A DNA stretch of 64,000 nt. Source: Ruaniaceae bacterium KH17. Its GTDB lineage: Bacteria; Actinomycetota; Actinomycetes; Actinomycetales; Actinomycetaceae. The notes below the pieces were generated by a model. It made no database searches and was not told the origin of the DNA. It was given only the letters and a program-made list of their open reading frames with translations. Shown piece by piece: positions 1-64,000 of the stretch. The number at the start of each line of letters is the position of its first letter. Within the stretch, counting starts at the first letter, position 1. The position numbers and the translations under genes are program-made. The DNA lies in the NCBI GenBank assembly GCA_900199505.1, contig FZQV01000010.1:1-64000 (forward strand). The letters run 5' to 3'.

Positions 1-329
1 ACAGAGGTAGCCAATTTCGTTCCAGGAAATTTCGCAACGCTCTCAAGCGTCACAAGCTCCTCGGGTCGATGGGCAGAGTTGGCGCGTGTGGCGACAACGC
101 CGCGATGGAAAGCTTCTTCAGCCTGCTGCAGAAGAACGTTCTCGACCGGCAACGGTGGACGACCCGGCTCGAGCTACGACTAGCAATCGTGCAATGGATC
201 GAAGGGATCTACCACCGCAAACGCCGACAGCGTCGACTCGGGAAACTGACACCCATCGAATTCGAGACCATAATGAAAGACGCCGCCACACTAGCGGCAT
301 AAACCCCGGACTCAACCAAACCTTCAGCA
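1..329 (+). mobile_element. IS3-family insertion sequence, right end (left part outside window)
   Basis: The first 300 bases encode the end of an IS3-type transposase reading off the left edge. Similarity of the neighbouring minus-strand gene to PL11 rhamnogalacturonan lyases is lost near 330-340, which marks the insertion boundary. The outermost bases at 321-329 (CCTTCAGCA) end in CA, as expected of an IS3-group terminus, but the left end and the target duplication lie outside the window, so the exact boundary is inferred to within about 10 bases. Confidence 0.75.
3..302 (+). CDS. IS3-family transposase (OrfB), C-terminal part
   Basis: The open frame runs in from the left edge without a start codon, so the gene is partial at its 5' end. 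It holds the end of the DDE integrase core: a RGSQFRSRKF block, GRVGACGDNAAMESFF containing the last catalytic Glu, and a C-terminal YHRKRRQRRLGKLTPIEFE block. This order is typical of IS3-group OrfB proteins. The internal ATG at 69 is not the true start because the conserved block lies upstream of it. The protein would catalyse strand cleavage and joining of the element. The reading frame is undamaged in the visible part, so the element may still be active. Confidence 0.9.
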   Translation, partial: RGSQFRSRKFRNALKRHKLLGSMGRVGACGDNAAMESFFSLLQKNVLDRQRWTTRLELRLAIVQWIEGIYHRKRRQRRLGKLTPIEFETIMKDAATLAA

Positions 330-3300
330 GACCCATCCGAGACGTGCAAGGCATCACCGTGTCCGAGGTTGGTGTTGTACAGCACCGCGCCGTCGTCATC
401 GATCGTAATCGCGCCGTAGACGATCTCATCCTTCTGATCGCCGTCCACATCCGCAACAGAAAGCTGGTGGTTGCCCTGGTGTTCGTAGTGCGAACCGGCG
501 TCGTTGGTATCAAACACCCACCGCTCGCTGAGCTGCTCGCCGTCGAAATCGTAGGCGGCCAGCACGGTGCGGGTGTAGTACCCACGGGCCATCACCACGG
601 AGGGGTGTTCACCGTCAAGGTACGCGGTTCCCGCGAGGAAGCGGTCCACGCGGTTGCCGTAGGCGTCACCCCACGAGCTCACCGAGCCGCGCGGCGGGGT
701 GTAATCGATGGTGTCAATCGCGGCACCTGTCTCGCCGTTGAAGATCGTCAGGAACTCGGGGCCGTCCAGCACGTAACCAGACGAGTTGCGGTAGTCCGCA
801 CTCGGGTTGCCGATCACATCGCCAACGCCGTCCACAGTGCCATCAGCAGTCTTCATGACCACCTCGGCCCGGCCATCGCCGTCGTAATCGAACACCTGGA
901 ACTGCGTGTAGTGGGCGCCCGCCCGGATGTTCACTCCGAGATCGATCCGCCAGAGCTTCGTGCCATCGAGCTTGTAGCCATCGATGTACACGTTGCCTGT
1001 GTATCCGGCCTGCGAGTTGTCCCGCGAGTTGGTTGGATCCCACTTCACGATCAGCTCGTACTCACCATCGCCGTCCACGTCACCCACGGAGACGTCATTC
1101 GCGCGGTAGCTGTAGGGCTGGCCGTCCTTGGTGTAGGCATCGGCGGGCTTGTCGAGCGCCACATCAAACGTCTGATCATCCCACACCGTGAAGCTCTCGG
1201 TCACCCAGTGCTGCGTCCCACCCGAGACGGATGCGATGCGGTACGTCGAATCGACAGTTCCGGCCGGATCGAGGACGTTGGTGGTGTCCGTGATCGGAGC
1301 GGAGTTCACACGCGCGCCATCCCGGTACACGTAGAAGCCGAGGTTCTGCGGGTCGAGACCCAGCAGACGCCAGCCGATATAGACGCCGTCGTCCGTTGCA
1401 ACGGCCACCGGAGCCCGATCCAGGTTCTCGGCCTGCCGCTTGAGGACGGTTGTGCCGGCCGATGCGACGATCTCGGAGAGCTCCGAGGCGCCGCCGGCGT
1501 TCACCGCGACCACCGCGTAGTAGAACGGGATTGTGGTGAGCACGTCCGTGTCATCGAAGCGCGGGCCCTCGGCGCTGCCAATGAGCTCCAGCTCGCCGTC
1601 CGCCGACTTCGCCCGGAACACCTGGTAGAAGAGCGCGTCCTCCACCTCATCCCACGCAAGGCTCACGAGGTTCTTCGCTTCGCTGGTGACTCGCAGGCCC
1701 TCGGGCGCGGGCGCCGTCGGGATGTCCGGATCCACCGTGGTGACCTCGAGGACGTTGCTGGCAACGGACTCCTGGCCGTTCGCGTCAATCGAGACCACGA
1801 AGTACTCATACTTCTGTCCGACGGCGGCCGTGGTGTCCACGTAGGAAACATCCCCTGAGGTGCCAATCGCCACGGCAGAGGTAGCGCCTTCAGTCTTGCG
1901 GTATACCTTGTAGCTGGCGGCTTCCTGCGCCGCGTCCCACGAAAGGGAGACCTCCACATCGCCGCCGTCTATCGAGACGCCATCGAGCACGAGGTTCGCC
2001 GGGGCGTAGCCGAGCGGTGTGATCTCGAGGCCGTTCAGCCAGCCGTCCGCACTCAGCGTGAGCTGTCCGTCGAGGACCGTAACGGGCTGCATCACCTTGG
2101 AATGCAGGCTCTCGCGGCCACCGGTCTGGTTGCCATAGTTGATGCCCTCGATCGTCACGTCCAAGCGCGCGGTGCCAATCCAGTCACCGAACAGCGCGTT
2201 GACCGAGTATGTCCCCGGAGCTAGATCGACGACGAAGGTGTTTCCAAAGCCGGGCAGCATGAAGTCACGCAACAGATTCGAGCCGTTCGCGCGGTCACGG
2301 AAGGCGTTCGCGGCTGGAAGAGTCCCGGTCCAGCCGTAACCCCGCTCCGCGGTGTACGTAGTCCCGGGGGTGACCTCGAGGTAGCCACCTTCAACGGGGT
2401 TGCCAGGTCCCTGGAAGTCGAAGGCGAAGAGCGGTGAACGTGTGGTGATGGTGACGACGTTCGAGTACTCGGACTCGCCCGCGCCATTCACGGCCACCAC
2501 CACGAAGTCGTAGCTGGTGGCGAGCACCATTCCGGCCACGGCCGCTGGCGAGACCGTCGAGGATCCCACCAGCGTGTATGCCGAATCGTCCTCCTCAGCG
2601 AGCTTGCGATAGACGAGGTAGATGTCCGCGCCTTCCGCGGCGTTCCAACTCAGCAAGGCGCTGGAGTTTGTCACATTCGAGGCGGCCAGACCTGTGGGAG
2701 CCGCAGGGGCCTCGTCGGCGGCATCCGCATCGGTCACGTGACCGGCAAGCGGAATATCGAGTTTCGCAGTGTCCGCCGCCACGAGTCGAGCCATCTGGAT
2801 CGCGCCGTAGTCCTGGAAGTGCGTGTCATCCACGGTGCCGTTCGGGCGGCCCGGGTAGACACCCGCAGGAACGTGCAGGAACACGGACTTTGCAAATTCC
2901 GGGCCCACCTCATTCAGGTACTCGCGGCTCGAGCTGGACAGATCCACCATCGGGACGCCCGTCTCCTCAGCGATCGCCTTCGCAGCGTTCACATACTCCG
3001 GGAACGAGACGTTGAAGATCCCCGTGTTCGGATCGAAGCTGCGCCGCGAAACCGGAGTCACGATGATCGGGGTTGCGCCACGCTGTTCGGCACCATCGAT
3101 GAAGGTGCGTAGGTAGTTCTTGTAGTCCAGCGGGGCCGCCCAGCGATCATCCACGCCACGAGAGTTGTCATTGTGCCCAAACTGGACGTAGAGGTAATCG
3201 CCTGGCCGGATGTTGCGCAGCACCTCATCGAGGCGCCCCTGGCTGATGAAGTTCTTCGACGAGCGACCACCGATGGCGTGGTTATCCACTGTGACGCCGT

Positions 3301-4756
3301 CATCCAAGAAGCGATCGATCATCTGACCCCAGCCAGCCTGAGGGGCGAAGCCGGAGGTGTAGCTCTGCACGGTCGAGTCGCCGGTCACCCACACGGTGGG
3401 CGTGGCGCCGGCCGAACGCTCATCGAGCTTCGTGATGATGAGCTGGTTGAGCTTCGGGGCATTGCCGCCGAACTCGATGTTGAGTTGGCCATCAACGAGC
3501 GCGATCGGGAAGGTCATCTCGAGGTACTCGCCGGCGTTCTTAGACGTGGTCTGCACCTTCGTCATGGTCTCCACCGTCAACTCGATGGAGCTGGACTCCG
3601 TGGCATCGCCCGCCACGATCGAGACGTTGTAATCGCCGTTCGGCAGATCGACCACGAAATCCGTGGCGCCCACCTCGACGAAGTCGCTGCGGACCGGGTC
3701 ACTCGTGCCACGGTCGGTGGCAGTGACCTTGGAGACGTCAACGAAGCCGTAGCGTGTCTCCGCCGTGTATTCCGTGGTCTCGTCGATCGCGATGGCGCCG
3801 TCAGCGAGGGCACCGTTACCCAGATCGAAGCTCAGCACTCCGTCCGCAGGCAGCTCGACGCCGTGCACGTCGCCCGCGAGGGATGCCACCGCAACGCGTG
3901 AGGGAACCGAGGGCAGGCCGGTGGCGGGGCGGGACTGGACACGGTAGTAGTTCACCTCGGTGGTGTCCACCGTGGTGTCAGTCGCCCAGACCTGGTCGCC
4001 AACGGTGGCGACAACCTCGAACGGGCCTTCAGGGCTGTCGCTCCGGGAGAGGATGTATCCCGCGGCGCCGGAGATCTCCGCCCACCGCATCGTGACGCTG
4101 CCATCGGCCACGTGCGCGGTGCGCAGATACGAAGGCGATGCGATGGTGCCGTACTCGGGGTCTGGCGGGTCGGTCGGATCGGGGTCCGGTGGATCGCTGG
4201 AGTCATCCTCGTCCGCTTCGACGATCTCGATGCTGTTGACCAACCCTGCCACGCTACCGGGGCCATTGAAGTTCGCCGTCAGTTGACCATCGGCCACGGT
4301 GGTCCGATACGTCCCGCTCTTGATCTCCTGGCGTGCCGAGAGCGTTCCGGCGGCCTCATCCTCAAGCACGATGTTGTTCGTGATCGTGCTGGTTCCGGCG
4401 AGGAGGTCACCCATCGTCACCGTGACGTCGTAGTCGCCGTTCGGGAGATCCACCAGGAATGTCCACCCGAGCCCGGCGACCCAGTCTCGGTCGAGATCGC
4501 TGTGGTCCGCGCCGCGGTCACGCGAGATTCGGGAGGCGGACTCCGGATCGATACCAAAGCCTGCTTCCTCGGTGTAGATGGTGTTCTCGTGCACCCCTGT
4601 CCAGCCCGATGCGACGGGGCTCGAGGGTGTTCCGAAGTCGTACTTCCACGGTTCGGGGGCGTCCGCCAGCGCCGGTAGCGCAGGGACAGACACAGCAACC
4701 GCAGCGAGGAGGGCCGAGGCCACCGCAATGCGTGGTCGGCAGCGTTGACTGGTCAT
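330..4756 (-). pseudogene. Secreted rhamnogalacturonan acetylesterase / rhamnogalacturonan lyase fusion, 3' end cut off by IS3
   Basis: Signal peptide (about residues 1-31, ending ALPALA), then a beta-rich ligand-binding-like domain that recurs three times (roughly 33-155, 300-445, 775-915), FN3-like domains (about 205-290, 680-770, 925-1010, 1020-1105), an SGNH/CE12-type esterase (about 455-670) with GDST, GGRSSKNF, GHND and DDTHF blocks, and a PL11-type lyase from about 1105. The lyase stops after GHGDALHVSD, roughly the middle of the PL11 propeller; the remaining residues are read from the IS, so the lyase half is probably inactive while the esterase is intact. Start 4756 is chosen because AAGGAG lies four bases upstream; an in-frame start at 4774 has no such site. 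An intact version would deacetylate and cleave rhamnogalacturonan I outside the cell. Confidence 0.85.
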
Positions 4757-4777
4757 AATGCTCCTTCGTCTCATCTG

Positions 4778-4789
4778 TGAAACGTTTCA
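4778..4789. promoter_or_regulatory. Perfect palindrome TGAAACGTTTCA, likely LacI-type operator
   Basis: A perfect 12-base palindrome sits 22 bases upstream of the pectin-enzyme start at 4756. AAACGTTT-centred palindromes are typical LacI/GalR-family operators, so carbohydrate-controlled repression of the pectin gene is inferred. No LacI-type gene is adjacent here; the only one in the window is at 49570, whose own operator looks different. Confidence 0.6.
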
Positions 4790-4983
4790 ACAAGCGATCG
4801 ACCTGGTGTTGAATCGATCTAATGGGGGGTGTGACGACGATCATGCCGCAGCTGGAGGCGCGTTGTCGAGTCCCGTGTCCAAAGTCCGGAGGATCAGTTA
4901 GGAGCGGTTTCGACTATCGATCAGTAAGCACCTCACCGATGGTCGGATCTGCCTGCAGTGCGGGAACGCCATACACTTTCACC

Positions 4984-6228
4984 GTGACACTCGATCTCAC
5001 GCAAGCGCAGTTGCTGGCCAGGCAACCGTGGCGACTCCCAAGCGGCTACTGGCCGCAACTCTCCGAGGCGACTGCCGACCTCAGCGCGCCGGTGCTGGCC
5101 GTTTGCGCCGACGCCCTCGCCCACAACGCCCACGATCTGCTACGCCGCGCCAACGGTACGCGCATCCGTGTCGCATCGAAATCGGTGCGCGTACGCGGTC
5201 TCCTCGACGCGGTGCTGGCACTGCCCGGTTACGGCGGCGTGCTCGCCTACACCGTGCCCGAGGCCCTCTGGCTGAGTGAGACCATCGAGGATGTCGTCGT
5301 CGGGTATCCCACCGCAGATCGTCCCGCGATCGCGGCCCTCGCGCGGGACGAACGCGCCGCTTCCCGGGTCACACTGATGATCGACAGCACCGACCAGCTC
5401 GACCTGATCGACAGCATCCTTCCGGCCACCAACCGCGCCCAGATCAGGGTGTGCCTCGACTTCGATGCATCCTGGCGCACGCGTGCGCTCGGGCAGATCG
5501 GCGCGCTCCGCTCCCCCATTCATGAGCCGGCACAGCTCCGCGCCCTCGCCGAGCAAGTGCTGCGGCGGCCAGGCTTCGCACTCGTGGGGATCATGTCCTA
5601 TGAGGCGCAGATCGCTGGAGTCGGCGATCGGCCAATAGGTAAGCCCGCCCAGGGCGCGCTGATGCGCCTCGTGCAGGCTCGCAGCGCGGCGGAACTCGCC
5701 GAGCGCCGTGCAAGCGCGGTCTCACTCGTGCGTGAAATTGCGAACCTCGAGTTCGTCAACGGCGGCGGCACCGGCTCGATCGAGCGAACGGCGGCCGAGT
5801 CCACGATCACCGAGGTCGCCGCGGGCAGCGGGCTCCTGGGGCCACACCTGTTCGACAATTACGGGGCGTTCACCCCGGCCCCCGCGGCCGCGTTCGCACT
5901 CGACGTGGTACGCCGTCCCAACGCGCGCACCGCCACGGTCCATGGCGGCGGCTGGATCGCTTCCGGCACGGCCGGCAAGGACCGCCTGCCGCAGGTTGCC
6001 TGGCCACTCAAGCTCGACTACGCGCCGCGTGAGGGCGCTGGCGAGGTCCAGACGCCCCTCATCGGGGACGCCGCACGCACGCTCACCGTGGGCGATCGCG
6101 TGTGGCTCCGGCACACCAAATCGGGCGAGCCGATGGAGCACGCCACCGAGATCGCCGTCGTCTCTCTCGGCGCACGAGGCTACGAACTCATGCCCACCTA
6201 CCGCGGCGAAGGGAAGTGCTTCCTGTGA
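4984..6228 (+). CDS. PLP-dependent D-amino-acid deaminase/aldolase-like protein (alanine racemase N-terminal fold)
   Basis: The protein resembles the D-threonine aldolase / D-serine dehydratase-like family annotated as amino acid deaminase/aldolase. The PLP-lysine segment is IRVASKSVR, followed by a GYGGVLAYT block; the C-terminus carries an FVNGGGTGS phosphate-binding loop and a beta domain ending in the HATEIAV region. Start is set at GTG 4984: TACACT (4972-4977) lies six bases upstream, fitting a leaderless mRNA, and no ribosome-binding site precedes the upstream candidates (4822 or the ATG at 4939). The stop overlaps the next gene by four bases (GTGA), so the two are translationally coupled. 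This pair of families is a common actinobacterial neighbourhood. Substrate is unknown. Confidence 0.8.
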   Translation: MTLDLTQAQLLARQPWRLPSGYWPQLSEATADLSAPVLAVCADALAHNAHDLLRRANGTRIRVASKSVRVRGLLDAVLALPGYGGVLAYTVPEALWLSETIEDVVVGYPTADRPAIAALARDERAASRVTLMIDSTDQLDLIDSILPATNRAQIRVCLDFDASWRTRALGQIGALRSPIHEPAQLRALAEQVLRRPGFALVGIMSYEAQIAGVGDRPIGKPAQGALMRLVQARSAAELAERRASAVSLVREIANLEFVNGGGTGSIERTAAESTITEVAAGSGLLGPHLFDNYGAFTPAPAAAFALDVVRRPNARTATVHGGGWIASGTAGKDRLPQVAWPLKLDYAPREGAGEVQTPLIGDAARTLTVGDRVWLRHTKSGEPMEHATEIAVVSLGARGYELMPTYRGEGKCFL

Positions 6229-7532
6229 CAAGCACATGGCGTAACTGGGCGGGCACCGAGACGTCCAACCCGGCGCTCGAAGTCGCTCCGAGATCGGTCG
6301 AGGAGGTGGCGGACGCCGTGCGCCAGGCACGGGATACCGGCCGCACCGTCAAGCCGATTGGCGCCTCGCACAGCTTCACCGCGATCGGCGCCACCGACGG
6401 CGTCCGGCTGAGCATGCGCGACCTGCGCGGCCTGGTCACTGCGGACGTTGAGCGGTCACGAGTGACCCTCTGGGCGGGCACACACCTCCACGAGCTTCCC
6501 GCCATCCTGAACCCACTCGGGCTGGCGCTCGCGAATATGGGCGACGTGGACCGGCAGACGATCTCGGGCGCAACCTCCACGGGGACGCACGGCACGGGCC
6601 TCGGCTTTGCCGGGCTCGCAACGGGAATCGTTGGCGCCACGCTCGTGACGGGCACGGGTGAGGTCCTCACGGTGAGCGAGAGCGAGAATGCCGAGTTGCT
6701 CCCTGCCGTGGCGCTCGGACTTGGCGCGCTCGGTGTGCTACTCACGGTGACAATCCAGTGCGTGCCTAGGTACCTGCTGCGCGCCGTCGAGGCGCCCCTC
6801 CCGCTCACGGAGGTGCTGGAAACCTTCGAAGAACGTAGCCGCACTGCCGATCACTTCGAGTTCTTCTGGTTCCCACACACCACGAGTACACGCACCAAGA
6901 CCAACACCCGGCTGCCGCTGGACTCACCCGAACGCGCTCCGCTCGGGCGTGCCTCCCGGTTCCTGGACGAAGAGGTGGTCAACAATGCTCTCTTGGGCGC
7001 CGTCGTCGGGCTGGAAAGGTGGCTTCCGCGGAGCACGCCGAGCATCAACCGGGCGATCGAATCGGTGGCGAGTAGCCGCGATTATTGCGATGAGTCACAC
7101 AAGGTGTTCATCACGCGGCGCCGCGTGAAGTTCCGCGAGATGGAGTACAGCGTTCCGCTGGCCGCTGTCCCCCATGCGATGCGCGAACTCGGCGAGCTCA
7201 TCGATCAGAAGGGGTATCGCGTCTCGTTTCCAGTTGAGGTGCGCTCAGCCGCCGCCGATGAGTTATTGCTCTCGACGGCGCATGGGCGCGAGAGCGGATA
7301 CATCGCGGTGCATCGCTATCACCGCGATCCTGAGGACGGTTTCTTCCGGGATGCCGAGGCGATTCTTGCCGCGCACGAAGGACGGCCGCACTGGGGCAAG
7401 ATGCACACCTGCGATGCGGCGTCGCTTCGGGAGGTCTACCCAAGATTCGACGAGTTCCTCGCGGTGCGCGATCGGCTCGATCCGGATCGGGTCTTCGCCA
7501 ACGCCTACCTCACCCGGGTCCTCGGCGAGTAG
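6225..7532 (+). CDS. FAD-linked D-arabinono-1,4-lactone oxidase family protein
   Basis: About 435 residues. The N-terminal half is a VAO/PCMH FAD-binding domain (PRSVEEVADAVRQAR, KPIGASHSFT, DRQTISGATSTGTHGTG); the C-terminal half is the ALO domain, with HWGKMHT and a terminal FDEFLAVRDRLDPDRVFAN. These are hallmarks of sugar-1,4-lactone oxidases (aldonolactone to ascorbate-like product with oxygen or another electron acceptor). GTG 6225 overlaps the upstream stop. The THGTG motif is where some family members carry covalent FAD. The physiological substrate cannot be told from sequence. Confidence 0.88.
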   Translation: MTSTWRNWAGTETSNPALEVAPRSVEEVADAVRQARDTGRTVKPIGASHSFTAIGATDGVRLSMRDLRGLVTADVERSRVTLWAGTHLHELPAILNPLGLALANMGDVDRQTISGATSTGTHGTGLGFAGLATGIVGATLVTGTGEVLTVSESENAELLPAVALGLGALGVLLTVTIQCVPRYLLRAVEAPLPLTEVLETFEERSRTADHFEFFWFPHTTSTRTKTNTRLPLDSPERAPLGRASRFLDEEVVNNALLGAVVGLERWLPRSTPSINRAIESVASSRDYCDESHKVFITRRRVKFREMEYSVPLAAVPHAMRELGELIDQKGYRVSFPVEVRSAAADELLLSTAHGRESGYIAVHRYHRDPEDGFFRDAEAILAAHEGRPHWGKMHTCDAASLREVYPRFDEFLAVRDRLDPDRVFANAYLTRVLGE

Positions 7533-7535
7533 TCG

Positions 7536-7925
7536 TCAGTGGTCCTGCTCCCCCGCGCGCTCGCGGAGCGCGTCCCGGAGCACAATTGCGTGGTTCACGC
7601 GCTCGTCCTTGGCCCCATAGACAAGGGTGAGACGCCCGGCGCTTCGAGCTACTGCAACGAGCTCGTCGAGGGCGGCACTCGCCGGATCCTGCTGAAGCTC
7701 GTGGCGGTATGCCGCACTGAATGCCGCGAAGCCAGCCTCCGTGTGCCCGGCGGGATCGCCGTGCCACTCCTTGCGCAGTTCCGGACTTGGTGCGACATCT
7801 TTCATCCAGTGATCAAGACGGGCGCGTTCCTTCGAAATCCCTCGGGGCCACAACCGATCGATTAGTACCCGGGTGCCGTCATCACTATCGGCGTCTTCAT
7901 GGACCCGCTTCAGACGAATATCCAT
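7536..7925 (-). CDS. DUF488 (YeaO-like) family protein
   Basis: A 129-residue protein with family signatures near the N-terminus (DIRLKRVHE, RVLIDRLWPRGISKE), a central WHGDPAGH segment and a TLVYGAKDERVNHA motif near the C-terminus. DUF488 proteins are small cytoplasmic proteins of unknown biochemical role. The gene starts two bases past the stop of the DUF503 gene on the same strand, so the two are probably cotranscribed. It is convergent with the lactone oxidase, with three bases between stops. Confidence 0.88.
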   Translation of the reverse strand: MDIRLKRVHEDADSDDGTRVLIDRLWPRGISKERARLDHWMKDVAPSPELRKEWHGDPAGHTEAGFAAFSAAYRHELQQDPASAALDELVAVARSAGRLTLVYGAKDERVNHAIVLRDALRERAGEQDH

Positions 7926-7927
7926 TG

Positions 7928-8224
7928 TTAGTCCTCACTTGAGTGGAGCCCGTGCCGTGCGGAGAGCAGTGTGACCTCAGGGTGTTCCTCGGCGACGAAT
8001 CGCTCCGCCCGCTCGAGCACCTCGCGAACATGTGCGAGATCCGCGCTCACCACCGAGACGCCAATCTGCGAGCGCCGGTGAACATCCATGTCGCCCACCT
8101 CCGCAACAGCCACTTCGGTGCGCCGGCTCAGATCCGCGACGAGCGGGCGAATCACGCTGCGCTTCTGCTTGAGGGAATGCACGTCACCGAGCAAGAGATC
8201 AAACACCATCCAACCAATCCACAT
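7928..8224 (-). CDS. DUF503 (YlxP-like) protein
   Basis: A 98-residue protein matching the DUF503 pattern: N-terminal DLLLGDVHSLKQKRSVIRPL and a second half with VVSADLAHVREVLERAERFV. YlxP-like proteins are small ferredoxin-fold proteins often linked to ribosome or translation-factor genes, though here the gene sits with DUF488 instead. A GACAAT box seven bases before the ATG suggests a leaderless transcript, but the box is only a moderate match. Function is otherwise unknown. Confidence 0.85.
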   Translation of the reverse strand: MWIGWMVFDLLLGDVHSLKQKRSVIRPLVADLSRRTEVAVAEVGDMDVHRRSQIGVSVVSADLAHVREVLERAERFVAEEHPEVTLLSARHGLHSSED

Positions 8225-8321
8225 CGCCGCGATTGTCTCATCACTGTGCCCCCTTGTGAAGGTCTCGCACTCCCCGCGGGACTGCGGGACCTCCGATTCC
8301 GACGGCGGCTATGCTCGGCAT

Positions 8322-8651
8322 ATGGATTCACTCGGCTATCTCGAGGAACAGCCTCTTCGGGCAGACGTGGATGCCTTGCCTGGCGCCACCCTGCTGGTCT
8401 TCGGAACGAACTGGTGCGGCTACTGCCGGGCCGCACATCGTGCACTCACCGCCGCGACAGCTGAGCATCCGAATGTTCGGGTGATCAAGGTTGAGGACGG
8501 CAAGGGACGTGCGCTGGGACGCTCATTCAGCGTGAAGTTGTGGCCGTCACTGATCTTCCTCTCGGACGGAGTGGAAGTCAGCCGACTCATCCGCCCCAAT
8601 AAGGCGGCGCCGATTGTTGCCGCGCTACGCGAGATCGACCCCCAGCCGTAA
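8322..8651 (+). CDS. Thioredoxin-like protein (CGYC active site)
   Basis: A 109-residue thioredoxin-fold protein with FGTNWCGYCRAAHRAL around the redox pair, and LWPSLIFLSDG supplying the cis-Pro-type loop. The CGYC pair differs from the canonical CGPC, so the redox potential and partners may differ from housekeeping thioredoxin. No signal peptide is visible, so it should act in the cytoplasm. TATGCT at 8310-8315 is six bases before the ATG and there is no ribosome-binding site, indicating a leaderless mRNA. The gene end overlaps the read-through tail of the mgsA relic on the other strand. Confidence 0.85.
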   Translation: MDSLGYLEEQPLRADVDALPGATLLVFGTNWCGYCRAAHRALTAATAEHPNVRVIKVEDGKGRALGRSFSVKLWPSLIFLSDGVEVSRLIRPNKAAPIVAALREIDPQP

Positions 8652-8781
8652 CAGCTTCACTTCGGTCATGACCGAGCGTGTGGTTGCTGAGCGTGCCGCG
8701 ATTGAAGCTGGCCCAACTGAGGAGATCCGCCTTCTTGTTGTCATGCGCCACGAGTGCGATGGTGTGGGATGTGCCAGACAT
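8587..8781 (-). pseudogene. mgsA: Methylglyoxal synthase, N-terminal relic
   Basis: The first 36 or so residues (MSGTSHTIALVAHDNKKADL onward to NRGTLSNHTL, about 8781 to 8674) match the start of methylglyoxal synthase, including the phosphate-loop strand, but the catalytic core is missing. After that point the frame is unrelated and runs into the thioredoxin-like gene. A strong site (AGGAAGGAG) lies five bases before the ATG, so the translation signals are intact although the enzyme is destroyed. This marks one edge of a region of deletions. Confidence 0.75.
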
Positions 8782-8942
8782 ATCTACTCCTTCCTGATCT
8801 CAGCGTAGTGAGAACGCGCAAACATCAGGTGTCGGTGACGTCCCGCCCTGTGGTGGGGTCTCTCGAGGGAGTGGAAGCCGGTGTTGCTGTGCGGGCAGCG
8901 AAGGGCCCCGCGAGGCTTGTGGGACGACGAAGGAACGTACCG

Positions 8943-9164
8943 TTATGAGCGAGATGACCCACAGCGGTTGGGGAGGCTGCCGAAGCTTCCATCAGGGTCG
9001 AGACTGGCGTTGATCGACTCGAGGAGACTGGCCAGGAGGGTGAGTTGATCGGGGGTCAGGCTGGCGAGGATCGTATCGCGGGCAAGGGTGATGTGTGGCC
9101 GGGTTGCGATCGCGCAGACGCGCAGGCCCTCGCGGGTGAGATGTGCGTTGATGGCGCGGCCATC
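8943..9164 (-). pseudogene. MarR-family regulator, C-terminal relic
   Basis: Reading leftward from 9164 the frame gives DGRAINAHLTREGLRVC, then ATRPHITLARDTILASLTPD and LTLLASLLESINASL, ending in TAA at 8945-8943. This is the wing (DGR, LT..G) and C-terminal dimerisation helix of a MarR-type regulator. The helix-turn-helix, the start codon and the promoter are absent. The truncation point lies about a dozen bases from the truncation point of a plus-strand gene fragment, so a single deletion may have removed the shared 5' region of two divergent genes. Confidence 0.72.
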
Positions 9165-9176
9165 ACCGGGACAGGA

Positions 9177-9356
9177 GACGCGCTTATCGGCGATATCGTC
9201 GTTCTCGCCGTGCCCTACCCCGCACTTGCGGAGCTCGCCGACACCTATGGCGCGCAGTTCGACGGCAAGATCCTGGTGGACACGTCGAACCCGGTGGACT
9301 TCGCCACGTTCGACTCGCTGACGGTCCCCGCCGATTCCTCGGCCTCCGCTCCCTGA
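9177..9356 (+). pseudogene. NADPH-dependent F420 reductase-like (NADP-binding) fragment
   Basis: The frame encodes DALIGDIVVLAVPYPALAEL followed by GKILVDTSNPVDFATFDSL and then stops. This is the middle of the Rossmann domain of the F420-dependent NADP reductase / NAD(P)-binding family (VVLAVPY and ILVDTSNP motifs). The N-terminal GxGxxG strand and the whole C-terminal half are missing, so it cannot be functional. It abuts the MarR relic head-to-head. Confidence 0.7.
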
Positions 9357-9522
9357 CGCAGTTCCCTCATTGCTCGTCTACGAGGGCCGCATATGTCGCG
9401 AAGCTGATGCGCAAGACACCCGGAGCGGCTGGGTCCAGCCTGAGTGAAGGAACGATCTCCATCCAGCGGCCAGCAATCCATGCTGTATTCGACATGTGTA
9501 AAACGCGCGGATTGGAGGACGA

Positions 9523-10086
9523 CTGTCGCCGGCACAGCGTCGCGCACAGATCGTAGAAGTTGCGTCGGAGCACTTCTCGCGGGATGGTGTCGCTTCGGCC
9601 TCCATGAGTGCGATCGCCCGGGACGCCGGGGTGACACGGGCACTGGTGTACCACTACTTTCCCGGCAAGGAGTCGCTACTGACGGCGGTCCTTGAACGGG
9701 AGGCAGGACTCGTGCTGTTGGCGACTGAGCCGGATCCCGGTCTGCCGCAACGGGCGAATCTCGAACGCGCACTGTCGGCCTTCTTCGAGCATTTCGCAGC
9801 AGCCTGAGGCGGAGTGAGGGAACTGTATGCGCCGAGCGCCGCGACCGCATCCGCAGTGGCGCACCTGGCATCGGCGAACCACGCCATCCAGATCGACCGA
9901 TTGCTGGCCGCGACCGGTACCCCCGCAAACACAGAGTCGCGCTTGGCGCTCGGCGCTTGGCTTGCGTTCGTGGAATACGCCGCGCGCAATGCGGTGGATG
10001 CCCCGGATGTCCCTCGAGAGCAAGTACTCACCCTCTGCGTGACTGCACTTGAGGGATTGCTCGGACGCCGCCTGTCTACCGATTGA
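9523..10086 (+). pseudogene. TetR-family regulator interrupted by an in-frame TGA
   Basis: One frame carries a normal TetR protein of about 187 codons: RRAQIVEVASEHFSRDGV, the HTH MSAIARDAGVTRALVYHYFP, then a ligand domain ending in LTLCVTALEGLLGRR. A TGA at 9805-9807 falls between HFAAA and GGVRELY, with both sides in the same frame, so a single nonsense change splits the protein after the DNA-binding domain. The only well-placed start is CTG 9523, four bases after GGAGG. It lies directly upstream of the NmrA-like gene, which it probably once controlled. A truncated HTH-only product from 9604 would lack the ligand domain. Confidence 0.82.
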
Positions 10087-10139
10087 ACCGAACGCCACCT
10101 CTCCATCCACTACCTCACAACACTCAAGGAGAACCCATC

Positions 10140-10793
10140 ATGAAGATCGTCGTACTGGGAGCCACAGGAAATGTCGGCTCCCGCTTCACCGAGCAGGCGG
10201 TGAAGGCGGGCCATCAGGTCGTCGCCTTCGCTCGCACGCCGGAGTCGGTTGCCGCCCTCCCCGGTGTAACGACCGTACAGGGTGCCGCGGAAGATACCGC
10301 GGCGCTTGCCGCGGCTGCACATGGTGCGGATGCGATCCTGGTGTCGATCACCGGGCCGATGAAGGATTCGTCGTTCATGCAGTGCACGTTGCCGAAGATC
10401 ACCGCTGCTGCACAACAGGCTGGAGTTTCACGGATCGTGCTGGTCTCCGCCTTTGGGGCCGGCGATCCTGCCGAGAAGGCCTCCGGTTTCGCGCGGCTGC
10501 TCTACCGCACTGTGCTAGGGAAGTTCTTCCGCGAGAAGGCTGCATCCGACAGGCTGATGCAGTCTTCCGGCCTCGATTGGACGATCATGTATCCGGTGAA
10601 CCTCAAGGATGCGGATGCGCTTCCGGAAGGCGCCGCAGTGAAGGCACCAAACCAGGTTCGGAAGGTTCCTGGCCTGCCGACTCTGCCGTTCGAGAGTGCC
10701 GCCGCGGGCATCCTGCGGGTCATCACCGATCCGGGGACCATCGGGCAGCGGATCCTCATCACGACCCCGAACGGGTGGAAGCCCGCACAGTGA
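10140..10793 (+). CDS. NAD(P)-binding NmrA/SDR-like oxidoreductase
   Basis: A 217-residue atypical short-chain dehydrogenase with the dinucleotide motif VLGATGNVG at residues 5-13, a GADAILVSITGP strand, VSRIVLVSAFGAGDP and SGLDWTIMYPVNL. This is the NmrA-like / NAD(P)H-binding family, several members of which act as quinone reductases or redox sensors; the true substrate is unknown. ATG 10140 follows AAGGAG by eight bases. The broken tetR gene immediately upstream suggests that repression of this gene has been lost or altered. Confidence 0.8.
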   Translation: MKIVVLGATGNVGSRFTEQAVKAGHQVVAFARTPESVAALPGVTTVQGAAEDTAALAAAAHGADAILVSITGPMKDSSFMQCTLPKITAAAQQAGVSRIVLVSAFGAGDPAEKASGFARLLYRTVLGKFFREKAASDRLMQSSGLDWTIMYPVNLKDADALPEGAAVKAPNQVRKVPGLPTLPFESAAAGILRVITDPGTIGQRILITTPNGWKPAQ

Positions 10794-10919
10794 CAGACCG
10801 GCAGTGAACCGCCCAAGCTCGCTCTGAGTGCGCACATCAAGCCCGCCGAGGGCGGCAACTCACTCGCTCTCGGCGACACTCATTGCAGATCAGGGTTGGT
10901 CCCGCGGTAGGCTCCCGTT

Positions 10920-10958
10920 ATGCGTTCGAACCAGATCTCGTGGTGGTGGCTGCAGTAG
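10920..10958 (+). CDS. Tryptophan-rich leader peptide MRSNQISWWWLQ
   Basis: A 12-codon open frame contains three consecutive TGG codons followed by Leu, Gln and TAG. TAGGCT at 10908-10913 is six bases before the ATG, so the peptide would start at the mRNA 5' end (leaderless); a possible -35 TTGCAG lies at 10883-10888. Runs of Trp codons in a short leader frame are the hallmark of ribosome-mediated trp attenuation, known in actinobacteria upstream of trp genes. Here the next gene is a GNAT acetyltransferase 86 bases downstream. Confidence 0.72.
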   Translation: MRSNQISWWWLQ

Positions 10959-11019
10959 CGGCCTTGACGCATGTTCGCGGGCCGCATGGCAGTTCACGAA
11001 CCCGGGATCATCGCCATGC
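10958..11019 (+). promoter_or_regulatory. Putative attenuator: two mutually exclusive hairpins after the Trp leader
   Basis: GCGGCC (10958-10963) is complementary to GGCCGC (10980-10985), and GCATGGC (10984-10990) is complementary to GCCATGC (11013-11019). The second arm of the first hairpin overlaps the first arm of the second at 10984-10985, so both cannot form at once. A third complementary pair GTTCG/CGAAC (10973-10977 and 10997-11001) also spans the region. A ribosome stalled on the Trp codons would shift the balance between them. No U-tract follows, so control could be by transcription or by access to the acetyltransferase start region. Confidence 0.55.
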
Positions 11020-11044
11020 AGCCCTCCGTTCTGGAAGGTGCACG

Positions 11045-11530
11045 ATGATGGTGATTCAGCAACCACACCGGTTCGAGTTGACGGGACTCACTTCGGATTC
11101 TGCGGGTGAGGTGATGACTCTGCAGCGGGCCGCGTACGCGACCGAAGCGCAGGTCTATCGCGATCCGTTCCTACCCGCCCTGACCCAGTCCCTCTCGGAT
11201 GTTGAGCAGGAGCTCCAAGGGCCCGCGCTGGGAGCACGCCTCGGCGCGAGGCTCGTCGGTGCGGTCCGGTGGACGATCGAGGCTGGCGTCGCTCATATCG
11301 GCAGGCTTACTGTCGCGCCCGATATGCAGGGGCGCGGTCTGGGGACGATGCTGCTGCGGGCCGCGGAGGAGGCCAGCAGGGCGCAGGTCTTCGAGCTCTT
11401 CACCGGTCACCTCAGCGAGGCAAACATCCGCTTGTATGAGCGTGAAGGCTATGTCCCGACGCGCCAGGAAAAGCTCCACGACGGCGTCGAGCTCGTCTAC
11501 CTCCGCAAAGAAAAACCGTCTCCGGCGTAG
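11045..11530 (+). CDS. GNAT-family N-acetyltransferase
   Basis: A 161-residue GNAT protein. The acetyl-CoA-binding motif A is visible as HIGRLTVAPDMQGRGLGTMLL (Q/R-x-x-G-x-G type), followed by the ANIRLYEREGY motif near the end. The true start is ATG 11045 (or the adjacent ATG 11048), preceded by GGAAGG; the longer frame from 10883 would run through the Trp leader. The amine substrate is unknown. The upstream Trp leader suggests that expression responds to charged tRNA-Trp, raising the possibility that the substrate is Trp or a Trp-derived amine or toxin; this is inference. Confidence 0.85.
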   Translation: MMVIQQPHRFELTGLTSDSAGEVMTLQRAAYATEAQVYRDPFLPALTQSLSDVEQELQGPALGARLGARLVGAVRWTIEAGVAHIGRLTVAPDMQGRGLGTMLLRAAEEASRAQVFELFTGHLSEANIRLYEREGYVPTRQEKLHDGVELVYLRKEKPSPA

Positions 11531-11721
11531 CGGCATCGATTGCCCCTGCGGACCGCCCACGTTTGAGCATCCACTCTTGGGTGGGCCTTCGTAGGCGCTT
11601 CTCAAACCCCCGGAAGCCACTGAAAACCCTAATTCCCCACGCTATCAAGGGATCGCGGCGCGGTCGGGGCAACCCGCCGCGCTCTCGGATCGCCGATCAG
11701 CGCGGCCCCGTGCGTGAAAAG

Positions 11722-12117
11722 GCGAGCGGTCTCGACCGCCCCTACCCCACTGGAGACCGCGAGTTGCTGGACCGAATCGGTGATCTTGGGTTACTGGTCA
11801 GTGAGCGGCCGCCGGGTGCGGTGCCGACGCGCGGCAGGTTCATCGCGCGAGCGCGTCTCGTGGCTGCCCTTTCGGGATCGACGACGATCGTCGAAGCAGC
11901 TTGGCGGTCAGGCGCACTGGCAGTCGCGCACCCTGCGAACGAGCTTGGCCAAGTCGTTGGTGCTGTTCCGGGACCGGTAACCAGTGCAGCCAGCGCCGGA
12001 ACTCATCGAATCTTGCAGGAAGGAGCGGCCAGTCTGGTGACGGACGCCACGGACCTTATGGGCCTGTTCCGGCCCAGAGCGCTGACCATCGCTTCGACCA
12101 GTGCTGGCCGAGGTGGA
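11722..12117 (+). pseudogene. dprA: DprA/Smf DNA-processing protein, internal-to-C-terminal relic
   Basis: The frame encodes SGLDRPYPTGDRELLDRI, then GLLVSERPPGAVPTRGRFIA, STTIVEAAWRSGAL, VVGAVPGPVTSAASAGTHR and ASLVTDATDLMGLF, the ordered motifs of the DprA Rossmann-like domain from its middle to its end. The N-terminal domain and the first half of the fold (the GIDGAAH region) are missing and no start precedes the homology. Extra DprA-like genes are common on actinobacterial integrative elements, which fits the arsenic genes beside it. Confidence 0.78.
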
Positions 12118-12184
12118 GATGGGCCGAGCTGTCCGGCGCAGCCTGGAACAGCTACGCCGCCCTCCGACGCTGACGACTCTCGGG

Positions 12185-12571
12185 TCAGCAGGGCGAGACG
12201 GCACCTGCCGCCTGCAACGACTCCGGGTTGAGCACGCCGCTGAGCATCGCGAGCGTGTCGGGGGCCAGGGCGTAGTAGGCCCACTTGCCGCGCTGCTCGC
12301 GGGTGGCCAGTCCGGCGTCGACGAGCTGCTTCATGTGATGCGACACCGTGGGCTGCGAGAGACCGACCGGTTCGGTCAGGTCGCACACGCACGCCTCGCC
12401 ACCGGATCGCGCGGCGATCATCGACAACAGCCGCACCCGCGTCGGATCGCCGAGGGCCTTAAACATCCGCGCGAGCTTCTGCGCGTCCTCGACTGCGAGC
12501 ACGCCCGCGGTCACCGGCGCACAACAGGCACCGGCATCGGTCGGGCTCAGCAGCGGCAGCGAAGTGGACAT
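12185..12571 (-). CDS. arsR: ArsR-family arsenic-responsive repressor
   Basis: A 128-residue winged-helix repressor. The core MFKALGDPTRVRLLSMIAA leads into EACVCDLTEPVGLSQPTVSHHM, where Cys61 and Cys63 form the CxC metal site; a further Cys pair sits at 16-17 and a terminal Cys is present, so three-coordinate As(III)/Sb(III) sensing is likely. TAGAAT (12579-12584, minus strand) is seven bases before the ATG, suggesting a leaderless mRNA. It is divergent from arsM across a 34-base dyad. It should derepress itself and arsM-acr3-arsC on arsenite binding. Confidence 0.93.
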   Translation of the reverse strand: MSTSLPLLSPTDAGACCAPVTAGVLAVEDAQKLARMFKALGDPTRVRLLSMIAARSGGEACVCDLTEPVGLSQPTVSHHMKQLVDAGLATREQRGKWAYYALAPDTLAMLSGVLNPESLQAAGAVSPC

Positions 12572-12592
12572 GCCCACGATTCTACCCGACGT

Positions 12593-12626
12593 ATTGACAG
12601 ATGTCGATGCATCGAAGATCATCAAT
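12593..12626. promoter_or_regulatory. ars operator: symmetric dyad between arsR and arsM
   Basis: The site reads ATTGA, six bases, the perfect palindrome TCGATGCATCGA (12604-12615), six bases, TCAAT. All arms share one centre of symmetry, as expected for a dimeric ArsR protein. A TTGACA at 12594-12599 inside the left arm can serve as the -35 of the arsM promoter, so repressor binding would block it. Confidence 0.7.
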
Positions 12627-12661
12627 ATGACTTGATCGGCTCGACGCGAACGGAGCACACC

Positions 12662-13525
12662 ATGACTGAGAACACTAACGAGAGCACTGGGCTGCGTGAG
12701 CAGGTCCGTGCCCGCTACGCGCAGGCGGCGACCGCGGTGAAGACCGGGACCCGCAACGCCGACCTGCTGGTCGAAGACCAGTGTTGCGGTTCGTCCTGCT
12801 GCGGCGGTGCGCCTGCCGACCGTGACGAGACCGAACGCGCCGAAGCGTCGTGCTGTGAGTCGTCGTGCTGCGGCGACACCGCCACCGAGCGGAGCTTCGG
12901 CGCCGGCCTCTACGACCTCGCCGATGCTGAGGGCCTGCCGATCGAGGCGATCGAGGCGAGCCTGGGCTGCGGCAACCCCACCGCGGTCGCGGAGCTGCGT
13001 GAAGGTGAGCGGGTGCTCGACCTCGGCTCCGGCGGCGGCATCGACGTGCTCCTGTCGGCCAAGCGGGTCGGCCCCACGGGGTTCGCCTACGGGGTGGACA
13101 TGACCGACGAGATGCTGGAACTGGCCGAGGCGAACAAGGCCAAGGCCGAACTTGCGAACGTGGAGTTCTTGAAGGGCACCATCGAGGACGTGCCCCTCCC
13201 GGACGGGGCGGTGGATGTGGTGATCTCCAACTGCGTCATCAACCTGTCGGTCGACAAGCCCGCCGTGCTCGCCGAGATGTTCCGCGTCCTCACGCCGGGC
13301 GGGCGGATCGGCGTCTCCGATGTCGTCGCCGAAGACCACCTCACCGGTGAGCAGCGGGCCGAGCGCGGCTCCTACGTCGGCTGCATCGCCGGAGCCCTCT
13401 CCCGAAGCGAATACCTCGACGGCCTCACCGCGGTCGGGTTCACCGACACCAGCGTGGAGTTCACCCACGAAGCCGCCGACGGAATGCACGCCGCCATTGT
13501 CCGCGCCACCAAGCCCACCGCCTGA
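12662..13525 (+). CDS. arsM: Arsenite S-adenosylmethionine methyltransferase
   Basis: A 287-residue class I methyltransferase. The SAM motif is [14 protein letters not shown] near residues 118-130. Conserved arsenite-binding cysteines are visible at 103 (SLGCGNP), 191 (ISNCVINLS) and 241 (YVGCIAG). The N-terminus carries two further CCxSSCC clusters (41-47 and 64-70), which may preload arsenite. It converts As(III) to methylated, partly volatile species. ATG 12662 follows GGAG by six bases. First gene of the arsM-acr3-arsC operon. Confidence 0.94.
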
Positions 13526-13558
13526 CCCGCCGCCGCTTCTGATCGCGATAGGTAGCCG

Positions 13559-14668
13559 ATGACCGCGACCCGACCGAACACCGACACCACCGCCGTCACT
13601 GGCGCGGGGGCGCGTCTTTCGACGCTGGACCGCTGGCTGCCAGCCTGGATCGGCCTGGCGATGATCGCCGGCCTGATGCTGGGCCGGCTCGTACCCAGCG
13701 TTTCCAACCTGCTCGCCCGCTTGGAGGTCGGCGGCGTCTCGGTGCCGATCGGGCTCGGTCTGCTGGTGATGATGTATCCGGTGCTGGCCAAGGTCCGCTA
13801 CGACAAGATCGCCGCCGTCACCGGCGACAAACGCCTCTTGGTCTTGTCTCTCCTGTTGAACTGGCTGCTCGGCCCAGCGGTCATGTTCGCCCTGGCCTGG
13901 CTGCTGCTGCCCGACCTGCCCGAGTACCGCACCGGCCTCATCATCGTCGGCCTGGCCCGCTGCATCGCGATGGTCGTGATCTGGAACGACCTGGCCTGCG
14001 GCGACCGGGAAGCCACCGCCGTGCTCGTGGCGATCAACTCGATCTTCCAAGTCGTCATGTTCTCCGTGCTCGGCTGGTTCTACCTCGCCGTGCTCCCCGG
14101 CTGGCTCGGCCTGGACACCCAAGGGCTCGACGTGTCGATGGGCCAGATCGCCCTCAACGTCCTCGTGTTCCTCGGCGTCCCCCTCATCGCGGGGTTCGCC
14201 TCCCGCTGGATCGGCGAGAGACGCAAAGGCCGCGACTGGTACGAACAACGGTTCCTGCCGCGGGTCGGGCCGTGGGCGCTCTACGGGCTGCTGTTCACCA
14301 TCGTGCTGCTGTTCGCCCTTCAAGGCGATGCCATCACCTCCAACCCACTCGATGTCACCCGGATCGCGCTGCCGCTACTGGCCTACTTCGCGATCATGTG
14401 GTTCGCCGGACTCGCCCTCGGCAGAACCCTGGGCCTGGGCTACGCCCGCTCCACCACGCTCGCGTTCACCGCCGCAGGCAACAACTTCGAGCTCGCCATC
14501 GCCGTCGCCATCGGCACCTTCGGAGCCACCAGCGGGCAAGCCCTCGCCGGGGTCGTCGGCCCGCTCATCGAAGTGCCCGTCCTCGTCGGCCTCGTCTACG
14601 TCTCCCTCTGGGCCGCCCGAGCCTGGTTCCACACCGACCCCTACTCAACTGAAACGAGCCCAGCATGA
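13559..14668 (+). CDS. acr3: ACR3-family arsenite efflux permease
   Basis: A 369-residue membrane protein with about ten hydrophobic segments. The family signature GLARCIAMVVIWNDLACGD contains the essential cysteine of the fourth membrane helix, and FTAAGNNFELAIAVAIG lies in the ninth. The protein exports arsenite at the expense of the proton-motive force. It starts 33 bases after arsM and its stop overlaps arsC (ATGA), indicating coupling. Often annotated arsB in operons, but the sequence is the ACR3 type, not the ArsB/NhaD type. Confidence 0.95.
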   Translation: MTATRPNTDTTAVTGAGARLSTLDRWLPAWIGLAMIAGLMLGRLVPSVSNLLARLEVGGVSVPIGLGLLVMMYPVLAKVRYDKIAAVTGDKRLLVLSLLLNWLLGPAVMFALAWLLLPDLPEYRTGLIIVGLARCIAMVVIWNDLACGDREATAVLVAINSIFQVVMFSVLGWFYLAVLPGWLGLDTQGLDVSMGQIALNVLVFLGVPLIAGFASRWIGERRKGRDWYEQRFLPRVGPWALYGLLFTIVLLFALQGDAITSNPLDVTRIALPLLAYFAIMWFAGLALGRTLGLGYARSTTLAFTAAGNNFELAIAVAIGTFGATSGQALAGVVGPLIEVPVLVGLVYVSLWAARAWFHTDPYSTETSPA

Positions 14669-15066
14669 CCGCCTCGAAGCCGACCGTCCTGTTCGTCTGC
14701 GTCCACAACGCCGGCCGCTCCCAGATCGCCGCCGGCTACCTGCGCCACCTCGCCGGGGACGCGATCGAGGTCCGCTCCGCCGGTTCCATCCCCGCCGAGC
14801 AGATCAACCCCGTCGCGGTCGAGGTCATGCGGGAGGTCGGGATCGACATCTCCGCCGAGCAGCCCAAGGTGCTTACCACCGACGCCGTCCAGGCCGCCGA
14901 TGTCGTCATCACGATGGGCTGCGGCGACGCCTGCCCGTTCTTCCCCGGAAAACGCTACGAAGACTGGAAGCTCGACGACCCCGCCGGCCAGCCCCTAGAA
15001 ACCGTGCGCACCATCCGCGACCAGATCGAGGGCCGCATCCGCGACCTCATCACCGAACTCACCTGA
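14665..15066 (+). CDS. arsC: Arsenate reductase, low-molecular-weight phosphatase type
   Basis: A 133-residue protein with the P-loop FVCVHNAGRSQ (nucleophile Cys12, C-x5-R-S) and the later Cys pair 86 and 90 (MGCGDACPFF) of the redox relay. It reduces arsenate to arsenite for export by the neighbouring Acr3, drawing electrons from thioredoxin or mycoredoxin/mycothiol. It overlaps acr3 by four bases. Last gene of the operon; the serine recombinase relic follows 28 bases later. Confidence 0.94.
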   Translation: MTASKPTVLFVCVHNAGRSQIAAGYLRHLAGDAIEVRSAGSIPAEQINPVAVEVMREVGIDISAEQPKVLTTDAVQAADVVITMGCGDACPFFPGKRYEDWKLDDPAGQPLETVRTIRDQIEGRIRDLITELT

Positions 15067-15093
15067 CCGAACCCTGCCGGTGGGGCGACCACG

Positions 15094-15600
15094 ATGGGCG
15101 TCTTCCCCGACACCCTTGCGGTGTCCTACCTGCGCGTGTCCACGAAGGAGCAGGCCTCCAAGGGTGGGCGCGACGAAGGCTTCTCCATCCCAGCTCAGCG
15201 CGAGGCGAACCTTCGCAAGGCCCGCGACCTGAACGCGATCATCGTCGAGGAGTTCGTCGACGCTGGCGAGTCCGCCCGCAAGGCCGACCGTCCCGAGCTG
15301 ATGCGGATGATCGAGTACGTCAAGACCCACCCGATCGCGTACTGCATCGTTCACAAGGTCGACCGACTCGCCCGCACTCGCGGGAGACTGCCACGCGATT
15401 TACATGAGTATCGACGACTCACTGCGGCGCATCGCCAACCAGGCCTTCTTCGACAAGCTCATCGTCCTGCCTGAAGACGGCATCATCGGGGAGCCGGGGG
15501 AACCGTTTGACGCGCTGTTCAACCCCGACGTCCAGACCCGCGCGGTCCGCTTCACGGAGCGGACGGCGGAATCTGGACCTCAAACCGCTGATGTCGGTGG
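15094..15600 (+). pseudogene. Large serine recombinase, internally deleted
   Basis: The first part (15094 to about 15380) encodes a normal resolvase N-terminus: VSYLRVSTKEQASKGG with the catalytic Ser16, GFSIPAQREANL and CIVHKVDRLARTR. The frame then breaks. In the next frame, from about 15388, DCHAIYMSIDDSLRRIANQA and FFDKLIVLP match the C-terminal tail of large serine recombinases. The recombinase and zinc-ribbon domains between them are missing, so a deletion joined the two ends. The tail reads out into tRNA-Val. This was probably the integrase of the element that brought the ars genes. Confidence 0.82.
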
Positions 15601-15620
15601 TTTGAACAACGACGCTTGGG

Positions 15621-15693
15621 TGGGCCCTGCCGGGATCGAACCGACGACATCCACGGTGTAAACGTGGCGCTCTACCAGCTGAGCTAAAGGCCC
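15621..15693 (-). tRNA. tRNA-Val (anticodon UAC)
   Basis: The reverse strand folds as a complete cloverleaf: acceptor GGGCCTT/AGGGCCC, D-arm AGCTCAGCTGGTAGAGC, anticodon stem CCACG/CGTGG with loop TTTACAC (anticodon TAC), and T-arm GTCGGTTCGATCCCGGC. The discriminator is A and CCA is not encoded. It lies at the edge of the accessory region next to a recombinase relic, as expected for an integration target. Confidence 0.93.
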
Positions 15694-15722
15694 TCGACCG
15701 GCAATACTACCGGCACTTGACG

Positions 15723-16142
15723 CTACCGACGGCCACGGGCGGTCAGGCGAACCCCAGACCAGCCGGGACATACCGATGTAGCCGTGGTGGTGGAGAGTCC
15801 GGCGGTCTTGGCCGCCTCGACGATCTCGGCGGGGCGCACGTGACCCGGCGTCCCTGGCTTGGGGGTGAGAACCCAGATCAGTCCGCCGTTGTCGAGGTTG
15901 GCTGTGGCATCCACGAGCAGGTCCGTCAAGTCTTCACTCTCGAAGTCTTCGGCTCGCCACCAGATCAGGGCGCCGTCGGCAACATCCCCATACGAGTCAT
16001 CGACGATCGAGTTCCCCGTGGCTTCCTCGATGGCGATGCGCACATCGGGGTCCGCGTCTTCATCGACGTAGTATTCCTGAACAACCTGACCGCGTGCGAA
16101 GCCGAAATCGGCCGCATGCTCACCTTTCCCGTTTGGCTTCAC
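15723..16142 (-). CDS. DUF3052 family protein
   Basis: A 139-residue protein with the family motifs GFARGQVVQEYY, DADPDVRIAIEEATG, DVADGALIWWRAED and LIWVLTPKPGTPGHV. Start is set at GTG 16142: TAGCGT (16150-16155, minus strand) is seven bases upstream, and residues read from the earlier ATG at 16232 do not match the family. The family is almost confined to actinobacteria and is habitually found divergent from aceE, as here. The protein is acidic and cytoplasmic with unknown function; the location hints at a link to pyruvate dehydrogenase or fatty acid synthesis. Confidence 0.85.
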   Translation of the reverse strand: MKPNGKGEHAADFGFARGQVVQEYYVDEDADPDVRIAIEEATGNSIVDDSYGDVADGALIWWRAEDFESEDLTDLLVDATANLDNGGLIWVLTPKPGTPGHVRPAEIVEAAKTAGLSTTTATSVCPGWSGVRLTARGRR

Positions 16143-16301
16143 ATCAACAACGCTAGCGCAGGCGCCACCGAAACGGTAAGCCCCGTCCATCGCGGCGCGC
16201 CTTTGGCGAACCTCACATCCGTACCCACGCACCAGCCGGAGGAACTAACATAGGACCATTGGCACACCCCTGACGGTGACACGATACGAAAAGGAATGCG
16301 C

Positions 16302-19058
16302 GTGAGTTCTCGAGACGAGTCCCAGCCCCTGATCAACGGCCTTCTGAGCCAGGTCCCAGACATCGACCACGACGAGACGGCCGAGTGGGTCGAATCGCTG
16401 GATGGCCTGATCGACGAGAAGGGCGGACCTCGAGCCCGGTACATACTGCTCTCCATGCTGAAGCGGGCGCGCGAGCGCTCCGTGGTGGTGCCCTCGGCCC
16501 TCACCACGCCGTACGTCAACACGATCGGCGTCCACGAGGAGCCGTACTTCCCCGGCGATGAGGAGCTGGAGCGTCAGATCCGCCGCTGGATCCGCTGGAA
16601 CGCCGCCATCATGGTGACGCGCGCGCAGCGCCCCGGCGTTGCCGTGGGTGGCCACCTTTCGACCTACGCGTCAATCGCAACCCTCTACGAAGTGGGCTTC
16701 AACTACTTCTTCAAGGGCAAGCATCACCCGTCCGGCGGCGACCAGGTCTTCTTCCAGGGTCACGCCTCCCCCGGCAACTACTCCCGCGCCTTCGTCGAGG
16801 GCCGCCTCTCCGAGGCGGACATGGACGGCTTCCGCCAGGAGTACTCGCGTCCCGCTGGCGGCCGCGGCCTCCCCTCCTACCCGCACCCGCGCCTCATGGA
16901 GGACTTCTGGGAGTTCCCCACGGTATCGATGGGCCTCGGCCCGGCGCAGGCGATCTACCAAGCCTGGGTCAACAAGTACCTGCACCACCGCGGCATCAAG
17001 GACACGTCCGAGCAGAACGTGTGGGCATTCCTCGGCGACGGCGAGATGGACGAGCCGGAGTCACGCGGCATGCTGCAACTCGCCGCCAACCAAGGACTCG
17101 ACAATCTGACTTTCGTCGTCAACTGCAACCTGCAGCGCCTCGACGGCCCCGTCCGCGGCAACGGCAAGATCATTCAGGAGTTGGAGGCGTTCTTCCGCGG
17201 CGCAGGTTGGAACGTCATTAAGGTCATTTGGGGCCGCGAGTGGGATCCGCTGCTCAACGCGGACAAGGATCGCGCACTGGTGAACCTGATGAACAACACG
17301 CTCGACGGCGACTACCAGACTTTCCGCGCAAATGACGGCGCGTACATCCGCGAGCACTTCTTCAACCGCGACCCGCGCACGAAGGCCCTCGCGTCCCACA
17401 TGACCGACGACGACATCTGGCAGCTCAAGCGCGGTGGCCACGACTACCGCAAGGTATTCGCGGCCTACAAGGCGGCCACCGAGCATACCGGGCAGCCCAC
17501 GGTCATCCTGGCACACACGATCAAGGGCTACGCGCTCGGGCCGTCGTTCGCCGGACGCAACGCCACGCACCAGATGAAGAAGATCAAGGTCCAGGACCTC
17601 AAGGCATTCCGTGACCGGCTCGAGCTTCCGATCACGGACGCGCAGCTCGAAGAGAACCCGTACCTGCCGCCGTACTACCGCCCCGATCCTTCGAACGAGG
17701 CACACCAGTACATGATCGAGCGCCGCAAGGCCCTCGGGGGATTCTTGCCCGAGCGCAAGGCTCCGAAGATGACTCAGCTGACGCTACCGCCGTCGAAGAC
17801 CTACGAAATCCTAAAGGGCGGCTCCGGCAGCCAAGAGGTCGCCACCACAATGGCCTTCGTGCGCCTCCTCAAGGAGCTCATCAAGGACAAGGAGTTCGGC
17901 CGCCGCATCGTTCCGATCATCCCCGATGAGGCGCGCACATTCGGTCTCGACGCGATCTTCCCCACCGCGAAGATCTTCCACGCCGCGGGCCAGAACTACA
18001 CGCCGGTGGACCACGACCTGATGCTCTCCTACAAGGAGTCACAACAGGGGCAGATTCTGCACATGGGCATCAACGAGGCCGGTTCGGCCGCGGCCTTCCA
18101 GTCCGTGGGAACCTCGTACGCAACGCAGGGCGAGCCGATGGTTCCGGTCTACATCTTCTACTCGATGTTCGGCTTCCAGCGCACCGGCGACCAGTTCTGG
18201 GCGGCAGGCGACCAGCTCGCACGAGGCTTCGTGATTGGCGCGACCGCCGGGCGCACCACGCTCGCCGGCGAGGGCCTGCAGCACATGGACGGGCACTCGC
18301 ATATTCTGGCCAGCACGAACCACGCGTTCATCAATTACGACCCGGCATACGCCTACGAGATCCGCCACATCATGGAGGACGGCATCCAGCGCATGTACGG
18401 CGAGAACGAGACGCGTGACCAGAACGTCATGTACTACATCACGGTCTACAACGAGCCGATGCAGCAGCCGGCCGAGCCGGAGGACGTGGACGTCGAAGGC
18501 ATCACGAAGGGCATCCACCGCGTTGCCGATCACGATGGCCTGGGTGGCGAAAAGGTTCAGCTCATCGCCTCCGGAGTGGGTGTCCCGTGGGCGATCCACG
18601 CGAAGCAGCTCCTGCGTGACGACTGGGGCGTGGACGCGGCCGTATGGTCCGTGACCTCGTGGAGTGAGCTGCGCCGTGACGGCATCGCAACTGACGAGCA
18701 CAACTTCCTGCACCCGCAGGAGGAGCAGCGCGTCGCCTTCCTCGCGCAGCAGTTCGGCGACGCCGAAGGCCCGGTCATTGCCACCTCGGACCACGATCAC
18801 CTGGTCCAGGACATGATCCGCCCGTGGGTTGGCCGCGCGTACCACACGCTTGGCGCCGACGGTTTCGGCTTCTCCGACACCCGCCCAGCGGCACGCCGAC
18901 ACTTCCACATCGACGCTCACTCGATGGCCACTCGCGCACTCAAGGCGCTGGCAGAAGAGGGCCGCTACGACGCAGGTGCCGTTGCTCAGGCGATCGAGAA
19001 GTACGACCTCTTCAACGTGAACGCTGGCGAGTCCGGCTCCAGCGGCGGAGACGCGTAA
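16302..19058 (+). CDS. aceE: Pyruvate dehydrogenase E1 component, homodimeric type
   Basis: About 918 residues, the expected length for homodimeric AceE. The ThDP motif begins at [12 protein letters not shown] and continues to the [15 protein letters not shown] region; the pyrimidine-domain block [11 protein letters not shown] and the C-terminal [12 protein letters not shown] are also clear. It decarboxylates pyruvate and acetylates the lipoyl domain of E2, feeding acetyl-CoA to the TCA cycle and the nearby fab cluster. GTG 16302 is preferred because AAGGA (16291-16295) lies six bases before it; ATG 16296 directly abuts that site. E2 and E3 genes are not in the window. Confidence 0.95.
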
Positions 19059-19064
19059 CCACTC

Positions 19065-19109
19065 ACAGAGAAGGGGCCGGTTCCACAACGGAACCGGCCC
19101 CTTCTCTGT
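19065..19109. terminator. Bidirectional terminator between aceE and aspA
   Basis: A perfect 20-base inverted repeat (19065-19084 against 19090-19109; core GAAGGGGCCGGTTCC) with a five-base ACAAC loop fills the whole gap between the two convergent stop codons. There is no long T-tract, as is usual for actinobacterial terminators. It should stop transcription from both sides. Confidence 0.88.
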
Positions 19110-19111
19110 CC

Positions 19112-20554
19112 CTACTCCTGCGGCAGACCCTTCTCATCCGGGGCGTAGAACTTGCCCGGGTAGCTGGGGTGGAGGAAGTTCTCGACCGTCAGGATCCGAT
19201 CGATCTCGGCGGCCTCCATCAGCTTCATCTCGAGGAGCACCTCACGCACCGACTTGCCCGTCCGCGCGCACTCCTTCCCCACGAGATCTCCCGCATGGTG
19301 CCCGATGATCTCGTTGAAGTAGGTGATGATCCCAATCGAGTTGAACACGTACTCGCGGCAGACCTCCTCATTCGCCGTGATCCCTGTGATGCACTTCGTG
19401 CGCAACGTGTCGCAGGCGTTCGTCAACAGTGTGAGGGATTCGAACAGTGCCTGTGCAAGCCCCGGCTCCATCACGTTCAGCTGGAGCTGGCCCGCCTCTG
19501 CCGCGAGAGTCGTCGTCACATCATTACCCATCACCTTGAAGCAGACCTGATTCACAACCTCAGGGATCACGGGATTGACCTTGGCGGGCATGATCGAAGA
19601 TCCGGCCTGTAGCTCAGGGAGATTGATCTCGTTCAACCCGGCACGCGGACCCGATGACAGTAGCCGGAGATCGTTGCAGATCTTTGAGACCTTCATCGCG
19701 AGACGCTTCATCGCTGAATGCACGGCGATGTACGCACCGTTGTCATACGTCGCCTCGACGAGATCATGCGCCGAGAGTATCTCTAGCTGGCTCACCTCTG
19801 CGAGCTTCCGTGCCGCGACGGCGGCGTAACCGGGCGGAGTGTTGAGTCCCGTCCCGATCGCCGTCGCGCCGAGGTTCACCTCGAGAAGGAGATCGCCGGC
19901 AACGTCGAGGCGGTGGATCTCCTCGAGGATGTTTGTGGCGAAGCCATTGAACTCCTGCCCGAGGCTCATGGGCACGGCATCTTGAAGTTGAGTACGGCCC
20001 ATCTTGAGCACGGCCGCGAACTCCACACCCTTGTCCTTGAATGCGGCGGCGAGTTCGCCGATTGCACGGTTCAGGCGGCGCACCATGAAATAGACGGCAA
20101 TCCGGAAACCGGTGGGGTAGGCATCATTCGTGGACTGCGACTTGTTCACGTGATCATTCGGGTTGACCAGGTCGTAGCGGCCCTTCTCATATCCAAGCAG
20201 CTCCAATGCGAGGTTCGCGACAACCTCGTTTGTGTTCATGTTGGTGGACGTGCCGGCGCCGCCCTGGAACACGTCCACCGGGAACTGGTCCATACAGCGG
20301 CCCTCGTCAAGAATCGCATCGCAGGCGGCCACAATCGCATCAGCAATGTCACCCTGCAGGACCCGTAGCTCCTTGTTGGCAAGGGCCGAGGCCTTCTTCA
20401 CCATCACCATGCCGCGCACAAACTCGGGCACGTCGGAGACTGTCTTGCCTGAAATCCGGAAGTTCTCAACGGCGCGCAACGTGTGCACTCCGTAATACGC
20501 ATCCGCAGGCACCTCACGTTCGCCCAAGAGATCCCGTTCGACTCGGTACGTCAT
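19112..20554 (-). CDS. aspA: Aspartate ammonia-lyase
   Basis: A 480-residue member of the fumarase/aspartase superfamily. The substrate loop [15 protein letters not shown] is complete, and STNMNTNEV and [14 protein letters not shown] supply the other active-site blocks. It interconverts aspartate with fumarate and ammonia, useful for anaerobic fumarate supply. Aspartase is favoured over fumarase C by the overall pattern and the N-terminal [16 protein letters not shown] 20554 follows AAGGTGG. The sequence upstream of 20554 that stays in frame shows no homology. Confidence 0.9.
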
Positions 20555-20723
20555 GTTGATCCACCTTTCACGTATCGATCGTCGTCGGCCGATCCATTCA
20601 GAAGCGGGGTGCCTCGATGCACTCCGCTCCTGCTCACAGTACCACCGGGCAAGTCTCCGCACGCCTCGGCCCGGTTGTGGGTTTCCGAGCGAAAACAGCC
20701 CTGTGGCCCGTATGATTCCTCCT

Positions 20724-21908
20724 ATGGCCAAGCGCACCCCCACGCCCACGAGAGCCCACAGATTTGTGGATGATCTGACGGCGGCAACACCGGTTCTCGT
20801 CGCCGCAGCCAAGACCGCCATGGATGAGGAACTGGCCTGGTACGCGGATCTTTCCGCCCACGATCGTTCGTGGCTCGGCGTTGTTGCGCAGGAGTCGATC
20901 ACCCGTTTCATTTCGTGGATCGATCACCCGGAACCCGTGGCAACGTCTGCCTCCGAGGTCTTTCGGGTGGCGCCACCGGAACTCGCACGCTCGATCTCGC
21001 TTCAAAACACCGTTGCCGTGATTCGACTGCTCGTGCGCGTACTCGAAGACCACGCCCACGAGGTTGTCGCCGCGGGAGACGTCGCTCAACTCCGCGAGTT
21101 AGCACTCATCTACTCACGCGAGGTGGCCTTCTCAGCAGCCGAGGTCTATGCACGCGCCGCCGAATCGCGTGGCGCATGGGATGCCCGGCAGGAGGCTCTG
21201 CTGATCGACTCGATCGTGCGTGGGTCCACTGATGATTCGCTACGCTCGCGGGCGGCGACTCTTGGCTGGTCGGGTGAGGGCCAGACCGTCGTGGTCGCGG
21301 CCACGGCACCGGAGCGCACCGCCGATCACAGCCACTCCGATTTGGTCATCACGGAACTGCGCCACGAGATTCGACGCCACACGAGAGACGCGTTGGTGGG
21401 TCTTCACGGCGATCGCATCATCGCGATTATTGGTGGCACCGGCGATCCGGTGATGCTTGCCCGGACTCTCACCGACTCCTTCCCTGCGGGGCCGCTCGTG
21501 ATCGGGACGGTGGCGGATTCGATTGCGGATGCCGGTCACTCCGCCAGGCGGGCGCTGGCAGGGATCCAGTCGATCGTGGCGTGGAACGGCGCACCACGCC
21601 CCGCGCTCTCGGAGGACCTCCTGCCCGAACGCGCACTCAATGGTGATCCACTCGCACGGGCCACACTCGTGGACGAAATCTTCACTCCTCTCGTCACCGC
21701 GGGCATCCCGCTGGTGAACACTCTGGAACGCTACCTCGGGGAAGGGCGCTCGCTGGAGGGCGCCGCACGCTGCCTGTTCATTCACCCCAATACGGTGCGT
21801 TATCGGTTGCGCCGGATCAGCGAAGTTGTCGGATGGGACCCAACCGATGCGCGAGAAGGATACGTGTTGCAAACCGCGCTCTCGCTCGGTCGGCTCAGCG
21901 CACAGTAG
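20724..21908 (+). CDS. fasR: PucR/CdaR-type transcriptional regulator of fatty acid synthesis (FasR-like)
   Basis: A 394-residue protein with an N-terminal helical domain, a central GGDEF-derived region and a C-terminal PucR-type HTH ([22 protein letters not shown]). In Streptomyces the same position upstream of fabD is held by the activator FasR, and gene order here is identical, so the role is inferred by synteny. ATG 20724 is seven bases after TATGAT (20711-20716), indicating a leaderless mRNA. It is divergent from aspA and followed after 99 bases by fabD. Confidence 0.85.
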
Positions 21909-22007
21909 CCGGGGTCACAGAGCTGTAGCCATCCTCCAAAACGCGCCGCACGAGTTGTGGTGCGTACGGCACGACTCTGGGCACGTTCCGTTGCGAGGAT
22001 TGACTAC

Positions 22008-22904
22008 ATGCGTGCACTTCTCTGCCCCGGCCAGGGCACTCAGCGATCCGGCATGCTTGAGCCGTGGCTTGAGCAGCGTGAGTTGATCGATCGGATGAGT
22101 GATGCCGCCGGGCTGGATCTCGTCGAGTACGGTTGCAACGCCGACGACGCCACGGTCACCGATACGGCGATCGCTCAGCCCCTCATCGTTGCCGTTGGGA
22201 TCCTCTCCAACATCGCGCTTGGGGCTCCCGCAGTCGACGCCGTCGCGGGACACTCCGTGGGCGAGATTACGGCGCTGCAGATCGCGGGCGTGATCACCGC
22301 CGAGCAGGCCGTGCGGTTGGCCGCCGTGCGCGGCCAGGCAATGTCGGATGCCGCCGCACAGGTGCAGACGTCCATGAGCGCCGTCATCGGCGGCGACCGC
22401 ACCGAGGTTGAGGCCGTCATCGCCGCATCTGGCGCCGTGCTCGCCAACATCAACTCGGCTCAGCAGGTGGTCGCAGCGGGTACGGCGGAGCAACTCGCCA
22501 GCCTCGCCGAGAATCCCCCTACACGTGCTCGGGTGATCCCATTAACGGTGGCAGGTGCATTCCACACTCAGTTCATGGCTCCCGCCGTAGAGCTGGTCCG
22601 CGCCGAGATCGCACAGATCCAGCCGGCCGACCCCATCTGCACGGTGATCTCCAACCGCGACGGCGCCGAACTCAGGGTCGGAGCCGAGGCACTGAGCCGG
22701 ATCGTCTCCCAGATCACCTCCCCTGTTCACTGGGATCTCTGCCAGGCCACATTGAGCTCGGCAAAGGCGCTCGTTGAAGTCGCTCCGGGCGGCGTCCTCG
22801 TGGGGCTGGCCAAGCGCGAACTCCGCGGCGTCCCGGCCGTGGCTATCACCAGCCCCGATGACATCCCGGCAGCCCACACCCTTCTCGAGGAGGCCCTCGC
22901 ATGA
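22008..22904 (+). CDS. fabD: Malonyl-CoA:ACP transacylase
   Basis: A 298-residue transacylase with the N-terminal LLCPGQGTQ oxyanion strand, the nucleophile elbow GHSVGE (Ser83), and the downstream AGAFHTQFM segment with the catalytic His. It moves malonyl groups from CoA to the phosphopantetheine of AcpP. ATG 22008 is the first start in frame with the PGQGTQ motif at the right distance. It overlaps fabH by four bases (ATGA), the first link in a coupled fab operon. Confidence 0.95.
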   Translation: MRALLCPGQGTQRSGMLEPWLEQRELIDRMSDAAGLDLVEYGCNADDATVTDTAIAQPLIVAVGILSNIALGAPAVDAVAGHSVGEITALQIAGVITAEQAVRLAAVRGQAMSDAAAQVQTSMSAVIGGDRTEVEAVIAASGAVLANINSAQQVVAAGTAEQLASLAENPPTRARVIPLTVAGAFHTQFMAPAVELVRAEIAQIQPADPICTVISNRDGAELRVGAEALSRIVSQITSPVHWDLCQATLSSAKALVEVAPGGVLVGLAKRELRGVPAVAITSPDDIPAAHTLLEEALA

Positions 22905-23917
22905 CGGCACTGGCGGCAAGCGCCCCCACCTACTCACAGATCCTCGGGGTCGGCGGTGTGCGCGGCGAACTCGTGATCCCCAACGACGATCTCGTGGGTC
23001 CCATCGATTCCTCGGACGAGTGGATCCGGCAGCGCACGGGCATGATCACCCGGCACCGCGCCAAGCCCGAGACCACACTCAAGGACCTCTGCCTCGGTGC
23101 CGCCGATGCGGCATTCGACGCCGCGGGTGTCACGGGGGCTCAGATCGATGCCGTCATCCTCTCCTCGGTGACCCACATGGCGCAGACCCCCGCCCTGGCA
23201 ACGACCTTGGCCTACGAACTCGGCGCTACCCCAGCCGCCGCCTTCGATATCTCGGCGGCCTGCGCGGGCTACTGCTACGCCGTCGGGCTGGCCGATTCGT
23301 TGGTGCGCTCGGGCCAAGCCGAGAAGGTACTCGTGATCGGTGCCGAGCGGATGAGCGACTTCGTGGACCCCACGGACCGCAGCATCAGCTTCCTGCTGGG
23401 GGACGGCGCCGGTGCGGCCGTGATCGGCGCTAGCGACACCCCGAAGATTGGCCCCACGGTGTGGGGATCGGACGGCTCCCAAGCCGGCGCGATCTACCAG
23501 ACTCACACCTGGCAGACCTTCAAGGACGGCACCGACACCTCGTGGCCCACGCTACGCCAGGAAGGCCCCACCGTGTTCAAGTGGGCGGCCTTCGAAATCC
23601 CGCGCGTTGCGGCACGGGCAATCGAAGCGGCCGGGCTGAGCCCGCAGGACATCGACGTCTTCATCCCCCACCAAGCCAACATGCGGATCATCGACCAGAT
23701 GATCAAGCACCTCGGGCTACGCGACGACTGCGTTGTGGCCCGCGATATCGCCGAGACGGGTAATACCTCGGCGGCCTCTATACCCCTGGCCACGGAACGC
23801 TTGTACCGTGAAGGCCAGGTCCACGGCGGGCAGATCGCCCTCCAAATCGGGTTCGGAGCCGGCCTCGCCTTTGCGGCGCAGGTGGCGATTCTGCCCGAGC
23901 AGAAGACTGCCAACTAG
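22901..23917 (+). CDS. fabH: 3-oxoacyl-ACP synthase III
   Basis: A 338-residue KASIII. The catalytic triad is visible as Cys121 (SAACAGYC), His257 (PHQANMR) and Asn288 (ETGNTSAASIP). It condenses an acyl-CoA primer with malonyl-ACP to start chain growth; in actinobacteria branched primers are often preferred, but specificity cannot be read here. Its start overlaps the fabD stop and its end is 12 bases from acpP. Confidence 0.95.
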   Translation: MTALAASAPTYSQILGVGGVRGELVIPNDDLVGPIDSSDEWIRQRTGMITRHRAKPETTLKDLCLGAADAAFDAAGVTGAQIDAVILSSVTHMAQTPALATTLAYELGATPAAAFDISAACAGYCYAVGLADSLVRSGQAEKVLVIGAERMSDFVDPTDRSISFLLGDGAGAAVIGASDTPKIGPTVWGSDGSQAGAIYQTHTWQTFKDGTDTSWPTLRQEGPTVFKWAAFEIPRVAARAIEAAGLSPQDIDVFIPHQANMRIIDQMIKHLGLRDDCVVARDIAETGNTSAASIPLATERLYREGQVHGGQIALQIGFGAGLAFAAQVAILPEQKTAN

Positions 23918-23929
23918 AAAGGTACTGAT

Positions 23930-24181
23930 ATGGCACTGAGCAACGATGAGATTCTCGCTGGCCTCGCGGAGATTGTGGCCGAGGAGACCGGTCTGCCGGC
24001 CGAGAACGTGACCCTCGAAGCGTCCTTCGCGGATGACCTCGACATCGACTCCCTCTCGATGATGACGATCGTGACCTACGCCGAGGAGAAGTTCGAGGTG
24101 CGCATCCCCGATGAGGACGCCACCGGCCTCGTCACCGTGGGCGACGCCGTCACCTTCATCGCCGGCGCGCAGGAGGGCTGA
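23930..24181 (+). CDS. acpP: Acyl carrier protein
   Basis: An acidic 83-residue four-helix carrier with the phosphopantetheine site DLDIDSLSMMT (Ser41). It carries growing acyl chains between FabD, FabH and FabF. A GAAAGG site lies seven bases before the ATG. The end of the gene contains AGGAGG (24171-24176), which serves as the ribosome-binding site of fabF. Confidence 0.96.
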   Translation: MALSNDEILAGLAEIVAEETGLPAENVTLEASFADDLDIDSLSMMTIVTYAEEKFEVRIPDEDATGLVTVGDAVTFIAGAQEG

Positions 24182-24184
24182 GCC

Positions 24185-25423
24185 CTGACCCCGCGCGTCG
24201 TCGTCACCGGCCTCGGCACCACGAACCCGCTGGCCGGCAATGTTCCGGACACCTGGCGCCGTGCGCTCGTCGGCGAGTCCGGTGTGCGCACGATCGAGCA
24301 GGACTGGGTGGAGAAATACGAACTCCCGGTCACGTTCGCTGGGCAGATCGCCGTCCCCCCGAGCGAAGTGCTCGAGGTCCGGCAGATCCGCCGCACCGAT
24401 CCGTCCACGCAGTACGCCCTCATCTCGGCCCGTGAGGCCTGGGAGGACAGCGGTTTGGACGAGGTCGACGGCGAACGGCTGGGTGTCGCTGTCTCCTCGG
24501 GCATTGGCGGCATCTGGACCATCCTCGACGCGTGGGACACCATCAAGGAGCGCGGCGCGCGCCGTGTGCTCCCCATGACCATTCCGATGCTCATGCCGAA
24601 TGCACCGGCAGCAAACATCTCGGTCGAGTACGGCGCGAAGGCGGGGGCGCATGCCCCTGTCTCCGCGTGTGCCTCGGGTGCCGAGGCAATCGGTGACGCG
24701 GTCGAGATGATCCGCAACGGCCGCGCCGATGTGGTGCTCGCCGGAGGGACCGAAGCGCCGATTCACCCGATGCCGATAGCCTCGTTCGCCAAGATGCAGG
24801 CCCTGTCCACGCGCAACGACGATCCGGCGGGCGCCTCGCGCCCGTACGACGTGACGCGGGACGGCTTCGTCATGGGTGAAGGCGCGGGCGTCATTGTGCT
24901 CGAATCACTTGAGCACGCGCAGGCCCGCGGCGCCAGGATCTACGCCGAAATCGTGGGTGTTGGCATGACAGCGGACGCGTACGACGTCGCTCCCCCAGAC
25001 CCGAGCGGTCAGGGCCAGGAGCGTGCCATGCGTGCCGCCGCCACGGATGCCGGGATCGATCCCGCCTCCGTGGTCCATGTAAACGCACACGGCACGTCCA
25101 CTCCCGCCGGAGACCTGGTCGAGGCGCAGGCGATTGCGCGCGTGTGCGGGAACGACACGATCGTGACTGCCACGAAGTCGATGACCGGGCACCTGCTCGG
25201 CGGCGCTGGCGCATTGGAGACGATCTTCACGATCCTTGCGGTGCACGAACGCCAGGTTCCGCCTACGATCAACATCACCGAGCCGGAGCCCGAACTCTCG
25301 GTGGACGTGGCGCGTGATACGGCCCGTGCTCTTCCAGCCGAGGGCGAGCTTGTGGCGATCAACAACGCCTTCGGTTTCGGTGGCCACAACGTGGCCCTCG
25401 CGGTGAAGACGTACCAGGAATAG
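24185..25423 (+). CDS. fabF: 3-oxoacyl-ACP synthase II, with CTG start
   Basis: A 412-residue KASII with catalytic Cys162 (VSACASG), His302 (NAHGTSTPAGD) and His401 (FGFGGHN). The conserved N-terminal strand TPRVVVTGLGTTNPLAGN begins right after CTG 24185. An in-frame TGA (24179-24181, the acpP stop) rules out any earlier start, and the next candidate, GTG 24284, would delete that strand. AGGAGG eight bases upstream supports initiation at CTG. It elongates acyl-ACP chains. Last gene of the coupled fab operon, ending flush against the convergent DUF3145 gene. Confidence 0.93.
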   Translation: MTPRVVVTGLGTTNPLAGNVPDTWRRALVGESGVRTIEQDWVEKYELPVTFAGQIAVPPSEVLEVRQIRRTDPSTQYALISAREAWEDSGLDEVDGERLGVAVSSGIGGIWTILDAWDTIKERGARRVLPMTIPMLMPNAPAANISVEYGAKAGAHAPVSACASGAEAIGDAVEMIRNGRADVVLAGGTEAPIHPMPIASFAKMQALSTRNDDPAGASRPYDVTRDGFVMGEGAGVIVLESLEHAQARGARIYAEIVGVGMTADAYDVAPPDPSGQGQERAMRAAATDAGIDPASVVHVNAHGTSTPAGDLVEAQAIARVCGNDTIVTATKSMTGHLLGGAGALETIFTILAVHERQVPPTINITEPEPELSVDVARDTARALPAEGELVAINNAFGFGGHNVALAVKTYQE

Positions 25424-25924
25424 TTACCCCACTCGGTGGAGCCACTTGATCGGCGCACCGGCACCCGCATACCGGAAGGGCTCGAGCTCGTCATCCCAGG
25501 CTTGGCCGAGGGCGAGATCGAGCTCTTTCCGCATCCGGGCGGCGTCGTGCGCGTGCTCGAGCGCTGCGCGGACCCTGTTCTCGGGCACCACCACGTTGCC
25601 GTGGGTGTCCGTCTGGGCGTGGAAGATGCCGAGCTCGGGAGTGTGAGACCAGCGGCCGCCGTCGGAGATGGCCGTGGAATCCTCGGTGATCTCGTAGCGC
25701 AGGTGCGTCCAGCCGCGGAGCGCAGAGGCAAGCGCGGCACCGGTGCCTACGGGACCAATCCAGGAGTGCTCAGCGCGCACCATTCCGGTCACGGCGGGCT
25801 GCAGGGTCCAGTCGAGCGCGATGCGCTGATCGAGAACGCTACCGAGGGCCCACTCGATGTGCGGGCAGAGGGCGCGGGGTGCAGAGTGCACAAAAACAAC
25901 ACCGCGGGTGATTGCTCCACTCAT
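25424..25924 (-). CDS. DUF3145 family protein
   Basis: A 166-residue protein with the actinobacterial DUF3145 pattern: GVVFVHSAPRALCPHIEWAL at the N-terminus, WTLQPAVTGMVRAE, a RWSHTPELGIFHAQTDTHGN block, and ELDLALGQAWDDELEPFRYA near the end. ATG 25924 follows AAGGAG; the longer frame from 25972 lacks homology. The family follows fabF in many actinomycetes, so a role in lipid metabolism is often suspected but unproved. The gene is convergent with fabF with no base between the stops. Confidence 0.88.
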   Translation of the reverse strand: MSGAITRGVVFVHSAPRALCPHIEWALGSVLDQRIALDWTLQPAVTGMVRAEHSWIGPVGTGAALASALRGWTHLRYEITEDSTAISDGGRWSHTPELGIFHAQTDTHGNVVVPENRVRAALEHAHDAARMRKELDLALGQAWDDELEPFRYAGAGAPIKWLHRVG

Positions 25925-26014
25925 TTCATCTCCTTGCTGCGTGGGTCGTCTTCCCCTACGTCCGCGCTGCAAGTAATGACACGGTTGTGACTATTCAATC
26001 AGAATGCGGCGATT

Positions 26015-26509
26015 CTAGCTAGTAATGGTCTCGCGAATCGCCTTCATCGCCTTCTTGCGGTTCGCGCGGTCGAGACGGTCAATGTAGAGCATTCCCTCAA
26101 GGTGATCCGTCTCGTGCTGGAGGCAGCGGGCCATGAGCCCTTCCCCTTCGACGACGACCTTCTTGCCGTCAAGATCGGTCCCCTCCACGCGTGCGTACCA
26201 GGCGCGTTCGGTGGGATACCAGAGTTGCGGCACGGAGAGGCAGCCCTCTTCGCCGTCCTGGTACTCGTCCTCGGATGCTGCGACGAGGACGGGGTTCAGC
26301 ACGTAGCCGATCTCGTCATCGATGTTCCACGAGAATGCGCGGAGCGACACGCCGATCTGGTTGGCGGCGAGACCTGCACGGCCCTCCGTGTCCACGGTCT
26401 CGAGAAGATCCTCGACCAGCGCCTTCACCCGATCGTCGATTTCGGTGATGGTGTGGCAGGGGGTCCGCAGTACTGGGTCCCCGATGATTCGGATGTCGCG
26501 CATTGCCAT
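26015..26509 (-). CDS. def: Peptide deformylase
   Basis: A 164-residue metallohydrolase with all three signature motifs: GLAANQIGV (46-54), EGCLSVP with metal ligand Cys90, and QHETDHLEG with His132, catalytic Glu133 and His136. It removes the N-formyl group from nascent proteins. ATG 26509 is preceded by AAGGA at seven bases. It stands alone, without the fmt gene often paired with it. Confidence 0.95.
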
Positions 26510-26541
26510 GGTTCAATCCTTCTACGAACCGCCACCTCGTT

Positions 26542-26616
26542 TGGCTCCCGCGACTGGATTCGAACCAGTAACCGTCCGATTAACAGTCGGATGCTCTGCC
26601 GTTGAGCTACGCGGGA
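26542..26616 (-). tRNA. tRNA-Asn (anticodon GUU)
   Basis: The reverse strand gives a full cloverleaf: acceptor TCCCGCG/CGCGGGA, anticodon stem around loop TGTTAAT with anticodon GTT, and a T-arm with GGTTCGAATCC. The discriminator is G and the 3' CCA is encoded. Confidence 0.94.
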
Positions 26617-26672
26617 TCGTGCTCACCGACTTTATCAGGACTCAGCCGCGCTCTCGAAATTCACACGCGGAA

Positions 26673-27158
26673 CTAGGGTGTGGGGAGTCCCACAGCGGCG
26701 CGGGCGCGGCGCTCGAGCGCGTCCACCTCCGGCTGCTCCGTTTCGGCAACGGGGCCCCGCGCGATCAGCTGGGACGAGAGATTTCCGCGGGAGTCCTTGC
26801 GAATCAGGGCCCGCACCTCTCCCCCAGCGAGCGTGTCGAGGTACTCCACGTGCACGATCGAGGAGTTCACGTGCTCGCGCACGGCCGTGGTGGCCAGCCA
26901 CACGTCGTCGTCCTTGGTGTGGAGTTCGGCGGTCTGGCCATCCACGAGATTCACCGTGAGCCGGCGCGCGCTACCATCCCAGCTGGCGTTCTCGATCGCA
27001 ATCCACGGCAGATCGATCCGGATCCCCTCCTCGCCGACGGCGATCAGCCGATCCGCGCTGACCACGAGCCATTCGCTTCGCACCAGCGGCGCGACAACCT
27101 CGGGCTTGGTGCGGCCCAGATGGGCAGAGACGGAAGACGGAAGAGACGTGCGTGCCAT
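26673..27158 (-). CDS. Conserved hypothetical actinobacterial protein
   Basis: A 161-residue soluble protein I do not recognise to a named family. It contains a beta-rich core with a WLVVSADRLIAVGEEGIRI segment, an ENASWDGSARRLTVNLVDG strand pair and a VREHVNSSIVHVEYL segment, a layout reminiscent of PH-like small actinobacterial proteins. There are no membrane segments or signal peptide. It lies on the same strand as the ABM-domain gene and ends about 55 bases short of tRNA-Asn. Confidence 0.7.
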   Translation of the reverse strand: MARTSLPSSVSAHLGRTKPEVVAPLVRSEWLVVSADRLIAVGEEGIRIDLPWIAIENASWDGSARRLTVNLVDGQTAELHTKDDDVWLATTAVREHVNSSIVHVEYLDTLAGGEVRALIRKDSRGNLSSQLIARGPVAETEQPEVDALERRARAAVGLPTP

Positions 27159-27179
27159 GCAGTCGATCTTACGTGGTCG

Positions 27180-27464
27180 TCACACGAGGAACTGAAGGCT
27201 CACCTCAGACTCGAGAAGCGGCCCAGTCTTTCCATTCAGGACGGCGTTCTCGGGATCCGCGATGTGCTCGGCAAACGCCGCCTCATCGCGGTACTGCTCG
27301 ATCACCACCACCCGTGAGGGAACCTCCTTGTCGATGTACACCTCGAAGCGCTCCGAGCCGTCCATCGAGAGCACATGCTTCGCGTATTCATCCAGGTGCG
27401 CCTTCACTTCGGCCACGGTATCCGGCCGAGCTTCGTTCACCGCGATCAGATTAATCGCCGCCAT
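27180..27464 (-). CDS. Antibiotic biosynthesis monooxygenase (ABM) domain protein
   Basis: A 94-residue ferredoxin-like dimeric alpha-beta barrel protein: INLIAVNEARPDTVAEV, then SERFEVYIDKEVPSRVVVIE and a DEAAFAEHIADPE helix. Proteins of this size include YgiN-like quinol monooxygenases and heme-degrading enzymes; no residue here decides between them. It is divergent from moxR. Confidence 0.78.
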   Translation of the reverse strand: MAAINLIAVNEARPDTVAEVKAHLDEYAKHVLSMDGSERFEVYIDKEVPSRVVVIEQYRDEAAFAEHIADPENAVLNGKTGPLLESEVSLQFLV

Positions 27465-27574
27465 GGGAGCCTCCGTTCGTTACATCTATTCTGCGTCTCA
27501 ACTCGATCCCGTGAGACGAAAACCAAGCCCAGCTTCGGGTCTCGCCCGCATAGGCAAAGGGCTAGCCTTGGCGT

Positions 27575-28543
27575 ATGACAGTGCCGCACAGCACCGAGCC
27601 CACCATCAATGTACGCGGGCTCGCTCAGCAGATCGCTCACGCTCTCGGCGAGGTATTGAGTGGTCGTCCCGAGGCGATCGAGACGTCGATCATCACCCTG
27701 CTGGCGGGTGGACATCTCCTCCTGGAGGACGTGCCCGGCGTCGGGAAAACTACTCTCGCGACGACGCTGGCTCGATCGATCGATGCCACGCCGCGGCGGA
27801 TCCAGTTCACCTCGGACATGCTGCCCACGGACGTCACGGGGCTGTCCGTGTATGACCAGGACAAGCACGAGTTCCAGTTCCACCCGGGACCAATCTTCGC
27901 GAACATCGTGATCGGTGATGAGGTCAATCGCGCCACCCCCAAGACGCAGTCGGCGCTCTTGGAGGCGATGGGTGAACATTCGGTGACGGTGGACGGCGTC
28001 ACTCGCGCGCTCCCGGAGCTGTTCATGGTGGTGGCGACTCAGAATCCGCAGGACATGGAGGGCACGTTCCCTCTTCCCGAGGCGCAGCGGGACCGTTTCA
28101 TGACCCGGATCTCGCTGGGTTACCCCGATGCCAACGCGGAGATCGCGATGCTCACAGCGCGTCAGCTCACGGATCCGGCCACGGCGGTGACGCCGGTCGC
28201 CACGATCAATGAGGTCCTTGCGGCGCGCGAGGCCGTTTCGCACGTGCACCTCGCCGACGAGGTGGCGCGCTACCTCGTGGCGATCGTCGCGGCCACCCGA
28301 TCTCACCCTGGGATCTCGCTCGGCGGGAGCCCGCGCGCCACGCTCCACCTCACCCGGATGGCCCGTTCGCGTGCGGCCGTGGGTGGGCGCGGCTATGTCT
28401 CACCCGACGACGTGGCGGCCCTCGCCGGGCGCGTGCTCCCGCACCGCCTCGCGCCGCGTGGCCGGTTCGGCTCGGTCAGCGATTCCTTGGCGGCGGCGAC
28501 AGAGATCGTGGCGGAGATCGTCGCCCGTACTCCCGTGAAGTGA
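27575..28543 (+). CDS. MoxR-family AAA+ ATPase
   Basis: A 322-residue AAA+ protein with Walker A DVPGVGKTT, Walker B IVIGDEVNRA and sensor VVATQNPQDMEGTFPLPEAQ, which is diagnostic for MoxR. MoxR ATPases work as chaperone-like partners of DUF58 or VWA proteins. The downstream DUF58 and transglutaminase genes confirm the usual three-gene unit. TAGCCT (27563-27568) six bases before the ATG suggests a leaderless mRNA. The stop overlaps the DUF58 start. Confidence 0.92.
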   Translation: MTVPHSTEPTINVRGLAQQIAHALGEVLSGRPEAIETSIITLLAGGHLLLEDVPGVGKTTLATTLARSIDATPRRIQFTSDMLPTDVTGLSVYDQDKHEFQFHPGPIFANIVIGDEVNRATPKTQSALLEAMGEHSVTVDGVTRALPELFMVVATQNPQDMEGTFPLPEAQRDRFMTRISLGYPDANAEIAMLTARQLTDPATAVTPVATINEVLAAREAVSHVHLADEVARYLVAIVAATRSHPGISLGGSPRATLHLTRMARSRAAVGGRGYVSPDDVAALAGRVLPHRLAPRGRFGSVSDSLAAATEIVAEIVARTPVK

Positions 28544-29601
28544 TGATCACGCTGACGCGCCGCGGCTGGGGGATGCTCTTCGGCGCGTTCGGCGTGTGGG
28601 GATCGTGGTGGCTCATCCAGCTTCGGGATCTCTGGTATCTCGCGGCGTTCCTGCTGGTACTGGTCCTGCTCGCGACGGCGATCACGGCCTTGGGGCCTCG
28701 GCTCGCCCGGGTGGAGGTCCAGGTCTCCGTCTCCGATCCCACTCCCACGGTGGGTGACACGATCCTGGTGACGGCCCACGTGCGGCAACGCGCTGGGCTG
28801 GGTTTCAGGCTCGCGCTGCGCTGGCTGGATGCGGAGCACTCCACCCCTCTCACGGGCGGCGAGATCAGCCGCGAGAGCATCCACCAGTCCCTCTCGCAAC
28901 GAGGCCGGCAGGATGTGGGCGTGGCCGGGACCGAGATTCTCGGGCCGTTGGGCCTGGCGAGCCGGCGACTCAACCGGCGCGTGACGACCGAGATTCTCGT
29001 GCTCCCGCAGCTCATCCCCGAGCTCGAGGAGATGCTCTCCGGCGGAGGGCAGCAGCTTCTCACCGAGGAGAACTCGGCGTCGATCTCCTCGCTCCATAGT
29101 TCGGGAATCCCTGCGGGTGCGGTACGTGAGTACCAGGCGGGAGACACGCGGCGTCAGATCCATTGGAAGCAGAGCGCCCGGCAGGGCGAACTCTTGGTGA
29201 ACCTCCACGAGCAAGAGAACCAGCCGCAACGGACTTTCTTGCTGGTGACGCACCGGCGCACGTATCACCTCCCCGTTGAGTTCGAGCGGGCGGTCTCGGC
29301 CGTAGCTACGCTCGCCGTCTGCTCGATGCGCGAGGGCTGCCGGGTGCGGCTCGCCTGCGGCACCGATACCCTCGAGAACCCCAGCGTGGACGAGGCGCTG
29401 CGGTATCTCGCCGTGCTTGAGCGAGCCGATGTCGTCACGGAACCGCTTGAGGGCACCGTCCATGCGGTGGTCACGGGTGGCCTTTCCGCGACAGTCACTG
29501 CCGCACTCGAAGAGATGAGCCCGAGCCTGTTGATCATCACGTCACCGGGGCACGCCGCCGCGAAGACCCCCGGGTGGAGCAGGGTGATTGTTGATGACTG
29601 A
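28543..29601 (+). CDS. DUF58 domain membrane protein
   Basis: About 352 residues with two N-terminal membrane segments (MLFGAFGVWGSWWLIQL and DLWYLAAFLLVLVLLATAI) and a cytoplasmic DUF58 core carrying REYQAGDTRRQIHWKQSAR. Either GTG 28540 or ATG 28543 may start the protein; both overlap the moxR stop. It is the usual partner of MoxR. The 3' end overlaps the transglutaminase gene by eight bases. Confidence 0.88.
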   Translation: MITLTRRGWGMLFGAFGVWGSWWLIQLRDLWYLAAFLLVLVLLATAITALGPRLARVEVQVSVSDPTPTVGDTILVTAHVRQRAGLGFRLALRWLDAEHSTPLTGGEISRESIHQSLSQRGRQDVGVAGTEILGPLGLASRRLNRRVTTEILVLPQLIPELEEMLSGGGQQLLTEENSASISSLHSSGIPAGAVREYQAGDTRRQIHWKQSARQGELLVNLHEQENQPQRTFLLVTHRRTYHLPVEFERAVSAVATLAVCSMREGCRVRLACGTDTLENPSVDEALRYLAVLERADVVTEPLEGTVHAVVTGGLSATVTAALEEMSPSLLIITSPGHAAAKTPGWSRVIVDD

Positions 29602-31876
29602 GCCACGTGAATGGCCCCACCGGAGGGCCCAACTGTTCGCGGCCGGTGCCGCAGTCGTCGGTGTATGGACGGTCGTCATCTTCTCCCTTCAGGCCGTCTT
29701 CGAGCCCGGACTCTGGCGCGCGGGCTTCGTGGCGATCTGCGCGATGACGATCGCGATCGCCTGCATGGTGCGCGCGATCTGGCCGAACACGCGCACCGCT
29801 GCCGGGGTCCTCGGCGGTCTCGGCGGGCTCGTGTGCTGGTGGTTCCTCGCCGACCGCGCTGGCCGCGCCAGTGAATGGCTCTTCCATCCCAAGACGCAGG
29901 TGGACTCGGCAATCCGCGCCGCGCTCAGCGGATACGCTCCCGTGGATGCAACCGGGCCATTGGCGGATGTGGCGATGTTGGTCATCCTGCTCGCGGTGAC
30001 GGCCAGCGCATTGCTTCTCGTGGGCGGCAGCCTGCCCCTCGCGGCCGGAGCGCTCGCCGCGCTCTTCCTGCTCGTGCCATTCGTGATCGTTGGGCTGAGA
30101 ATTCCCCCGGGCTATCTCATCCTTGCCGGGGCGTTTCTGATGCTGCTCGCTTGGCTGGGATCGCCCACCGTTCATTGGGCCGGGCTGGCGACAGCGGGGC
30201 TGGCATTGGCGCTGGCGGCCGTCACGCTACAGGTTGCCCCCGAGACGCGGGACAAGGTGTGGAACGGATCGGTGGTGCGATCCCCTGTCTCGACAACGGT
30301 GCCGGACGTGACCGTGAGCCTGGCGGCGGATCTGCGGCAGCGCGGCAGCTCCCGCGCCTTCACGTTCACCAGTGAGATTGGCGGGCCGCAATACTTCACC
30401 CTCGCCACGCTCAGGGACTTCACCGAGGGACGTTGGCTCCCGGATGCGGTGCTGAGTTCTCAGAGCACGGATACCGCGCGTTCACAGGAGCGGGCTTTCG
30501 CGGGTTCCACCTTCGTCGAGATCTTCCCGGAATCGGGCGAGGTGTCCGTTTACGAGTCGTCCGGGAGCGAGCAACCCGAGATCCAGGTAACGATCGACGG
30601 CCTGATTAGCGAGTGGTTGCCGCTCCCGCAGGCGGCCACGCGGGTCACCTCCAAGAGCGAGTCCTTCGATCCGTCCGCGTGGGTCTGGGCCGAATCGTCC
30701 GCCACGGCATTCTCCGACTCGGCGATCACGCGCCGTGGCGACATATACAGCGTCGAGGTGGCGGCACCGGTATCCCGCTATTGGGCGCTGAGCGTTCTCG
30801 ATCAGATCTCTCCCGAGTCTCTCGCACTCCTTACCGATCCAGCCGCGGTCCCTGTGGAACTCGCGCCGTATCTCGCGCTGCCAGATCAGATTCCAGAGGT
30901 ACTCACCGAGACGGCCCACCACATCGCAGGAGGAGCCGAACCGGATCGACTCGCTCTTGCCATCCAGCTCGAGTCCTACTTCCAGAGCGGCGAGTTCGTC
31001 TATGACGAGGCCGCGCCGTACACCCCCGGCACGGACCGCGATAACCCATACTCCGTGATGGAAGCCTTCCTCACCGAGAAGCGCGGATTCTGCGTGCACT
31101 TCGCCTCCACGTACGCGGTAATGGCGCGCTCGCTCGGCATCCCCACCCGCCTCGCCGTGGGTTACGCCGTCAACGCCGCCGATGGTCAGCCCACGGCCGT
31201 GCGCGGACGCGAACTGCACGCCTGGCCGGAGATCTATGTGGAGGAACTCGGCTGGATCCCGATGGAGCCAACGCCCGGCGGCGCAGGCATGCGCGCACTC
31301 GATCCGGAGTTCGAGGAGCCGGAGGTGCTGCCCACGATCGAGCCCGCAGACGAGGTCCCGGAACCTCTCCCGGAGGAGCCCACGATCGATCCGGTCTCGC
31401 CCACCACGCCTGATGACGGTGATACCGCAGACGATCCCGCCGTGGCCAGTGGGACCCTCCGGGCGCTCGGGATCGCCGCGCTCGTTGGTGGGACTCTTCT
31501 GATTCCGGCACTCACTCGGCTCGCCCGCCGGCTGTGGCGGGGCCGCACTGCACGCGAGCCATCGAGCCAGGCATGGGCCGAGTTCCGGGACACCGCCGTC
31601 GACCTGGGATACCTCTCCGACGGCGATGGCTCACCCCGGGCGCATACCGCCGATGCCCTCGTGGACTACTTGGTGGGCCGCGGCATCCTCGGTGCTACCG
31701 CCGCCGAATCCGCGCGCGAACTCGCCCACATGATGGAGGCCGAACGCTATGGCGAGGAGACGCCGTCGGGCAACCCCCAGGGGTCATTGGAGATTGCCCG
31801 CGCGGCGCTACTCGCGAACGCGACACCCGGAGTCCGCGCCCGCGCAGTGCTCCTCCCCCGCTCGCTCGTCCGCTAA
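29594..31876 (+). CDS. Transglutaminase-like (TgpA-type) membrane protein
   Basis: About 760 residues: several N-terminal membrane helices (residues about 15-220), a large extracytoplasmic part, and a transglutaminase core with catalytic Cys in KRGFCVHFASTYAVMARSLG, a catalytic His in RELHAWPEIYVE and a following W-I-P-M-E-P segment. A proline/glutamate-rich linker precedes a final membrane helix and a short cytoplasmic tail. The fold suggests peptide or amide bond chemistry at the cell surface. ATG 29594 overlaps DUF58. The stop overlaps the convergent oxidoreductase gene by four bases. Confidence 0.88.
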   Translation: MTEPREWPHRRAQLFAAGAAVVGVWTVVIFSLQAVFEPGLWRAGFVAICAMTIAIACMVRAIWPNTRTAAGVLGGLGGLVCWWFLADRAGRASEWLFHPKTQVDSAIRAALSGYAPVDATGPLADVAMLVILLAVTASALLLVGGSLPLAAGALAALFLLVPFVIVGLRIPPGYLILAGAFLMLLAWLGSPTVHWAGLATAGLALALAAVTLQVAPETRDKVWNGSVVRSPVSTTVPDVTVSLAADLRQRGSSRAFTFTSEIGGPQYFTLATLRDFTEGRWLPDAVLSSQSTDTARSQERAFAGSTFVEIFPESGEVSVYESSGSEQPEIQVTIDGLISEWLPLPQAATRVTSKSESFDPSAWVWAESSATAFSDSAITRRGDIYSVEVAAPVSRYWALSVLDQISPESLALLTDPAAVPVELAPYLALPDQIPEVLTETAHHIAGGAEPDRLALAIQLESYFQSGEFVYDEAAPYTPGTDRDNPYSVMEAFLTEKRGFCVHFASTYAVMARSLGIPTRLAVGYAVNAADGQPTAVRGRELHAWPEIYVEELGWIPMEPTPGGAGMRALDPEFEEPEVLPTIEPADEVPEPLPEEPTIDPVSPTTPDDGDTADDPAVASGTLRALGIAALVGGTLLIPALTRLARRLWRGRTAREPSSQAWAEFRDTAVDLGYLSDGDGSPRAHTADALVDYLVGRGILGATAAESARELAHMMEAERYGEETPSGNPQGSLEIARAALLANATPGVRARAVLLPRSLVR

Positions 31877-33126
31877 GCGCGAGGGTTCCATTCGCCCTTC
31901 GCCACGGCCGGCACGAAGTCTTCAAGGTCCAGCGGCCAGGTGACACGGCGGCCCTCTTCAGCGGACTGGTATGCCGCCATCAGAAACTCGACCACCTCGA
32001 GGCCAGCCTCGAGACCCTCGAGCGGCTGCTCACCCTTCAGGAAGGCGGTGGCAAGGTATGAGTTCTCGCCGGTGTAGCCGTAGGACATGGACTCGTCTGA
32101 GAGGAGCGGCATGAGGCCCTCCTCCGCGTTCTGCTTCTCGATCATGTCCTCGCCTTCGGACTGCTCGAGATTGCGGGACATGAACAACCTGGACTCGGTG
32201 GACAGAGTGTCCGATTCCATCGAATACTCCGGGCCGAGAAGCTCGAAGGAGAGCCGAAGGCCGGCGCCCACATAACTCCACGACGTGGTTGCCTCCACAA
32301 TCACGGGCTCACCATCACCGTTCACGAACTCGAAGACGGCGTGCGCATAATCCTCCGAGGGCGTCTTGGTGTAGTCCACGACACCCGGGTAGGTGTCCTG
32401 AAGCTCCTTGGCGTGCTTCGCGCGCCCCCACTTGAGCGAGGCAATGGTGGCCGTGACAGCCACGGGTGTGAGCCACTCTGAGTGCCGTGTTCCGGGAGGC
32501 GAGAGCAGGAAGCGTCCTGCCTCAACGGAGTGGCACATCATGTCGTTGAGCACGCCACCGCCCTCGGTCGCGCCGTTCCAGAACCAGGTGTTGTGCGGGC
32601 CGGAGTGCTCCTCCGCGGCCCGCGCCAGGTACGGCGTACCGGATGCCGCAGCGCCGCGCGCCCAGACGATGTCCCGCGAGCGGACCAGGCCGGGCGAGTA
32701 CACCTGGTTCTCGAGGTATCCGTGCAGGAGGCCCGCTCCCTGGACCAACTCAAGTACTTCCCGCGCCTCGGCGATCGTGCGCCCGAGCGGCTTCTCGATC
32801 GCGATCGCCTTCAGTTCGGCACGGCCCGAGGTCACCTCATCGGTTATGGCTCTCACGACCTCGATGCGGGTGAAGTTCGGGGTGAGCACCCAGATTGCGT
32901 CCACGCGCGGGTCTCGGACCAGTTGGGCGATGTCGTCGTACGCGGCAACCTGGTTACCCACACCGGTCGCTTCGGCCTTATCGGCAAGTGACTGTGCGCT
33001 CTCCTTTGTCAGGGAGCACACCGCAACCACATCCGCATCCCGCACGCCGGTGAACGAATCGACGTGGAAGTGACCGATGAACCCGGCTCCGAGTATTCCG
33101 ACGCCCAAGGTTTCACGCTGAGCCAT
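31873..33126 (-). CDS. Gfo/Idh/MocA-family oxidoreductase
   Basis: A 417-residue NAD(P)-dependent sugar or cyclitol dehydrogenase with an N-terminal Rossmann motif VGILGAGFIGHFHVDSF, the family EKP motif (IAIEKPLGRT), and a C-terminal alpha-beta domain including GGGVLNDMMCHSVEAGRFLL. It is the last gene of the sugar ABC transporter operon, so it probably oxidises the imported substrate. The pairing recalls inositol or deoxysugar operons, but the substrate is not decided by sequence. Confidence 0.88.
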   Translation of the reverse strand: MAQRETLGVGILGAGFIGHFHVDSFTGVRDADVVAVCSLTKESAQSLADKAEATGVGNQVAAYDDIAQLVRDPRVDAIWVLTPNFTRIEVVRAITDEVTSGRAELKAIAIEKPLGRTIAEAREVLELVQGAGLLHGYLENQVYSPGLVRSRDIVWARGAAASGTPYLARAAEEHSGPHNTWFWNGATEGGGVLNDMMCHSVEAGRFLLSPPGTRHSEWLTPVAVTATIASLKWGRAKHAKELQDTYPGVVDYTKTPSEDYAHAVFEFVNGDGEPVIVEATTSWSYVGAGLRLSFELLGPEYSMESDTLSTESRLFMSRNLEQSEGEDMIEKQNAEEGLMPLLSDESMSYGYTGENSYLATAFLKGEQPLEGLEAGLEVVEFLMAAYQSAEEGRRVTWPLDLEDFVPAVAKGEWNPRA

Positions 33127-33173
33127 TTCTCTTCCTCTCTAGCAGTATGGCCATGTGGCCGTGGTTGGGTGCT

Positions 33174-34163
33174 CTAGCTCCGCAGCTTTCGCTGCCTGCC
33201 GTAGAGCGCGAGCAGGAGAATCAGGACCACACCATTGACGATGATGCGCCCCGATTCGGGCATGTTGATGGTGGTCAGGAACGAGCTGAGCACCGTAAGG
33301 AGCACCGCGCCGATCGCAGAGCCGAGGTAGCCACCCACTCCCCCCGCGACGAGGGTGCCACCGATCACCACGGCGGCGACCGAGGGCAACGTGAGGTTGT
33401 CGGCGAGGTTCAAGAAGACGGTTTCGGTGTAGCCGAGCATCATGAGGCCCCCGACGACGGCGAAGAACCCCGAGAGCACATAGGACAGGAGCACCGTGCG
33501 GGAGACGGGAACGCCGGAGAGCCGAGATGCCGAACGGTTCGCCCCGATCGCGAAGATGTTCCAGCCGGTCCAGGTGCGGCGCAGGAAGATGCTCACCAGC
33601 ACGATCGCAATCGCCCACAGGAACAGCACGCCCGGGATGTCGAGGAGCCATCTCCCATTCACGAGGCCGGTGAGGGCGGGCGCACTGCGTCCGCCAGCCA
33701 CGCCTTTGGTGTAGGCGAGGATGATGCCGGTCACCACCCCCATCATGCCGAGCGTCATCACGAACGGTGGGATCTTGAGGAGCAGAATGCCAATCCCGTT
33801 GGCGAGACCAATGAGGCAACCGACGGCGAGCGGAACCAGGATTCCGAGAAGCAGGTTGTCGTTCGACCCGTCCATCACTTTGGCGGCCACAATTGCGCCG
33901 AGCGTGGCAGTCTTCCCCACGGAGAGGTCGATCCCGTCACCGCCAGAGAGGATCACGATCGTCTGCCCGATCGCAATAAAGCCGAGGAACGAGGCCACGC
34001 GCAACATTGCGAGGATCTGCCGATAGGAGCCGAATCCCGGCGAGAAGATCTGGCCGAGGACGATCAGCAGCACGATGATGACGAGCGCGATCAGCACGGG
34101 ATTCTTCCACCACTGAGTGTACGAGCGTGCCGCCAGCTTCTCGATGGGCGTGTCGATTGTCAT
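33174..34163 (-). CDS. Carbohydrate ABC transporter permease (RbsC/YjfF type)
   Basis: A 329-residue permease with eight to ten hydrophobic segments and the CUT2-family core ILSGGDGIDLSVGKTATLGA. The second permease overlaps it by four bases, so the transporter uses a heterodimeric membrane channel. Residue YTKGVAGGRSAP resembles the YjfF-type variants used for furanose-like sugars, but this is weak evidence for substrate. Confidence 0.9.
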   Translation of the reverse strand: MTIDTPIEKLAARSYTQWWKNPVLIALVIIVLLIVLGQIFSPGFGSYRQILAMLRVASFLGFIAIGQTIVILSGGDGIDLSVGKTATLGAIVAAKVMDGSNDNLLLGILVPLAVGCLIGLANGIGILLLKIPPFVMTLGMMGVVTGIILAYTKGVAGGRSAPALTGLVNGRWLLDIPGVLFLWAIAIVLVSIFLRRTWTGWNIFAIGANRSASRLSGVPVSRTVLLSYVLSGFFAVVGGLMMLGYTETVFLNLADNLTLPSVAAVVIGGTLVAGGVGGYLGSAIGAVLLTVLSSFLTTINMPESGRIIVNGVVLILLLALYGRQRKLRS

Positions 34164-35131
34164 GCTCCCCTCCTCCTTGTGGTCAATACCGACAGCGCCA
34201 GTGCGGCGATGATGATGAGTCCCGAGGTGAGCGCGCGGTAGGTGGTGGGCACCCCAAGGAAGAACAGAATGTTCGACGAGATCGAGAGGATCAGCGCACC
34301 CGCAACGGCGCCATAGGGCGCGCCACGGCCACCGCTGAGAGCGATGCCTCCGAGGACAACGGCGGCGATCGAGTTCAACGCCATGTCGGAGCCAACGAAG
34401 GGGTCACCCGAGCCGGTGTTCGCAAGTACCGCCATCGCGGCAAGCGCAGCGAACATGCCGGAGAAGACGAAGCTTCGAATCACCACCGACGTCACAGGGA
34501 CGAGCGAGGCATAGGAGGCCTCCTTATTGCCTCCCACCGCATAGAGTTGCTTCGCAAACGTGGTGCGCGAGAGCACCCACCACAACACCATGCCGAGCAG
34601 CACCAACAGCATCGGTACCGGGATCCCGCCCACCGCCATTCGGAAGCCATTCACAATCGCTGGTGGGACCGCTCCGCCCGGGGTCGGAAGCACGACGAGT
34701 GCTAGGCCGCTAAAGACCGACGCGGTCGCGAAGGTCGCAATCAACGGCTGGAGCCGCACAACAGCCACGATGAAGCCATTCAGCAGGCCGCAGATTGCGC
34801 CGGTGAGGAGCGCCGCGAGCAGGCCGAGCAGAATACGTGAATCCTGGCCATCCATGACCTTCAGCGAGACCACCGAGATCAACGCGATCTGCGCGCCGAG
34901 TGAGAGGTCGAGCGCACCGCCGATCACGATGATCGCTTGTGCGATGGCCGCGAAGACCAGCGGTGTGAAGGTCGCGAAGTTGCTGGTAAGGGAGTACTGG
35001 GTGAAGAAGGTGGGCTGCAGGATCGCATTGATGACTACCGCGGCAACCAGAAGTCCGAGCGTCACAGCAGCATTGAGACTGAAGGAGAACCGCTTCTGCC
35101 AGCCGCCCTCGCGCAGAATGTCCGTGCTCAT
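34160..35131 (-). CDS. Carbohydrate ABC transporter permease
   Basis: A 323-residue CUT2-family permease with a typical IVIGGALDLSLGAQIALISV core and a GGIALSGGRGAPYGAVAGAL segment near the C-terminus. It overlaps both the upstream ATPase gene and the downstream permease gene by four bases, indicating tight stoichiometric coupling. Confidence 0.91.
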   Translation of the reverse strand: MSTDILREGGWQKRFSFSLNAAVTLGLLVAAVVINAILQPTFFTQYSLTSNFATFTPLVFAAIAQAIIVIGGALDLSLGAQIALISVVSLKVMDGQDSRILLGLLAALLTGAICGLLNGFIVAVVRLQPLIATFATASVFSGLALVVLPTPGGAVPPAIVNGFRMAVGGIPVPMLLVLLGMVLWWVLSRTTFAKQLYAVGGNKEASYASLVPVTSVVIRSFVFSGMFAALAAMAVLANTGSGDPFVGSDMALNSIAAVVLGGIALSGGRGAPYGAVAGALILSISSNILFFLGVPTTYRALTSGLIIIAALALSVLTTRRRGA

Positions 35132-36651
35132 GCGCGCTTCTCCCCATCCACGCGAAGGGCGGAGGCAACCAGGTTGTCCTGCGTGACTTCGTCGCCCTCA
35201 AGCACCCGCACGATCTCGCCCTCGTACATGACGAAGACACGATCGCAGAGCGCCGCCAACTCGTTGTCATCGCTGGAGTTGATCAGGACCGTGATGCCCT
35301 CCGATGTGAGCAGCCGGATGAGATCGTAGATCTCCGCCTTTGCACCCACATCGATGCCTTTGGTCGGATCGTCGAGCAGGACGATCTGCGGATCGTTCAT
35401 GAGCCACTTTCCGATCACGACCTTCTGCTGATTGCCGCCTGAAAGCGTGGAGACCGGATCCATGATGGAGCCGATCTTGATGCGAAGCCGGTCCACCTGT
35501 TCGGTCGCGAGTGCTTTGGCCCGCTTAATGTTGATGAACCAGCCGGCCCAGGTGCTCCTCCTGAGAGCAACGACGTTCAGGTTCTCGAGGATCGGGCGCA
35601 CGGAGAGCAAGCCCTGCGTGGAGCGATCTCCAGGGACCAGCGCGACACCTGCGGCGATTGCACCGCGGGGAGTTCGATACTTCTGTGGCGTGCCTGCAAT
35701 CACGATCTCGCCATCGGTTAGCGGCGAATCGCCGAAGATCACATGCAACAACTCCGATTGGCCCTGCCCTTGGAGTCCACCGAGGCCCACCACTTCGCCT
35801 TTGCGAGCCTCGAGATTGACCCCATGGAGTCGGCTTGACTGGAGATTGCGAGTCTCGAGCTTCACCTCATCCGAGACCTGCACTCGTGCAATCTGCTCAA
35901 AGATCTCCTCTTGAGCGTCGGCAACCTCGCCGACCATCAGCCGCACAAGTTGCGCCTCGGTGGTCTCTGCCATCTCCACGGTGGCAACCGTTCGCCCGTT
36001 TCGGAGAATCGTTGCGCGGTCGCACAACTCCTTGACCTCTTCGAGGCGGTGAGAGACGAAGATGACGGCGACGCCGTCGGCGACGAGAGTGCGCACCGTT
36101 TCGAAGACGAGATCCACCTGTTCTCGGCGGAGGGATGCGGTTGCCTCATCGAGCACGAGGATGCGGGGTCCGCGGGCGACAGCCTTCGCGATCTCCACGA
36201 GTTGCTGCGAACCCGGGCTGAGGCTCCCTACCTCGGTGGACAACGTGATCCCTTTGTCCATCCCGGGCAGGAAGTGTTCGAGGGCCTGTGCCGCATACTC
36301 CCGCGAGGCGCGCCGATCCACGAAGCCGGCGGTCCCGAACTCCGTCCCGAGCAGCAGATTGTCCTGAAGGCTCAGGTCCGGGACCAGAGAGAGCTGCTGG
36401 TAGGCCGAGGCAATTCGCTCCCGGTGCGCATCGACCGGCTTGGAGATGCCAATCTGCACTCCGTTGATGACGATGGTCCCCTGATCGGGGCTCACCGTTC
36501 CACTGAGGACCTTGTTGAGGGTTGACTTGCCGGAGCCGTTTGGGCCCAGCAGGCCGTGAACCTCGCCGGTTTCCACCTCAAGGCTGGCGCCCTGGAGCGC
36601 ACGCACGCCACCGAACCGCTTGTGCACGTTGGCCATGTGCAGGTAGGGCAT
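35128..36651 (-). CDS. Sugar ABC transporter ATP-binding protein, double ATPase (RbsA/MglA type)
   Basis: A 507-residue protein with two fused ATPase domains. The first has Walker A GPNGSGKST, signature SPGSQQ and Walker B ILVLDEATASL. The second has a degenerate Walker A (GLQGQGQSEL lacks the GKS/T lysine), but a good LSGGNQQK signature and IVLLDDPTKGIDVG, as usual in RbsA/MglA proteins. It powers sugar uptake through the two permeases. A hairpin separates it from the upstream binding-protein gene. Confidence 0.94.
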   Translation of the reverse strand: MPYLHMANVHKRFGGVRALQGASLEVETGEVHGLLGPNGSGKSTLNKVLSGTVSPDQGTIVINGVQIGISKPVDAHRERIASAYQQLSLVPDLSLQDNLLLGTEFGTAGFVDRRASREYAAQALEHFLPGMDKGITLSTEVGSLSPGSQQLVEIAKAVARGPRILVLDEATASLRREQVDLVFETVRTLVADGVAVIFVSHRLEEVKELCDRATILRNGRTVATVEMAETTEAQLVRLMVGEVADAQEEIFEQIARVQVSDEVKLETRNLQSSRLHGVNLEARKGEVVGLGGLQGQGQSELLHVIFGDSPLTDGEIVIAGTPQKYRTPRGAIAAGVALVPGDRSTQGLLSVRPILENLNVVALRRSTWAGWFINIKRAKALATEQVDRLRIKIGSIMDPVSTLSGGNQQKVVIGKWLMNDPQIVLLDDPTKGIDVGAKAEIYDLIRLLTSEGITVLINSSDDNELAALCDRVFVMYEGEIVRVLEGDEVTQDNLVASALRVDGEKRA

Positions 36652-36688
36652 GAGAAGAAGCCTCGTTTCGATGGAACTGACAGGATGA

Positions 36689-36718
36689 CCCGGGGCGGCG
36701 GGCTACTACCGCCCCGGG
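36689..36718 (-). terminator. Intercistronic hairpin after the sugar-binding-protein gene
   Basis: CCCGGGGCGG (36689-36698) and CCGCCCCGGG (36709-36718) form a perfect ten-base stem in the gap between the binding-protein gene and the ATPase gene. Its position suggests partial termination or 3' mRNA protection, giving more binding protein than membrane components. Confidence 0.7.
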
Positions 36719-36728
36719 GGAAAGGTTC

Positions 36729-37838
36729 CTACTGGAAGTAAGCAGCAACCTCGTCGGCTGACATGATCGAATCGACCACGTAGCCATCACCGTTGTCCTT
36801 GATCTGCTCCCAGATCTCATCGAAGTTGTCGCCTGTGACCAGTGGCGCCAGCGGCAGGATGATGCTGTGGCCATCGGTGACCTTCGAGGAATCGAGGGTC
36901 TTGCCCTGGAGCTCGTTCATCGCGAAGTGCATCGCAGTGGCACCTGTCCCCGGAGGATTGATCACGCCGGCCGTGTCAAAATCGGTATCGCGAAGATCGT
37001 TCCACATGCGCATGAAGCCACCGCGGGCCTCACCCATTGTCTGCACGGAATCGGTCTTGCCAGCCGCCTCTAGAGCCTTCAGCGTGCCCTGCGCCATGCC
37101 GTCGTACGTCCAAATGCCGTCGATGTCCGGGTACGTGGCGAGCAGGTCCGTCGCAACCGTCTGGCCGGTGGTCTGGTCCCAGCCACCATCACCATGGGTA
37201 AGCACCTCGATATTGTGCTCCGCGAAGATCGGCTCGGCACCTGCCCAGCGTGCCTCGGTGGCAGGGCTTCCTGCCGCACCTTCAATCGTGACGATCTTTG
37301 CGCCGTCGCCCACCTTAGCGGCGAACCACTCGGCCGATGCCGCGCCCAGATCCTGCTGCGAGATGCCGATGTTCAGAACCGACTCGGTCTCCACCGCCTG
37401 GTCGATAGCGTAGACCTTGATGCCCTGGGCCTCGGCCTCCTTGAACACTGCGTCCAGGGCTGTGGCGGAGTTGGGATCGATGATGATCGCGTCGACGCCC
37501 TTGTTGATGAGGTTGCGCACCTGCTGGATCTGGCCGTTGACATCCGCATCGGCGTTCTCCATCACGAGTTCGGAGAGCAGGCCCTGCTCCTTATACTCGT
37601 TCGCGACCTCTTCGATCGCCTCAATCATCTGGGTGCGGTACTCCGAACCCACGAAGGCGTTCGAGACGCCGATCGAGAACGGTCCGGCGGCAGGCTCCTC
37701 CGGCGCGTCCGTCGCCTCACTGGTTTCGCCGCCGCCCGCCTCTGTCGTGGGATCGGTGGACGGGGCTGGCGTTGAGCATGCCGCCAAGGTGAGGCCGGCT
37801 GCGGCTGCCAGCGCCGCAATCTTCAGTGTTGACTTCAT
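36729..37838 (-). CDS. Sugar ABC transporter substrate-binding lipoprotein
   Basis: A 369-residue periplasmic-binding-protein-1 type protein. The N-terminus has a lipoprotein signal with lipobox LAAC (Cys21), then a Thr/Glu/Pro-rich linker. Core features are IGVSNAFVGSEYRTQMIEAI, GVDAIIIDPNS and a DGIWTYDGMAQG hinge. It captures the sugar at the cell surface for the adjacent importer. AAAGGGG lies six bases before the ATG. A TAGTAT box (37892-37897, minus strand) probably forms the -10, placing the transcription start just upstream of the palindromic operator. Confidence 0.93.
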   Translation of the reverse strand: MKSTLKIAALAAAAGLTLAACSTPAPSTDPTTEAGGGETSEATDAPEEPAAGPFSIGVSNAFVGSEYRTQMIEAIEEVANEYKEQGLLSELVMENADADVNGQIQQVRNLINKGVDAIIIDPNSATALDAVFKEAEAQGIKVYAIDQAVETESVLNIGISQQDLGAASAEWFAAKVGDGAKIVTIEGAAGSPATEARWAGAEPIFAEHNIEVLTHGDGGWDQTTGQTVATDLLATYPDIDGIWTYDGMAQGTLKALEAAGKTDSVQTMGEARGGFMRMWNDLRDTDFDTAGVINPPGTGATAMHFAMNELQGKTLDSSKVTDGHSIILPLAPLVTGDNFDEIWEQIKDNGDGYVVDSIMSADEVAAYFQ

Positions 37839-37858
37839 GTGATACCCCTTTGCATCCG

Positions 37859-37881
37859 GTTATTTACACCCCGCAAATAAC
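37859..37881. promoter_or_regulatory. Inverted repeat GTTATTT-N9-AAATAAC, probable ROK-repressor operator
   Basis: A perfect seven-base inverted repeat lies 21 bases upstream of the sugar-binding-protein start and just downstream of its predicted -10 box, in the divergent gap shared with the ROK gene. A/T-rich arms in a high-GC genome stand out and resemble NagC/Mlc-type ROK sites. Binding would block elongation or initiation of the transport operon. Confidence 0.65.
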
Positions 37882-38011
37882 GTCCACATTCATACTACAA
37901 CCAAATCTGAGTGTTGCAGGTCACAGTTTCGTCTCAATGTTCCGATCCTGACACTCAGGAGCTCCCGCCAGCGGGATATGCTTCGACACAGATCGGATCC
38001 AAGGAGGCGAT

Positions 38012-39190
38012 GTGGCAGAGCGTGAACAACTCACTCCCCGCGTCTCTTCATCGAACGATGTCTCAGCCCACAATCGGGTACGCGTCCTAGAGAAGATCAT
38101 GAGGTCCGGCCCGGCATCGCGTGTAGCGTTGGCGCGAGACCTCGGCATGTCCCCTCCGACAGTCAATCGCCTCACCAGCGCGCTGATGCGGATTGGGCTA
38201 CTCGAGCACGCCGGGAGTGACGTTGCCACCGGTGGCCGGCCCTCCATGCTGGTGAGCTTTCAGCCGCGGAGCAAGGTCATATTGGCTCTCGACATATGGG
38301 AATCCGCGATCGAGATTGCCGTGCTCGACCTTGCCGGGCGTGTTCTCGAGCGCGCGAGCATTCCGATCGAAGGCACCTCGCCAGAGAAGAAGCTCGAGCT
38401 ACTCGTGCAGGCTATTGCCGAGTGGGATCGCCGACTCAATGGATCCCTCGCCACCATAGGTGTGTCGGTCCCCGGCCCTGTCAGCGGTGCGGGTCACGTA
38501 CTTCTCGCTCCGGCCTTGGACTGGTACAACCTCGACGTACTCGGTCCCATTCGGAAGGTCACAGATGTTCCCGCGGTTATCGAGAATGACGTGAACCTGA
38601 TCGCCTTGGCCGAGTATCGCCACCTCCACTCCCCCGATCACAAGACGCTTGTGGCGATCGCCGTCTTCCAAGGAGTTGGAGCGGGGATTGTGGAGGAAGG
38701 TACCCTCTGGCGAGGTAATCATGGTGCCGCGGGACAGTTCGGCCGCATGCTCCGAGATGTCTCGGGCCTGCGTCACCACACCCGCGGCTTTGGCCACCTC
38801 GAGACGGAGCTCGGCGAAGGTGGAATCCTGCAGCGCGCGATTGAGGCCCGCGTGGTTTCGCCCGAAGTGGGCAGTGCCGATGCCGTCTTTGCCGCCGCGG
38901 AAGAAGGAGATCCCGAGGCCCTCGGAATGGTCGAGACTGTGGCCGATGAGTATGCCTTCCACCTCGTCAACGTCTGCGCAATGGTGGCGCCCGACATCGT
39001 CGTCTTCGGCGGTCTCTTCGAGCGCTGGTCTGAACTGCTCTTGCCGATGATCGCCGCGCGACTTGAAGGCAACGTCATCCATCTGCCGGAACTGCGTACC
39101 GCCGAACTCGGCGATGAAGGAAAGCTCATCGGCGCGGGCCTCAATGCCCTGGATGCCGCAGGCGGCCTCGCCGCGCTGGTGGTCGATTGA
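38012..39190 (+). CDS. ROK-family transcriptional repressor
   Basis: A 392-residue protein with an N-terminal winged helix (RVALARDLGMSPPTVNRLTSAL) and a C-terminal ROK sugar-kinase-like domain: IGVSVPGPVS, VIENDVNLIALAEY and GVGAGIV. The consensus zinc-binding CxCGxxGC segment is absent; the corresponding region reads RHHTRGFGHLE, so metal-dependent folding may differ. GTG 38012 is preceded by AAGGAGG at four bases, and TATGCT at 37977-37982 is a likely -10. It probably represses the divergent sugar transporter. Confidence 0.88.
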   Translation: MAEREQLTPRVSSSNDVSAHNRVRVLEKIMRSGPASRVALARDLGMSPPTVNRLTSALMRIGLLEHAGSDVATGGRPSMLVSFQPRSKVILALDIWESAIEIAVLDLAGRVLERASIPIEGTSPEKKLELLVQAIAEWDRRLNGSLATIGVSVPGPVSGAGHVLLAPALDWYNLDVLGPIRKVTDVPAVIENDVNLIALAEYRHLHSPDHKTLVAIAVFQGVGAGIVEEGTLWRGNHGAAGQFGRMLRDVSGLRHHTRGFGHLETELGEGGILQRAIEARVVSPEVGSADAVFAAAEEGDPEALGMVETVADEYAFHLVNVCAMVAPDIVVFGGLFERWSELLLPMIAARLEGNVIHLPELRTAELGDEGKLIGAGLNALDAAGGLAALVVD

Positions 39191-39195
39191 GGCCC

Positions 39196-39226
39196 TCCCC
39201 GCGCGCGGCCCGCCCGCGTGTGGGGA
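39196..39226. terminator. Imperfect hairpin between convergent ROK and FHA genes
   Basis: TCCCC...CGCG and CGCG...GGGGA arms surround a GC-rich loop, filling the short gap between the two convergent stop codons. The stem has a three-base mismatch in the middle, so termination strength is uncertain. Confidence 0.4.
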
Positions 39227-39228
39227 AG

Positions 39229-39741
39229 CTAGCCCTCGCCGTCGGCCGCTTGCTCGATGTCGTAACTCGGTCTCTCCCCCACGGCCTCCTGCCCGGGCTG
39301 GGGCGACTGGGTCTGCTGGTGCGAGAACTCTCCCCCCGTACGGCCGCCGAATGGCCGGCCATGGTCGGCGTACTCGTCCCGTAGGAAGCTGAGGACGTGC
39401 GGCCCCAACTCGAATCGATAGCCCGTGCGCAGGAGATAGCCCAACTCGCCGCCTGGAAGGGTCGTGTTCGCGTAGAAACTCGTCTCCCCCACGCCGTGAA
39501 GTAGTAGCACGTATTCGTCCTGGCGGGTGTGCCGAATCTCGGCATGGACGGTATCCAAGCCGTCCAGATGAATGTCCACCTCAGGGCCCGAACCGATCAG
39601 GGTGTGCTCTGCGGTGAGCTGATACTCCTCGCCCTCATCGCCACGGGGTGACTCGTCGGAGTGGACCGATGCGAGCTTCAGCCGAGGGTGGCCCTCGCCG
39701 TAGCCCGCATGCGTGTTGGTCACGCGGATCTTGTTCGTCAT
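39229..39741 (-). CDS. FHA domain protein
   Basis: About 170 residues with a forkhead-associated fold: LIGSGPEVDIHLDGLDTVHAEI followed by a strand pair and ANTTLPGGE, then an ELGPHVLSFLRDE strand and a disordered Gln-rich tail. FHA domains bind phosphothreonine peptides made by Ser/Thr kinases. The canonical GR-S-H residues are partly altered (GSGPEVD instead of GR), so phosphopeptide binding may be weak. ATG 39741 is chosen because AAGGAG lies nine bases upstream; ATG 39765 has no such site. Confidence 0.75.
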   Translation of the reverse strand: MTNKIRVTNTHAGYGEGHPRLKLASVHSDESPRGDEGEEYQLTAEHTLIGSGPEVDIHLDGLDTVHAEIRHTRQDEYVLLLHGVGETSFYANTTLPGGELGYLLRTGYRFELGPHVLSFLRDEYADHGRPFGGRTGGEFSHQQTQSPQPGQEAVGERPSYDIEQAADGEG

Positions 39742-39794
39742 TTCTCGCCGCTCCTTGACTGACATACCCGCGCGAAAGCTGGCACGATGACTGT

Positions 39795-40124
39795 ATGGGA
39801 TTCCTGGTGTACGCCGGCACGCAAGAGTATGAATTCGAGGATCGAGTTCTCGCCCACCTGAAGGCTGCGATCACGTTGAAGTTGCGCCGCCAGGAGAGTT
39901 TCCTGATGAGCTGGACGAACCCAGCGGAGAAGGGTGGCGGGCGACTTTCCATCTGGCTCGCGCCCACGATCCCGCTCACGTTCCGCTTCTCCGGCGGGCG
40001 TCCACCCACGCTGAACCAGGAGTGGATCGACGCGCTGGTTGCCACGGCCCACACCACTCGAGGGCTCGTTGTGCTCTCGGAGAGCGAAGCGGAATCGTAT
40101 CTTGAGACGCTTCCGGGCGGATAG
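39795..40124 (+). CDS. Small DUF7882-like actinobacterial protein, copy 1
   Basis: A 109-residue protein: MGFLVYAGTQEYEFEDRVLA, then HLKAAITLKLRRQESFLMSW, SIWLAPTIPLTFRF and a C-terminal helix. The same pattern recurs in the next gene, so the two form a tandem paralogue pair. I believe the family corresponds to DUF7882, common in Micrococcales; its function is unknown. The protein is soluble with no catalytic motif visible. It is divergent from the FHA gene across 53 bases. Confidence 0.78.
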   Translation: MGFLVYAGTQEYEFEDRVLAHLKAAITLKLRRQESFLMSWTNPAEKGGGRLSIWLAPTIPLTFRFSGGRPPTLNQEWIDALVATAHTTRGLVVLSESEAESYLETLPGG

Positions 40125-40134
40125 GAACAGGTTC

Positions 40135-40422
40135 ATGGGATACCTCCATTACAGCAATGCCGCGACTTTCGAATTCGAAGACGGGCTACTGACCCATTTG
40201 CGCACGGTGATCCTCAGCAAGCTCAACGTGCAGGAGAGTTTGATCTTCACGTGGACTGATGAGGACTCGCAGCACAGCATTTGGCTCCACCCATCAATGC
40301 CGCTCCACTTCGAGTTCGGGTCTGCGAGCACGCCCAAACTCGATCCAGCCGTGCTCGACGAGCTCATCGCGCTTTCAAACTCGCCAGGGGGCCTTCGAAT
40401 CAGTATTGCTCCCGGCGCGTAA
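40135..40422 (+). CDS. Small DUF7882-like actinobacterial protein, copy 2
   Basis: A 95-residue paralogue of the preceding gene: MGYLHYSNAATFEFEDGLLT, HLRTVILSKLNVQESLIFTW, SIWLHPSMPLHFEF, then ALSNSPGGLRI. It lacks the RR pair and several loop residues of copy 1, so the pair has diverged. ATG 40135 is 10 bases after the first copy's stop and follows AGGAACAGG. Co-transcribed tandem copies suggest a heterodimer or sub-functionalised pair; the role is unknown. Confidence 0.78.
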   Translation: MGYLHYSNAATFEFEDGLLTHLRTVILSKLNVQESLIFTWTDEDSQHSIWLHPSMPLHFEFGSASTPKLDPAVLDELIALSNSPGGLRISIAPGA

Positions 40423-40583
40423 GTCGAGAGCGGGTCTGTGTTCGTCATGTTTCGAGCGTACGAAGGGCACGAGCTACTCACGACCCCATTGACAGAGCGG
40501 CACGTTCGTGCATAACGCGGGGCACTTGATAGCGGAGAGATGGCTCCCACGCAACCCCCTGTCGAAGACTGCGAGATTGGGTC

Positions 40584-40589
40584 TAGCCT
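40584..40589 (+). promoter_or_regulatory. -10 box (TAGCCT) of the GlsB-like gene
   Basis: TAGCCT matches the TANNNT pattern seen before many genes in this window. Transcription would start near 40596, leaving a leader of about 37 bases with the small hairpin GGGCG/CGCCC before the GAGGAACG ribosome-binding site of the gene at 40633. Confidence 0.45.
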
Positions 40590-40632
40590 CGGTACATGGG
40601 CGAAATCCGCCCGTACAGAGAGGAACGACACC

Positions 40633-40893
40633 ATGGGCTTCTTGGCATTTCTGCTTCTTGGACTGATTGCCGGCGCGATCGCAAAGGCGATCCTTCCAGG
40701 AGAGAGTGGCGGAGGTTGGCTCGCAACAATGCTGCTCGGAGTTGTCGGCGCCGTCGTCGGCGGTTGGCTCGGCACGATCATCTTCGACACGGATGTGAAC
40801 GAATTCTGGTCGTTGTCGTCCTGGGTCCTGGCGATCGGAGGATCGCTCATCGTCTTGCTCGTGTGGGGACTCATCACCGGCCGCCGCAAGTAG
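40633..40893 (+). CDS. GlsB/YeaQ/YmgE-family small membrane protein
   Basis: An 86-residue protein with three membrane segments: FLAFLLLGLIAGAIAKAILPG, a GGGWLATMLLGVVGAVVGGWLG segment and a final WVLAIGGSLIVLLVWGLI helix ending in RRK. This is the transglycosylase-associated / GlsB family, often stress-induced. ATG 40633 is preceded by GAGGAACG. A strong hairpin follows ten bases after the stop. Confidence 0.9.
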   Translation: MGFLAFLLLGLIAGAIAKAILPGESGGGWLATMLLGVVGAVVGGWLGTIIFDTDVNEFWSLSSWVLAIGGSLIVLLVWGLITGRRK

Positions 40894-40902
40894 CGTGCGG
40901 TA

Positions 40903-40931
40903 CCCGCCGGGGGCGTGGTGCCCCCGGCGGG
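40903..40931. terminator. Strong hairpin overlapping the 3' end of the CAU tRNA gene
   Basis: CCCGCCGGGGGC (40903-40914) pairs perfectly with GCCCCCGGCGGG (40920-40931) around a GTGGT loop. It should end transcription of the GlsB-like gene. The right arm is part of the acceptor and T-arm of the minus-strand tRNA, so in the tRNA precursor this hairpin competes with the cloverleaf. Confidence 0.7.
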
Positions 40932-40992
40932 GCTTGAACCCGCGACCGACGGATTATGAGTCCGCTGCTCTGACCGGCTGAGCTACAGGGGC
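40916..40992 (-). tRNA. tRNA with CAU anticodon, probably tRNA-Ile2
   Basis: The reverse strand forms a cloverleaf: acceptor GCCCCTG/CGGGGGC, anticodon stem with loop CTCATAA (anticodon CAT), T-arm GCGGGTTCAAGCCCCGC, discriminator A and encoded CCA. CAU tRNAs can be elongator Met, initiator Met or Ile2. The C4-G69 and C5-G68 pairs and the GGACTCATAATCC stem resemble Ile2 (lysidine-modified), so Ile2 is favoured over Met. Confidence 0.85.
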
Positions 40993-41011
40993 GATGACCT
41001 AAGTCTATGTG

Positions 41012-42874
41012 TTAGGTGAAGGACTCTAGTTCGCGGCGAGCCGTCTCGAGCGAGACGATGTTGGCAAAGATCGAGTCGTACTCCTCGGAACCTTCCTTCG
41101 CCCGCGCCAGCTCGCCGCGCGCGGCCGCGATGGTCCGCGTGATCGACATCTTGAGAAGTGCCGTCATCACGCCGACGGCGTAGGCCGAGGCCGCAGCATC
41201 GTCAACAGCAGGCATCGGAGCCACCGCGAGGCCCGAGAGTGCCGCCGCAACCGGCTCGCTGGCATCCTCACGGAGCCGCTCCAGCCAGGCGCCAGCCCCG
41301 AGCTCTTGCGCGGCAGCGACTCCCCCGCCGGCACGGATCGCATCATGGATGGCGCGGTGCGCGGGGACCAGGAACGTGTCGCCCTCAAGATCGTCGAAGC
41401 CCATCGTGTGCGCCACCGAGGGAAACTGCAACGCCACCTCGAGCGCCTCCCGCTCCAGCTTTGCCACTGGATCGTTGCTCCGACGCGCGGTCCCGGGCTC
41501 CGCCTGCGCGCCACCGCGCCCGGCAGTGGCAACGGCCCGGCGCACGGCTTCGGTGTCCATCGAGAGTCGCCCCGCCACAATCCGCGCATACTCACCGCGC
41601 AACGCATTGTCGCGGATCCCCGCCACCACGGGGGCCACCGTACGGAGCGCCGCCACCCGGCCCTCCGCCGTCTCGAGGTTCTGTGACTCCATCGCCGCAC
41701 GGATCGCAAAGGCGAACAGTGGCTCGCGGCCGTCGATCAACGCCCGGAGCGCTTCGTCGCCTCGCGTCTGCCTCAGCTCGCACGGATCCATGCCGTGGCG
41801 CTCCACCGCCACGAACGTCTGGGCGGAGAACTTCTGGTCCTGATCGAACGCCCGCAGCGCCGCCTTCTGGCCGGCCGCATCGCCGTCGAACGTGAAAATC
41901 ACCTCGCCACCGCGTGAAAGCGACTGCGAAAAGCTGACTCCCGCCGACGAATCCGCGACGTCCCCCAGTAGCCTCCGAATCATCCGGATATGGTCTTCGC
42001 CGAACGCCGTGCCGCATGTGGCCACGGCCGTATCGATCCCGGCGAGGTGACACGCCATCACGTCCGTGTAGCCCTCGACCACCACAACTTGGCGCTTCGT
42101 GGAGATCGCCTTGCGCGCACGATCGAGGCCATAAAGCACCTGCGACTTCTTATATAGCGCGGTCTCGGGCGTGTTCAGGTACTTTGCGCCATCATCCTCG
42201 TCACCAAGCTGCCGCGCACCGAAACCCACCACGGTCCCCGTGATGTCCTTGATCGGCCAGATCAACCGGCCACGGAACCGGTCGTAGACGCCGCGGTTAC
42301 CCTGCGTGATCACGCCCGCCGCGAGGAGTTCGGCATCCGTGAAGCCGCGCCCGCGCAGATGCTTGAGCAGCGTGTCCCAACTCTTCGGCGCGAACCCGAG
42401 TTCGAAGCTGCGCGCGGTGGCGGCGTCGAAACCGCGCCCCAGCAGGAAGTTCCGCCCGATCTCCGCCTCCGGCGAATCCAGCTGGCTCATGAAGTACTCG
42501 TGTGCGACGGCGTTCGCCTCCACGAGCTTCTGCCGCCTACCGGGCTCCTCGCGCTGAGTGCGGCGGCCGCCCTCGCCGTCGTCGCGAACCTTCACGCCGG
42601 TCTTGTCCGACAGCCACTGCACGGCCTCGGGAAAGCTCATGTGGTGGAACTTCTGCACAAACGAGATGACATCCCCACCTTCGCCGCACCCGAAGCAGTG
42701 CCAGTGGCCCACTTGCGGCCGCACATGGAACGACGGCGATCGCTCATCGTGGAAGGGACACAAACCCTTGAGGGAGCCCACCCCGGCAGGCCGTAGCGTG
42801 ACTACTTCGCCAATGATCTCGTCGAGGCGCGCCTGATCACGTAGCGCGGCGATGTCCTCCTTGACGAACGCCAT
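41012..42874 (-). CDS. dnaG: DNA primase
   Basis: A 620-residue primase with an N-terminal CHC2 zinc finger (Cys39, His42, Cys60, Cys63 in CPFHDE and HCFGCG), a TOPRIM core with VVEGYTDVMA and FTFDGDAAG (acidic metal ligands), and a C-terminal helicase-interaction domain. It makes RNA primers at replication forks. ATG 42874 is favoured because AFVKEDIAALRDQA is the expected N-terminus; the longer frame from 42916 is not homologous. The start overlaps the dgt stop (TAATG). Confidence 0.96.
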   Translation of the reverse strand: MAFVKEDIAALRDQARLDEIIGEVVTLRPAGVGSLKGLCPFHDERSPSFHVRPQVGHWHCFGCGEGGDVISFVQKFHHMSFPEAVQWLSDKTGVKVRDDGEGGRRTQREEPGRRQKLVEANAVAHEYFMSQLDSPEAEIGRNFLLGRGFDAATARSFELGFAPKSWDTLLKHLRGRGFTDAELLAAGVITQGNRGVYDRFRGRLIWPIKDITGTVVGFGARQLGDEDDGAKYLNTPETALYKKSQVLYGLDRARKAISTKRQVVVVEGYTDVMACHLAGIDTAVATCGTAFGEDHIRMIRRLLGDVADSSAGVSFSQSLSRGGEVIFTFDGDAAGQKAALRAFDQDQKFSAQTFVAVERHGMDPCELRQTRGDEALRALIDGREPLFAFAIRAAMESQNLETAEGRVAALRTVAPVVAGIRDNALRGEYARIVAGRLSMDTEAVRRAVATAGRGGAQAEPGTARRSNDPVAKLEREALEVALQFPSVAHTMGFDDLEGDTFLVPAHRAIHDAIRAGGGVAAAQELGAGAWLERLREDASEPVAAALSGLAVAPMPAVDDAAASAYAVGVMTALLKMSITRTIAAARGELARAKEGSEEYDSIFANIVSLETARRELESFT

Positions 42875-44136
42875 TAGAACGCATCTCCCAGCATCCCGCA
42901 GAGGCGGGCGTGCCACTGCTGCGCGGCAATGTCCGAAAGCGACGCCACCTGGTCAACCACGGCACGCAGCCGCCCGGCGTCATCGGAGGCATCGTGGTAG
43001 TCATCGCGGAACTGGCGCTCCAACTGGTGACCGTCGCTCTCCATCAGCGCGTCCACGAGATCGAAGACGACGGTCCGCTGCGCCAGGAAGGTGTGCTCGG
43101 TCTCGCGCGGTGCCATCACGAACGCAGCCGCGATGCCCTTGAGCGCGGTGATCTCGGCCCACGTCTCGTCCGGGACAACCAAGCTCGCCGCATACCGAGT
43201 AAGCCGGTGCGAACCGTACTTCTCACGAGTCGCATCGTGCGCGGCCGCGCAGAACCGGCCGATCAGCTGACTCGTGAGGTCCTTAAGGAGCGCAAGATCG
43301 AATCGCGACGAGTTGAAGCCCGCCAGCCAGTATGGCGAGGCGAGCAGCCGCTCGAGCGCCGCCCCAATCGCGTCCGGCGAGCCGCCGTACCACTCGCCCG
43401 CCACCTCGACCACGCGATCAATGTGCGGGCCTAGCGCGCCCGGATCGACCTTGCCCGAGGCAATCGCGTCTTCGACATCGTGCACCGAGTAAGAGATGTC
43501 ATCGGATAGGTCCATCACCTGGGCTTCGAGGCAACGAGTGTGCCGGGGCGCGCCCTCACGGAGCCATTCGAAGACCGGCAGATCGTCGTCGTACACGCCA
43601 AACTTCTTGGGATCCTTACCCTCGGGGCCACCACCACGCCGCCACGGGTACTTGCAGGAGGCATCCAGTGAGGTGCGCGTGAGATTGAGACCCATGGGCT
43701 CGCCATAGTCCGTGAAGGTCTTCGGCTCGAGCCGTGTGAGAAGGCGCAGCGTCTGCGCGTTACCCTCGAAGCCTCCGATCGATTCGGCCACCTCGGCGAG
43801 CGCCTTCTCGCCATTGTGCCCGAACGGCGGGTGCCCCAGATCGTGGGCGAGGCAGGCAGTCTCCACCACGTCCGGATTGCAGCCGAGCGAATCGCCGAGC
43901 TCGCGGCCCACCTGTGCCACCTCGAGCGAGTGGGTCAGCCGGGTCCGGATGAAGTCATCGCTGGCCGGGCCGAGCACCTGCGTCTTCGCGCCGAGCCTGC
44001 GTAGCATCGAGCTGTGCAGGATCCGGGCGCGGTCACGCCGGAAGGAGGAGCGCAACGCATTCTTGGGTGGCTCGTGGAGGAGCCGTTCGGCGTCGTGCGC
44101 CGTATACGCGTCATCACCCCAGAGTTCCAAAGCCAC
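42874..44136 (-). CDS. dgt: Deoxyguanosinetriphosphate triphosphohydrolase-like protein
   Basis: A 420-residue HD-domain dNTPase with metal ligands in TRLTHSLEVAQ and AHDLGHPPFGHNGEKAL, and a later DLSDDISYSVHDVEDAI. It splits dNTPs into deoxynucleoside and triphosphate. GTG 44136 is preceded by TAGGAT (44143-44148, minus strand) at six bases, so the mRNA is probably leaderless. dgt-dnaG is a conserved actinobacterial pair. The promoter lies back-to-back with that of the amylase gene. Confidence 0.95.
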   Translation of the reverse strand: MALELWGDDAYTAHDAERLLHEPPKNALRSSFRRDRARILHSSMLRRLGAKTQVLGPASDDFIRTRLTHSLEVAQVGRELGDSLGCNPDVVETACLAHDLGHPPFGHNGEKALAEVAESIGGFEGNAQTLRLLTRLEPKTFTDYGEPMGLNLTRTSLDASCKYPWRRGGGPEGKDPKKFGVYDDDLPVFEWLREGAPRHTRCLEAQVMDLSDDISYSVHDVEDAIASGKVDPGALGPHIDRVVEVAGEWYGGSPDAIGAALERLLASPYWLAGFNSSRFDLALLKDLTSQLIGRFCAAAHDATREKYGSHRLTRYAASLVVPDETWAEITALKGIAAAFVMAPRETEHTFLAQRTVVFDLVDALMESDGHQLERQFRDDYHDASDDAGRLRAVVDQVASLSDIAAQQWHARLCGMLGDAF

Positions 44137-44214
44137 ACCTGAATCCTATCCGGCGCGAACCACCCGCGGGCGCGCACTTTCGGACCCTGTGGATAACCCG
44201 CATAGAGTGAGAGC

Positions 44215-45654
44215 ATGAACTCTCGCCTGGTCACCGCCGCCCTGGGTGCGGCCGTGCTGCTTGCCGCCTGTACGCCGTCGGGTACCGAGGAAGTGGAGCG
44301 TAGCGATGCGATCGCCGTGCTCTTCTCCTACCCGTGGGACGCGATTGCCGAGGAGTGCGAGACCACGCTCGGCCCCGCCGGATACGGCTACGTGCAGACC
44401 TCTCCCCCACAGGAACACATCCAGGGCACCGAATGGTGGACTTACTATCAGCCGGTCTCCTACGATCTGAACTCGCGCATGGGCAGCGAGGAGCAGTTCA
44501 CGGCGATGGTGGAGCGCTGCAATGCCGCGGGAGTCGAGGTCCTCGCGGACGCCGTTATCAACCACATGACGGCCCAGCAGCACGGTGGCGTGGGCTTCGC
44601 GGGCACCGAGTTTGAGTGGAAGAACTACCCCGGCCTCTATGACGAGTCGGATTTCCACAGCTATCCCGACGGCGATCACCTTGCCTGTGAGGGTGACATC
44701 TCCAAGTATCACGATCGCTGGGAAGTGCAGACCTGCCAGCTCCTCGGACTCGCGGATCTCAACACCGGGAAGCCGGAGGTGCAGGCCACCATCGCCGGGT
44801 ACCTTCAGGACCTGGCCGACGACGGCGTGGCCGGGTTCCGCATCGACGCCGCCAAGCACATCTCGGCTGATGAGTTGGCGGAGATCTGGAAGCAGGTGCC
44901 GAGTCACGAGGAGCTGTACTCGGTGCTCGAGGTGATCCGCGGACCCTCGGAGCCGATCGTGCCCGAGGAGTACGTGGCGATCGGCGACGTGCACGAGTTC
45001 GGTTACGCGCGCGAGCTACGCGCGAAGTTCCAAGGCGGTCAGATCGGCTCCCTCGTCGAAGGCGAGGGAATCGGCGAGTCGTGGGGCCTGCTCCCCAGCG
45101 ATTCCGCGGGCGTGTTCGTGGACAATCACGACACCGAACGCAACGGTGAGACTCTCAACTACAAGTACGGCGCCCGCTACGACCTCGCCCAGGCCTTCAC
45201 TCTCGCCTGGCCCTATGGGACGCCGTCGATCCACTCCGGCTACGAGTTCACCGACTCCGATGCTGGCCCGCCGCAGGACGGCGATGGCTACGTGCTCGGC
45301 CCGGATGCCGCCGAGGGCTGGACAGGGAAGCACGCGCAACCGCAGGTCGCCAACATGGTGGGCTTCCGCGGCCACGTCCAGAACGCCGAGGTGACGGACA
45401 TCTGGAGTGACACCAACGCACTCGCCTTCAGCCGTGGCGAGCTCGGCTTCATCGCCATCAACAATGGTGACGAACCGATCGAGATCTCGGCACGCACGCC
45501 CCTTCCCGACGGCGAGTATGTGAACGTCTACGAAGCGGTACGTACCGAGGACGGGACATGGGACGGCCCCACCGTCACTGTGTCCGGCGGGGCCGTCTCC
45601 GCGAGTATCGCGGCGTTGAGCACGATCGCGTTGCGCTCGGACGTTAGCCCTTAA
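44215..45654 (+). CDS. Lipoprotein alpha-amylase (GH13)
   Basis: A 479-residue GH13 enzyme anchored as a lipoprotein (lipobox LLAAC, Cys19). The catalytic Asp211 (GFRIDAAKH), Glu239 (VLEVIRG) and Asp306 (FVDNHDTER) are all present, with region I at VLADAVINHM. It hydrolyses alpha-1,4-glucan at the outer face of the membrane, feeding the adjacent maltodextrin importer. TAGAGT (44203-44208) six bases before the ATG indicates a leaderless mRNA. The last 11 bases overlap the convergent malG gene. Confidence 0.93.
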   Translation: MNSRLVTAALGAAVLLAACTPSGTEEVERSDAIAVLFSYPWDAIAEECETTLGPAGYGYVQTSPPQEHIQGTEWWTYYQPVSYDLNSRMGSEEQFTAMVERCNAAGVEVLADAVINHMTAQQHGGVGFAGTEFEWKNYPGLYDESDFHSYPDGDHLACEGDISKYHDRWEVQTCQLLGLADLNTGKPEVQATIAGYLQDLADDGVAGFRIDAAKHISADELAEIWKQVPSHEELYSVLEVIRGPSEPIVPEEYVAIGDVHEFGYARELRAKFQGGQIGSLVEGEGIGESWGLLPSDSAGVFVDNHDTERNGETLNYKYGARYDLAQAFTLAWPYGTPSIHSGYEFTDSDAGPPQDGDGYVLGPDAAEGWTGKHAQPQVANMVGFRGHVQNAEVTDIWSDTNALAFSRGELGFIAINNGDEPIEISARTPLPDGEYVNVYEAVRTEDGTWDGPTVTVSGGAVSASIAALSTIALRSDVSP

Positions 45655-46537
45655 CGGCGCCCGCCGTGAGGCCGCCCACGATGTACTTCTGCAGGAACAG
45701 GAAGAGCAGCAGGATCGGGATCGATCCGATCACGGCACCGGCCGCGAACTGGCCCCAGTTCTGTTCCATCTCGGAGGACACCCACTGGTACATGCCGACG
45801 GCGAGTGTCCAGTTCTCCTCGGACTGCAAGACCACCTTGGCGATCACGAAGTCGTTGAACGTACCGATGAAGCTCAGCAGGCCCACCACCGCGAGGATCG
45901 GCGCCACGAGGCGCAGAATGATCGTCCAGTAGATCTGGGCGTGAGAGGCGCCGTCGATCTTGGCCGCCTCATCGATCTCCTTGGGGATCGTGTTGAAGAA
46001 GCCGTACATCAGGAAGGTGTTCGAGCCGAGTGCGCCACCGAGGTACACGCAGATCAGCGCCCACTTCGAGTTCAGGCCGAGTGGTGGCCACACGTAGCCG
46101 AGGCTCATCAGCAGCAGGAAGATCGCCACGAACGCGAGGATCTGCGGGAACATCTGGATGATCAGCAGCGAAACCAGGCCCACGCGGCGCCCCGAGAACC
46201 GGAACCGCGAGAACGCGTACGCCGCCGCCGCGCCCATCAGCACAGTAGTCACCGAGGTAATGATGCCCACCTGAAGGGTGTTACCCATCCAGGTCCAGAA
46301 GCTCGTGCTGGACAGCGCCGAGTAGTTCGCGGTTGAGAACGCCGAGAAGAGCTTGTTCGAGCCCGTGAGCGTGGCGCCTGGGATGAGCGATGTCGAGACG
46401 ACGTAGAGGATTGGGAAGCCCGCGTAGATGACGGCGAGGACACCGACGACGTGCCGGATCCCGATCTCCGAGAACCAGCGGCGGAACGGCATCTTGTTCC
46501 GCTTCACAACAACATCTGTCTGAGTGCTGATAGTCAT
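45644..46537 (-). CDS. malG: Maltose/maltodextrin ABC transporter permease MalG
   Basis: A 297-residue permease with six membrane segments and the EAA loop EIDEAAKIDGASHAQIYWTI that docks on the ATPase. The C-terminus YIVGGLTAGAVKG is typical of MalG. It follows malF by one base. No ATPase gene is in the operon, so a shared MsiK-like ATPase elsewhere is expected, as in other actinobacteria. Confidence 0.93.
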   Translation of the reverse strand: MTISTQTDVVVKRNKMPFRRWFSEIGIRHVVGVLAVIYAGFPILYVVSTSLIPGATLTGSNKLFSAFSTANYSALSSTSFWTWMGNTLQVGIITSVTTVLMGAAAAYAFSRFRFSGRRVGLVSLLIIQMFPQILAFVAIFLLLMSLGYVWPPLGLNSKWALICVYLGGALGSNTFLMYGFFNTIPKEIDEAAKIDGASHAQIYWTIILRLVAPILAVVGLLSFIGTFNDFVIAKVVLQSEENWTLAVGMYQWVSSEMEQNWGQFAAGAVIGSIPILLLFLFLQKYIVGGLTAGAVKG

Positions 46538-46538
46538 G

Positions 46539-48116
46539 TCAGTTGATGTCCTCCAAAGACTGGGTCTTCTTGAACGAGAGCGCCGAAATGGTCGCCACGA
46601 TCACGAAGATCACGATCGAGAGAGCGGACGCGAGCCCGTAGTCCTTCGCCGCACTGCCATCGAGACCCGAGACGTTGTAGACCATCGAGATCAGAATGTC
46701 CGTATGGCCAATGGGCACGGATGCCCCTTCGAAGCGTGGCCCACCCCCCGTGAGCATGTAGATCAGCGAGAAGTTGTTGAAGTTGAATGCAAACGACGAG
46801 ATCAGCAGCGGCGCCACGGCGATGAACAGCAGCGGCATCGTCACCGAACGCCAGGTCCGGAACCTGGACGCGCCGTCGATCTTCGCAGCCTCGAGCATGT
46901 CGCTCGGGATCGACTGCAGAGCGCCCGTGCACACAAGGAACATGTAGGGGAATCCCATCCAAAGGTTCACCCCGATCAGCGCAAGCTTCGCGAGCCACGG
47001 ATCGGTCAGCCACGGGATCTCGGCACCTCCGAGCAGGACCTGGTTCACGAAGCCAAATCTGCGGTTCAACATGCCCGCGAACAACAGTGCCGTCATGAAT
47101 GACGGGAAGGCGTACGGCAGAATCATCAGCGTGCGATAGATCCTGCGGCCCTTCATCCGCTCGTCGTTCATGATGATCGCGAAGAAGAGTCCCAGCAGGA
47201 ACGTCGTCGCCACCGAGAGGAAGGCGAAGGCGAAGTTCCACAGCAGCACGCTCAGGAACGGCCCCGAGTAGCGCGAGTCGCCAAACGCCTTGGTGAAGTT
47301 CTCAAACCCGATGAAAACACGCCAGCCGGGGAGTAGCACCTGACCGTCTTCCGACTCGAATGCGCCGTGCGCATTGGGAGTGAACACCACGCCGGCCTCG
47401 TTGGTCATCGTGTCCGCTTCGGCGTCGTAATGCAAGGTGGGCACGTAGGCGTAGCCGTTGCGCGCATCCTGCGTGCCGATCGAGCCCTCGTTGGGGTCCT
47501 CGGAGACCGCAACCTTCAGCGCGATCACCTCGTTCTGAATGCTCAGCACCTCCTGGTAACTGAGTACCTCGAAGCCCGGTACCTCGACGATTGCGCCATC
47601 CTGGACGACGGCGTCTGGCGCGTCCACGAGGGGATCCTCCGCCGTTCCGACTTTCACGCCATCGTTGTAGAGGACTGCAAAGCCGAGCTCATCGCCGTCG
47701 CGCACCACGGCAAGCGGGTAGGCGGGTGAACCCTCCACCCGGCGCTGGTTCTGCAACATCAGCGCCTGGATCGCATCGTCCTTATCAGAGTTGTGCCCGG
47801 TGCCGTAGTTCGTGAACGCAACCGCGGCGGTGTAGCCCACCACGAAGACCTGGAAGATCAGCAGGAAGCTCAGGCCGGGAAGGAGGTACTTGAGAGGGAT
47901 CGTGCGCTTGGAGAAGTACACGTAGTTGACCACAAGCAAGAGCACGATGGTGACGGCGAAGATCGTCCACGACTCCTCAGCGAAGGCCAGCATCGCGAAA
48001 TAGACGCCGAAGGCATTGATCAGCGCCATCAGGATGAGCTTCACGTAGAAGCCCTTCGAGAAGCGGGATGCATGGGACTCCCGCGTGTCCACTTTGACTG
48101 GTGAGTGCGTCATCAC
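46539..48116 (-). CDS. malF: Maltose/maltodextrin ABC transporter permease MalF
   Basis: A 525-residue permease with N-terminal helices, a large periplasmic P2-like loop and a C-terminal permease core with EAA loop DMLEAAKIDGASRFRTWRSV. Large MalF proteins with a P2 loop are typical of the maltose system. The hairpin at 48130-48162 precedes it. It is the first membrane component after malE. Confidence 0.93.
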   Translation of the reverse strand: MMTHSPVKVDTRESHASRFSKGFYVKLILMALINAFGVYFAMLAFAEESWTIFAVTIVLLLVVNYVYFSKRTIPLKYLLPGLSFLLIFQVFVVGYTAAVAFTNYGTGHNSDKDDAIQALMLQNQRRVEGSPAYPLAVVRDGDELGFAVLYNDGVKVGTAEDPLVDAPDAVVQDGAIVEVPGFEVLSYQEVLSIQNEVIALKVAVSEDPNEGSIGTQDARNGYAYVPTLHYDAEADTMTNEAGVVFTPNAHGAFESEDGQVLLPGWRVFIGFENFTKAFGDSRYSGPFLSVLLWNFAFAFLSVATTFLLGLFFAIIMNDERMKGRRIYRTLMILPYAFPSFMTALLFAGMLNRRFGFVNQVLLGGAEIPWLTDPWLAKLALIGVNLWMGFPYMFLVCTGALQSIPSDMLEAAKIDGASRFRTWRSVTMPLLFIAVAPLLISSFAFNFNNFSLIYMLTGGGPRFEGASVPIGHTDILISMVYNVSGLDGSAAKDYGLASALSIVIFVIVATISALSFKKTQSLEDIN

Positions 48117-48129
48117 ATTCCTATTATGC

Positions 48130-48162
48130 GTGTGGGGCGCGCCCCCCGGACGCGCCCCACAC
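48130..48162 (-). terminator. Intercistronic hairpin between malE and malF
   Basis: GTGTGGGGCGCG (48130-48141) and CGCGCCCCACAC (48151-48162) form a perfect 12-base stem with a nine-base loop. It occupies the same relative place as the hairpin in the other sugar operon and probably lowers malFG expression relative to malE. Confidence 0.75.
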
Positions 48163-48174
48163 CGTTTGAGTCAG

Positions 48175-49440
48175 TTACTGACCGATCGCGGCTTCGATAT
48201 CCGAAACCATCTTGTCCCACGCCGCAATGGGCTCGGAACCATCGATGATCTGAGCCTCAGTCACGCCCCAGAACGCCCACACCGAGCCCATCTCCGGGAT
48301 GGACGGCATCGGCTGTGCGGTGGCGGCAGCCTCAACGAAGCCTTCGGCCACAGGGTCACCGGTGATTGCGTCGGCGGAGGCGGTCAGCGCCGGGATGCGG
48401 TTTCCGGCCTCGTAGAGCGCCGTCTGCACTTCCTGGGTGCCGATGTAGTTCAGCAGGAAGTCGTTCGCGACGAGTGCGTTCTGCGACTGCGCGGAGACGT
48501 AGAAGCCGTGCACACCGGCGAACGGTGCGGCCGGGTTGCTACCTGGGCTCGGGATCTCCGAAACGGCGACATCGAATCCGGTGATGTCCTGGATCAGCCA
48601 CGGGCCGGAGATGATGAACGGCGCGTTGCCGTCGATGAACTGCTGCTTGGCGATGTCACCGGAAACTGCGGTGTCAAGCGTGCCAGCCGCGCCCTGCTCG
48701 CTCAGCCACTCGGCGAACGCGTGGCCTTCTTCGCCGCCCATACCCAGCTCAGAGGTGTAGGAACCATCGTCCGCCGACTTGAAGACGGGCGCACCGAATG
48801 CGGTCTGGAACGGGTACATGTGGTACGGGTCGCCCTCGTCGCCCACCTGAAGCACGAACGGGAACTCCGTGCCAATCTCGGTGCCCATCTCGACCATCTC
48901 ATCGAAGGTGGCCGGAGCCTCGGGCGCGAGCTCGAGGTTGCGGATCAGCGCGATCGACTCGATGCCGTAGGGCATGCCGTAGATCTGGCCTTCCCAGTTG
49001 AAGGCGTTGATGGCGTTCTCGTTGAACTCTCCAGCGCGGTCGCCGAGCTCCACCGGGGCCACCACACCGTTCGAGACGAACTCGCCCAACCAGTCGTGTG
49101 CGCCAACGGTGATGTCCGGGCCCTCGCCAGTGGGAACCTGAGCGATGAAGTCCGCGCGGATGTCGTCGAAGTTCTTCACCTCGACCGTGACGTCGGTGCC
49201 GGTGGCGGCCTCGAAGTCCGCGACGGCAGCGGTCACCGCTGCCTCACGGTTCTCGTCCACCCAGATCTTCAGGCTTGCACCGGAGGGGTCCGGCGCGTCA
49301 TCGGTCTCTTCGGCCTCGTCAGTCGCCTCGGCGGCGTCAGTGGTCGGCTCGTTTGTGGGGGTCTCGCCTGCGTCTGAACCGCATGCACCGAGAACCAAGG
49401 CAACACTCGCGGCTGCCGCGACCAGAATGCTCCGTCGCAT
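48175..49440 (-). CDS. malE: Maltose/maltodextrin-binding lipoprotein
   Basis: A 421-residue lipoprotein with a signal and lipobox VLGAC, an acidic Thr/Glu-rich linker, and a family I maltose-binding core (LKIWVDENREAAVTAAVADF, GPDITVGAHDWLGEFVSNGV). It captures maltodextrins made by the amylase. ATG 49440 is favoured because AAGGAG lies seven bases upstream; GTG 49446 abuts that site. TACTGT (49498-49503, minus strand) and TTGCAA (49521-49526, minus strand) form a promoter with 17-base spacing; the -35 box lies inside the operator. Confidence 0.93.
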   Translation of the reverse strand: MRRSILVAAAASVALVLGACGSDAGETPTNEPTTDAAEATDEAEETDDAPDPSGASLKIWVDENREAAVTAAVADFEAATGTDVTVEVKNFDDIRADFIAQVPTGEGPDITVGAHDWLGEFVSNGVVAPVELGDRAGEFNENAINAFNWEGQIYGMPYGIESIALIRNLELAPEAPATFDEMVEMGTEIGTEFPFVLQVGDEGDPYHMYPFQTAFGAPVFKSADDGSYTSELGMGGEEGHAFAEWLSEQGAAGTLDTAVSGDIAKQQFIDGNAPFIISGPWLIQDITGFDVAVSEIPSPGSNPAAPFAGVHGFYVSAQSQNALVANDFLLNYIGTQEVQTALYEAGNRIPALTASADAITGDPVAEGFVEAAATAQPMPSIPEMGSVWAFWGVTEAQIIDGSEPIAAWDKMVSDIEAAIGQ

Positions 49441-49519
49441 GTTCACTCTCCTTGTGATTGAACGTCGGGATCGCCATGGGACGTCCCGTCACGCTCCACA
49501 GTACGATTACTTTTCAACT

Positions 49520-49540
49520 ATTGCAAGAACTTGCTGCAAT
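49520..49540. promoter_or_regulatory. MalR-type operator overlapping the malE -35 box
   Basis: The dyad ATTGCAAGAACTTGCTGCAAT contains GCAAG-AA-CTTGC and outer ATTGCA/TGCAAT arms, resembling the CTTGCAG-type operators of Streptomyces MalR. Its left part contains the malE -35 box, so repressor binding would block malEFG. It also lies 30 bases upstream of the regulator start and could allow autoregulation. A second short palindrome, GGGACGTCCC (49478-49487), lies in the malE leader. Confidence 0.72.
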
Positions 49541-49569
49541 TTTCATGATTGTTGCTGTATTGTTACCGA

Positions 49570-50583
49570 ATGGTGGCAACGAAGACTCGACTCACGGACA
49601 TCGCCGAACACGCGGGAGTGTCAACGGCGACTGTCTCGCGTGTCCTGAACGGCAAGGCAACGGTGTCCGATGCGACTCGCCGCGCCGTCCTCACCGCACT
49701 CGATCAGCTCGGATACGAGCGCCCAGAACGGTTACGTAGCAACCCGGCCGGCCTCATCGGACTCGTGGTCCCCGAGCTGAGCAACCCCGTTTTCCCGCTC
49801 TACGCGCAGTACGTGGAGCGCTTCCTCTCGGATTCGAAGTACACCCCGCTCCTCTGCAGCCAGGGCCCGGGTGGCACCACCGAGGACGAGTACATCGAGA
49901 TGCTCGTGGAACATAACGTGGACGGCATCGTGTTCGTCTCCGGCTTGCACGCGGACTCCCGCTCGGATGTGGCCCGCTACGAACGCCTCCTCGGACTCGG
50001 CATCCCACTCGTGACGATCAACGGCACGAACCCCCAACTCGACGTCCCGGCATTCTCCTTGGATGACCGCGCGGCGATGGAGATGGCCGTGCGCCACCTC
50101 GTCTCGCTTGGCCACCGCGAGATCGGCCTCGCCACCGGTCAGGACCGCTTCTACCCCACGCTCCACAAGATCGAAGGGTTCCGTACCGCCCTCGGGAAGT
50201 ATCTGGGCACCGATGCTGCGCGCGTGGTCACCTCGCTCTATACGACGGAGGGCGGCCGTTCCGCAGCCGCCGCTTTGCTCAACGAGGGCGTCACGGGAAT
50301 CGTGGCGGGCTCGGACCTGATGGCCCTGGGTGCAATTGCCGAGGTGCGTTCACGCGGCCTTTCCGTGCCCGACAACGTCTCGGTGGTTGGGTTCGACGAC
50401 TCACCTCTGATGGCGCACACCAATCCACCGCTTACCACGATTCGACAGCCGGTCGAGACGATCTGCCGCTCGGCCGTGGCGACACTCGTGACACTGATCG
50501 AGGGCAGCACGGCCACCAACATCGAGACGCTGTTCACCCCCGAACTCGTGGTACGCGGCTCCACGGGCCCAGTCTCCAGCTAG
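49570..50583 (+). CDS. malR: LacI-family repressor of the maltodextrin genes (MalR-like)
   Basis: A 337-residue LacI protein: HTH TRLTDIAEHAGVSTATVSRVLNG (fragmented here as TDIAEHAGVSTATVSRVL), hinge helix region, then a periplasmic-binding-protein core with GIVAGSDLMALGAIAEVRSR and VVGFDDSPL. The start ATG 49570 lies six bases after TATTGT (49558-49563), indicating a leaderless transcript; the longer frame from 49549 has no support. Control of the divergent malE operon is inferred from the intergenic operator. Confidence 0.9.
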   Translation: MVATKTRLTDIAEHAGVSTATVSRVLNGKATVSDATRRAVLTALDQLGYERPERLRSNPAGLIGLVVPELSNPVFPLYAQYVERFLSDSKYTPLLCSQGPGGTTEDEYIEMLVEHNVDGIVFVSGLHADSRSDVARYERLLGLGIPLVTINGTNPQLDVPAFSLDDRAAMEMAVRHLVSLGHREIGLATGQDRFYPTLHKIEGFRTALGKYLGTDAARVVTSLYTTEGGRSAAAALLNEGVTGIVAGSDLMALGAIAEVRSRGLSVPDNVSVVGFDDSPLMAHTNPPLTTIRQPVETICRSAVATLVTLIEGSTATNIETLFTPELVVRGSTGPVSS

Positions 50584-50599
50584 GCCAACCTGTCAGCAG

Positions 50600-51520
50600 T
50601 TAACGCTCGGACGTCAAGAACGCCGCGATATCCACGTAGAGTGCCTCGATCTCTTCGGGAATCTTCGTCTCGAAGAACGCATATGCGTGAATCATCCCGC
50701 CCGCAACCTGAAGGGTGACCTGCGCACCGGAGGCAACCGCCCGATCCACGTACGTGACCGCCTCGGAAAACAGCGGATCGTACTCTGCGGCGATCACGAG
50801 GGTCTGCGGCATCGAGTCGTTGAACGGCCCCGCCATGGGCGAGGCGTACAGGCGATCCGTACCCTCGGGAAAGTAGTTGTCGAAGTACCAGCCCACGCGC
50901 TCGGCAGAGAGGAAGTGGCCGGTCGCAAACGTGTGCATGGACTCGCCGCTCATCGTGTAGTCGAGGCTCGGATACAGCAACACCTGCCGTGAGATCGGCG
51001 AAGTCCACTCGCCGCGCGCCACGCGCTGCGCAATCGAGGTGAGCTTCGCGCCACCGCCGGAATCTGCAACGGCGTGGATGACGCCAGTGGTCGCGACGCC
51101 GTCCACGCCAGCGCTCAGGGCCTGAAGTACGCGATAGCACTCCTCGAGTCCCTGCGGGTAAGGCGCCTCCGGCGCTCGCGCATAGTCCACCGAAACGACG
51201 ACCATCTGGGTTGCGGCGGCAACGCGGCGGCACTGGAAATCGTAGACATCGAGGTCACCGGCCATGTGGCCACCGCCATGGATGAAGTACACCAGGTCTG
51301 TTGCCGCACCGGGGGTGGGCTCGTACACCCGCACGGGAACGCCCTCGAGCACGCGATCGGTGACTCGGGCAATCTGCACCGCCGGCGCCGCGAACTCGTT
51401 CAGCCCGGCAAGCGCGGCCCTCGCAGACTCGGGCGTGGGCTGGAAACCTGCAGCAACAGCCTGTTCCACGAGCGGATTCAGCTCGTCCAAGTACGCCTGG
51501 AAAGCGGGGTGAAGGCTCAT
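50600..51520 (-). CDS. Alpha/beta hydrolase, HSL-type (esterase/lipase)
   Basis: A 306-residue hydrolase with the HSL oxyanion motif FIHGGGHM, nucleophile elbow VADSGGGAKL, acid residue in AAEYDPLF and catalytic His in GGMIHAYAF. The elbow has Ala where most family members have Gly (GDSAGG becomes ADSGGG), a notable change. It probably cleaves small carboxylic esters. It overlaps the upstream transporter gene by four bases, so the transporter likely imports its substrate. Confidence 0.86.
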   Translation of the reverse strand: MSLHPAFQAYLDELNPLVEQAVAAGFQPTPESARAALAGLNEFAAPAVQIARVTDRVLEGVPVRVYEPTPGAATDLVYFIHGGGHMAGDLDVYDFQCRRVAAATQMVVVSVDYARAPEAPYPQGLEECYRVLQALSAGVDGVATTGVIHAVADSGGGAKLTSIAQRVARGEWTSPISRQVLLYPSLDYTMSGESMHTFATGHFLSAERVGWYFDNYFPEGTDRLYASPMAGPFNDSMPQTLVIAAEYDPLFSEAVTYVDRAVASGAQVTLQVAGGMIHAYAFFETKIPEEIEALYVDIAAFLTSER

Positions 51521-52740
51521 GCTGTGACCTCATCGAAAACGTGCTGCTTCTTGAACCAACGCCAGATCAAGAACGTTCCGATCAGGAACGTGGCCTCTGC
51601 AAACACAATGAAGATCATCGGCGCGATGGAAACGGGCATGTTGGAACCGGGGATCAGGCCACCGGTGGCGTCCGCGATCCACGCAAAGATCTGAATGAGC
51701 ACCACGGAGCCTGCGTAACTCACGGCCCAGAAGATCGAGAAGGTCACCGCGATCTGGCGAGGGGTCACACCTGGCCGCATGAACGCCGTCTGTACGAAGA
51801 ACGGCATCGGGAAGAAGATCACGAAACCGAGGATGACGCCGATCAGCACTTCGAGCCGGTGGCCTGCCATCGCGAGCACGCTGGCGGCGGCGATCACCTG
51901 GGCGAGAGCGCACCACACCACGATCGCCGGCTTGAGGGAATCGGCCACACGCGCGGAGACCACGGTGCCCGAGAGCGCACCGATGATGCCCGCGTAAATC
52001 ACCCAGCGAATCGTGGCCGGGTCCATGAAGGTGAACGCCACGATGTAGTAGGAGAGCAGGCCGGTGTACGCGAGTGCGAATACCCAGTTGAACCACTCCT
52101 TGAAGCCATCGCGCATCGTGTACGAGTGATCCTCAGCCACTTCCTGCTTCGGTTCGGGCTTCAGCACAAGCTTGGAGATCACGAGCCAGGCAACCAACAT
52201 GATCGCGGAGAGAACAGCGGCGATAACGACGGCGATCGTGGGGCGCCCGGCGAAATGGAAGCCGAACGTGATCGCCACCGCCAGGCCCGTGTTGAACGCA
52301 ACGGAACCAATTCCGTTCGCTATCTGTAGATCGCGGCCAGTGAGTACCTTCGCGGCGATCGCGGAGCCCATTACCACCATGAGTGCCCCACCCAGTCCCA
52401 TCACGAACCGGATGAAGAAGACGAGCGGGAAAGCCGTGGTCAATGACACGAGCCCGCCGAAGATAATCAAGGCTCCCGCCGCAATGTATGCCCGGCGGAT
52501 ACCAAGGGAGACGATCACATTGGCGGCCACGAGCGATCCGAAAACCTGCGCGAGGGTGATCGCATTGGTCATCACGGCGGTGCGGGAGGCACTGAATCCG
52601 AGCGAGGTGACGTACATGTCACCCCAGTTCCACGCCACCGCGAAGAGCATGTAGCTGGTGAACGTGGTGGCGACGAGCAGGGTTTTCTTGAGAGGAGAGA
52701 GATCCGCGTACGGATGCAGAGACGTCGTAGAACCGGACAC
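51517..52740 (-). CDS. MFS transporter
   Basis: About 407 residues with twelve predicted membrane segments in two halves, a MFS-type loop between helices 2 and 3, and a long central cytoplasmic loop with KPEPKQEVAEDHS. GTG 52740 is preferred because AAAGG lies six bases upstream; GTG 52767 has no ribosome-binding site. It forms an operon with the downstream esterase gene. The substrate is probably an organic acid or ester. Confidence 0.85.
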   Translation of the reverse strand: MSGSTTSLHPYADLSPLKKTLLVATTFTSYMLFAVAWNWGDMYVTSLGFSASRTAVMTNAITLAQVFGSLVAANVIVSLGIRRAYIAAGALIIFGGLVSLTTAFPLVFFIRFVMGLGGALMVVMGSAIAAKVLTGRDLQIANGIGSVAFNTGLAVAITFGFHFAGRPTIAVVIAAVLSAIMLVAWLVISKLVLKPEPKQEVAEDHSYTMRDGFKEWFNWVFALAYTGLLSYYIVAFTFMDPATIRWVIYAGIIGALSGTVVSARVADSLKPAIVVWCALAQVIAAASVLAMAGHRLEVLIGVILGFVIFFPMPFFVQTAFMRPGVTPRQIAVTFSIFWAVSYAGSVVLIQIFAWIADATGGLIPGSNMPVSIAPMIFIVFAEATFLIGTFLIWRWFKKQHVFDEVTA

Positions 52741-52860
52741 TGGTGGCCTTTCAGAACGGCCGAGCACGACGTCGGCGACAGCTAATTAGACCACACGAAG
52801 CCGCCGCGGACGACTAGCCGCCCTGAGTGTCGAGTTCGGCGGGGCGTGGTACAGGGTGGT

Positions 52861-54219
52861 TTACAGCAGGATCAGGCCGAGTACCCATACCGTTGCGAAC
52901 GCCGCAATACCCTCGATACCGGAAGCCACGGTCAGCGTCTTGTACGCCGTTGCCACAGGAATCCGGCTGAGCTGCGAGCAGACCCAGAAGTAGGAGTCGT
53001 TCGCGTGCGAAACCACCATGGAACCCGCACCAATCGCGAGCACGGTGAGTACCATCCCGATCTCAGAATCGAGACCCATTGAGGGCAGTAGCGGCTGCAT
53101 CATGGCAGACGTGGTGACGAGTGAGACTGTCGAGGAGCCCTGCGCCGTCTTGAGTGCGGCAGCGATCAGGAACGGAGCCACCAGACCGAGGCCGAGCGAA
53201 CTGAGACCCTCTGCAAGGAAATCGGTGAGCTTGGAGCCACCGAGGATCGAGCCGAATGCGGCGCCCGCGCCCGTGATGAAGATGATCGGTCCGGAAACGT
53301 TGATCGCAGTCGCGATCTGCTTGTTGAACTGCTCAAGCTTTCCGTTGCCACGAAGAAGCGTGACCGCGGCACCGGTACCCAGCAAGAGGGCGATCAGCGG
53401 CGTTCCGAGGAAGATGATCAGCGTGGTCACAAAACCACCACCAAACGGCTGGCTCGGCAGTTTCGCGATTGAGGAGAGCATAATCAGGATGAGCGGGATG
53501 AGGATCGGAAGGAAGGACGCGAGGGTCCCAGGAAGCTTGCCATAGCTTGCGCGCAACTCCTCATATGCCTTGTCATCGTCCGAACCATTCTGCGGCGGCA
53601 GCAGCGGCAGATCGCTGTGCGAGAAGCGCGACGCGTAGAACAGACCCGCCATCGCCGCAACGAGTGCAACGGGCAGGCCTACCATCAGAAGGAAGCCGAG
53701 GTTGTGAGAGATACCGATGTTCTCGGCAGCGGCAAGCGGACCAGGTGTGGGTGGCACCAGCGTGTGGGTGGCGTAGAGGCCCGTCATCAGCGCCACACCG
53801 GTCGCAATGTGCGAGACACCGGTCTTCACGGTGATCGCCTTGCGAAGCGAGTTCAGGATGATGAAGCCCGAGTCGCAAAACACCGGAATCGAGACGATGT
53901 ATCCCACAAGGGACATTGTGAGGTTTGGAAACCTTGGACCGAGGATCCGGACCAGGAAGTCCGCCATCGAGATCGCGGCACCAGAGCGCTCGAGGATCGT
54001 GCCGAGCATCGTTCCCACGAGGATCACGAGACCGATGTTTCCGATTGTTCGGCCAAACGAATCCGTGATGGTCGTGACCACTTCACCCATCGGGATTGAG
54101 TACGCGAACGCGGCGACAAACGCGGCGCCCAGCAGTGCTAGAAGCGGGCTTACCTTCCACTTCGCCGTGACGACAACGATGCCGATCACGATGACGATGA
54201 GAACTATCAGTTCATACAT
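52861..54219 (-). CDS. gntP: GntP-family gluconate/organic acid permease
   Basis: A 452-residue GntP-type transporter with many membrane helices and signature segments: VTAKWKVSPLLALLGAAFVA, LVPPTPGPLAAAENIGI and SHANDSYFWVCSQL. It follows glycerate kinase on the same strand, so the likely substrate is glycerate or a related hydroxy acid rather than gluconate. Confidence 0.9.
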   Translation of the reverse strand: MYELIVLIVIVIGIVVVTAKWKVSPLLALLGAAFVAAFAYSIPMGEVVTTITDSFGRTIGNIGLVILVGTMLGTILERSGAAISMADFLVRILGPRFPNLTMSLVGYIVSIPVFCDSGFIILNSLRKAITVKTGVSHIATGVALMTGLYATHTLVPPTPGPLAAAENIGISHNLGFLLMVGLPVALVAAMAGLFYASRFSHSDLPLLPPQNGSDDDKAYEELRASYGKLPGTLASFLPILIPLILIMLSSIAKLPSQPFGGGFVTTLIIFLGTPLIALLLGTGAAVTLLRGNGKLEQFNKQIATAINVSGPIIFITGAGAAFGSILGGSKLTDFLAEGLSSLGLGLVAPFLIAAALKTAQGSSTVSLVTTSAMMQPLLPSMGLDSEIGMVLTVLAIGAGSMVVSHANDSYFWVCSQLSRIPVATAYKTLTVASGIEGIAAFATVWVLGLILL

Positions 54220-54259
54220 TGCGGGTCCATTTCTTCATTGAGGGGATCTTGCAAGGGTC

Positions 54260-55426
54260 TCAGGGGAGGAAGAGGAGCCGCCCCACCTGGTAGGAGGCCC
54301 ATTCGAGGTGAGCAGCAGTCTCCGGAGCGATATCTTCAAGTAGCCCCGGGCCCCGGCAGAGTGAGAATGCGGCCGTGACACCGCTGCGCGCCATGGTCTC
54401 GTTGTCAACGGTCACGCTTCCCGCGATCACCACCAGAGGCGTGCCGGAGGGAGTCAGTTGGCGAACCCCGTGGATCACCTTGCCGTCGAGCGATTGCGTA
54501 TCGAATCGGCCCTCGCCCGTCACGACGAGATCGGCCTCAGCCACGAGTTCAGCTGCATTGAGCGCCTGGCTCACCATCTCCCAACCGGGGACGAGCTCGG
54601 CGTCGAAGAAGCTGTAGAGAAGCAACGCAAGACCTCCGGCCGCACCGAGTCCCGGCAGATCTCCAACCGGCCTCCCACCTGATCTCTCCACCACATCAGC
54701 GAGGCGAGTAAGGCAGAGATCGAGATGCTCGACGTCCTCCGGGCTCGCACCTTTCTGCGGGCCGAAGACGTGAGCGGCGCCGTGCGTTCCGGTCAGCGGA
54801 TTCGTGACGTCCGTGGCTACTCGCCAGCGCACGTTTCGGACACGCTCATCGAGGCGAGAGAAGTCGATAGTCTCCAAGTCATGCAGTGAGCCACCGCCAT
54901 CAGCGATATCATGCCCCTCTGCATCGAGGAAGCGCGCGCCCAGCTCACGTAGTAGGCCAGCCCCACCATCGGTCGTGGCGGATCCGCCGATAGCCAGTAG
55001 CACCTCCCCCACACCACGATCGAGTGCCGCTCGAACGATCTGGCCAACTCCGCGAGTCGTAGCCTCCCGTGGCCGCAATGGAAGATCGCTGACGGCGGCG
55101 AGTCCGTTCGCTTGGGCCGCCTCGATGAAGCCAATCTCGCCATCGGGCGAGACGGCAAAGCGTGCTACCGCGGGCCGGCCTATCGCATCGGTAGCCGCGC
55201 AGCTGAGCGCCTCCGTACCCCACGAGGCGAGTACTGCATCGAGTGTGCCCTCACCGCCATCGGCGAAAGGCAACTCGGAGATGGTCAGATCACAGTCACG
55301 ATCTGCGGCAGCACGGGCGAGCCCTTCAGCGATCGCAGTAGCCGCTTCCTTTGCTGAGAGAGTTCCCTTCAACGAATCGGGAATGACCACCACTCGTATG
55401 GGACGACCAAGGACAACGCTGTGCAT
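54260..55426 (-). CDS. Glycerate 2-kinase (GarK/GlxK family)
   Basis: A 388-residue kinase with the N-terminal PDSLKGTLSAKEAA, FADGGEGTLDA, IGGSATTDGGAGLLRELGA and the C-terminal TGEGRFDTQSLDGKV motifs, all diagnostic for glycerate kinase type 1. It phosphorylates glycerate for entry into glycolysis, working with the GntP permease downstream. TAACGT (55433-55438, minus strand) six bases before the ATG suggests a leaderless mRNA. Confidence 0.93.
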   Translation of the reverse strand: MHSVVLGRPIRVVVIPDSLKGTLSAKEAATAIAEGLARAAADRDCDLTISELPFADGGEGTLDAVLASWGTEALSCAATDAIGRPAVARFAVSPDGEIGFIEAAQANGLAAVSDLPLRPREATTRGVGQIVRAALDRGVGEVLLAIGGSATTDGGAGLLRELGARFLDAEGHDIADGGGSLHDLETIDFSRLDERVRNVRWRVATDVTNPLTGTHGAAHVFGPQKGASPEDVEHLDLCLTRLADVVERSGGRPVGDLPGLGAAGGLALLLYSFFDAELVPGWEMVSQALNAAELVAEADLVVTGEGRFDTQSLDGKVIHGVRQLTPSGTPLVVIAGSVTVDNETMARSGVTAAFSLCRGPGLLEDIAPETAAHLEWASYQVGRLLFLP

Positions 55427-55489
55427 ACGAGGACGTTATGCCACTGCGAACCCCGCGAACTACGTGGATTCTGCACTGAATTGACCAGT

Positions 55490-56581
55490 CTATGAAGCGT
55501 CAAATATGTGCAGATCGCCCATCGCGGCGCGCGCGTAGATGCTGAGCAGCAACTCGGCGAGCTCATCTCCCACCCGCGGATCGGCTCCCGTGCGCAACTG
55601 AATCTGGTCCATTCGCTGAGTGAAGGTGTTGCGGTGGACGTAGAGTTCCTTCGCCGCGGCATGAGCTGACGAGTGCTGCCCGAGCGTGAGCACTGTCCGG
55701 CAGTGTTCCGGCGAGAGCTCGGCGACCCTCCGCGCGAGCCTGGCGAGGCTCCTCGGCGGCATGTGCGCGATCGCCTCGGCGATGCCCCACTGCCACACTC
55801 CCCTACTCGCGCGGCCCTGCTCGATCGCCAGAGTGGGGAAGAGCCCGGGGTACAAACACGCCCGGCGGAGCATGACGGCGTCGGCCTCGAGCTGGGCGAT
55901 TGTCTCCGTCTCTTGGGACGCGATCAATCGGGAACCGGCACGCCTCTTCACATATGCACCGGCCCCCACAACCGACCACTCGGCACCGTAGAGTTCGGTC
56001 GAGACCACGCCGGGACGGCGGTTCCAGCCGTATCCGCTTCGAACCTTCGGAGGAATCGGCGCCCTTCACTGGAAGCAGCGCCACGGAAATGCTCCACGGC
56101 GCCGCGACGCCGAGTTCGATGATCCGCTCTTTCAGTGTCTCGTGCTCGGCGGCACCCGAACTCAGTGAAGCGATAAAGTCTCGCGCGAGTGCGTCCCTGT
56201 GCAAATCGTCATCGGCCTGTCGCTCCTGCGCAAGAAGGAGCTCAACGGTCAACGCGATCACCTGGGCGATCGGCTCAACCTCCTCGGGAATTCCAGTAAG
56301 CCCGACGACGCCACGCACGGCACCGTCATGCCAGAGCGGAATGTTCACGCCCGGCCGCACACCAGAGGCGCCATCCCGTCGTCTGATCACCACCGGGGTC
56401 TCCCCCTGGACTGCCTTCAACGCGCCGGCGTGATGCGTCCCCACCCGTGACGGATCGACAGCGGCAATGATGACACCGGGCGCGTCCATGATGTTGACGT
56501 TGTGGTAACCGTGGGCGTAATCGTGTCGATTACTCGGCGCGCCATCTCGCGCGTGATCAGATCCGAACCCCGGTGTCCCAT
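55490..56581 (-). pseudogene. cdaR: CdaR-type sugar-diacid regulator with two frameshifts
   Basis: The segments line up in order on the minus strand but in different frames. From ATG 56581, ITREMARRVIDTIT is in one frame; near 56505-56515 the frame must change to read GYHNVNIMDAPGVIIAAVDPS and on to LLPVKGADSSEG; near 56040-56055 it changes again to give RRPGVVSTELYGAEWSVVGA and a C-terminal PucR HTH (AAAKELYVHRNTFTQRM). Together they form a full CdaR protein with a diacid-sensing domain. Either the gene is dead or the assembly carries indels. It lies upstream of the glycerate kinase-GntP genes it would control. Confidence 0.8.
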
Positions 56582-56655
56582 GATTCTTTACGCTATCAGG
56601 ATTGCCGTGGCCTCTGCTCCGGCCTTCGGCCTAGGCTCAAGCCTGCTTCAGATTG

Positions 56656-57840
56656 CTAGCCGCCGGAGACGTCCAGTTCGGCGGCCTCGATCCGCTCCCG
56701 TTCGCTCTGGGAGAGACACGGCGATTCCAGCCAACCATCTGGAAGCCGGGGAGTCTTCTCGCCACCGCCGCGGCCACGGCGGCCCTCGGCGTCGTCGGGA
56801 AAGGGTTGCTCAAGATCCAGTGCCCCGAGCAGTTCCGTGAGCTCCTCGAGCGATGACACCCGCGCGAGATCGTGCCGGGAGTCCCCGCCCACGCGGTAGC
56901 CCTTCAAGTACCAGGCCACGTGCTTGCGCAGCTCGCGCACGCCCTTCAACTCGTCCTCGAAGTGCTCGGACATGAGTTCGGCGTGGCGTTGCATCGCGGC
57001 TGCCACCTCGCCGAGCGTGGGGCGCACGCGCACCGAGCGCCCGTGGAAGGCAGAGACCACATCCGTGAAGAGCCACGGCCTGCCCTGGCAGCCCCGCCCG
57101 ATCACGACGCCGTCACAACCGGTCCGCTCCATCATCTCCAGCGCGTCCTCGGCGGACCAGATGTCACCGTTGCCGAGTACGGGAATGTCATCGCCGAGCT
57201 CATTCTTCAGCCGCGAGATTGCCTCCCAGCGGGCATCGCCCGAGTAGTGCTGTGCGGCGGTGCGGGCATGCAGCGCCACCGCGGCCACTCCGGCATTCTT
57301 CGCAATCCGCCCCGCGTCGAGATACGTCATGTGGGCATCGTCGATACCCATGCGCATCTTGACGGTCACGGGCACGTCCCCCGCCGCCACAACGGCGCCC
57401 TGCACAATCGCCTCGAACAGGTCCCGCTTCCAGGGCAAGGCCGCTCCCCCGCCCTTACGGGTGACCTTGGGTGCCGGGCAGCCGAAGTTGAGGTCGATGT
57501 GATCGGCCCGATCCTCGCCCACCAGGATTCTGACGGCCGCGGCGACCGTTGCCGGGTCCACGCCGTAGAGCTGGATTGAGCGAACCGGATCACCCACGTC
57601 CGGCTCGATCATTTTCATGGTCACCGGCGTGCGCTCCACGAGCGCACGCGAGGTGATCATCTCGGTGACATACAACCCCGAAGGGCCCACTAACTCACCG
57701 TTTGCGGCGGGCACCACATCGCCCGCGTCCAGCCCGGCTTCACCAGACTCCCGGCAAAGTCGTCGAAACGGCGGATTGGTAACACCAGCCATCGGCGCGA
57801 GGACCACGGGGGTGCCGAGGCGCACGGTGCCGAATCTCAT
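56656..57840 (-). CDS. dusB: tRNA-dihydrouridine synthase B
   Basis: A 394-residue TIM-barrel flavoprotein: VLAPMAGVTNPPFRRL at the N-terminus, DLNFGCPAPKVTRKGGGAAL with the catalytic Cys, and PVLGNGDIWSAEDALEMM and GRGCQGRPWLF. It reduces uridines in tRNA. Its start overlaps the stop of the YibE/F gene by four bases, so the two are cotranscribed. Confidence 0.94.
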   Translation of the reverse strand: MRFGTVRLGTPVVLAPMAGVTNPPFRRLCRESGEAGLDAGDVVPAANGELVGPSGLYVTEMITSRALVERTPVTMKMIEPDVGDPVRSIQLYGVDPATVAAAVRILVGEDRADHIDLNFGCPAPKVTRKGGGAALPWKRDLFEAIVQGAVVAAGDVPVTVKMRMGIDDAHMTYLDAGRIAKNAGVAAVALHARTAAQHYSGDARWEAISRLKNELGDDIPVLGNGDIWSAEDALEMMERTGCDGVVIGRGCQGRPWLFTDVVSAFHGRSVRVRPTLGEVAAAMQRHAELMSEHFEDELKGVRELRKHVAWYLKGYRVGGDSRHDLARVSSLEELTELLGALDLEQPFPDDAEGRRGRGGGEKTPRLPDGWLESPCLSQSERERIEAAELDVSGG

Positions 57841-59033
57841 CCGGTCACCTCCGCACTCCGAGCACCGCTCACGGGAACCAGCCCGGCCGCCAGTGCTGTC
57901 GTGAATGGAATCGCGAGGATGAGGCCAATTGAGGCAACCAGCGTCCGCACGATCTCCTCGGCGATCTCGGTCAGCAGCAGGAACTCAGGCACGGTCGAGT
58001 TGAACGTCATCACCACCAGGAGAGTCCCCAGGATGCCGCCCACATATGCAAATGCGAGTGTGTAAATGGTCGAGGCAATGTGGTCCCGTCCGATCCGCAT
58101 TCCGCCGGCGAAGAGCCGCGCCTTCGAGAGCGAAGGATTCGCCGCGTGTAGCTCCCACACTGCGGAGGCCTGGGTAATCGTCACGTCGTTGAGGGCTCCC
58201 AGAGCCGAGATCACAAGACCGCACAGCAGCAGGTGCCGCATATTGAGGCCCGGGAAGTAGCTGAGAGTGAGGAGCGCGTCTTCCGATTGCGCGCCGGTCA
58301 GGTTCGCCCAGTCGAGCGCACCAGCACCAAGCAGAACGGTGACGGCCACGCCGGCAAAAGTACCTAGTACCGCCGTCGTTGTCCGTATCGAGACCCCATG
58401 GGCGAGATACACGGCCAGCAGGAGCATCGCGCCACTGCCCACCATCACGACGAGGAGCGGTGACCTCCCCGCCATGATTGCGGGCAGGATGAATGCAAAG
58501 ATCACCCCGAGGCACGCAATCAGGCCGCCCACTGCGGCAAGGCCTTTGAAACGTGCGACGGCGAACACGACCAGCAGGTAGACGATGCTGAGCGCGATCA
58601 TGGGAACGTCGCGATGGAAGTCCCAGAATGTGTATGGGACACCGGTGGCGAGCGCATCCGGGTTGAATAGCACCACGATTCGATCGCCCACGGAGAGCCC
58701 GTTATCCACGATCTCGAACGGCACGTGGACGGGCACTTCCTCGCCTTCGCCGACGCCGTTCAGAAGCTCGACCATCACGGCGTTGCCGATCATGGCGTTC
58801 AGCTCGTCCGTTTCGTCAACGGGCTCGATCGAGAGCACTCGTGCGCTCTGCAGTCCATAACCGTTGGCGAGCCGCTCGTTCTGGCCGACGGGGGTCTCGC
58901 CTCGCGGCCAGAGTAGGAGCATGCCGATGACGGTGGCGATCACCAGCGGGATCGTCACCCATGCCAGCACGGAGCGCACCCGCCGCCTCTCGGCGGCGGG
59001 TAGTTCGATCTGCTCGCCGTGACTGTGACCCAA
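57837..59033 (-). CDS. YibE/F-family membrane protein
   Basis: A 398-residue protein with an N-terminal helix, an extracytoplasmic beta-rich part (VLSIEPVDETDELNAM), and about seven further helices including the family block LGALNDVTITQASAVWEL. Function is unknown. It starts five bases after the glyS stop and overlaps dusB, placing it in a glyS-yibE-dusB run on the minus strand. Confidence 0.86.
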   Translation of the reverse strand: MGHSHGEQIELPAAERRRVRSVLAWVTIPLVIATVIGMLLLWPRGETPVGQNERLANGYGLQSARVLSIEPVDETDELNAMIGNAVMVELLNGVGEGEEVPVHVPFEIVDNGLSVGDRIVVLFNPDALATGVPYTFWDFHRDVPMIALSIVYLLVVFAVARFKGLAAVGGLIACLGVIFAFILPAIMAGRSPLLVVMVGSGAMLLLAVYLAHGVSIRTTTAVLGTFAGVAVTVLLGAGALDWANLTGAQSEDALLTLSYFPGLNMRHLLLCGLVISALGALNDVTITQASAVWELHAANPSLSKARLFAGGMRIGRDHIASTIYTLAFAYVGGILGTLLVVMTFNSTVPEFLLLTEIAEEIVRTLVASIGLILAIPFTTALAAGLVPVSGARSAEVTG

Positions 59034-59038
59034 GGTGC

Positions 59039-60421
59039 CTAGCAGCCCGGGAGGCGCTCGGCCAGGTACGCGCGCACGGCATCGATCGGCACGCGCTCCT
59101 GGGTCATCGTGTCACGATCGCGCACGGTCACGGCATTGTCCTCGAGCGAGTCGAAGTCCACCGTGACGCAGTACGGGGTGCCGATCTCGTCCTGGCGACG
59201 GTAGCGGCGTCCCACGGCGCCCGCGTCATCGAACTCCACGTTCCAGTACTGACGCAGATCTGCGGCGAGTTCACGCGCAACCGGCGAGAGCTCCGCCGAA
59301 CGTGACAACGGCAGCACCGCAGCCTTCACCGGCGCCAGCCGCGGGTCCAGCTTCAGCCACGTGCGCGTGTCCGTACCACCTTTCGTGTTCGGCGCCTCAT
59401 CCTCGCGGTAGGCGTCCACGAGGAAGGCCATCAGTGAACGGGTGAGTCCCGCCGCCGGCTCGATCACGTAGGGAACCCAGCGCTCGTTCTTGGTCTGGTC
59501 GAAGTACGAAAGGTCCTTGCCGGAGTGCTCGGAGTGCGTGGTGAGGTCAAAGTCCGTGCGGTTCGCGACGCCCTCGAGCTCGCCCCACTCCGAACCTTGG
59601 AAACCGAAGCGGTACTCGATGTCCACGGTGCGCTTCGAGTAGTGCGAGAGCTTCTCCTGCGGGTGCTCATAGTGGCGCAGGTTGTCGCGGTCGATTCCGT
59701 ACTGTACGTACCAGTCGGTGCGGTTCGCGAGCCAGTACTCGTGCCACTCCTCGTCCGTGCCGGGTTCCACGAAGAACTCCATCTCCATCTGCTCGAACTC
59801 GCGGGTGCGGAAGATGAAGTTGCCGGGCGTGATCTCGTTGCGGAAGGACTTCCCCACCTGGCCGATACCAAACGGCGGCTTCTTGCGCGCCGAGGTCATG
59901 ACGTTCGCGAAGTTCACGAAGATGCCCTGCGCGGTCTCGGGCCGCAGGTAGTGCATGCCGGACTCGTCTTCGGTGACACCGAGGTAGGTCTTCAGCAGGC
60001 CGTTGAACATGCGCGGCTCGGTCCACTGGCCGCGGCTACCGCAGTTCGGGCATGTAATCTCGGCCATGCCACCCTCGGGCGCGCGGCCCTTCTTCTCCTC
60101 GAACTCCTCGAGCATGGTGTCTTCGCGGAACCGCTTGTGACAGGAGAGGCACTCAACGAGCGGGTCCACAAAGGCCTTCACGTGACCGCTTGCGTTCCAG
60201 ACCGCCGTCGGGAGGATCACGGACGAATCGAGGCCGACGACGTCGTCCCGGCTCGTGACCATCCAGCGCCACCAGGCCTTCTTGATGTTCTCCTTCAGCT
60301 CGACGCCGAGGGGCCCGTAGTCCCACGCGGAGCGGGTACCGCCGTAGATCTCACCGCAGGGGTAGACGAATCCGCGGCGCTTGGCGAGCGCGATGACCTT
60401 GTCCAGGGCAGATTGAGACAT
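59039..60421 (-). CDS. glyS: Glycyl-tRNA synthetase (homodimeric, class II)
   Basis: A 460-residue enzyme with the bacterial/archaeal-type dimeric GlyRS pattern: [20 protein letters not shown] at the N-terminus, a FRETAQ-like block [13 protein letters not shown], motif 2 [20 protein letters not shown] and a C-terminal anticodon-binding domain with RDQDE-type residues. A TAGCCT box (60491-60496, minus strand) is a likely -10. The leader shows no T-box features. It is divergent from zur, as in mycobacteria. Confidence 0.95.
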
Positions 60422-60544
60422 TCAGTGGTTCCTTTGTGTTCGTTCGCCGCACCTGGCTGGCGCGGCGTCCGCGCATTCGGCGGCCCCCCAAGGCTACCCG
60501 CTTTGCACGGGAGACAACGAAAGGCACTATCTGACACATCGCGC

Positions 60545-60550
60545 TAGAAT
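60545..60550 (+). promoter_or_regulatory. -10 box (TAGAAT) of zur
   Basis: TAGAAT gives a transcription start near 60557 and a leader of about 20 bases containing GGAGGG, the ribosome-binding site used by GTG 60578. Confidence 0.5.
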
Positions 60551-60577
60551 GTGGCAAAACCTCCGGAGGGAACAAGT

Positions 60578-60967
60578 GTGCAACGAATGACTCGGCAGAA
60601 GGCCGCCGTGCGGTCGATTCTGGACGAGCTTGACGGCTTCCACTCCGCGCAAGAGATCCACGAGATGCTTGCCGAGAAGGGAGATCGCGTGGGCCTCGCA
60701 ACGGTCTACCGCAACCTCCAGCAACTCGCCGAGTCCGGCGATGTCGACGTGCTTCGGATGGGCGATGAGCACGTGTATCGTGCCTGCGAGCCGCATCATC
60801 ACCACCACCTCCTGTGCCGGGCGTGCGGCCGCACCGCGGAACTCTCCGAAGACGAGGTGGATGAGTGGCTCCGCGCCGTCACCACCCGCCACGGTTTCAC
60901 CATGACCAACCACAGCCTCGAACTCGTGGGGCTCTGCACCGATTGCGCGAAGGAATCCCGCACATGA
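60578..60967 (+). CDS. zur: Fur-family zinc uptake regulator
   Basis: About 129 residues: winged helix RMTRQKAAVRSILDELDGF and GLATVYRNLQQLAESG, then a metal-rich C-terminal half with EPHHHHHLLCRACG and LCTDCAKE (two CxxC motifs of the structural zinc site). The location beside glyS is the usual actinobacterial zur/furB context. GTG 60578 is seven bases after GGAGG; GTG 60551 has no ribosome-binding site. It should repress zinc uptake genes when zinc is plentiful. Confidence 0.9.
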   Translation: MQRMTRQKAAVRSILDELDGFHSAQEIHEMLAEKGDRVGLATVYRNLQQLAESGDVDVLRMGDEHVYRACEPHHHHHLLCRACGRTAELSEDEVDEWLRAVTTRHGFTMTNHSLELVGLCTDCAKESRT

Positions 60968-61539
60968 TGGACTTCATTCATAACGGCCCCTTCGCGGCGG
61001 TGTACATCTTCTTGCTCTGCGTCGTGTTCTGCCGCGCACAGGGCACCTACTGGCTCGGCCGCTGGGGCGCAAAGCTCGCGATCGAGCGAGTGAAGCCGAA
61101 GAGCGCGTTCGGGCAGAAGGCGCAGGCCTGGCTCGACTCCGGTGCAAGCGATTCGGGAATCCGGGCTTTGCACCGCTGGGGCCTGATCGTGCTTCCGTTC
61201 TCCTTCCTCACCGTAGGCTTCCAGACGGCGGTGAACGCCGGAGCTGGCCTGATTCGCATCTCGTGGCGCAAGTACACGTTCGCGATGTTCTTCGGATGCC
61301 TCGCCTGGGCGCTGATCTACTCGACCATTGGCTTCGCGGTGTGGGGCGCGGCGCTCTCCGCCGCTGCCGGATCGCCCTGGGGCATTGCCGCGACTGTTGC
61401 ATTCGTGAGTATCTTCGGCGCCACGATGTGGATCTCACGTCGCCGCAAGCGCCTCGAGACCGAGCCGCTGCCCGCTGACGTGGAGGTGCCTGCAGACGAG
61501 ATCACAATCGTCGTCCGCGAGGACGCTCCCGAGCTCTAG
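60964..61539 (+). CDS. VTT/DedA-like membrane protein
   Basis: A 191-residue protein with about four to five membrane segments. The block RAQGTYWLGRWGAKLA resembles the DedA/VTT signature, and a second hydrophobic block runs from ALHRWGLIVLPFSFL to the WALIYSTIGFAVWG region; an acidic cytoplasmic tail follows. Such proteins are lipid scramblase-like. ATG 60964 overlaps the zur stop. The stop overlaps the convergent metallopeptidase gene by four bases. Confidence 0.75.
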   Translation: MMDFIHNGPFAAVYIFLLCVVFCRAQGTYWLGRWGAKLAIERVKPKSAFGQKAQAWLDSGASDSGIRALHRWGLIVLPFSFLTVGFQTAVNAGAGLIRISWRKYTFAMFFGCLAWALIYSTIGFAVWGAALSAAAGSPWGIAATVAFVSIFGATMWISRRRKRLETEPLPADVEVPADEITIVVREDAPEL

Positions 61540-62417
61540 AGGTTGCTACCCGATACGTTGAAGGTGTCGCAGCTGCCGACGCCGTTTTGATAACCGGTGG
61601 CAAACCAGCGCTGGCGCTGCTCGCTCGAACCGTGCGAGAACGACTCAGGATTCACACGCATACCGCTCATCTGCTGAATGTGGTCATCCCCCACGGCCGC
61701 AGCGGCATTGAGCGCATCGCGGAGTTCTGTCTCGGTGGGCGCAATCAGGTAGGGCTGGCCGTTTGCGTCATACGTCTCGGTCATCTCGCCGATAAACGCA
61801 CCGGCGAAGCAGTCCGCCTGCAACTCGATCCGTACGCCGTTGCTCGCGGCACCCGTGCCGTTATTCGGGTACTTGCCCATGATGCCGGTGATGTTCTGAA
61901 TGTGGTGCCCCCACTCGTGCGCCACGATGTAGACCTGCGCCAGCTGCTGCGCCGAGGCCCCGTATTGCTGACGGAGTAGGTCGAAGAACGTGGGATCCAC
62001 GTAGATGCCCTCATCCGAGGGGCAGTAGAACGGCCCGACGGCGTTCGAGGCAGTTCCGCAGGCACTCTGGGTTGCGCCGTCCACGATGATCGGAGTCGGC
62101 GCACGGTACCCCTCCATTTGCTCATCCCAGTACGCGTCCAGCGCGAGCGTGATGGCCGCAACTCGGCAGGCGTCGTCTTCGTTGGCGTCCGCGCCCGTCA
62201 GGCACGAGTCGAGCGAGCTCTCGGAGCCCGAGCCGTCGCTTGCCGCACCGCCACCAGTTAGGCCAGGAATCAGGCCCGTGAGATCGGTGCCGCTGAACAT
62301 ACTGAACAAGAGGACCAAGACACCCACGATACCGACGCCGCCACCCACCTTTGCGGCGCCGCCACCGCGGCGCTTCGCGCGCGTGTTGGAAACGTCCGCG
62401 TTCGGATTAAAGGTCAT
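61536..62417 (-). CDS. YpfJ-type neutral zinc metallopeptidase
   Basis: A 293-residue membrane-anchored protein: a short basic cytoplasmic N-terminus (AKRRGGGAAK), one membrane helix (VGIVGVLVLLFSMF), a Gly/Ser linker, then the catalytic domain with VAHEWGHHIQ (HExxH zinc site), IELQADCFAG (third ligand region) and SFSHGSSEQR. The protease would face the outside. It is convergent with the VTT gene and 15 bases from uppS. The substrate is unknown. Confidence 0.9.
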   Translation of the reverse strand: MTFNPNADVSNTRAKRRGGGAAKVGGGVGIVGVLVLLFSMFSGTDLTGLIPGLTGGGAASDGSGSESSLDSCLTGADANEDDACRVAAITLALDAYWDEQMEGYRAPTPIIVDGATQSACGTASNAVGPFYCPSDEGIYVDPTFFDLLRQQYGASAQQLAQVYIVAHEWGHHIQNITGIMGKYPNNGTGAASNGVRIELQADCFAGAFIGEMTETYDANGQPYLIAPTETELRDALNAAAAVGDDHIQQMSGMRVNPESFSHGSSEQRQRWFATGYQNGVGSCDTFNVSGSNL

Positions 62418-62432
62418 GGGTGAAGAGTACCG

Positions 62433-63191
62433 TTAGGCACGGTCAACTGCCGTGCCAAAACGACGATCGCGCCGCGCATAGATCTCGATCGCCTTCCAGA
62501 GGGTGCGGCGATCGCACTCCGGCCAGGCTTCCTCGAGGAACACGAGTTCGGCGTAGGCGGATTGCCAGAGCATGAAGTTCGAGATCCGGTGCTCTCCCCC
62601 GGTGCGCAGGAATAGATCCACGTCCGGCAGCGGCTCGTCGAGCCTGGAGCTAATGGAACGCTCGGTCACGTGCTTCGGATCGATCCGTCCCGCCGCCACA
62701 TCCTCGGCGAGCGAACGAGCGGCGTCGGCGATTTCGGCCCGGCCGCCGTAGTTGACGCACATCGTGAGGGTGCACGTGGTGTTGTGCCGTGTGAGTTCCT
62801 CGGCGAGCTCGAGTTCTTTGATCACCGATTGCCAGAGCCGCGGCCGACGCCCGGCCCAGCGCACGCGCACGCCCCACTCGTTCATGGTGTCCCGCTGGCG
62901 ACGCAACACGTCCCGGTTGAAGCCCATCAGGAAGCGCACTTCCTCGGGAGAGCGACTCCAGTTCTCGGTGGAGAACGCGTAGGCGGAGATGTACTCCACA
63001 CCGATGTCAATGCACCCGGCCACTACGTCGAGCAGTGCGGCCTCCCCCGCCTTGTGCCCCTCGATCCGCGGCAGGCCCCTCGCGTTGGCCCAGCGGCCGT
63101 TACCATCCATCACGACGGCGACGTGGCGAGGTATTAGCTCGCGAGGCAACTCCGGAGGGGTGGCCCCGGAGGGATGTATCGGCGGCTTCAT
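62433..63191 (-). CDS. uppS: Polyprenyl diphosphate synthase (undecaprenyl or decaprenyl type)
   Basis: A 252-residue cis-prenyltransferase with [13 protein letters not shown] (catalytic Asp), [14 protein letters not shown] and [24 protein letters not shown] (the C-terminal RxG-SxE-type motifs). It makes the lipid carrier for cell wall synthesis. ATG 63191 overlaps the recO stop by four bases. The longer in-frame sequence upstream is the recO gene in another frame. Confidence 0.93.
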
Positions 63192-63913
63192 ACGCGCTCC
63201 AGCATCGGCAGTGACTTGAGTCGGCGCTCCATGTGCCACTGAAGATAGGCAGTCACGAGGCCCGAGGCCTCGTCGCGCACCCGATTCGAGGTGCCTTCCG
63301 CGCCACCCCAGTCCCCCGAGAGCAGATCGCCGAGCAACACGAGCGTGGCGGGATCGGGCGAGGCGGCACCCGGCGGGCGGCAGGCATCGCAGACCACTCC
63401 ACCCGAGGCGAGGTGGAACGAGCTGTGCGGCCCCGGCATGCCGCAGGAGGCACAGTCGTGGAAGCTGGGCGCCCAACCGGCCAGTGCCAGCGCGCGCAGT
63501 AGGTAGGAATCGAGCACAAGCTGCGGTGGATGACGGCGGGTGGCCAAGGCGTGCAACCCTCCCACCAGGAGGAGGTGCTGGTGGGTGGCCGAGTCGTCGT
63601 CGGTCAGTTGTTCGGCCGTCTCCACCATCACAGTGCCGCACGTGAAGAGTTGATAATCCGCCGAAAGCGCGGGGGCGTAGGCGTTCACAAGGTCGACCTG
63701 CTGGACCGTGTCGAGGTTCCGACCCTTGTAAAGCTGCACGTCCACGAGGCTGAATGGCTCGAGCCGGGCCCCGAAACGCGAGGTGGTCTTGCGGACTCCC
63801 TTGGCAACGGCGCGGACCTGGCCGTGCGAGCGCGTGAGGAGCGTGACGATGCGATCGGACTCGCCCAGCTTGTGGGTGCGCAACACCACGGCCTCGTCCC
63901 GGTACGTCTTCAC
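63188..63913 (-). CDS. recO: DNA repair protein RecO
   Basis: A 241-residue protein: N-terminal OB fold ([38 protein letters not shown]), a helical part and a C-terminal zinc ribbon with CASCGMPG and VCDACR. It mediates RecA loading in the RecFOR pathway. GTG 63913 is chosen because the homology starts right there ([12 protein letters not shown]); GAGAAT six bases upstream suggests leaderless expression. It forms the recO-uppS pair seen across actinobacteria. Confidence 0.93.
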
Positions 63914-63924
63914 CCGTCTATTCT

Positions 63925-64000
63925 CTACCCTTGGCGGTTCTTTTCCGGGGAGCGAATCATCAGCATGGCGACGAAAGCCGCGGCACACGTGAGCGTGGGC
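63925..64000 (-). CDS. 3' end of an unidentified gene running off the right edge
   Basis: Reading inward from the right edge on the minus strand, one frame gives LTCAAAFVAMLMIRSPEKNRQ and a TAG at 63927-63925, ending 12 bases before recO. The short hydrophobic stretch followed by a basic tail suggests the end of a membrane protein. Too little is visible to name it, and the frame could be chance. Confidence 0.3.
   Translation of the reverse strand, partial: PTLTCAAAFVAMLMIRSPEKNRQG

Follow-up and report, generated by a model that had tools for sequence, protein, structure and literature searches.

Why should a leader with three tandem tryptophan codons and switchable hairpins stand in front of an acetyltransferase gene? 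The question is raised by a locus of Ruaniaceae bacterium KH17, within a stretch of 64,000 nucleotides that is called the window throughout this study. There, the leader unit (10908-11024) joins a short reading frame to mutually exclusive hairpins upstream of a GNAT gene (Table 1). The initial annotation had described a leaderless Trp-codon frame that contains WWW and has a TAGGCT box six bases before its ATG, and the sequence reads as claimed. It had also named two inverted repeats. The one at 10958-10985 is exactly as described and corresponds to helix 2:3 (GCGGCC 10958-10963 with GGCCGC 10980-10985); the other, at 10984-11019 (GCATGGC/GCCATGC), is present but longer, with 10979-10990 facing 11013-11024. 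An additional helix, absent from that annotation, pairs GGCTGC 10948-10953 with GCGGCC 10958-10963, which yields a set of helices 1:2, 2:3 and 3:4. The downstream gene was rightly called a GNAT acetyltransferase, as its product matches Pfam PF00583 (Acetyltransf_1) with 49.9 bits against a cut-off of 20.7 (E = 4.6e-13) and its structure model has a GNAT fold.

Table 1. Positions of the elements of the leader and of the acetyltransferase gene in the window.
Feature	Position	Strand	Remark
-10 box TAGGCT	10908-10913	+	six bases (10914-10919) before leader ATG 10920; leaderless start
Leader frame MRSNQISWWWLQ-stop, 12 codons	10920-10958	+	Trp codons TGG TGG TGG at 10941-10949; stop 10956-10958
Segment 1 GGCTGC, partner of segment 2	10948-10953	+	1:2 helix with one U-G pair
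Segment 2 GCGGCC, partner of segment 1 or 3	10958-10963	+	2:3 conserved in alignment
Segment 3 GGGCCGCATGGC, partner of 2, 4 or local arm 3'	10979-10990	+	from aligned leaders
Arm 3' of local hairpin with 10977-10985	10989-10997	+	weakened in the window
Segment 4 GCCATGCAGCCC	11013-11024	+	3:4, presumed OFF helix; one C-A mismatch with segment 3
Shine-Dalgarno GGAAGG of GNAT gene	11033-11038	+	sequence reading
GNAT acetyltransferase, 161 aa, start ATG 11045	11045-11530	+	Pfam match, GNAT-fold model

Folding of the single sequence is unremarkable (z = -1.5; 17 of 200 shuffles fold equally well), and the argument therefore depends on comparison. A pattern search of 299 genomes of f19, the inferred family of Agromyces, found nine places in nine genomes, two of which are leaders. 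In Agromyces G153, MRNDRANWWRLQ and the same hairpins precede the same GNAT gene, and in G278 an exact match to the pattern, MRALVSSWWWLQ, lies upstream of a tryptophanyl-tRNA synthetase gene. The seven other places, with one mismatch each, showed no leader when viewed in plus orientation (L045 and L049 are minus-strand matches). A first covariance model, built from the leaders of the window, G153 and G278, returned 37 rows at E <=0.01 in the same 299 genomes. Thirteen were kept at E <=2.8e-12, and 12 of these lie upstream of trpS and one (G153) upstream of the GNAT gene; of the 24 weaker rows, the seven viewed (L063-L069) showed no leader-trpS arrangement (L063, L067 and L069 are minus-strand matches, viewed in plus orientation). 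With a second model, 11 matches were obtained in 396 genomes of the order at a limit of 1e-4; all 11 rows were kept, the weakest being L108 (E = 6e-5), and nine were new and stand before trpS without exception. Applied to 296 genomes of the class, the same model gave four matches, of which the two new ones stand before trpS, and it gave two in 60 Agromyces genomes. Among 101 genomes of the window's own family it matched the window itself and none of the other 100 sampled genomes.

A third model, R3, was built from 16 trpS leaders, with no GNAT leader included, and was run on 22 sources (149,937 bases). It recovered the window with 81.2 bits (E = 5.4e-19), the Agromyces G153 locus L008 with 94.6 bits (E = 1.6e-22) and the A. 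salentinus locus with 31.7 bits, and the sole further row, at 12 bits and E = 0.86, fell on the window's minus strand. In each of two further families R3 matched one of 47 genomes, and both matches were leaders found previously. In total, the sampled genomes yielded 25 leaders, 23 before trpS and two (window and Agromyces G153) before the same GNAT gene. This set includes L110, which is cut at a contig end, and the divergent L108, and it stems from a sample of genomes searched with the stricter filters of Infernal, not from an exhaustive search. Could chance produce this in GC-rich DNA that happens to contain some Trp codons and hairpins? The modest z-score would allow it, but the match of the window to a model that contains no GNAT leader refutes a chance origin, and the leader also stands before trpS in several families, so that the probability of coincidence is practically nil. 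An origin from the leader of tryptophan biosynthesis genes, before which the initial annotation placed the known Trp leaders, is not borne out either: under these filters, none of the 25 leaders from the sampled genomes precedes such a gene. The comparison thus shows the window's leader to be homologous to the leaders of trpS genes. Rfam, at the gathering score, recognised only three tRNAs in the window and left the leader unmatched, and gave no match at six trpS-leader loci; at E up to 5, two weak and unrelated matches were obtained for the leader.

The elements of the leader recur across the set. A TANNNT box lies six to seven bases upstream of the leader ATG in 22 of the 24 leaders with upstream sequence, and two or three Trp codons are present in all 24 leaders scanned; the truncated L110 shows TGGTGGTGG. 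In family f6 (L101, L102, L104-L107), the leader frame extends beyond segment 2 and ends with AAD before TGA, which would place a ribosome on the stop codon further 3' than in the rest of the set. The window also contains a second frame (ATGTTC... ATGTTCGCGGGC..., 10971-11048, 25 codons), the stop of which overlaps the GNAT start codon (ATGA). Its ATG sits in a conserved loop of the leader, while the frame itself is unconserved; in some relatives it is in frame with trpS. It was set aside as a second leader, being out of frame in other relatives and lacking its ATG in L058.

The helices were counted in a MAFFT alignment of the 25 leaders. Pairing is nearly complete, with 150/150 cells for 1:2, 149/150 for 2:3, 220/225 for the local hairpin 3:3' and 268/274 for 3:4, and falls to 3-68% when the partners are slid by one to three columns. 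Pairs changed on both sides amount to one in 1:2, two in 2:3, two in 3:3' and five in 3:4. One of the two compensated changes of 2:3 is held by the window itself (A to G in segment 2, U to C in segment 3). The covariation score was reached by 19 (1:2), four (2:3) and none (3:3' and 3:4) of 500 shuffles. However, the controls sometimes match the observation: for 2:3, a slide of +2 gives 0.073 against 0.066 observed; for 3:3', doubly changed pairs are at least as numerous in 282 of 500 shuffles; and for 3:4, the +2 slide equals the observed number of doubly changed cells (6). Since few sequences carry changes and many of them are related, the covariation is support and not proof. The covariation, the analysis of which had been suggested at the outset, is thin. 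In the window, the 3:3' hairpin (10977-10985 with 10989-10997) keeps seven of nine pairs and has a computed energy of -2.4 kcal/mol, compared with -10.7 to -18.0 kcal/mol in the other 24 leaders, whereas 3:4 keeps 10 of 11 pairs with one mismatch. In all 25 leaders the computed stability of 3:4 exceeds that of 2:3, although longer stretches enter here and the comparison favours 3:4.

How could such helices be read by a ribosome? Transcription would start at or beside the leader ATG. The placement suits the sensing of stalls: the distance from the start of the first Trp codon (10941) to that of segment 2 (10958) is 17 bases, and by the length of its footprint a ribosome whose A site holds either of the first two Trp codons would hide segment 1 while segment 2 stays exposed. 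If tRNA-Trp is charged, the ribosome would reach the stop codon and cover segments 1 and 2, 3:4 would form and the gene would be off. When tRNA-Trp is uncharged, either by tryptophan shortage or by a poisoned tryptophanyl-tRNA synthetase (TrpRS), the ribosome would stall on TGG TGG TGG over segment 1; the free segment 2 would then pair with segment 3, withhold it from 3:3' and 3:4, and the gene would be on. We computed minimum-energy folds of 24 leaders with the bases covered by the ribosome masked, a procedure that ignores co-transcriptional folding. The window behaves as the scheme predicts: with the ribosome on the first or second Trp codon, 2:3 forms with 6/6 pairs, and with the ribosome at the stop codon, 3:4 forms with 10/11, although the minimum-energy fold without any ribosome has 2:3 as well. 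L059 turns from 2:3 to 3:4 like the window, and L062 from 2:3 at the stall to 3:3' at the stop. These three are the only ones of the 24 with a stall-state 2:3; it never appears in the other 21, and in 17-18 of the 24 leaders the local 3:3' hairpin dominates irrespective of the position of the ribosome. In the leaders without this fold, either 2:3 would be kept by kinetics during transcription or a different scheme would apply. The window appears as the simpler case, with the switch reduced to 1:2, 2:3 and 3:4, because its 3:3' is weak. Taken together, we consider it likely that the leader is a ribosome-mediated Trp attenuator of the trpS kind, here placed before a GNAT gene. The annotated arrangement, a leaderless Trp-codon leader with switchable hairpins before an acetyltransferase, is thus supported and recurs at Agromyces G153. 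The stalling of the ribosome, the direction of control and the way in which 3:4 lowers expression, by termination or by hindered initiation, are inferred. The arrangement suggests that the GNAT gene responds when tryptophan is scarce or its charging is poisoned.

There is no clear sign of intrinsic termination, as five U in a row follow segment 4 in one of the 25 leaders only (L101); the window has UCCGUUCU at this place. For this reason the leader is said to work like an attenuator. Potentially, control acts on translation: the ribosome binding site would be masked by the 3' part of segment 4 (4:5), with the upstream helices deciding whether this happens. Besides the lack of five U in a row in 24 of 25 leaders, the end of segment 4 is fully paired (5/5) with the Shine-Dalgarno region in 10 of the 24 leaders whose sequence extends this far, including seven of 12 trpS leaders of family f19, and in the first 14 leaders 57 of 70 4:5 cells are paired (81.4%) with three pairs doubly changed. 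In the wider set, however, only 92 of 120 4:5 cells are paired; families f6 and f11 and the leaders L053, L060 and L061 have only two to three of five pairs, the window has four of five and the GNAT leader L051 three of five. Moreover, folds with the masked ribosome do not agree on a direction at the start site. The opening energy of the start site shifts with ribosome position in both signs, seven and seven of 14 leaders, and in the two GNAT leaders the shift runs counter to induction; there is thus no support for a simple equilibrium switch at this site. We regard a translational output as possible but less likely than not.

Vecchione and Sello reportedly described in 2010 a ribosome-mediated attenuator of an auxiliary, antibiotic-resistant trpS in Streptomyces. 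An auxiliary indolmycin-resistant TrpRS of Streptomyces is mentioned in PMC6804068 and PMC9437257. PMC8079986 describes the S. lividans trpS leader as leaderless, with two hairpins, no uridine-rich stretch and the peptide MMTRTCTQLWRAA. On these descriptions, the attenuator of the auxiliary trpS of Streptomyces and the leaders studied here share a Trp-dependent leader before a second TrpRS gene. The gene controlled in the window, in contrast, is a GNAT gene. The peptide MMTRTCTQLWRAA is unlike those of the present trpS-leader family, which gives no support for common descent. The trp operon attenuators of Corynebacterium and Streptomyces have double or triple UGG codons and complementary antiterminator and terminator segments of the GGCC type, according to PMC1262725. 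Repeated UGG codons and GGCC-type segments are also found here, whereas those attenuators possess poly-U terminators and precede biosynthetic genes, and 24 of our 25 leaders lack five U in a row. Judged by title and the start of the abstract, none of the literature matches listed concerns a Trp leader before an acetyltransferase or the present leader family. Thus, the parts are of known kinds, and their combination is absent from those matches at this depth of text.

Ten genomes were tested for trpS. Each of the eight with a leader-trpS unit, of the 23 found, carries trpS twice, in two kinds that share 30-39% identity, so that in 8/8 the leader precedes an auxiliary second copy. In these eight genomes the housekeeping genes score 289-347 bits against TIGR00233 and the leader-bearing ones 228-242 bits; the latter are 68-87% identical to each other (this identity comparison omits the housekeeping gene of G261). 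By their likeness to the auxiliary indolmycin-resistant TrpRS of Streptomyces, the leader-bearing synthetases may be inhibitor-resistant. The single trpS of G153 belongs to the housekeeping kind. In the window's genome one trpS was found (L089, contig C41, 13946-14917, minus strand), without a trpS-type leader, and it is 57-61% identical to the leader-bearing kind against 34-39% to the housekeeping kind of relatives. If the leader-bearing kind is inhibitor-resistant, the host of the window may be so constitutively.

Where did the leader-GNAT unit come from? Searches with the GNAT protein found homologues at five loci and, at E 0.001, in 139 of 198 genomes of the order, the majority being remote, and a plasmid search gave 16 records, all below 60% identity. 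Close relatives (E 1e-25 or better) are present in seven of 60 Agromyces genomes. In a GNAT tree of 36 rows, A. salentinus is the sister of the window (98/94), and both fall in a clade of eight that comprises the window and seven Agromyces rows (95/93). The family of the window differs from that of Agromyces, and within its own family two genomes have good matches, 46-47% identical. Because the GNAT protein nests among Agromyces and the leader is absent in the 100 other sampled genomes of the window's family, leader and GNAT gene were probably acquired together by horizontal transfer from an Agromyces-like donor. Compared with A. salentinus, dN/dS of the GNAT gene is 0.16 (NG86) or 0.12 (YN00) with synonymous sites near saturation, values that indicate purifying selection. 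The leader of the window is nearest to a trpS leader, L050 (71%), and shares 65% with the other GNAT leader. A common origin of these two GNAT leaders is therefore only one option: the GNAT gene may have gained its leader once, followed by losses, or more than once.

Across the close GNAT genes of the seven Agromyces genomes, conservation of the WWW frame, on which the initial annotation had staked its proposal, is partial: the leader is intact in G153 and decayed in A. salentinus (36 bits, compared with 106 and 113), while the covariance model found none at the five other loci. Decay before the same GNAT gene and the five loci without a model-found leader would fit a relic that came along with the GNAT gene and gives it only a promoter and a 5' end, its response to tryptophan gone, and so would the nearly lost 3:3' hairpin and the mismatch in 3:4 of the window. 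However, the window keeps WWW, the stop codon, the -10 box, 1:2, 2:3 and 10/11 pairs of 3:4. The change in its segment 2 is compensated in segment 3, and it is one of the three of 24 leaders with a 2:3 stall fold and one of the two that turn to 3:4 at the stop. We therefore hold a relic to be rather unlikely in the window. The initial choice between a new Trp-responsive regulon member and a relic can be put more specifically, namely as a trpS-homologous leader that is maintained in the window and decayed in A. salentinus.

Which substrate might the acetyltransferase have? The structure model (pLDDT 87) shows an ordinary GNAT fold, the best structure match having Z 20.3 and an rmsd of 1.9 over 150 residues, and the nearest structures, which include uncharacterised enzymes, PaiA, RimI and Ard1, give no pointer to a substrate. 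Tested as RimI with NCBIfam TIGR01575, the protein scores 31.5 bits, below the cut-off of 86.4. MccE and RimL are not among the best 50 matches listed in each of two structure searches, which excludes neither.

The neighbourhood offers one other candidate. The frames at 12185-15066 resemble, by eye, what we take to be arsR (minus strand), arsM, an ACR3-type exporter and arsC, and are followed by a short recombinase-like frame (15094-15474) and a tRNA-Val (15619-15693). Just 3' of the GNAT gene, the middle of a frame at 11563-12231 resembles by eye the C-terminal part of DprA, presumably as a fragment. Together with the leader-GNAT unit, the region with the ars-like frames may form a genomic island. 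The GNAT protein might then be an ArsN-like acetyltransferase of the adjoining arsenic cluster, acting on an arsenic-containing amino acid, with the Trp leader incidental, and ArsN does appear in the Foldseek results, from rank 14 onwards. Yet the ArsN chains are only 13-16% identical and lie within 681 matches at E 0.001 or better, and no ars frames were recognised by eye beside the GNAT gene in A. salentinus (flanks of about 3 kb) or G153 (about 1.5 kb). A role in the arsenic cluster is thus very improbable.

The best clue to the function comes from the leader. Since it elsewhere precedes trpS, and MccE and RimL inactivate synthetase inhibitors, detoxification of a TrpRS inhibitor is the natural hypothesis for the GNAT gene. 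These two acetyltransferases act on inhibitors of aminoacyl-tRNA synthetases by acetylation of an amino group (PMC7916415); the likeness to the GNAT protein of the window lies in the proposed kind of function. It is tempting to speculate, on this analogy and quite tentatively, that the GNAT protein destroys a TrpRS inhibitor, for example by acetylating the amino group of an antibiotic resembling tryptophanyl-adenylate, and that the leader-GNAT unit is a mobile, self-regulated resistance cassette controlled by the same sensor of Trp stalling. Acetylation of tryptophan, or another role of the GNAT protein, is possible as well.

A leader that reads the charging of tRNA-Trp is informative about its target gene, and its other clients found here are all trpS, an extra copy wherever this was tested. 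In this way an otherwise unassignable GNAT protein gains a concrete hypothesis, the inactivation of a TrpRS inhibitor. If this is true, the GNAT protein would take the place of a resistant synthetase under control of the same sensor, and the cassette would act on a class of tryptophan-mimicking antibiotics that is perhaps not yet described. The 25 aligned leaders provide material for studying actinobacterial Trp attenuation without a U-run terminator. In summary, this study suggests a rule for searching: orphan genes behind leaders of the synthetase type may lead to undescribed resistance enzymes and to their antibiotics.
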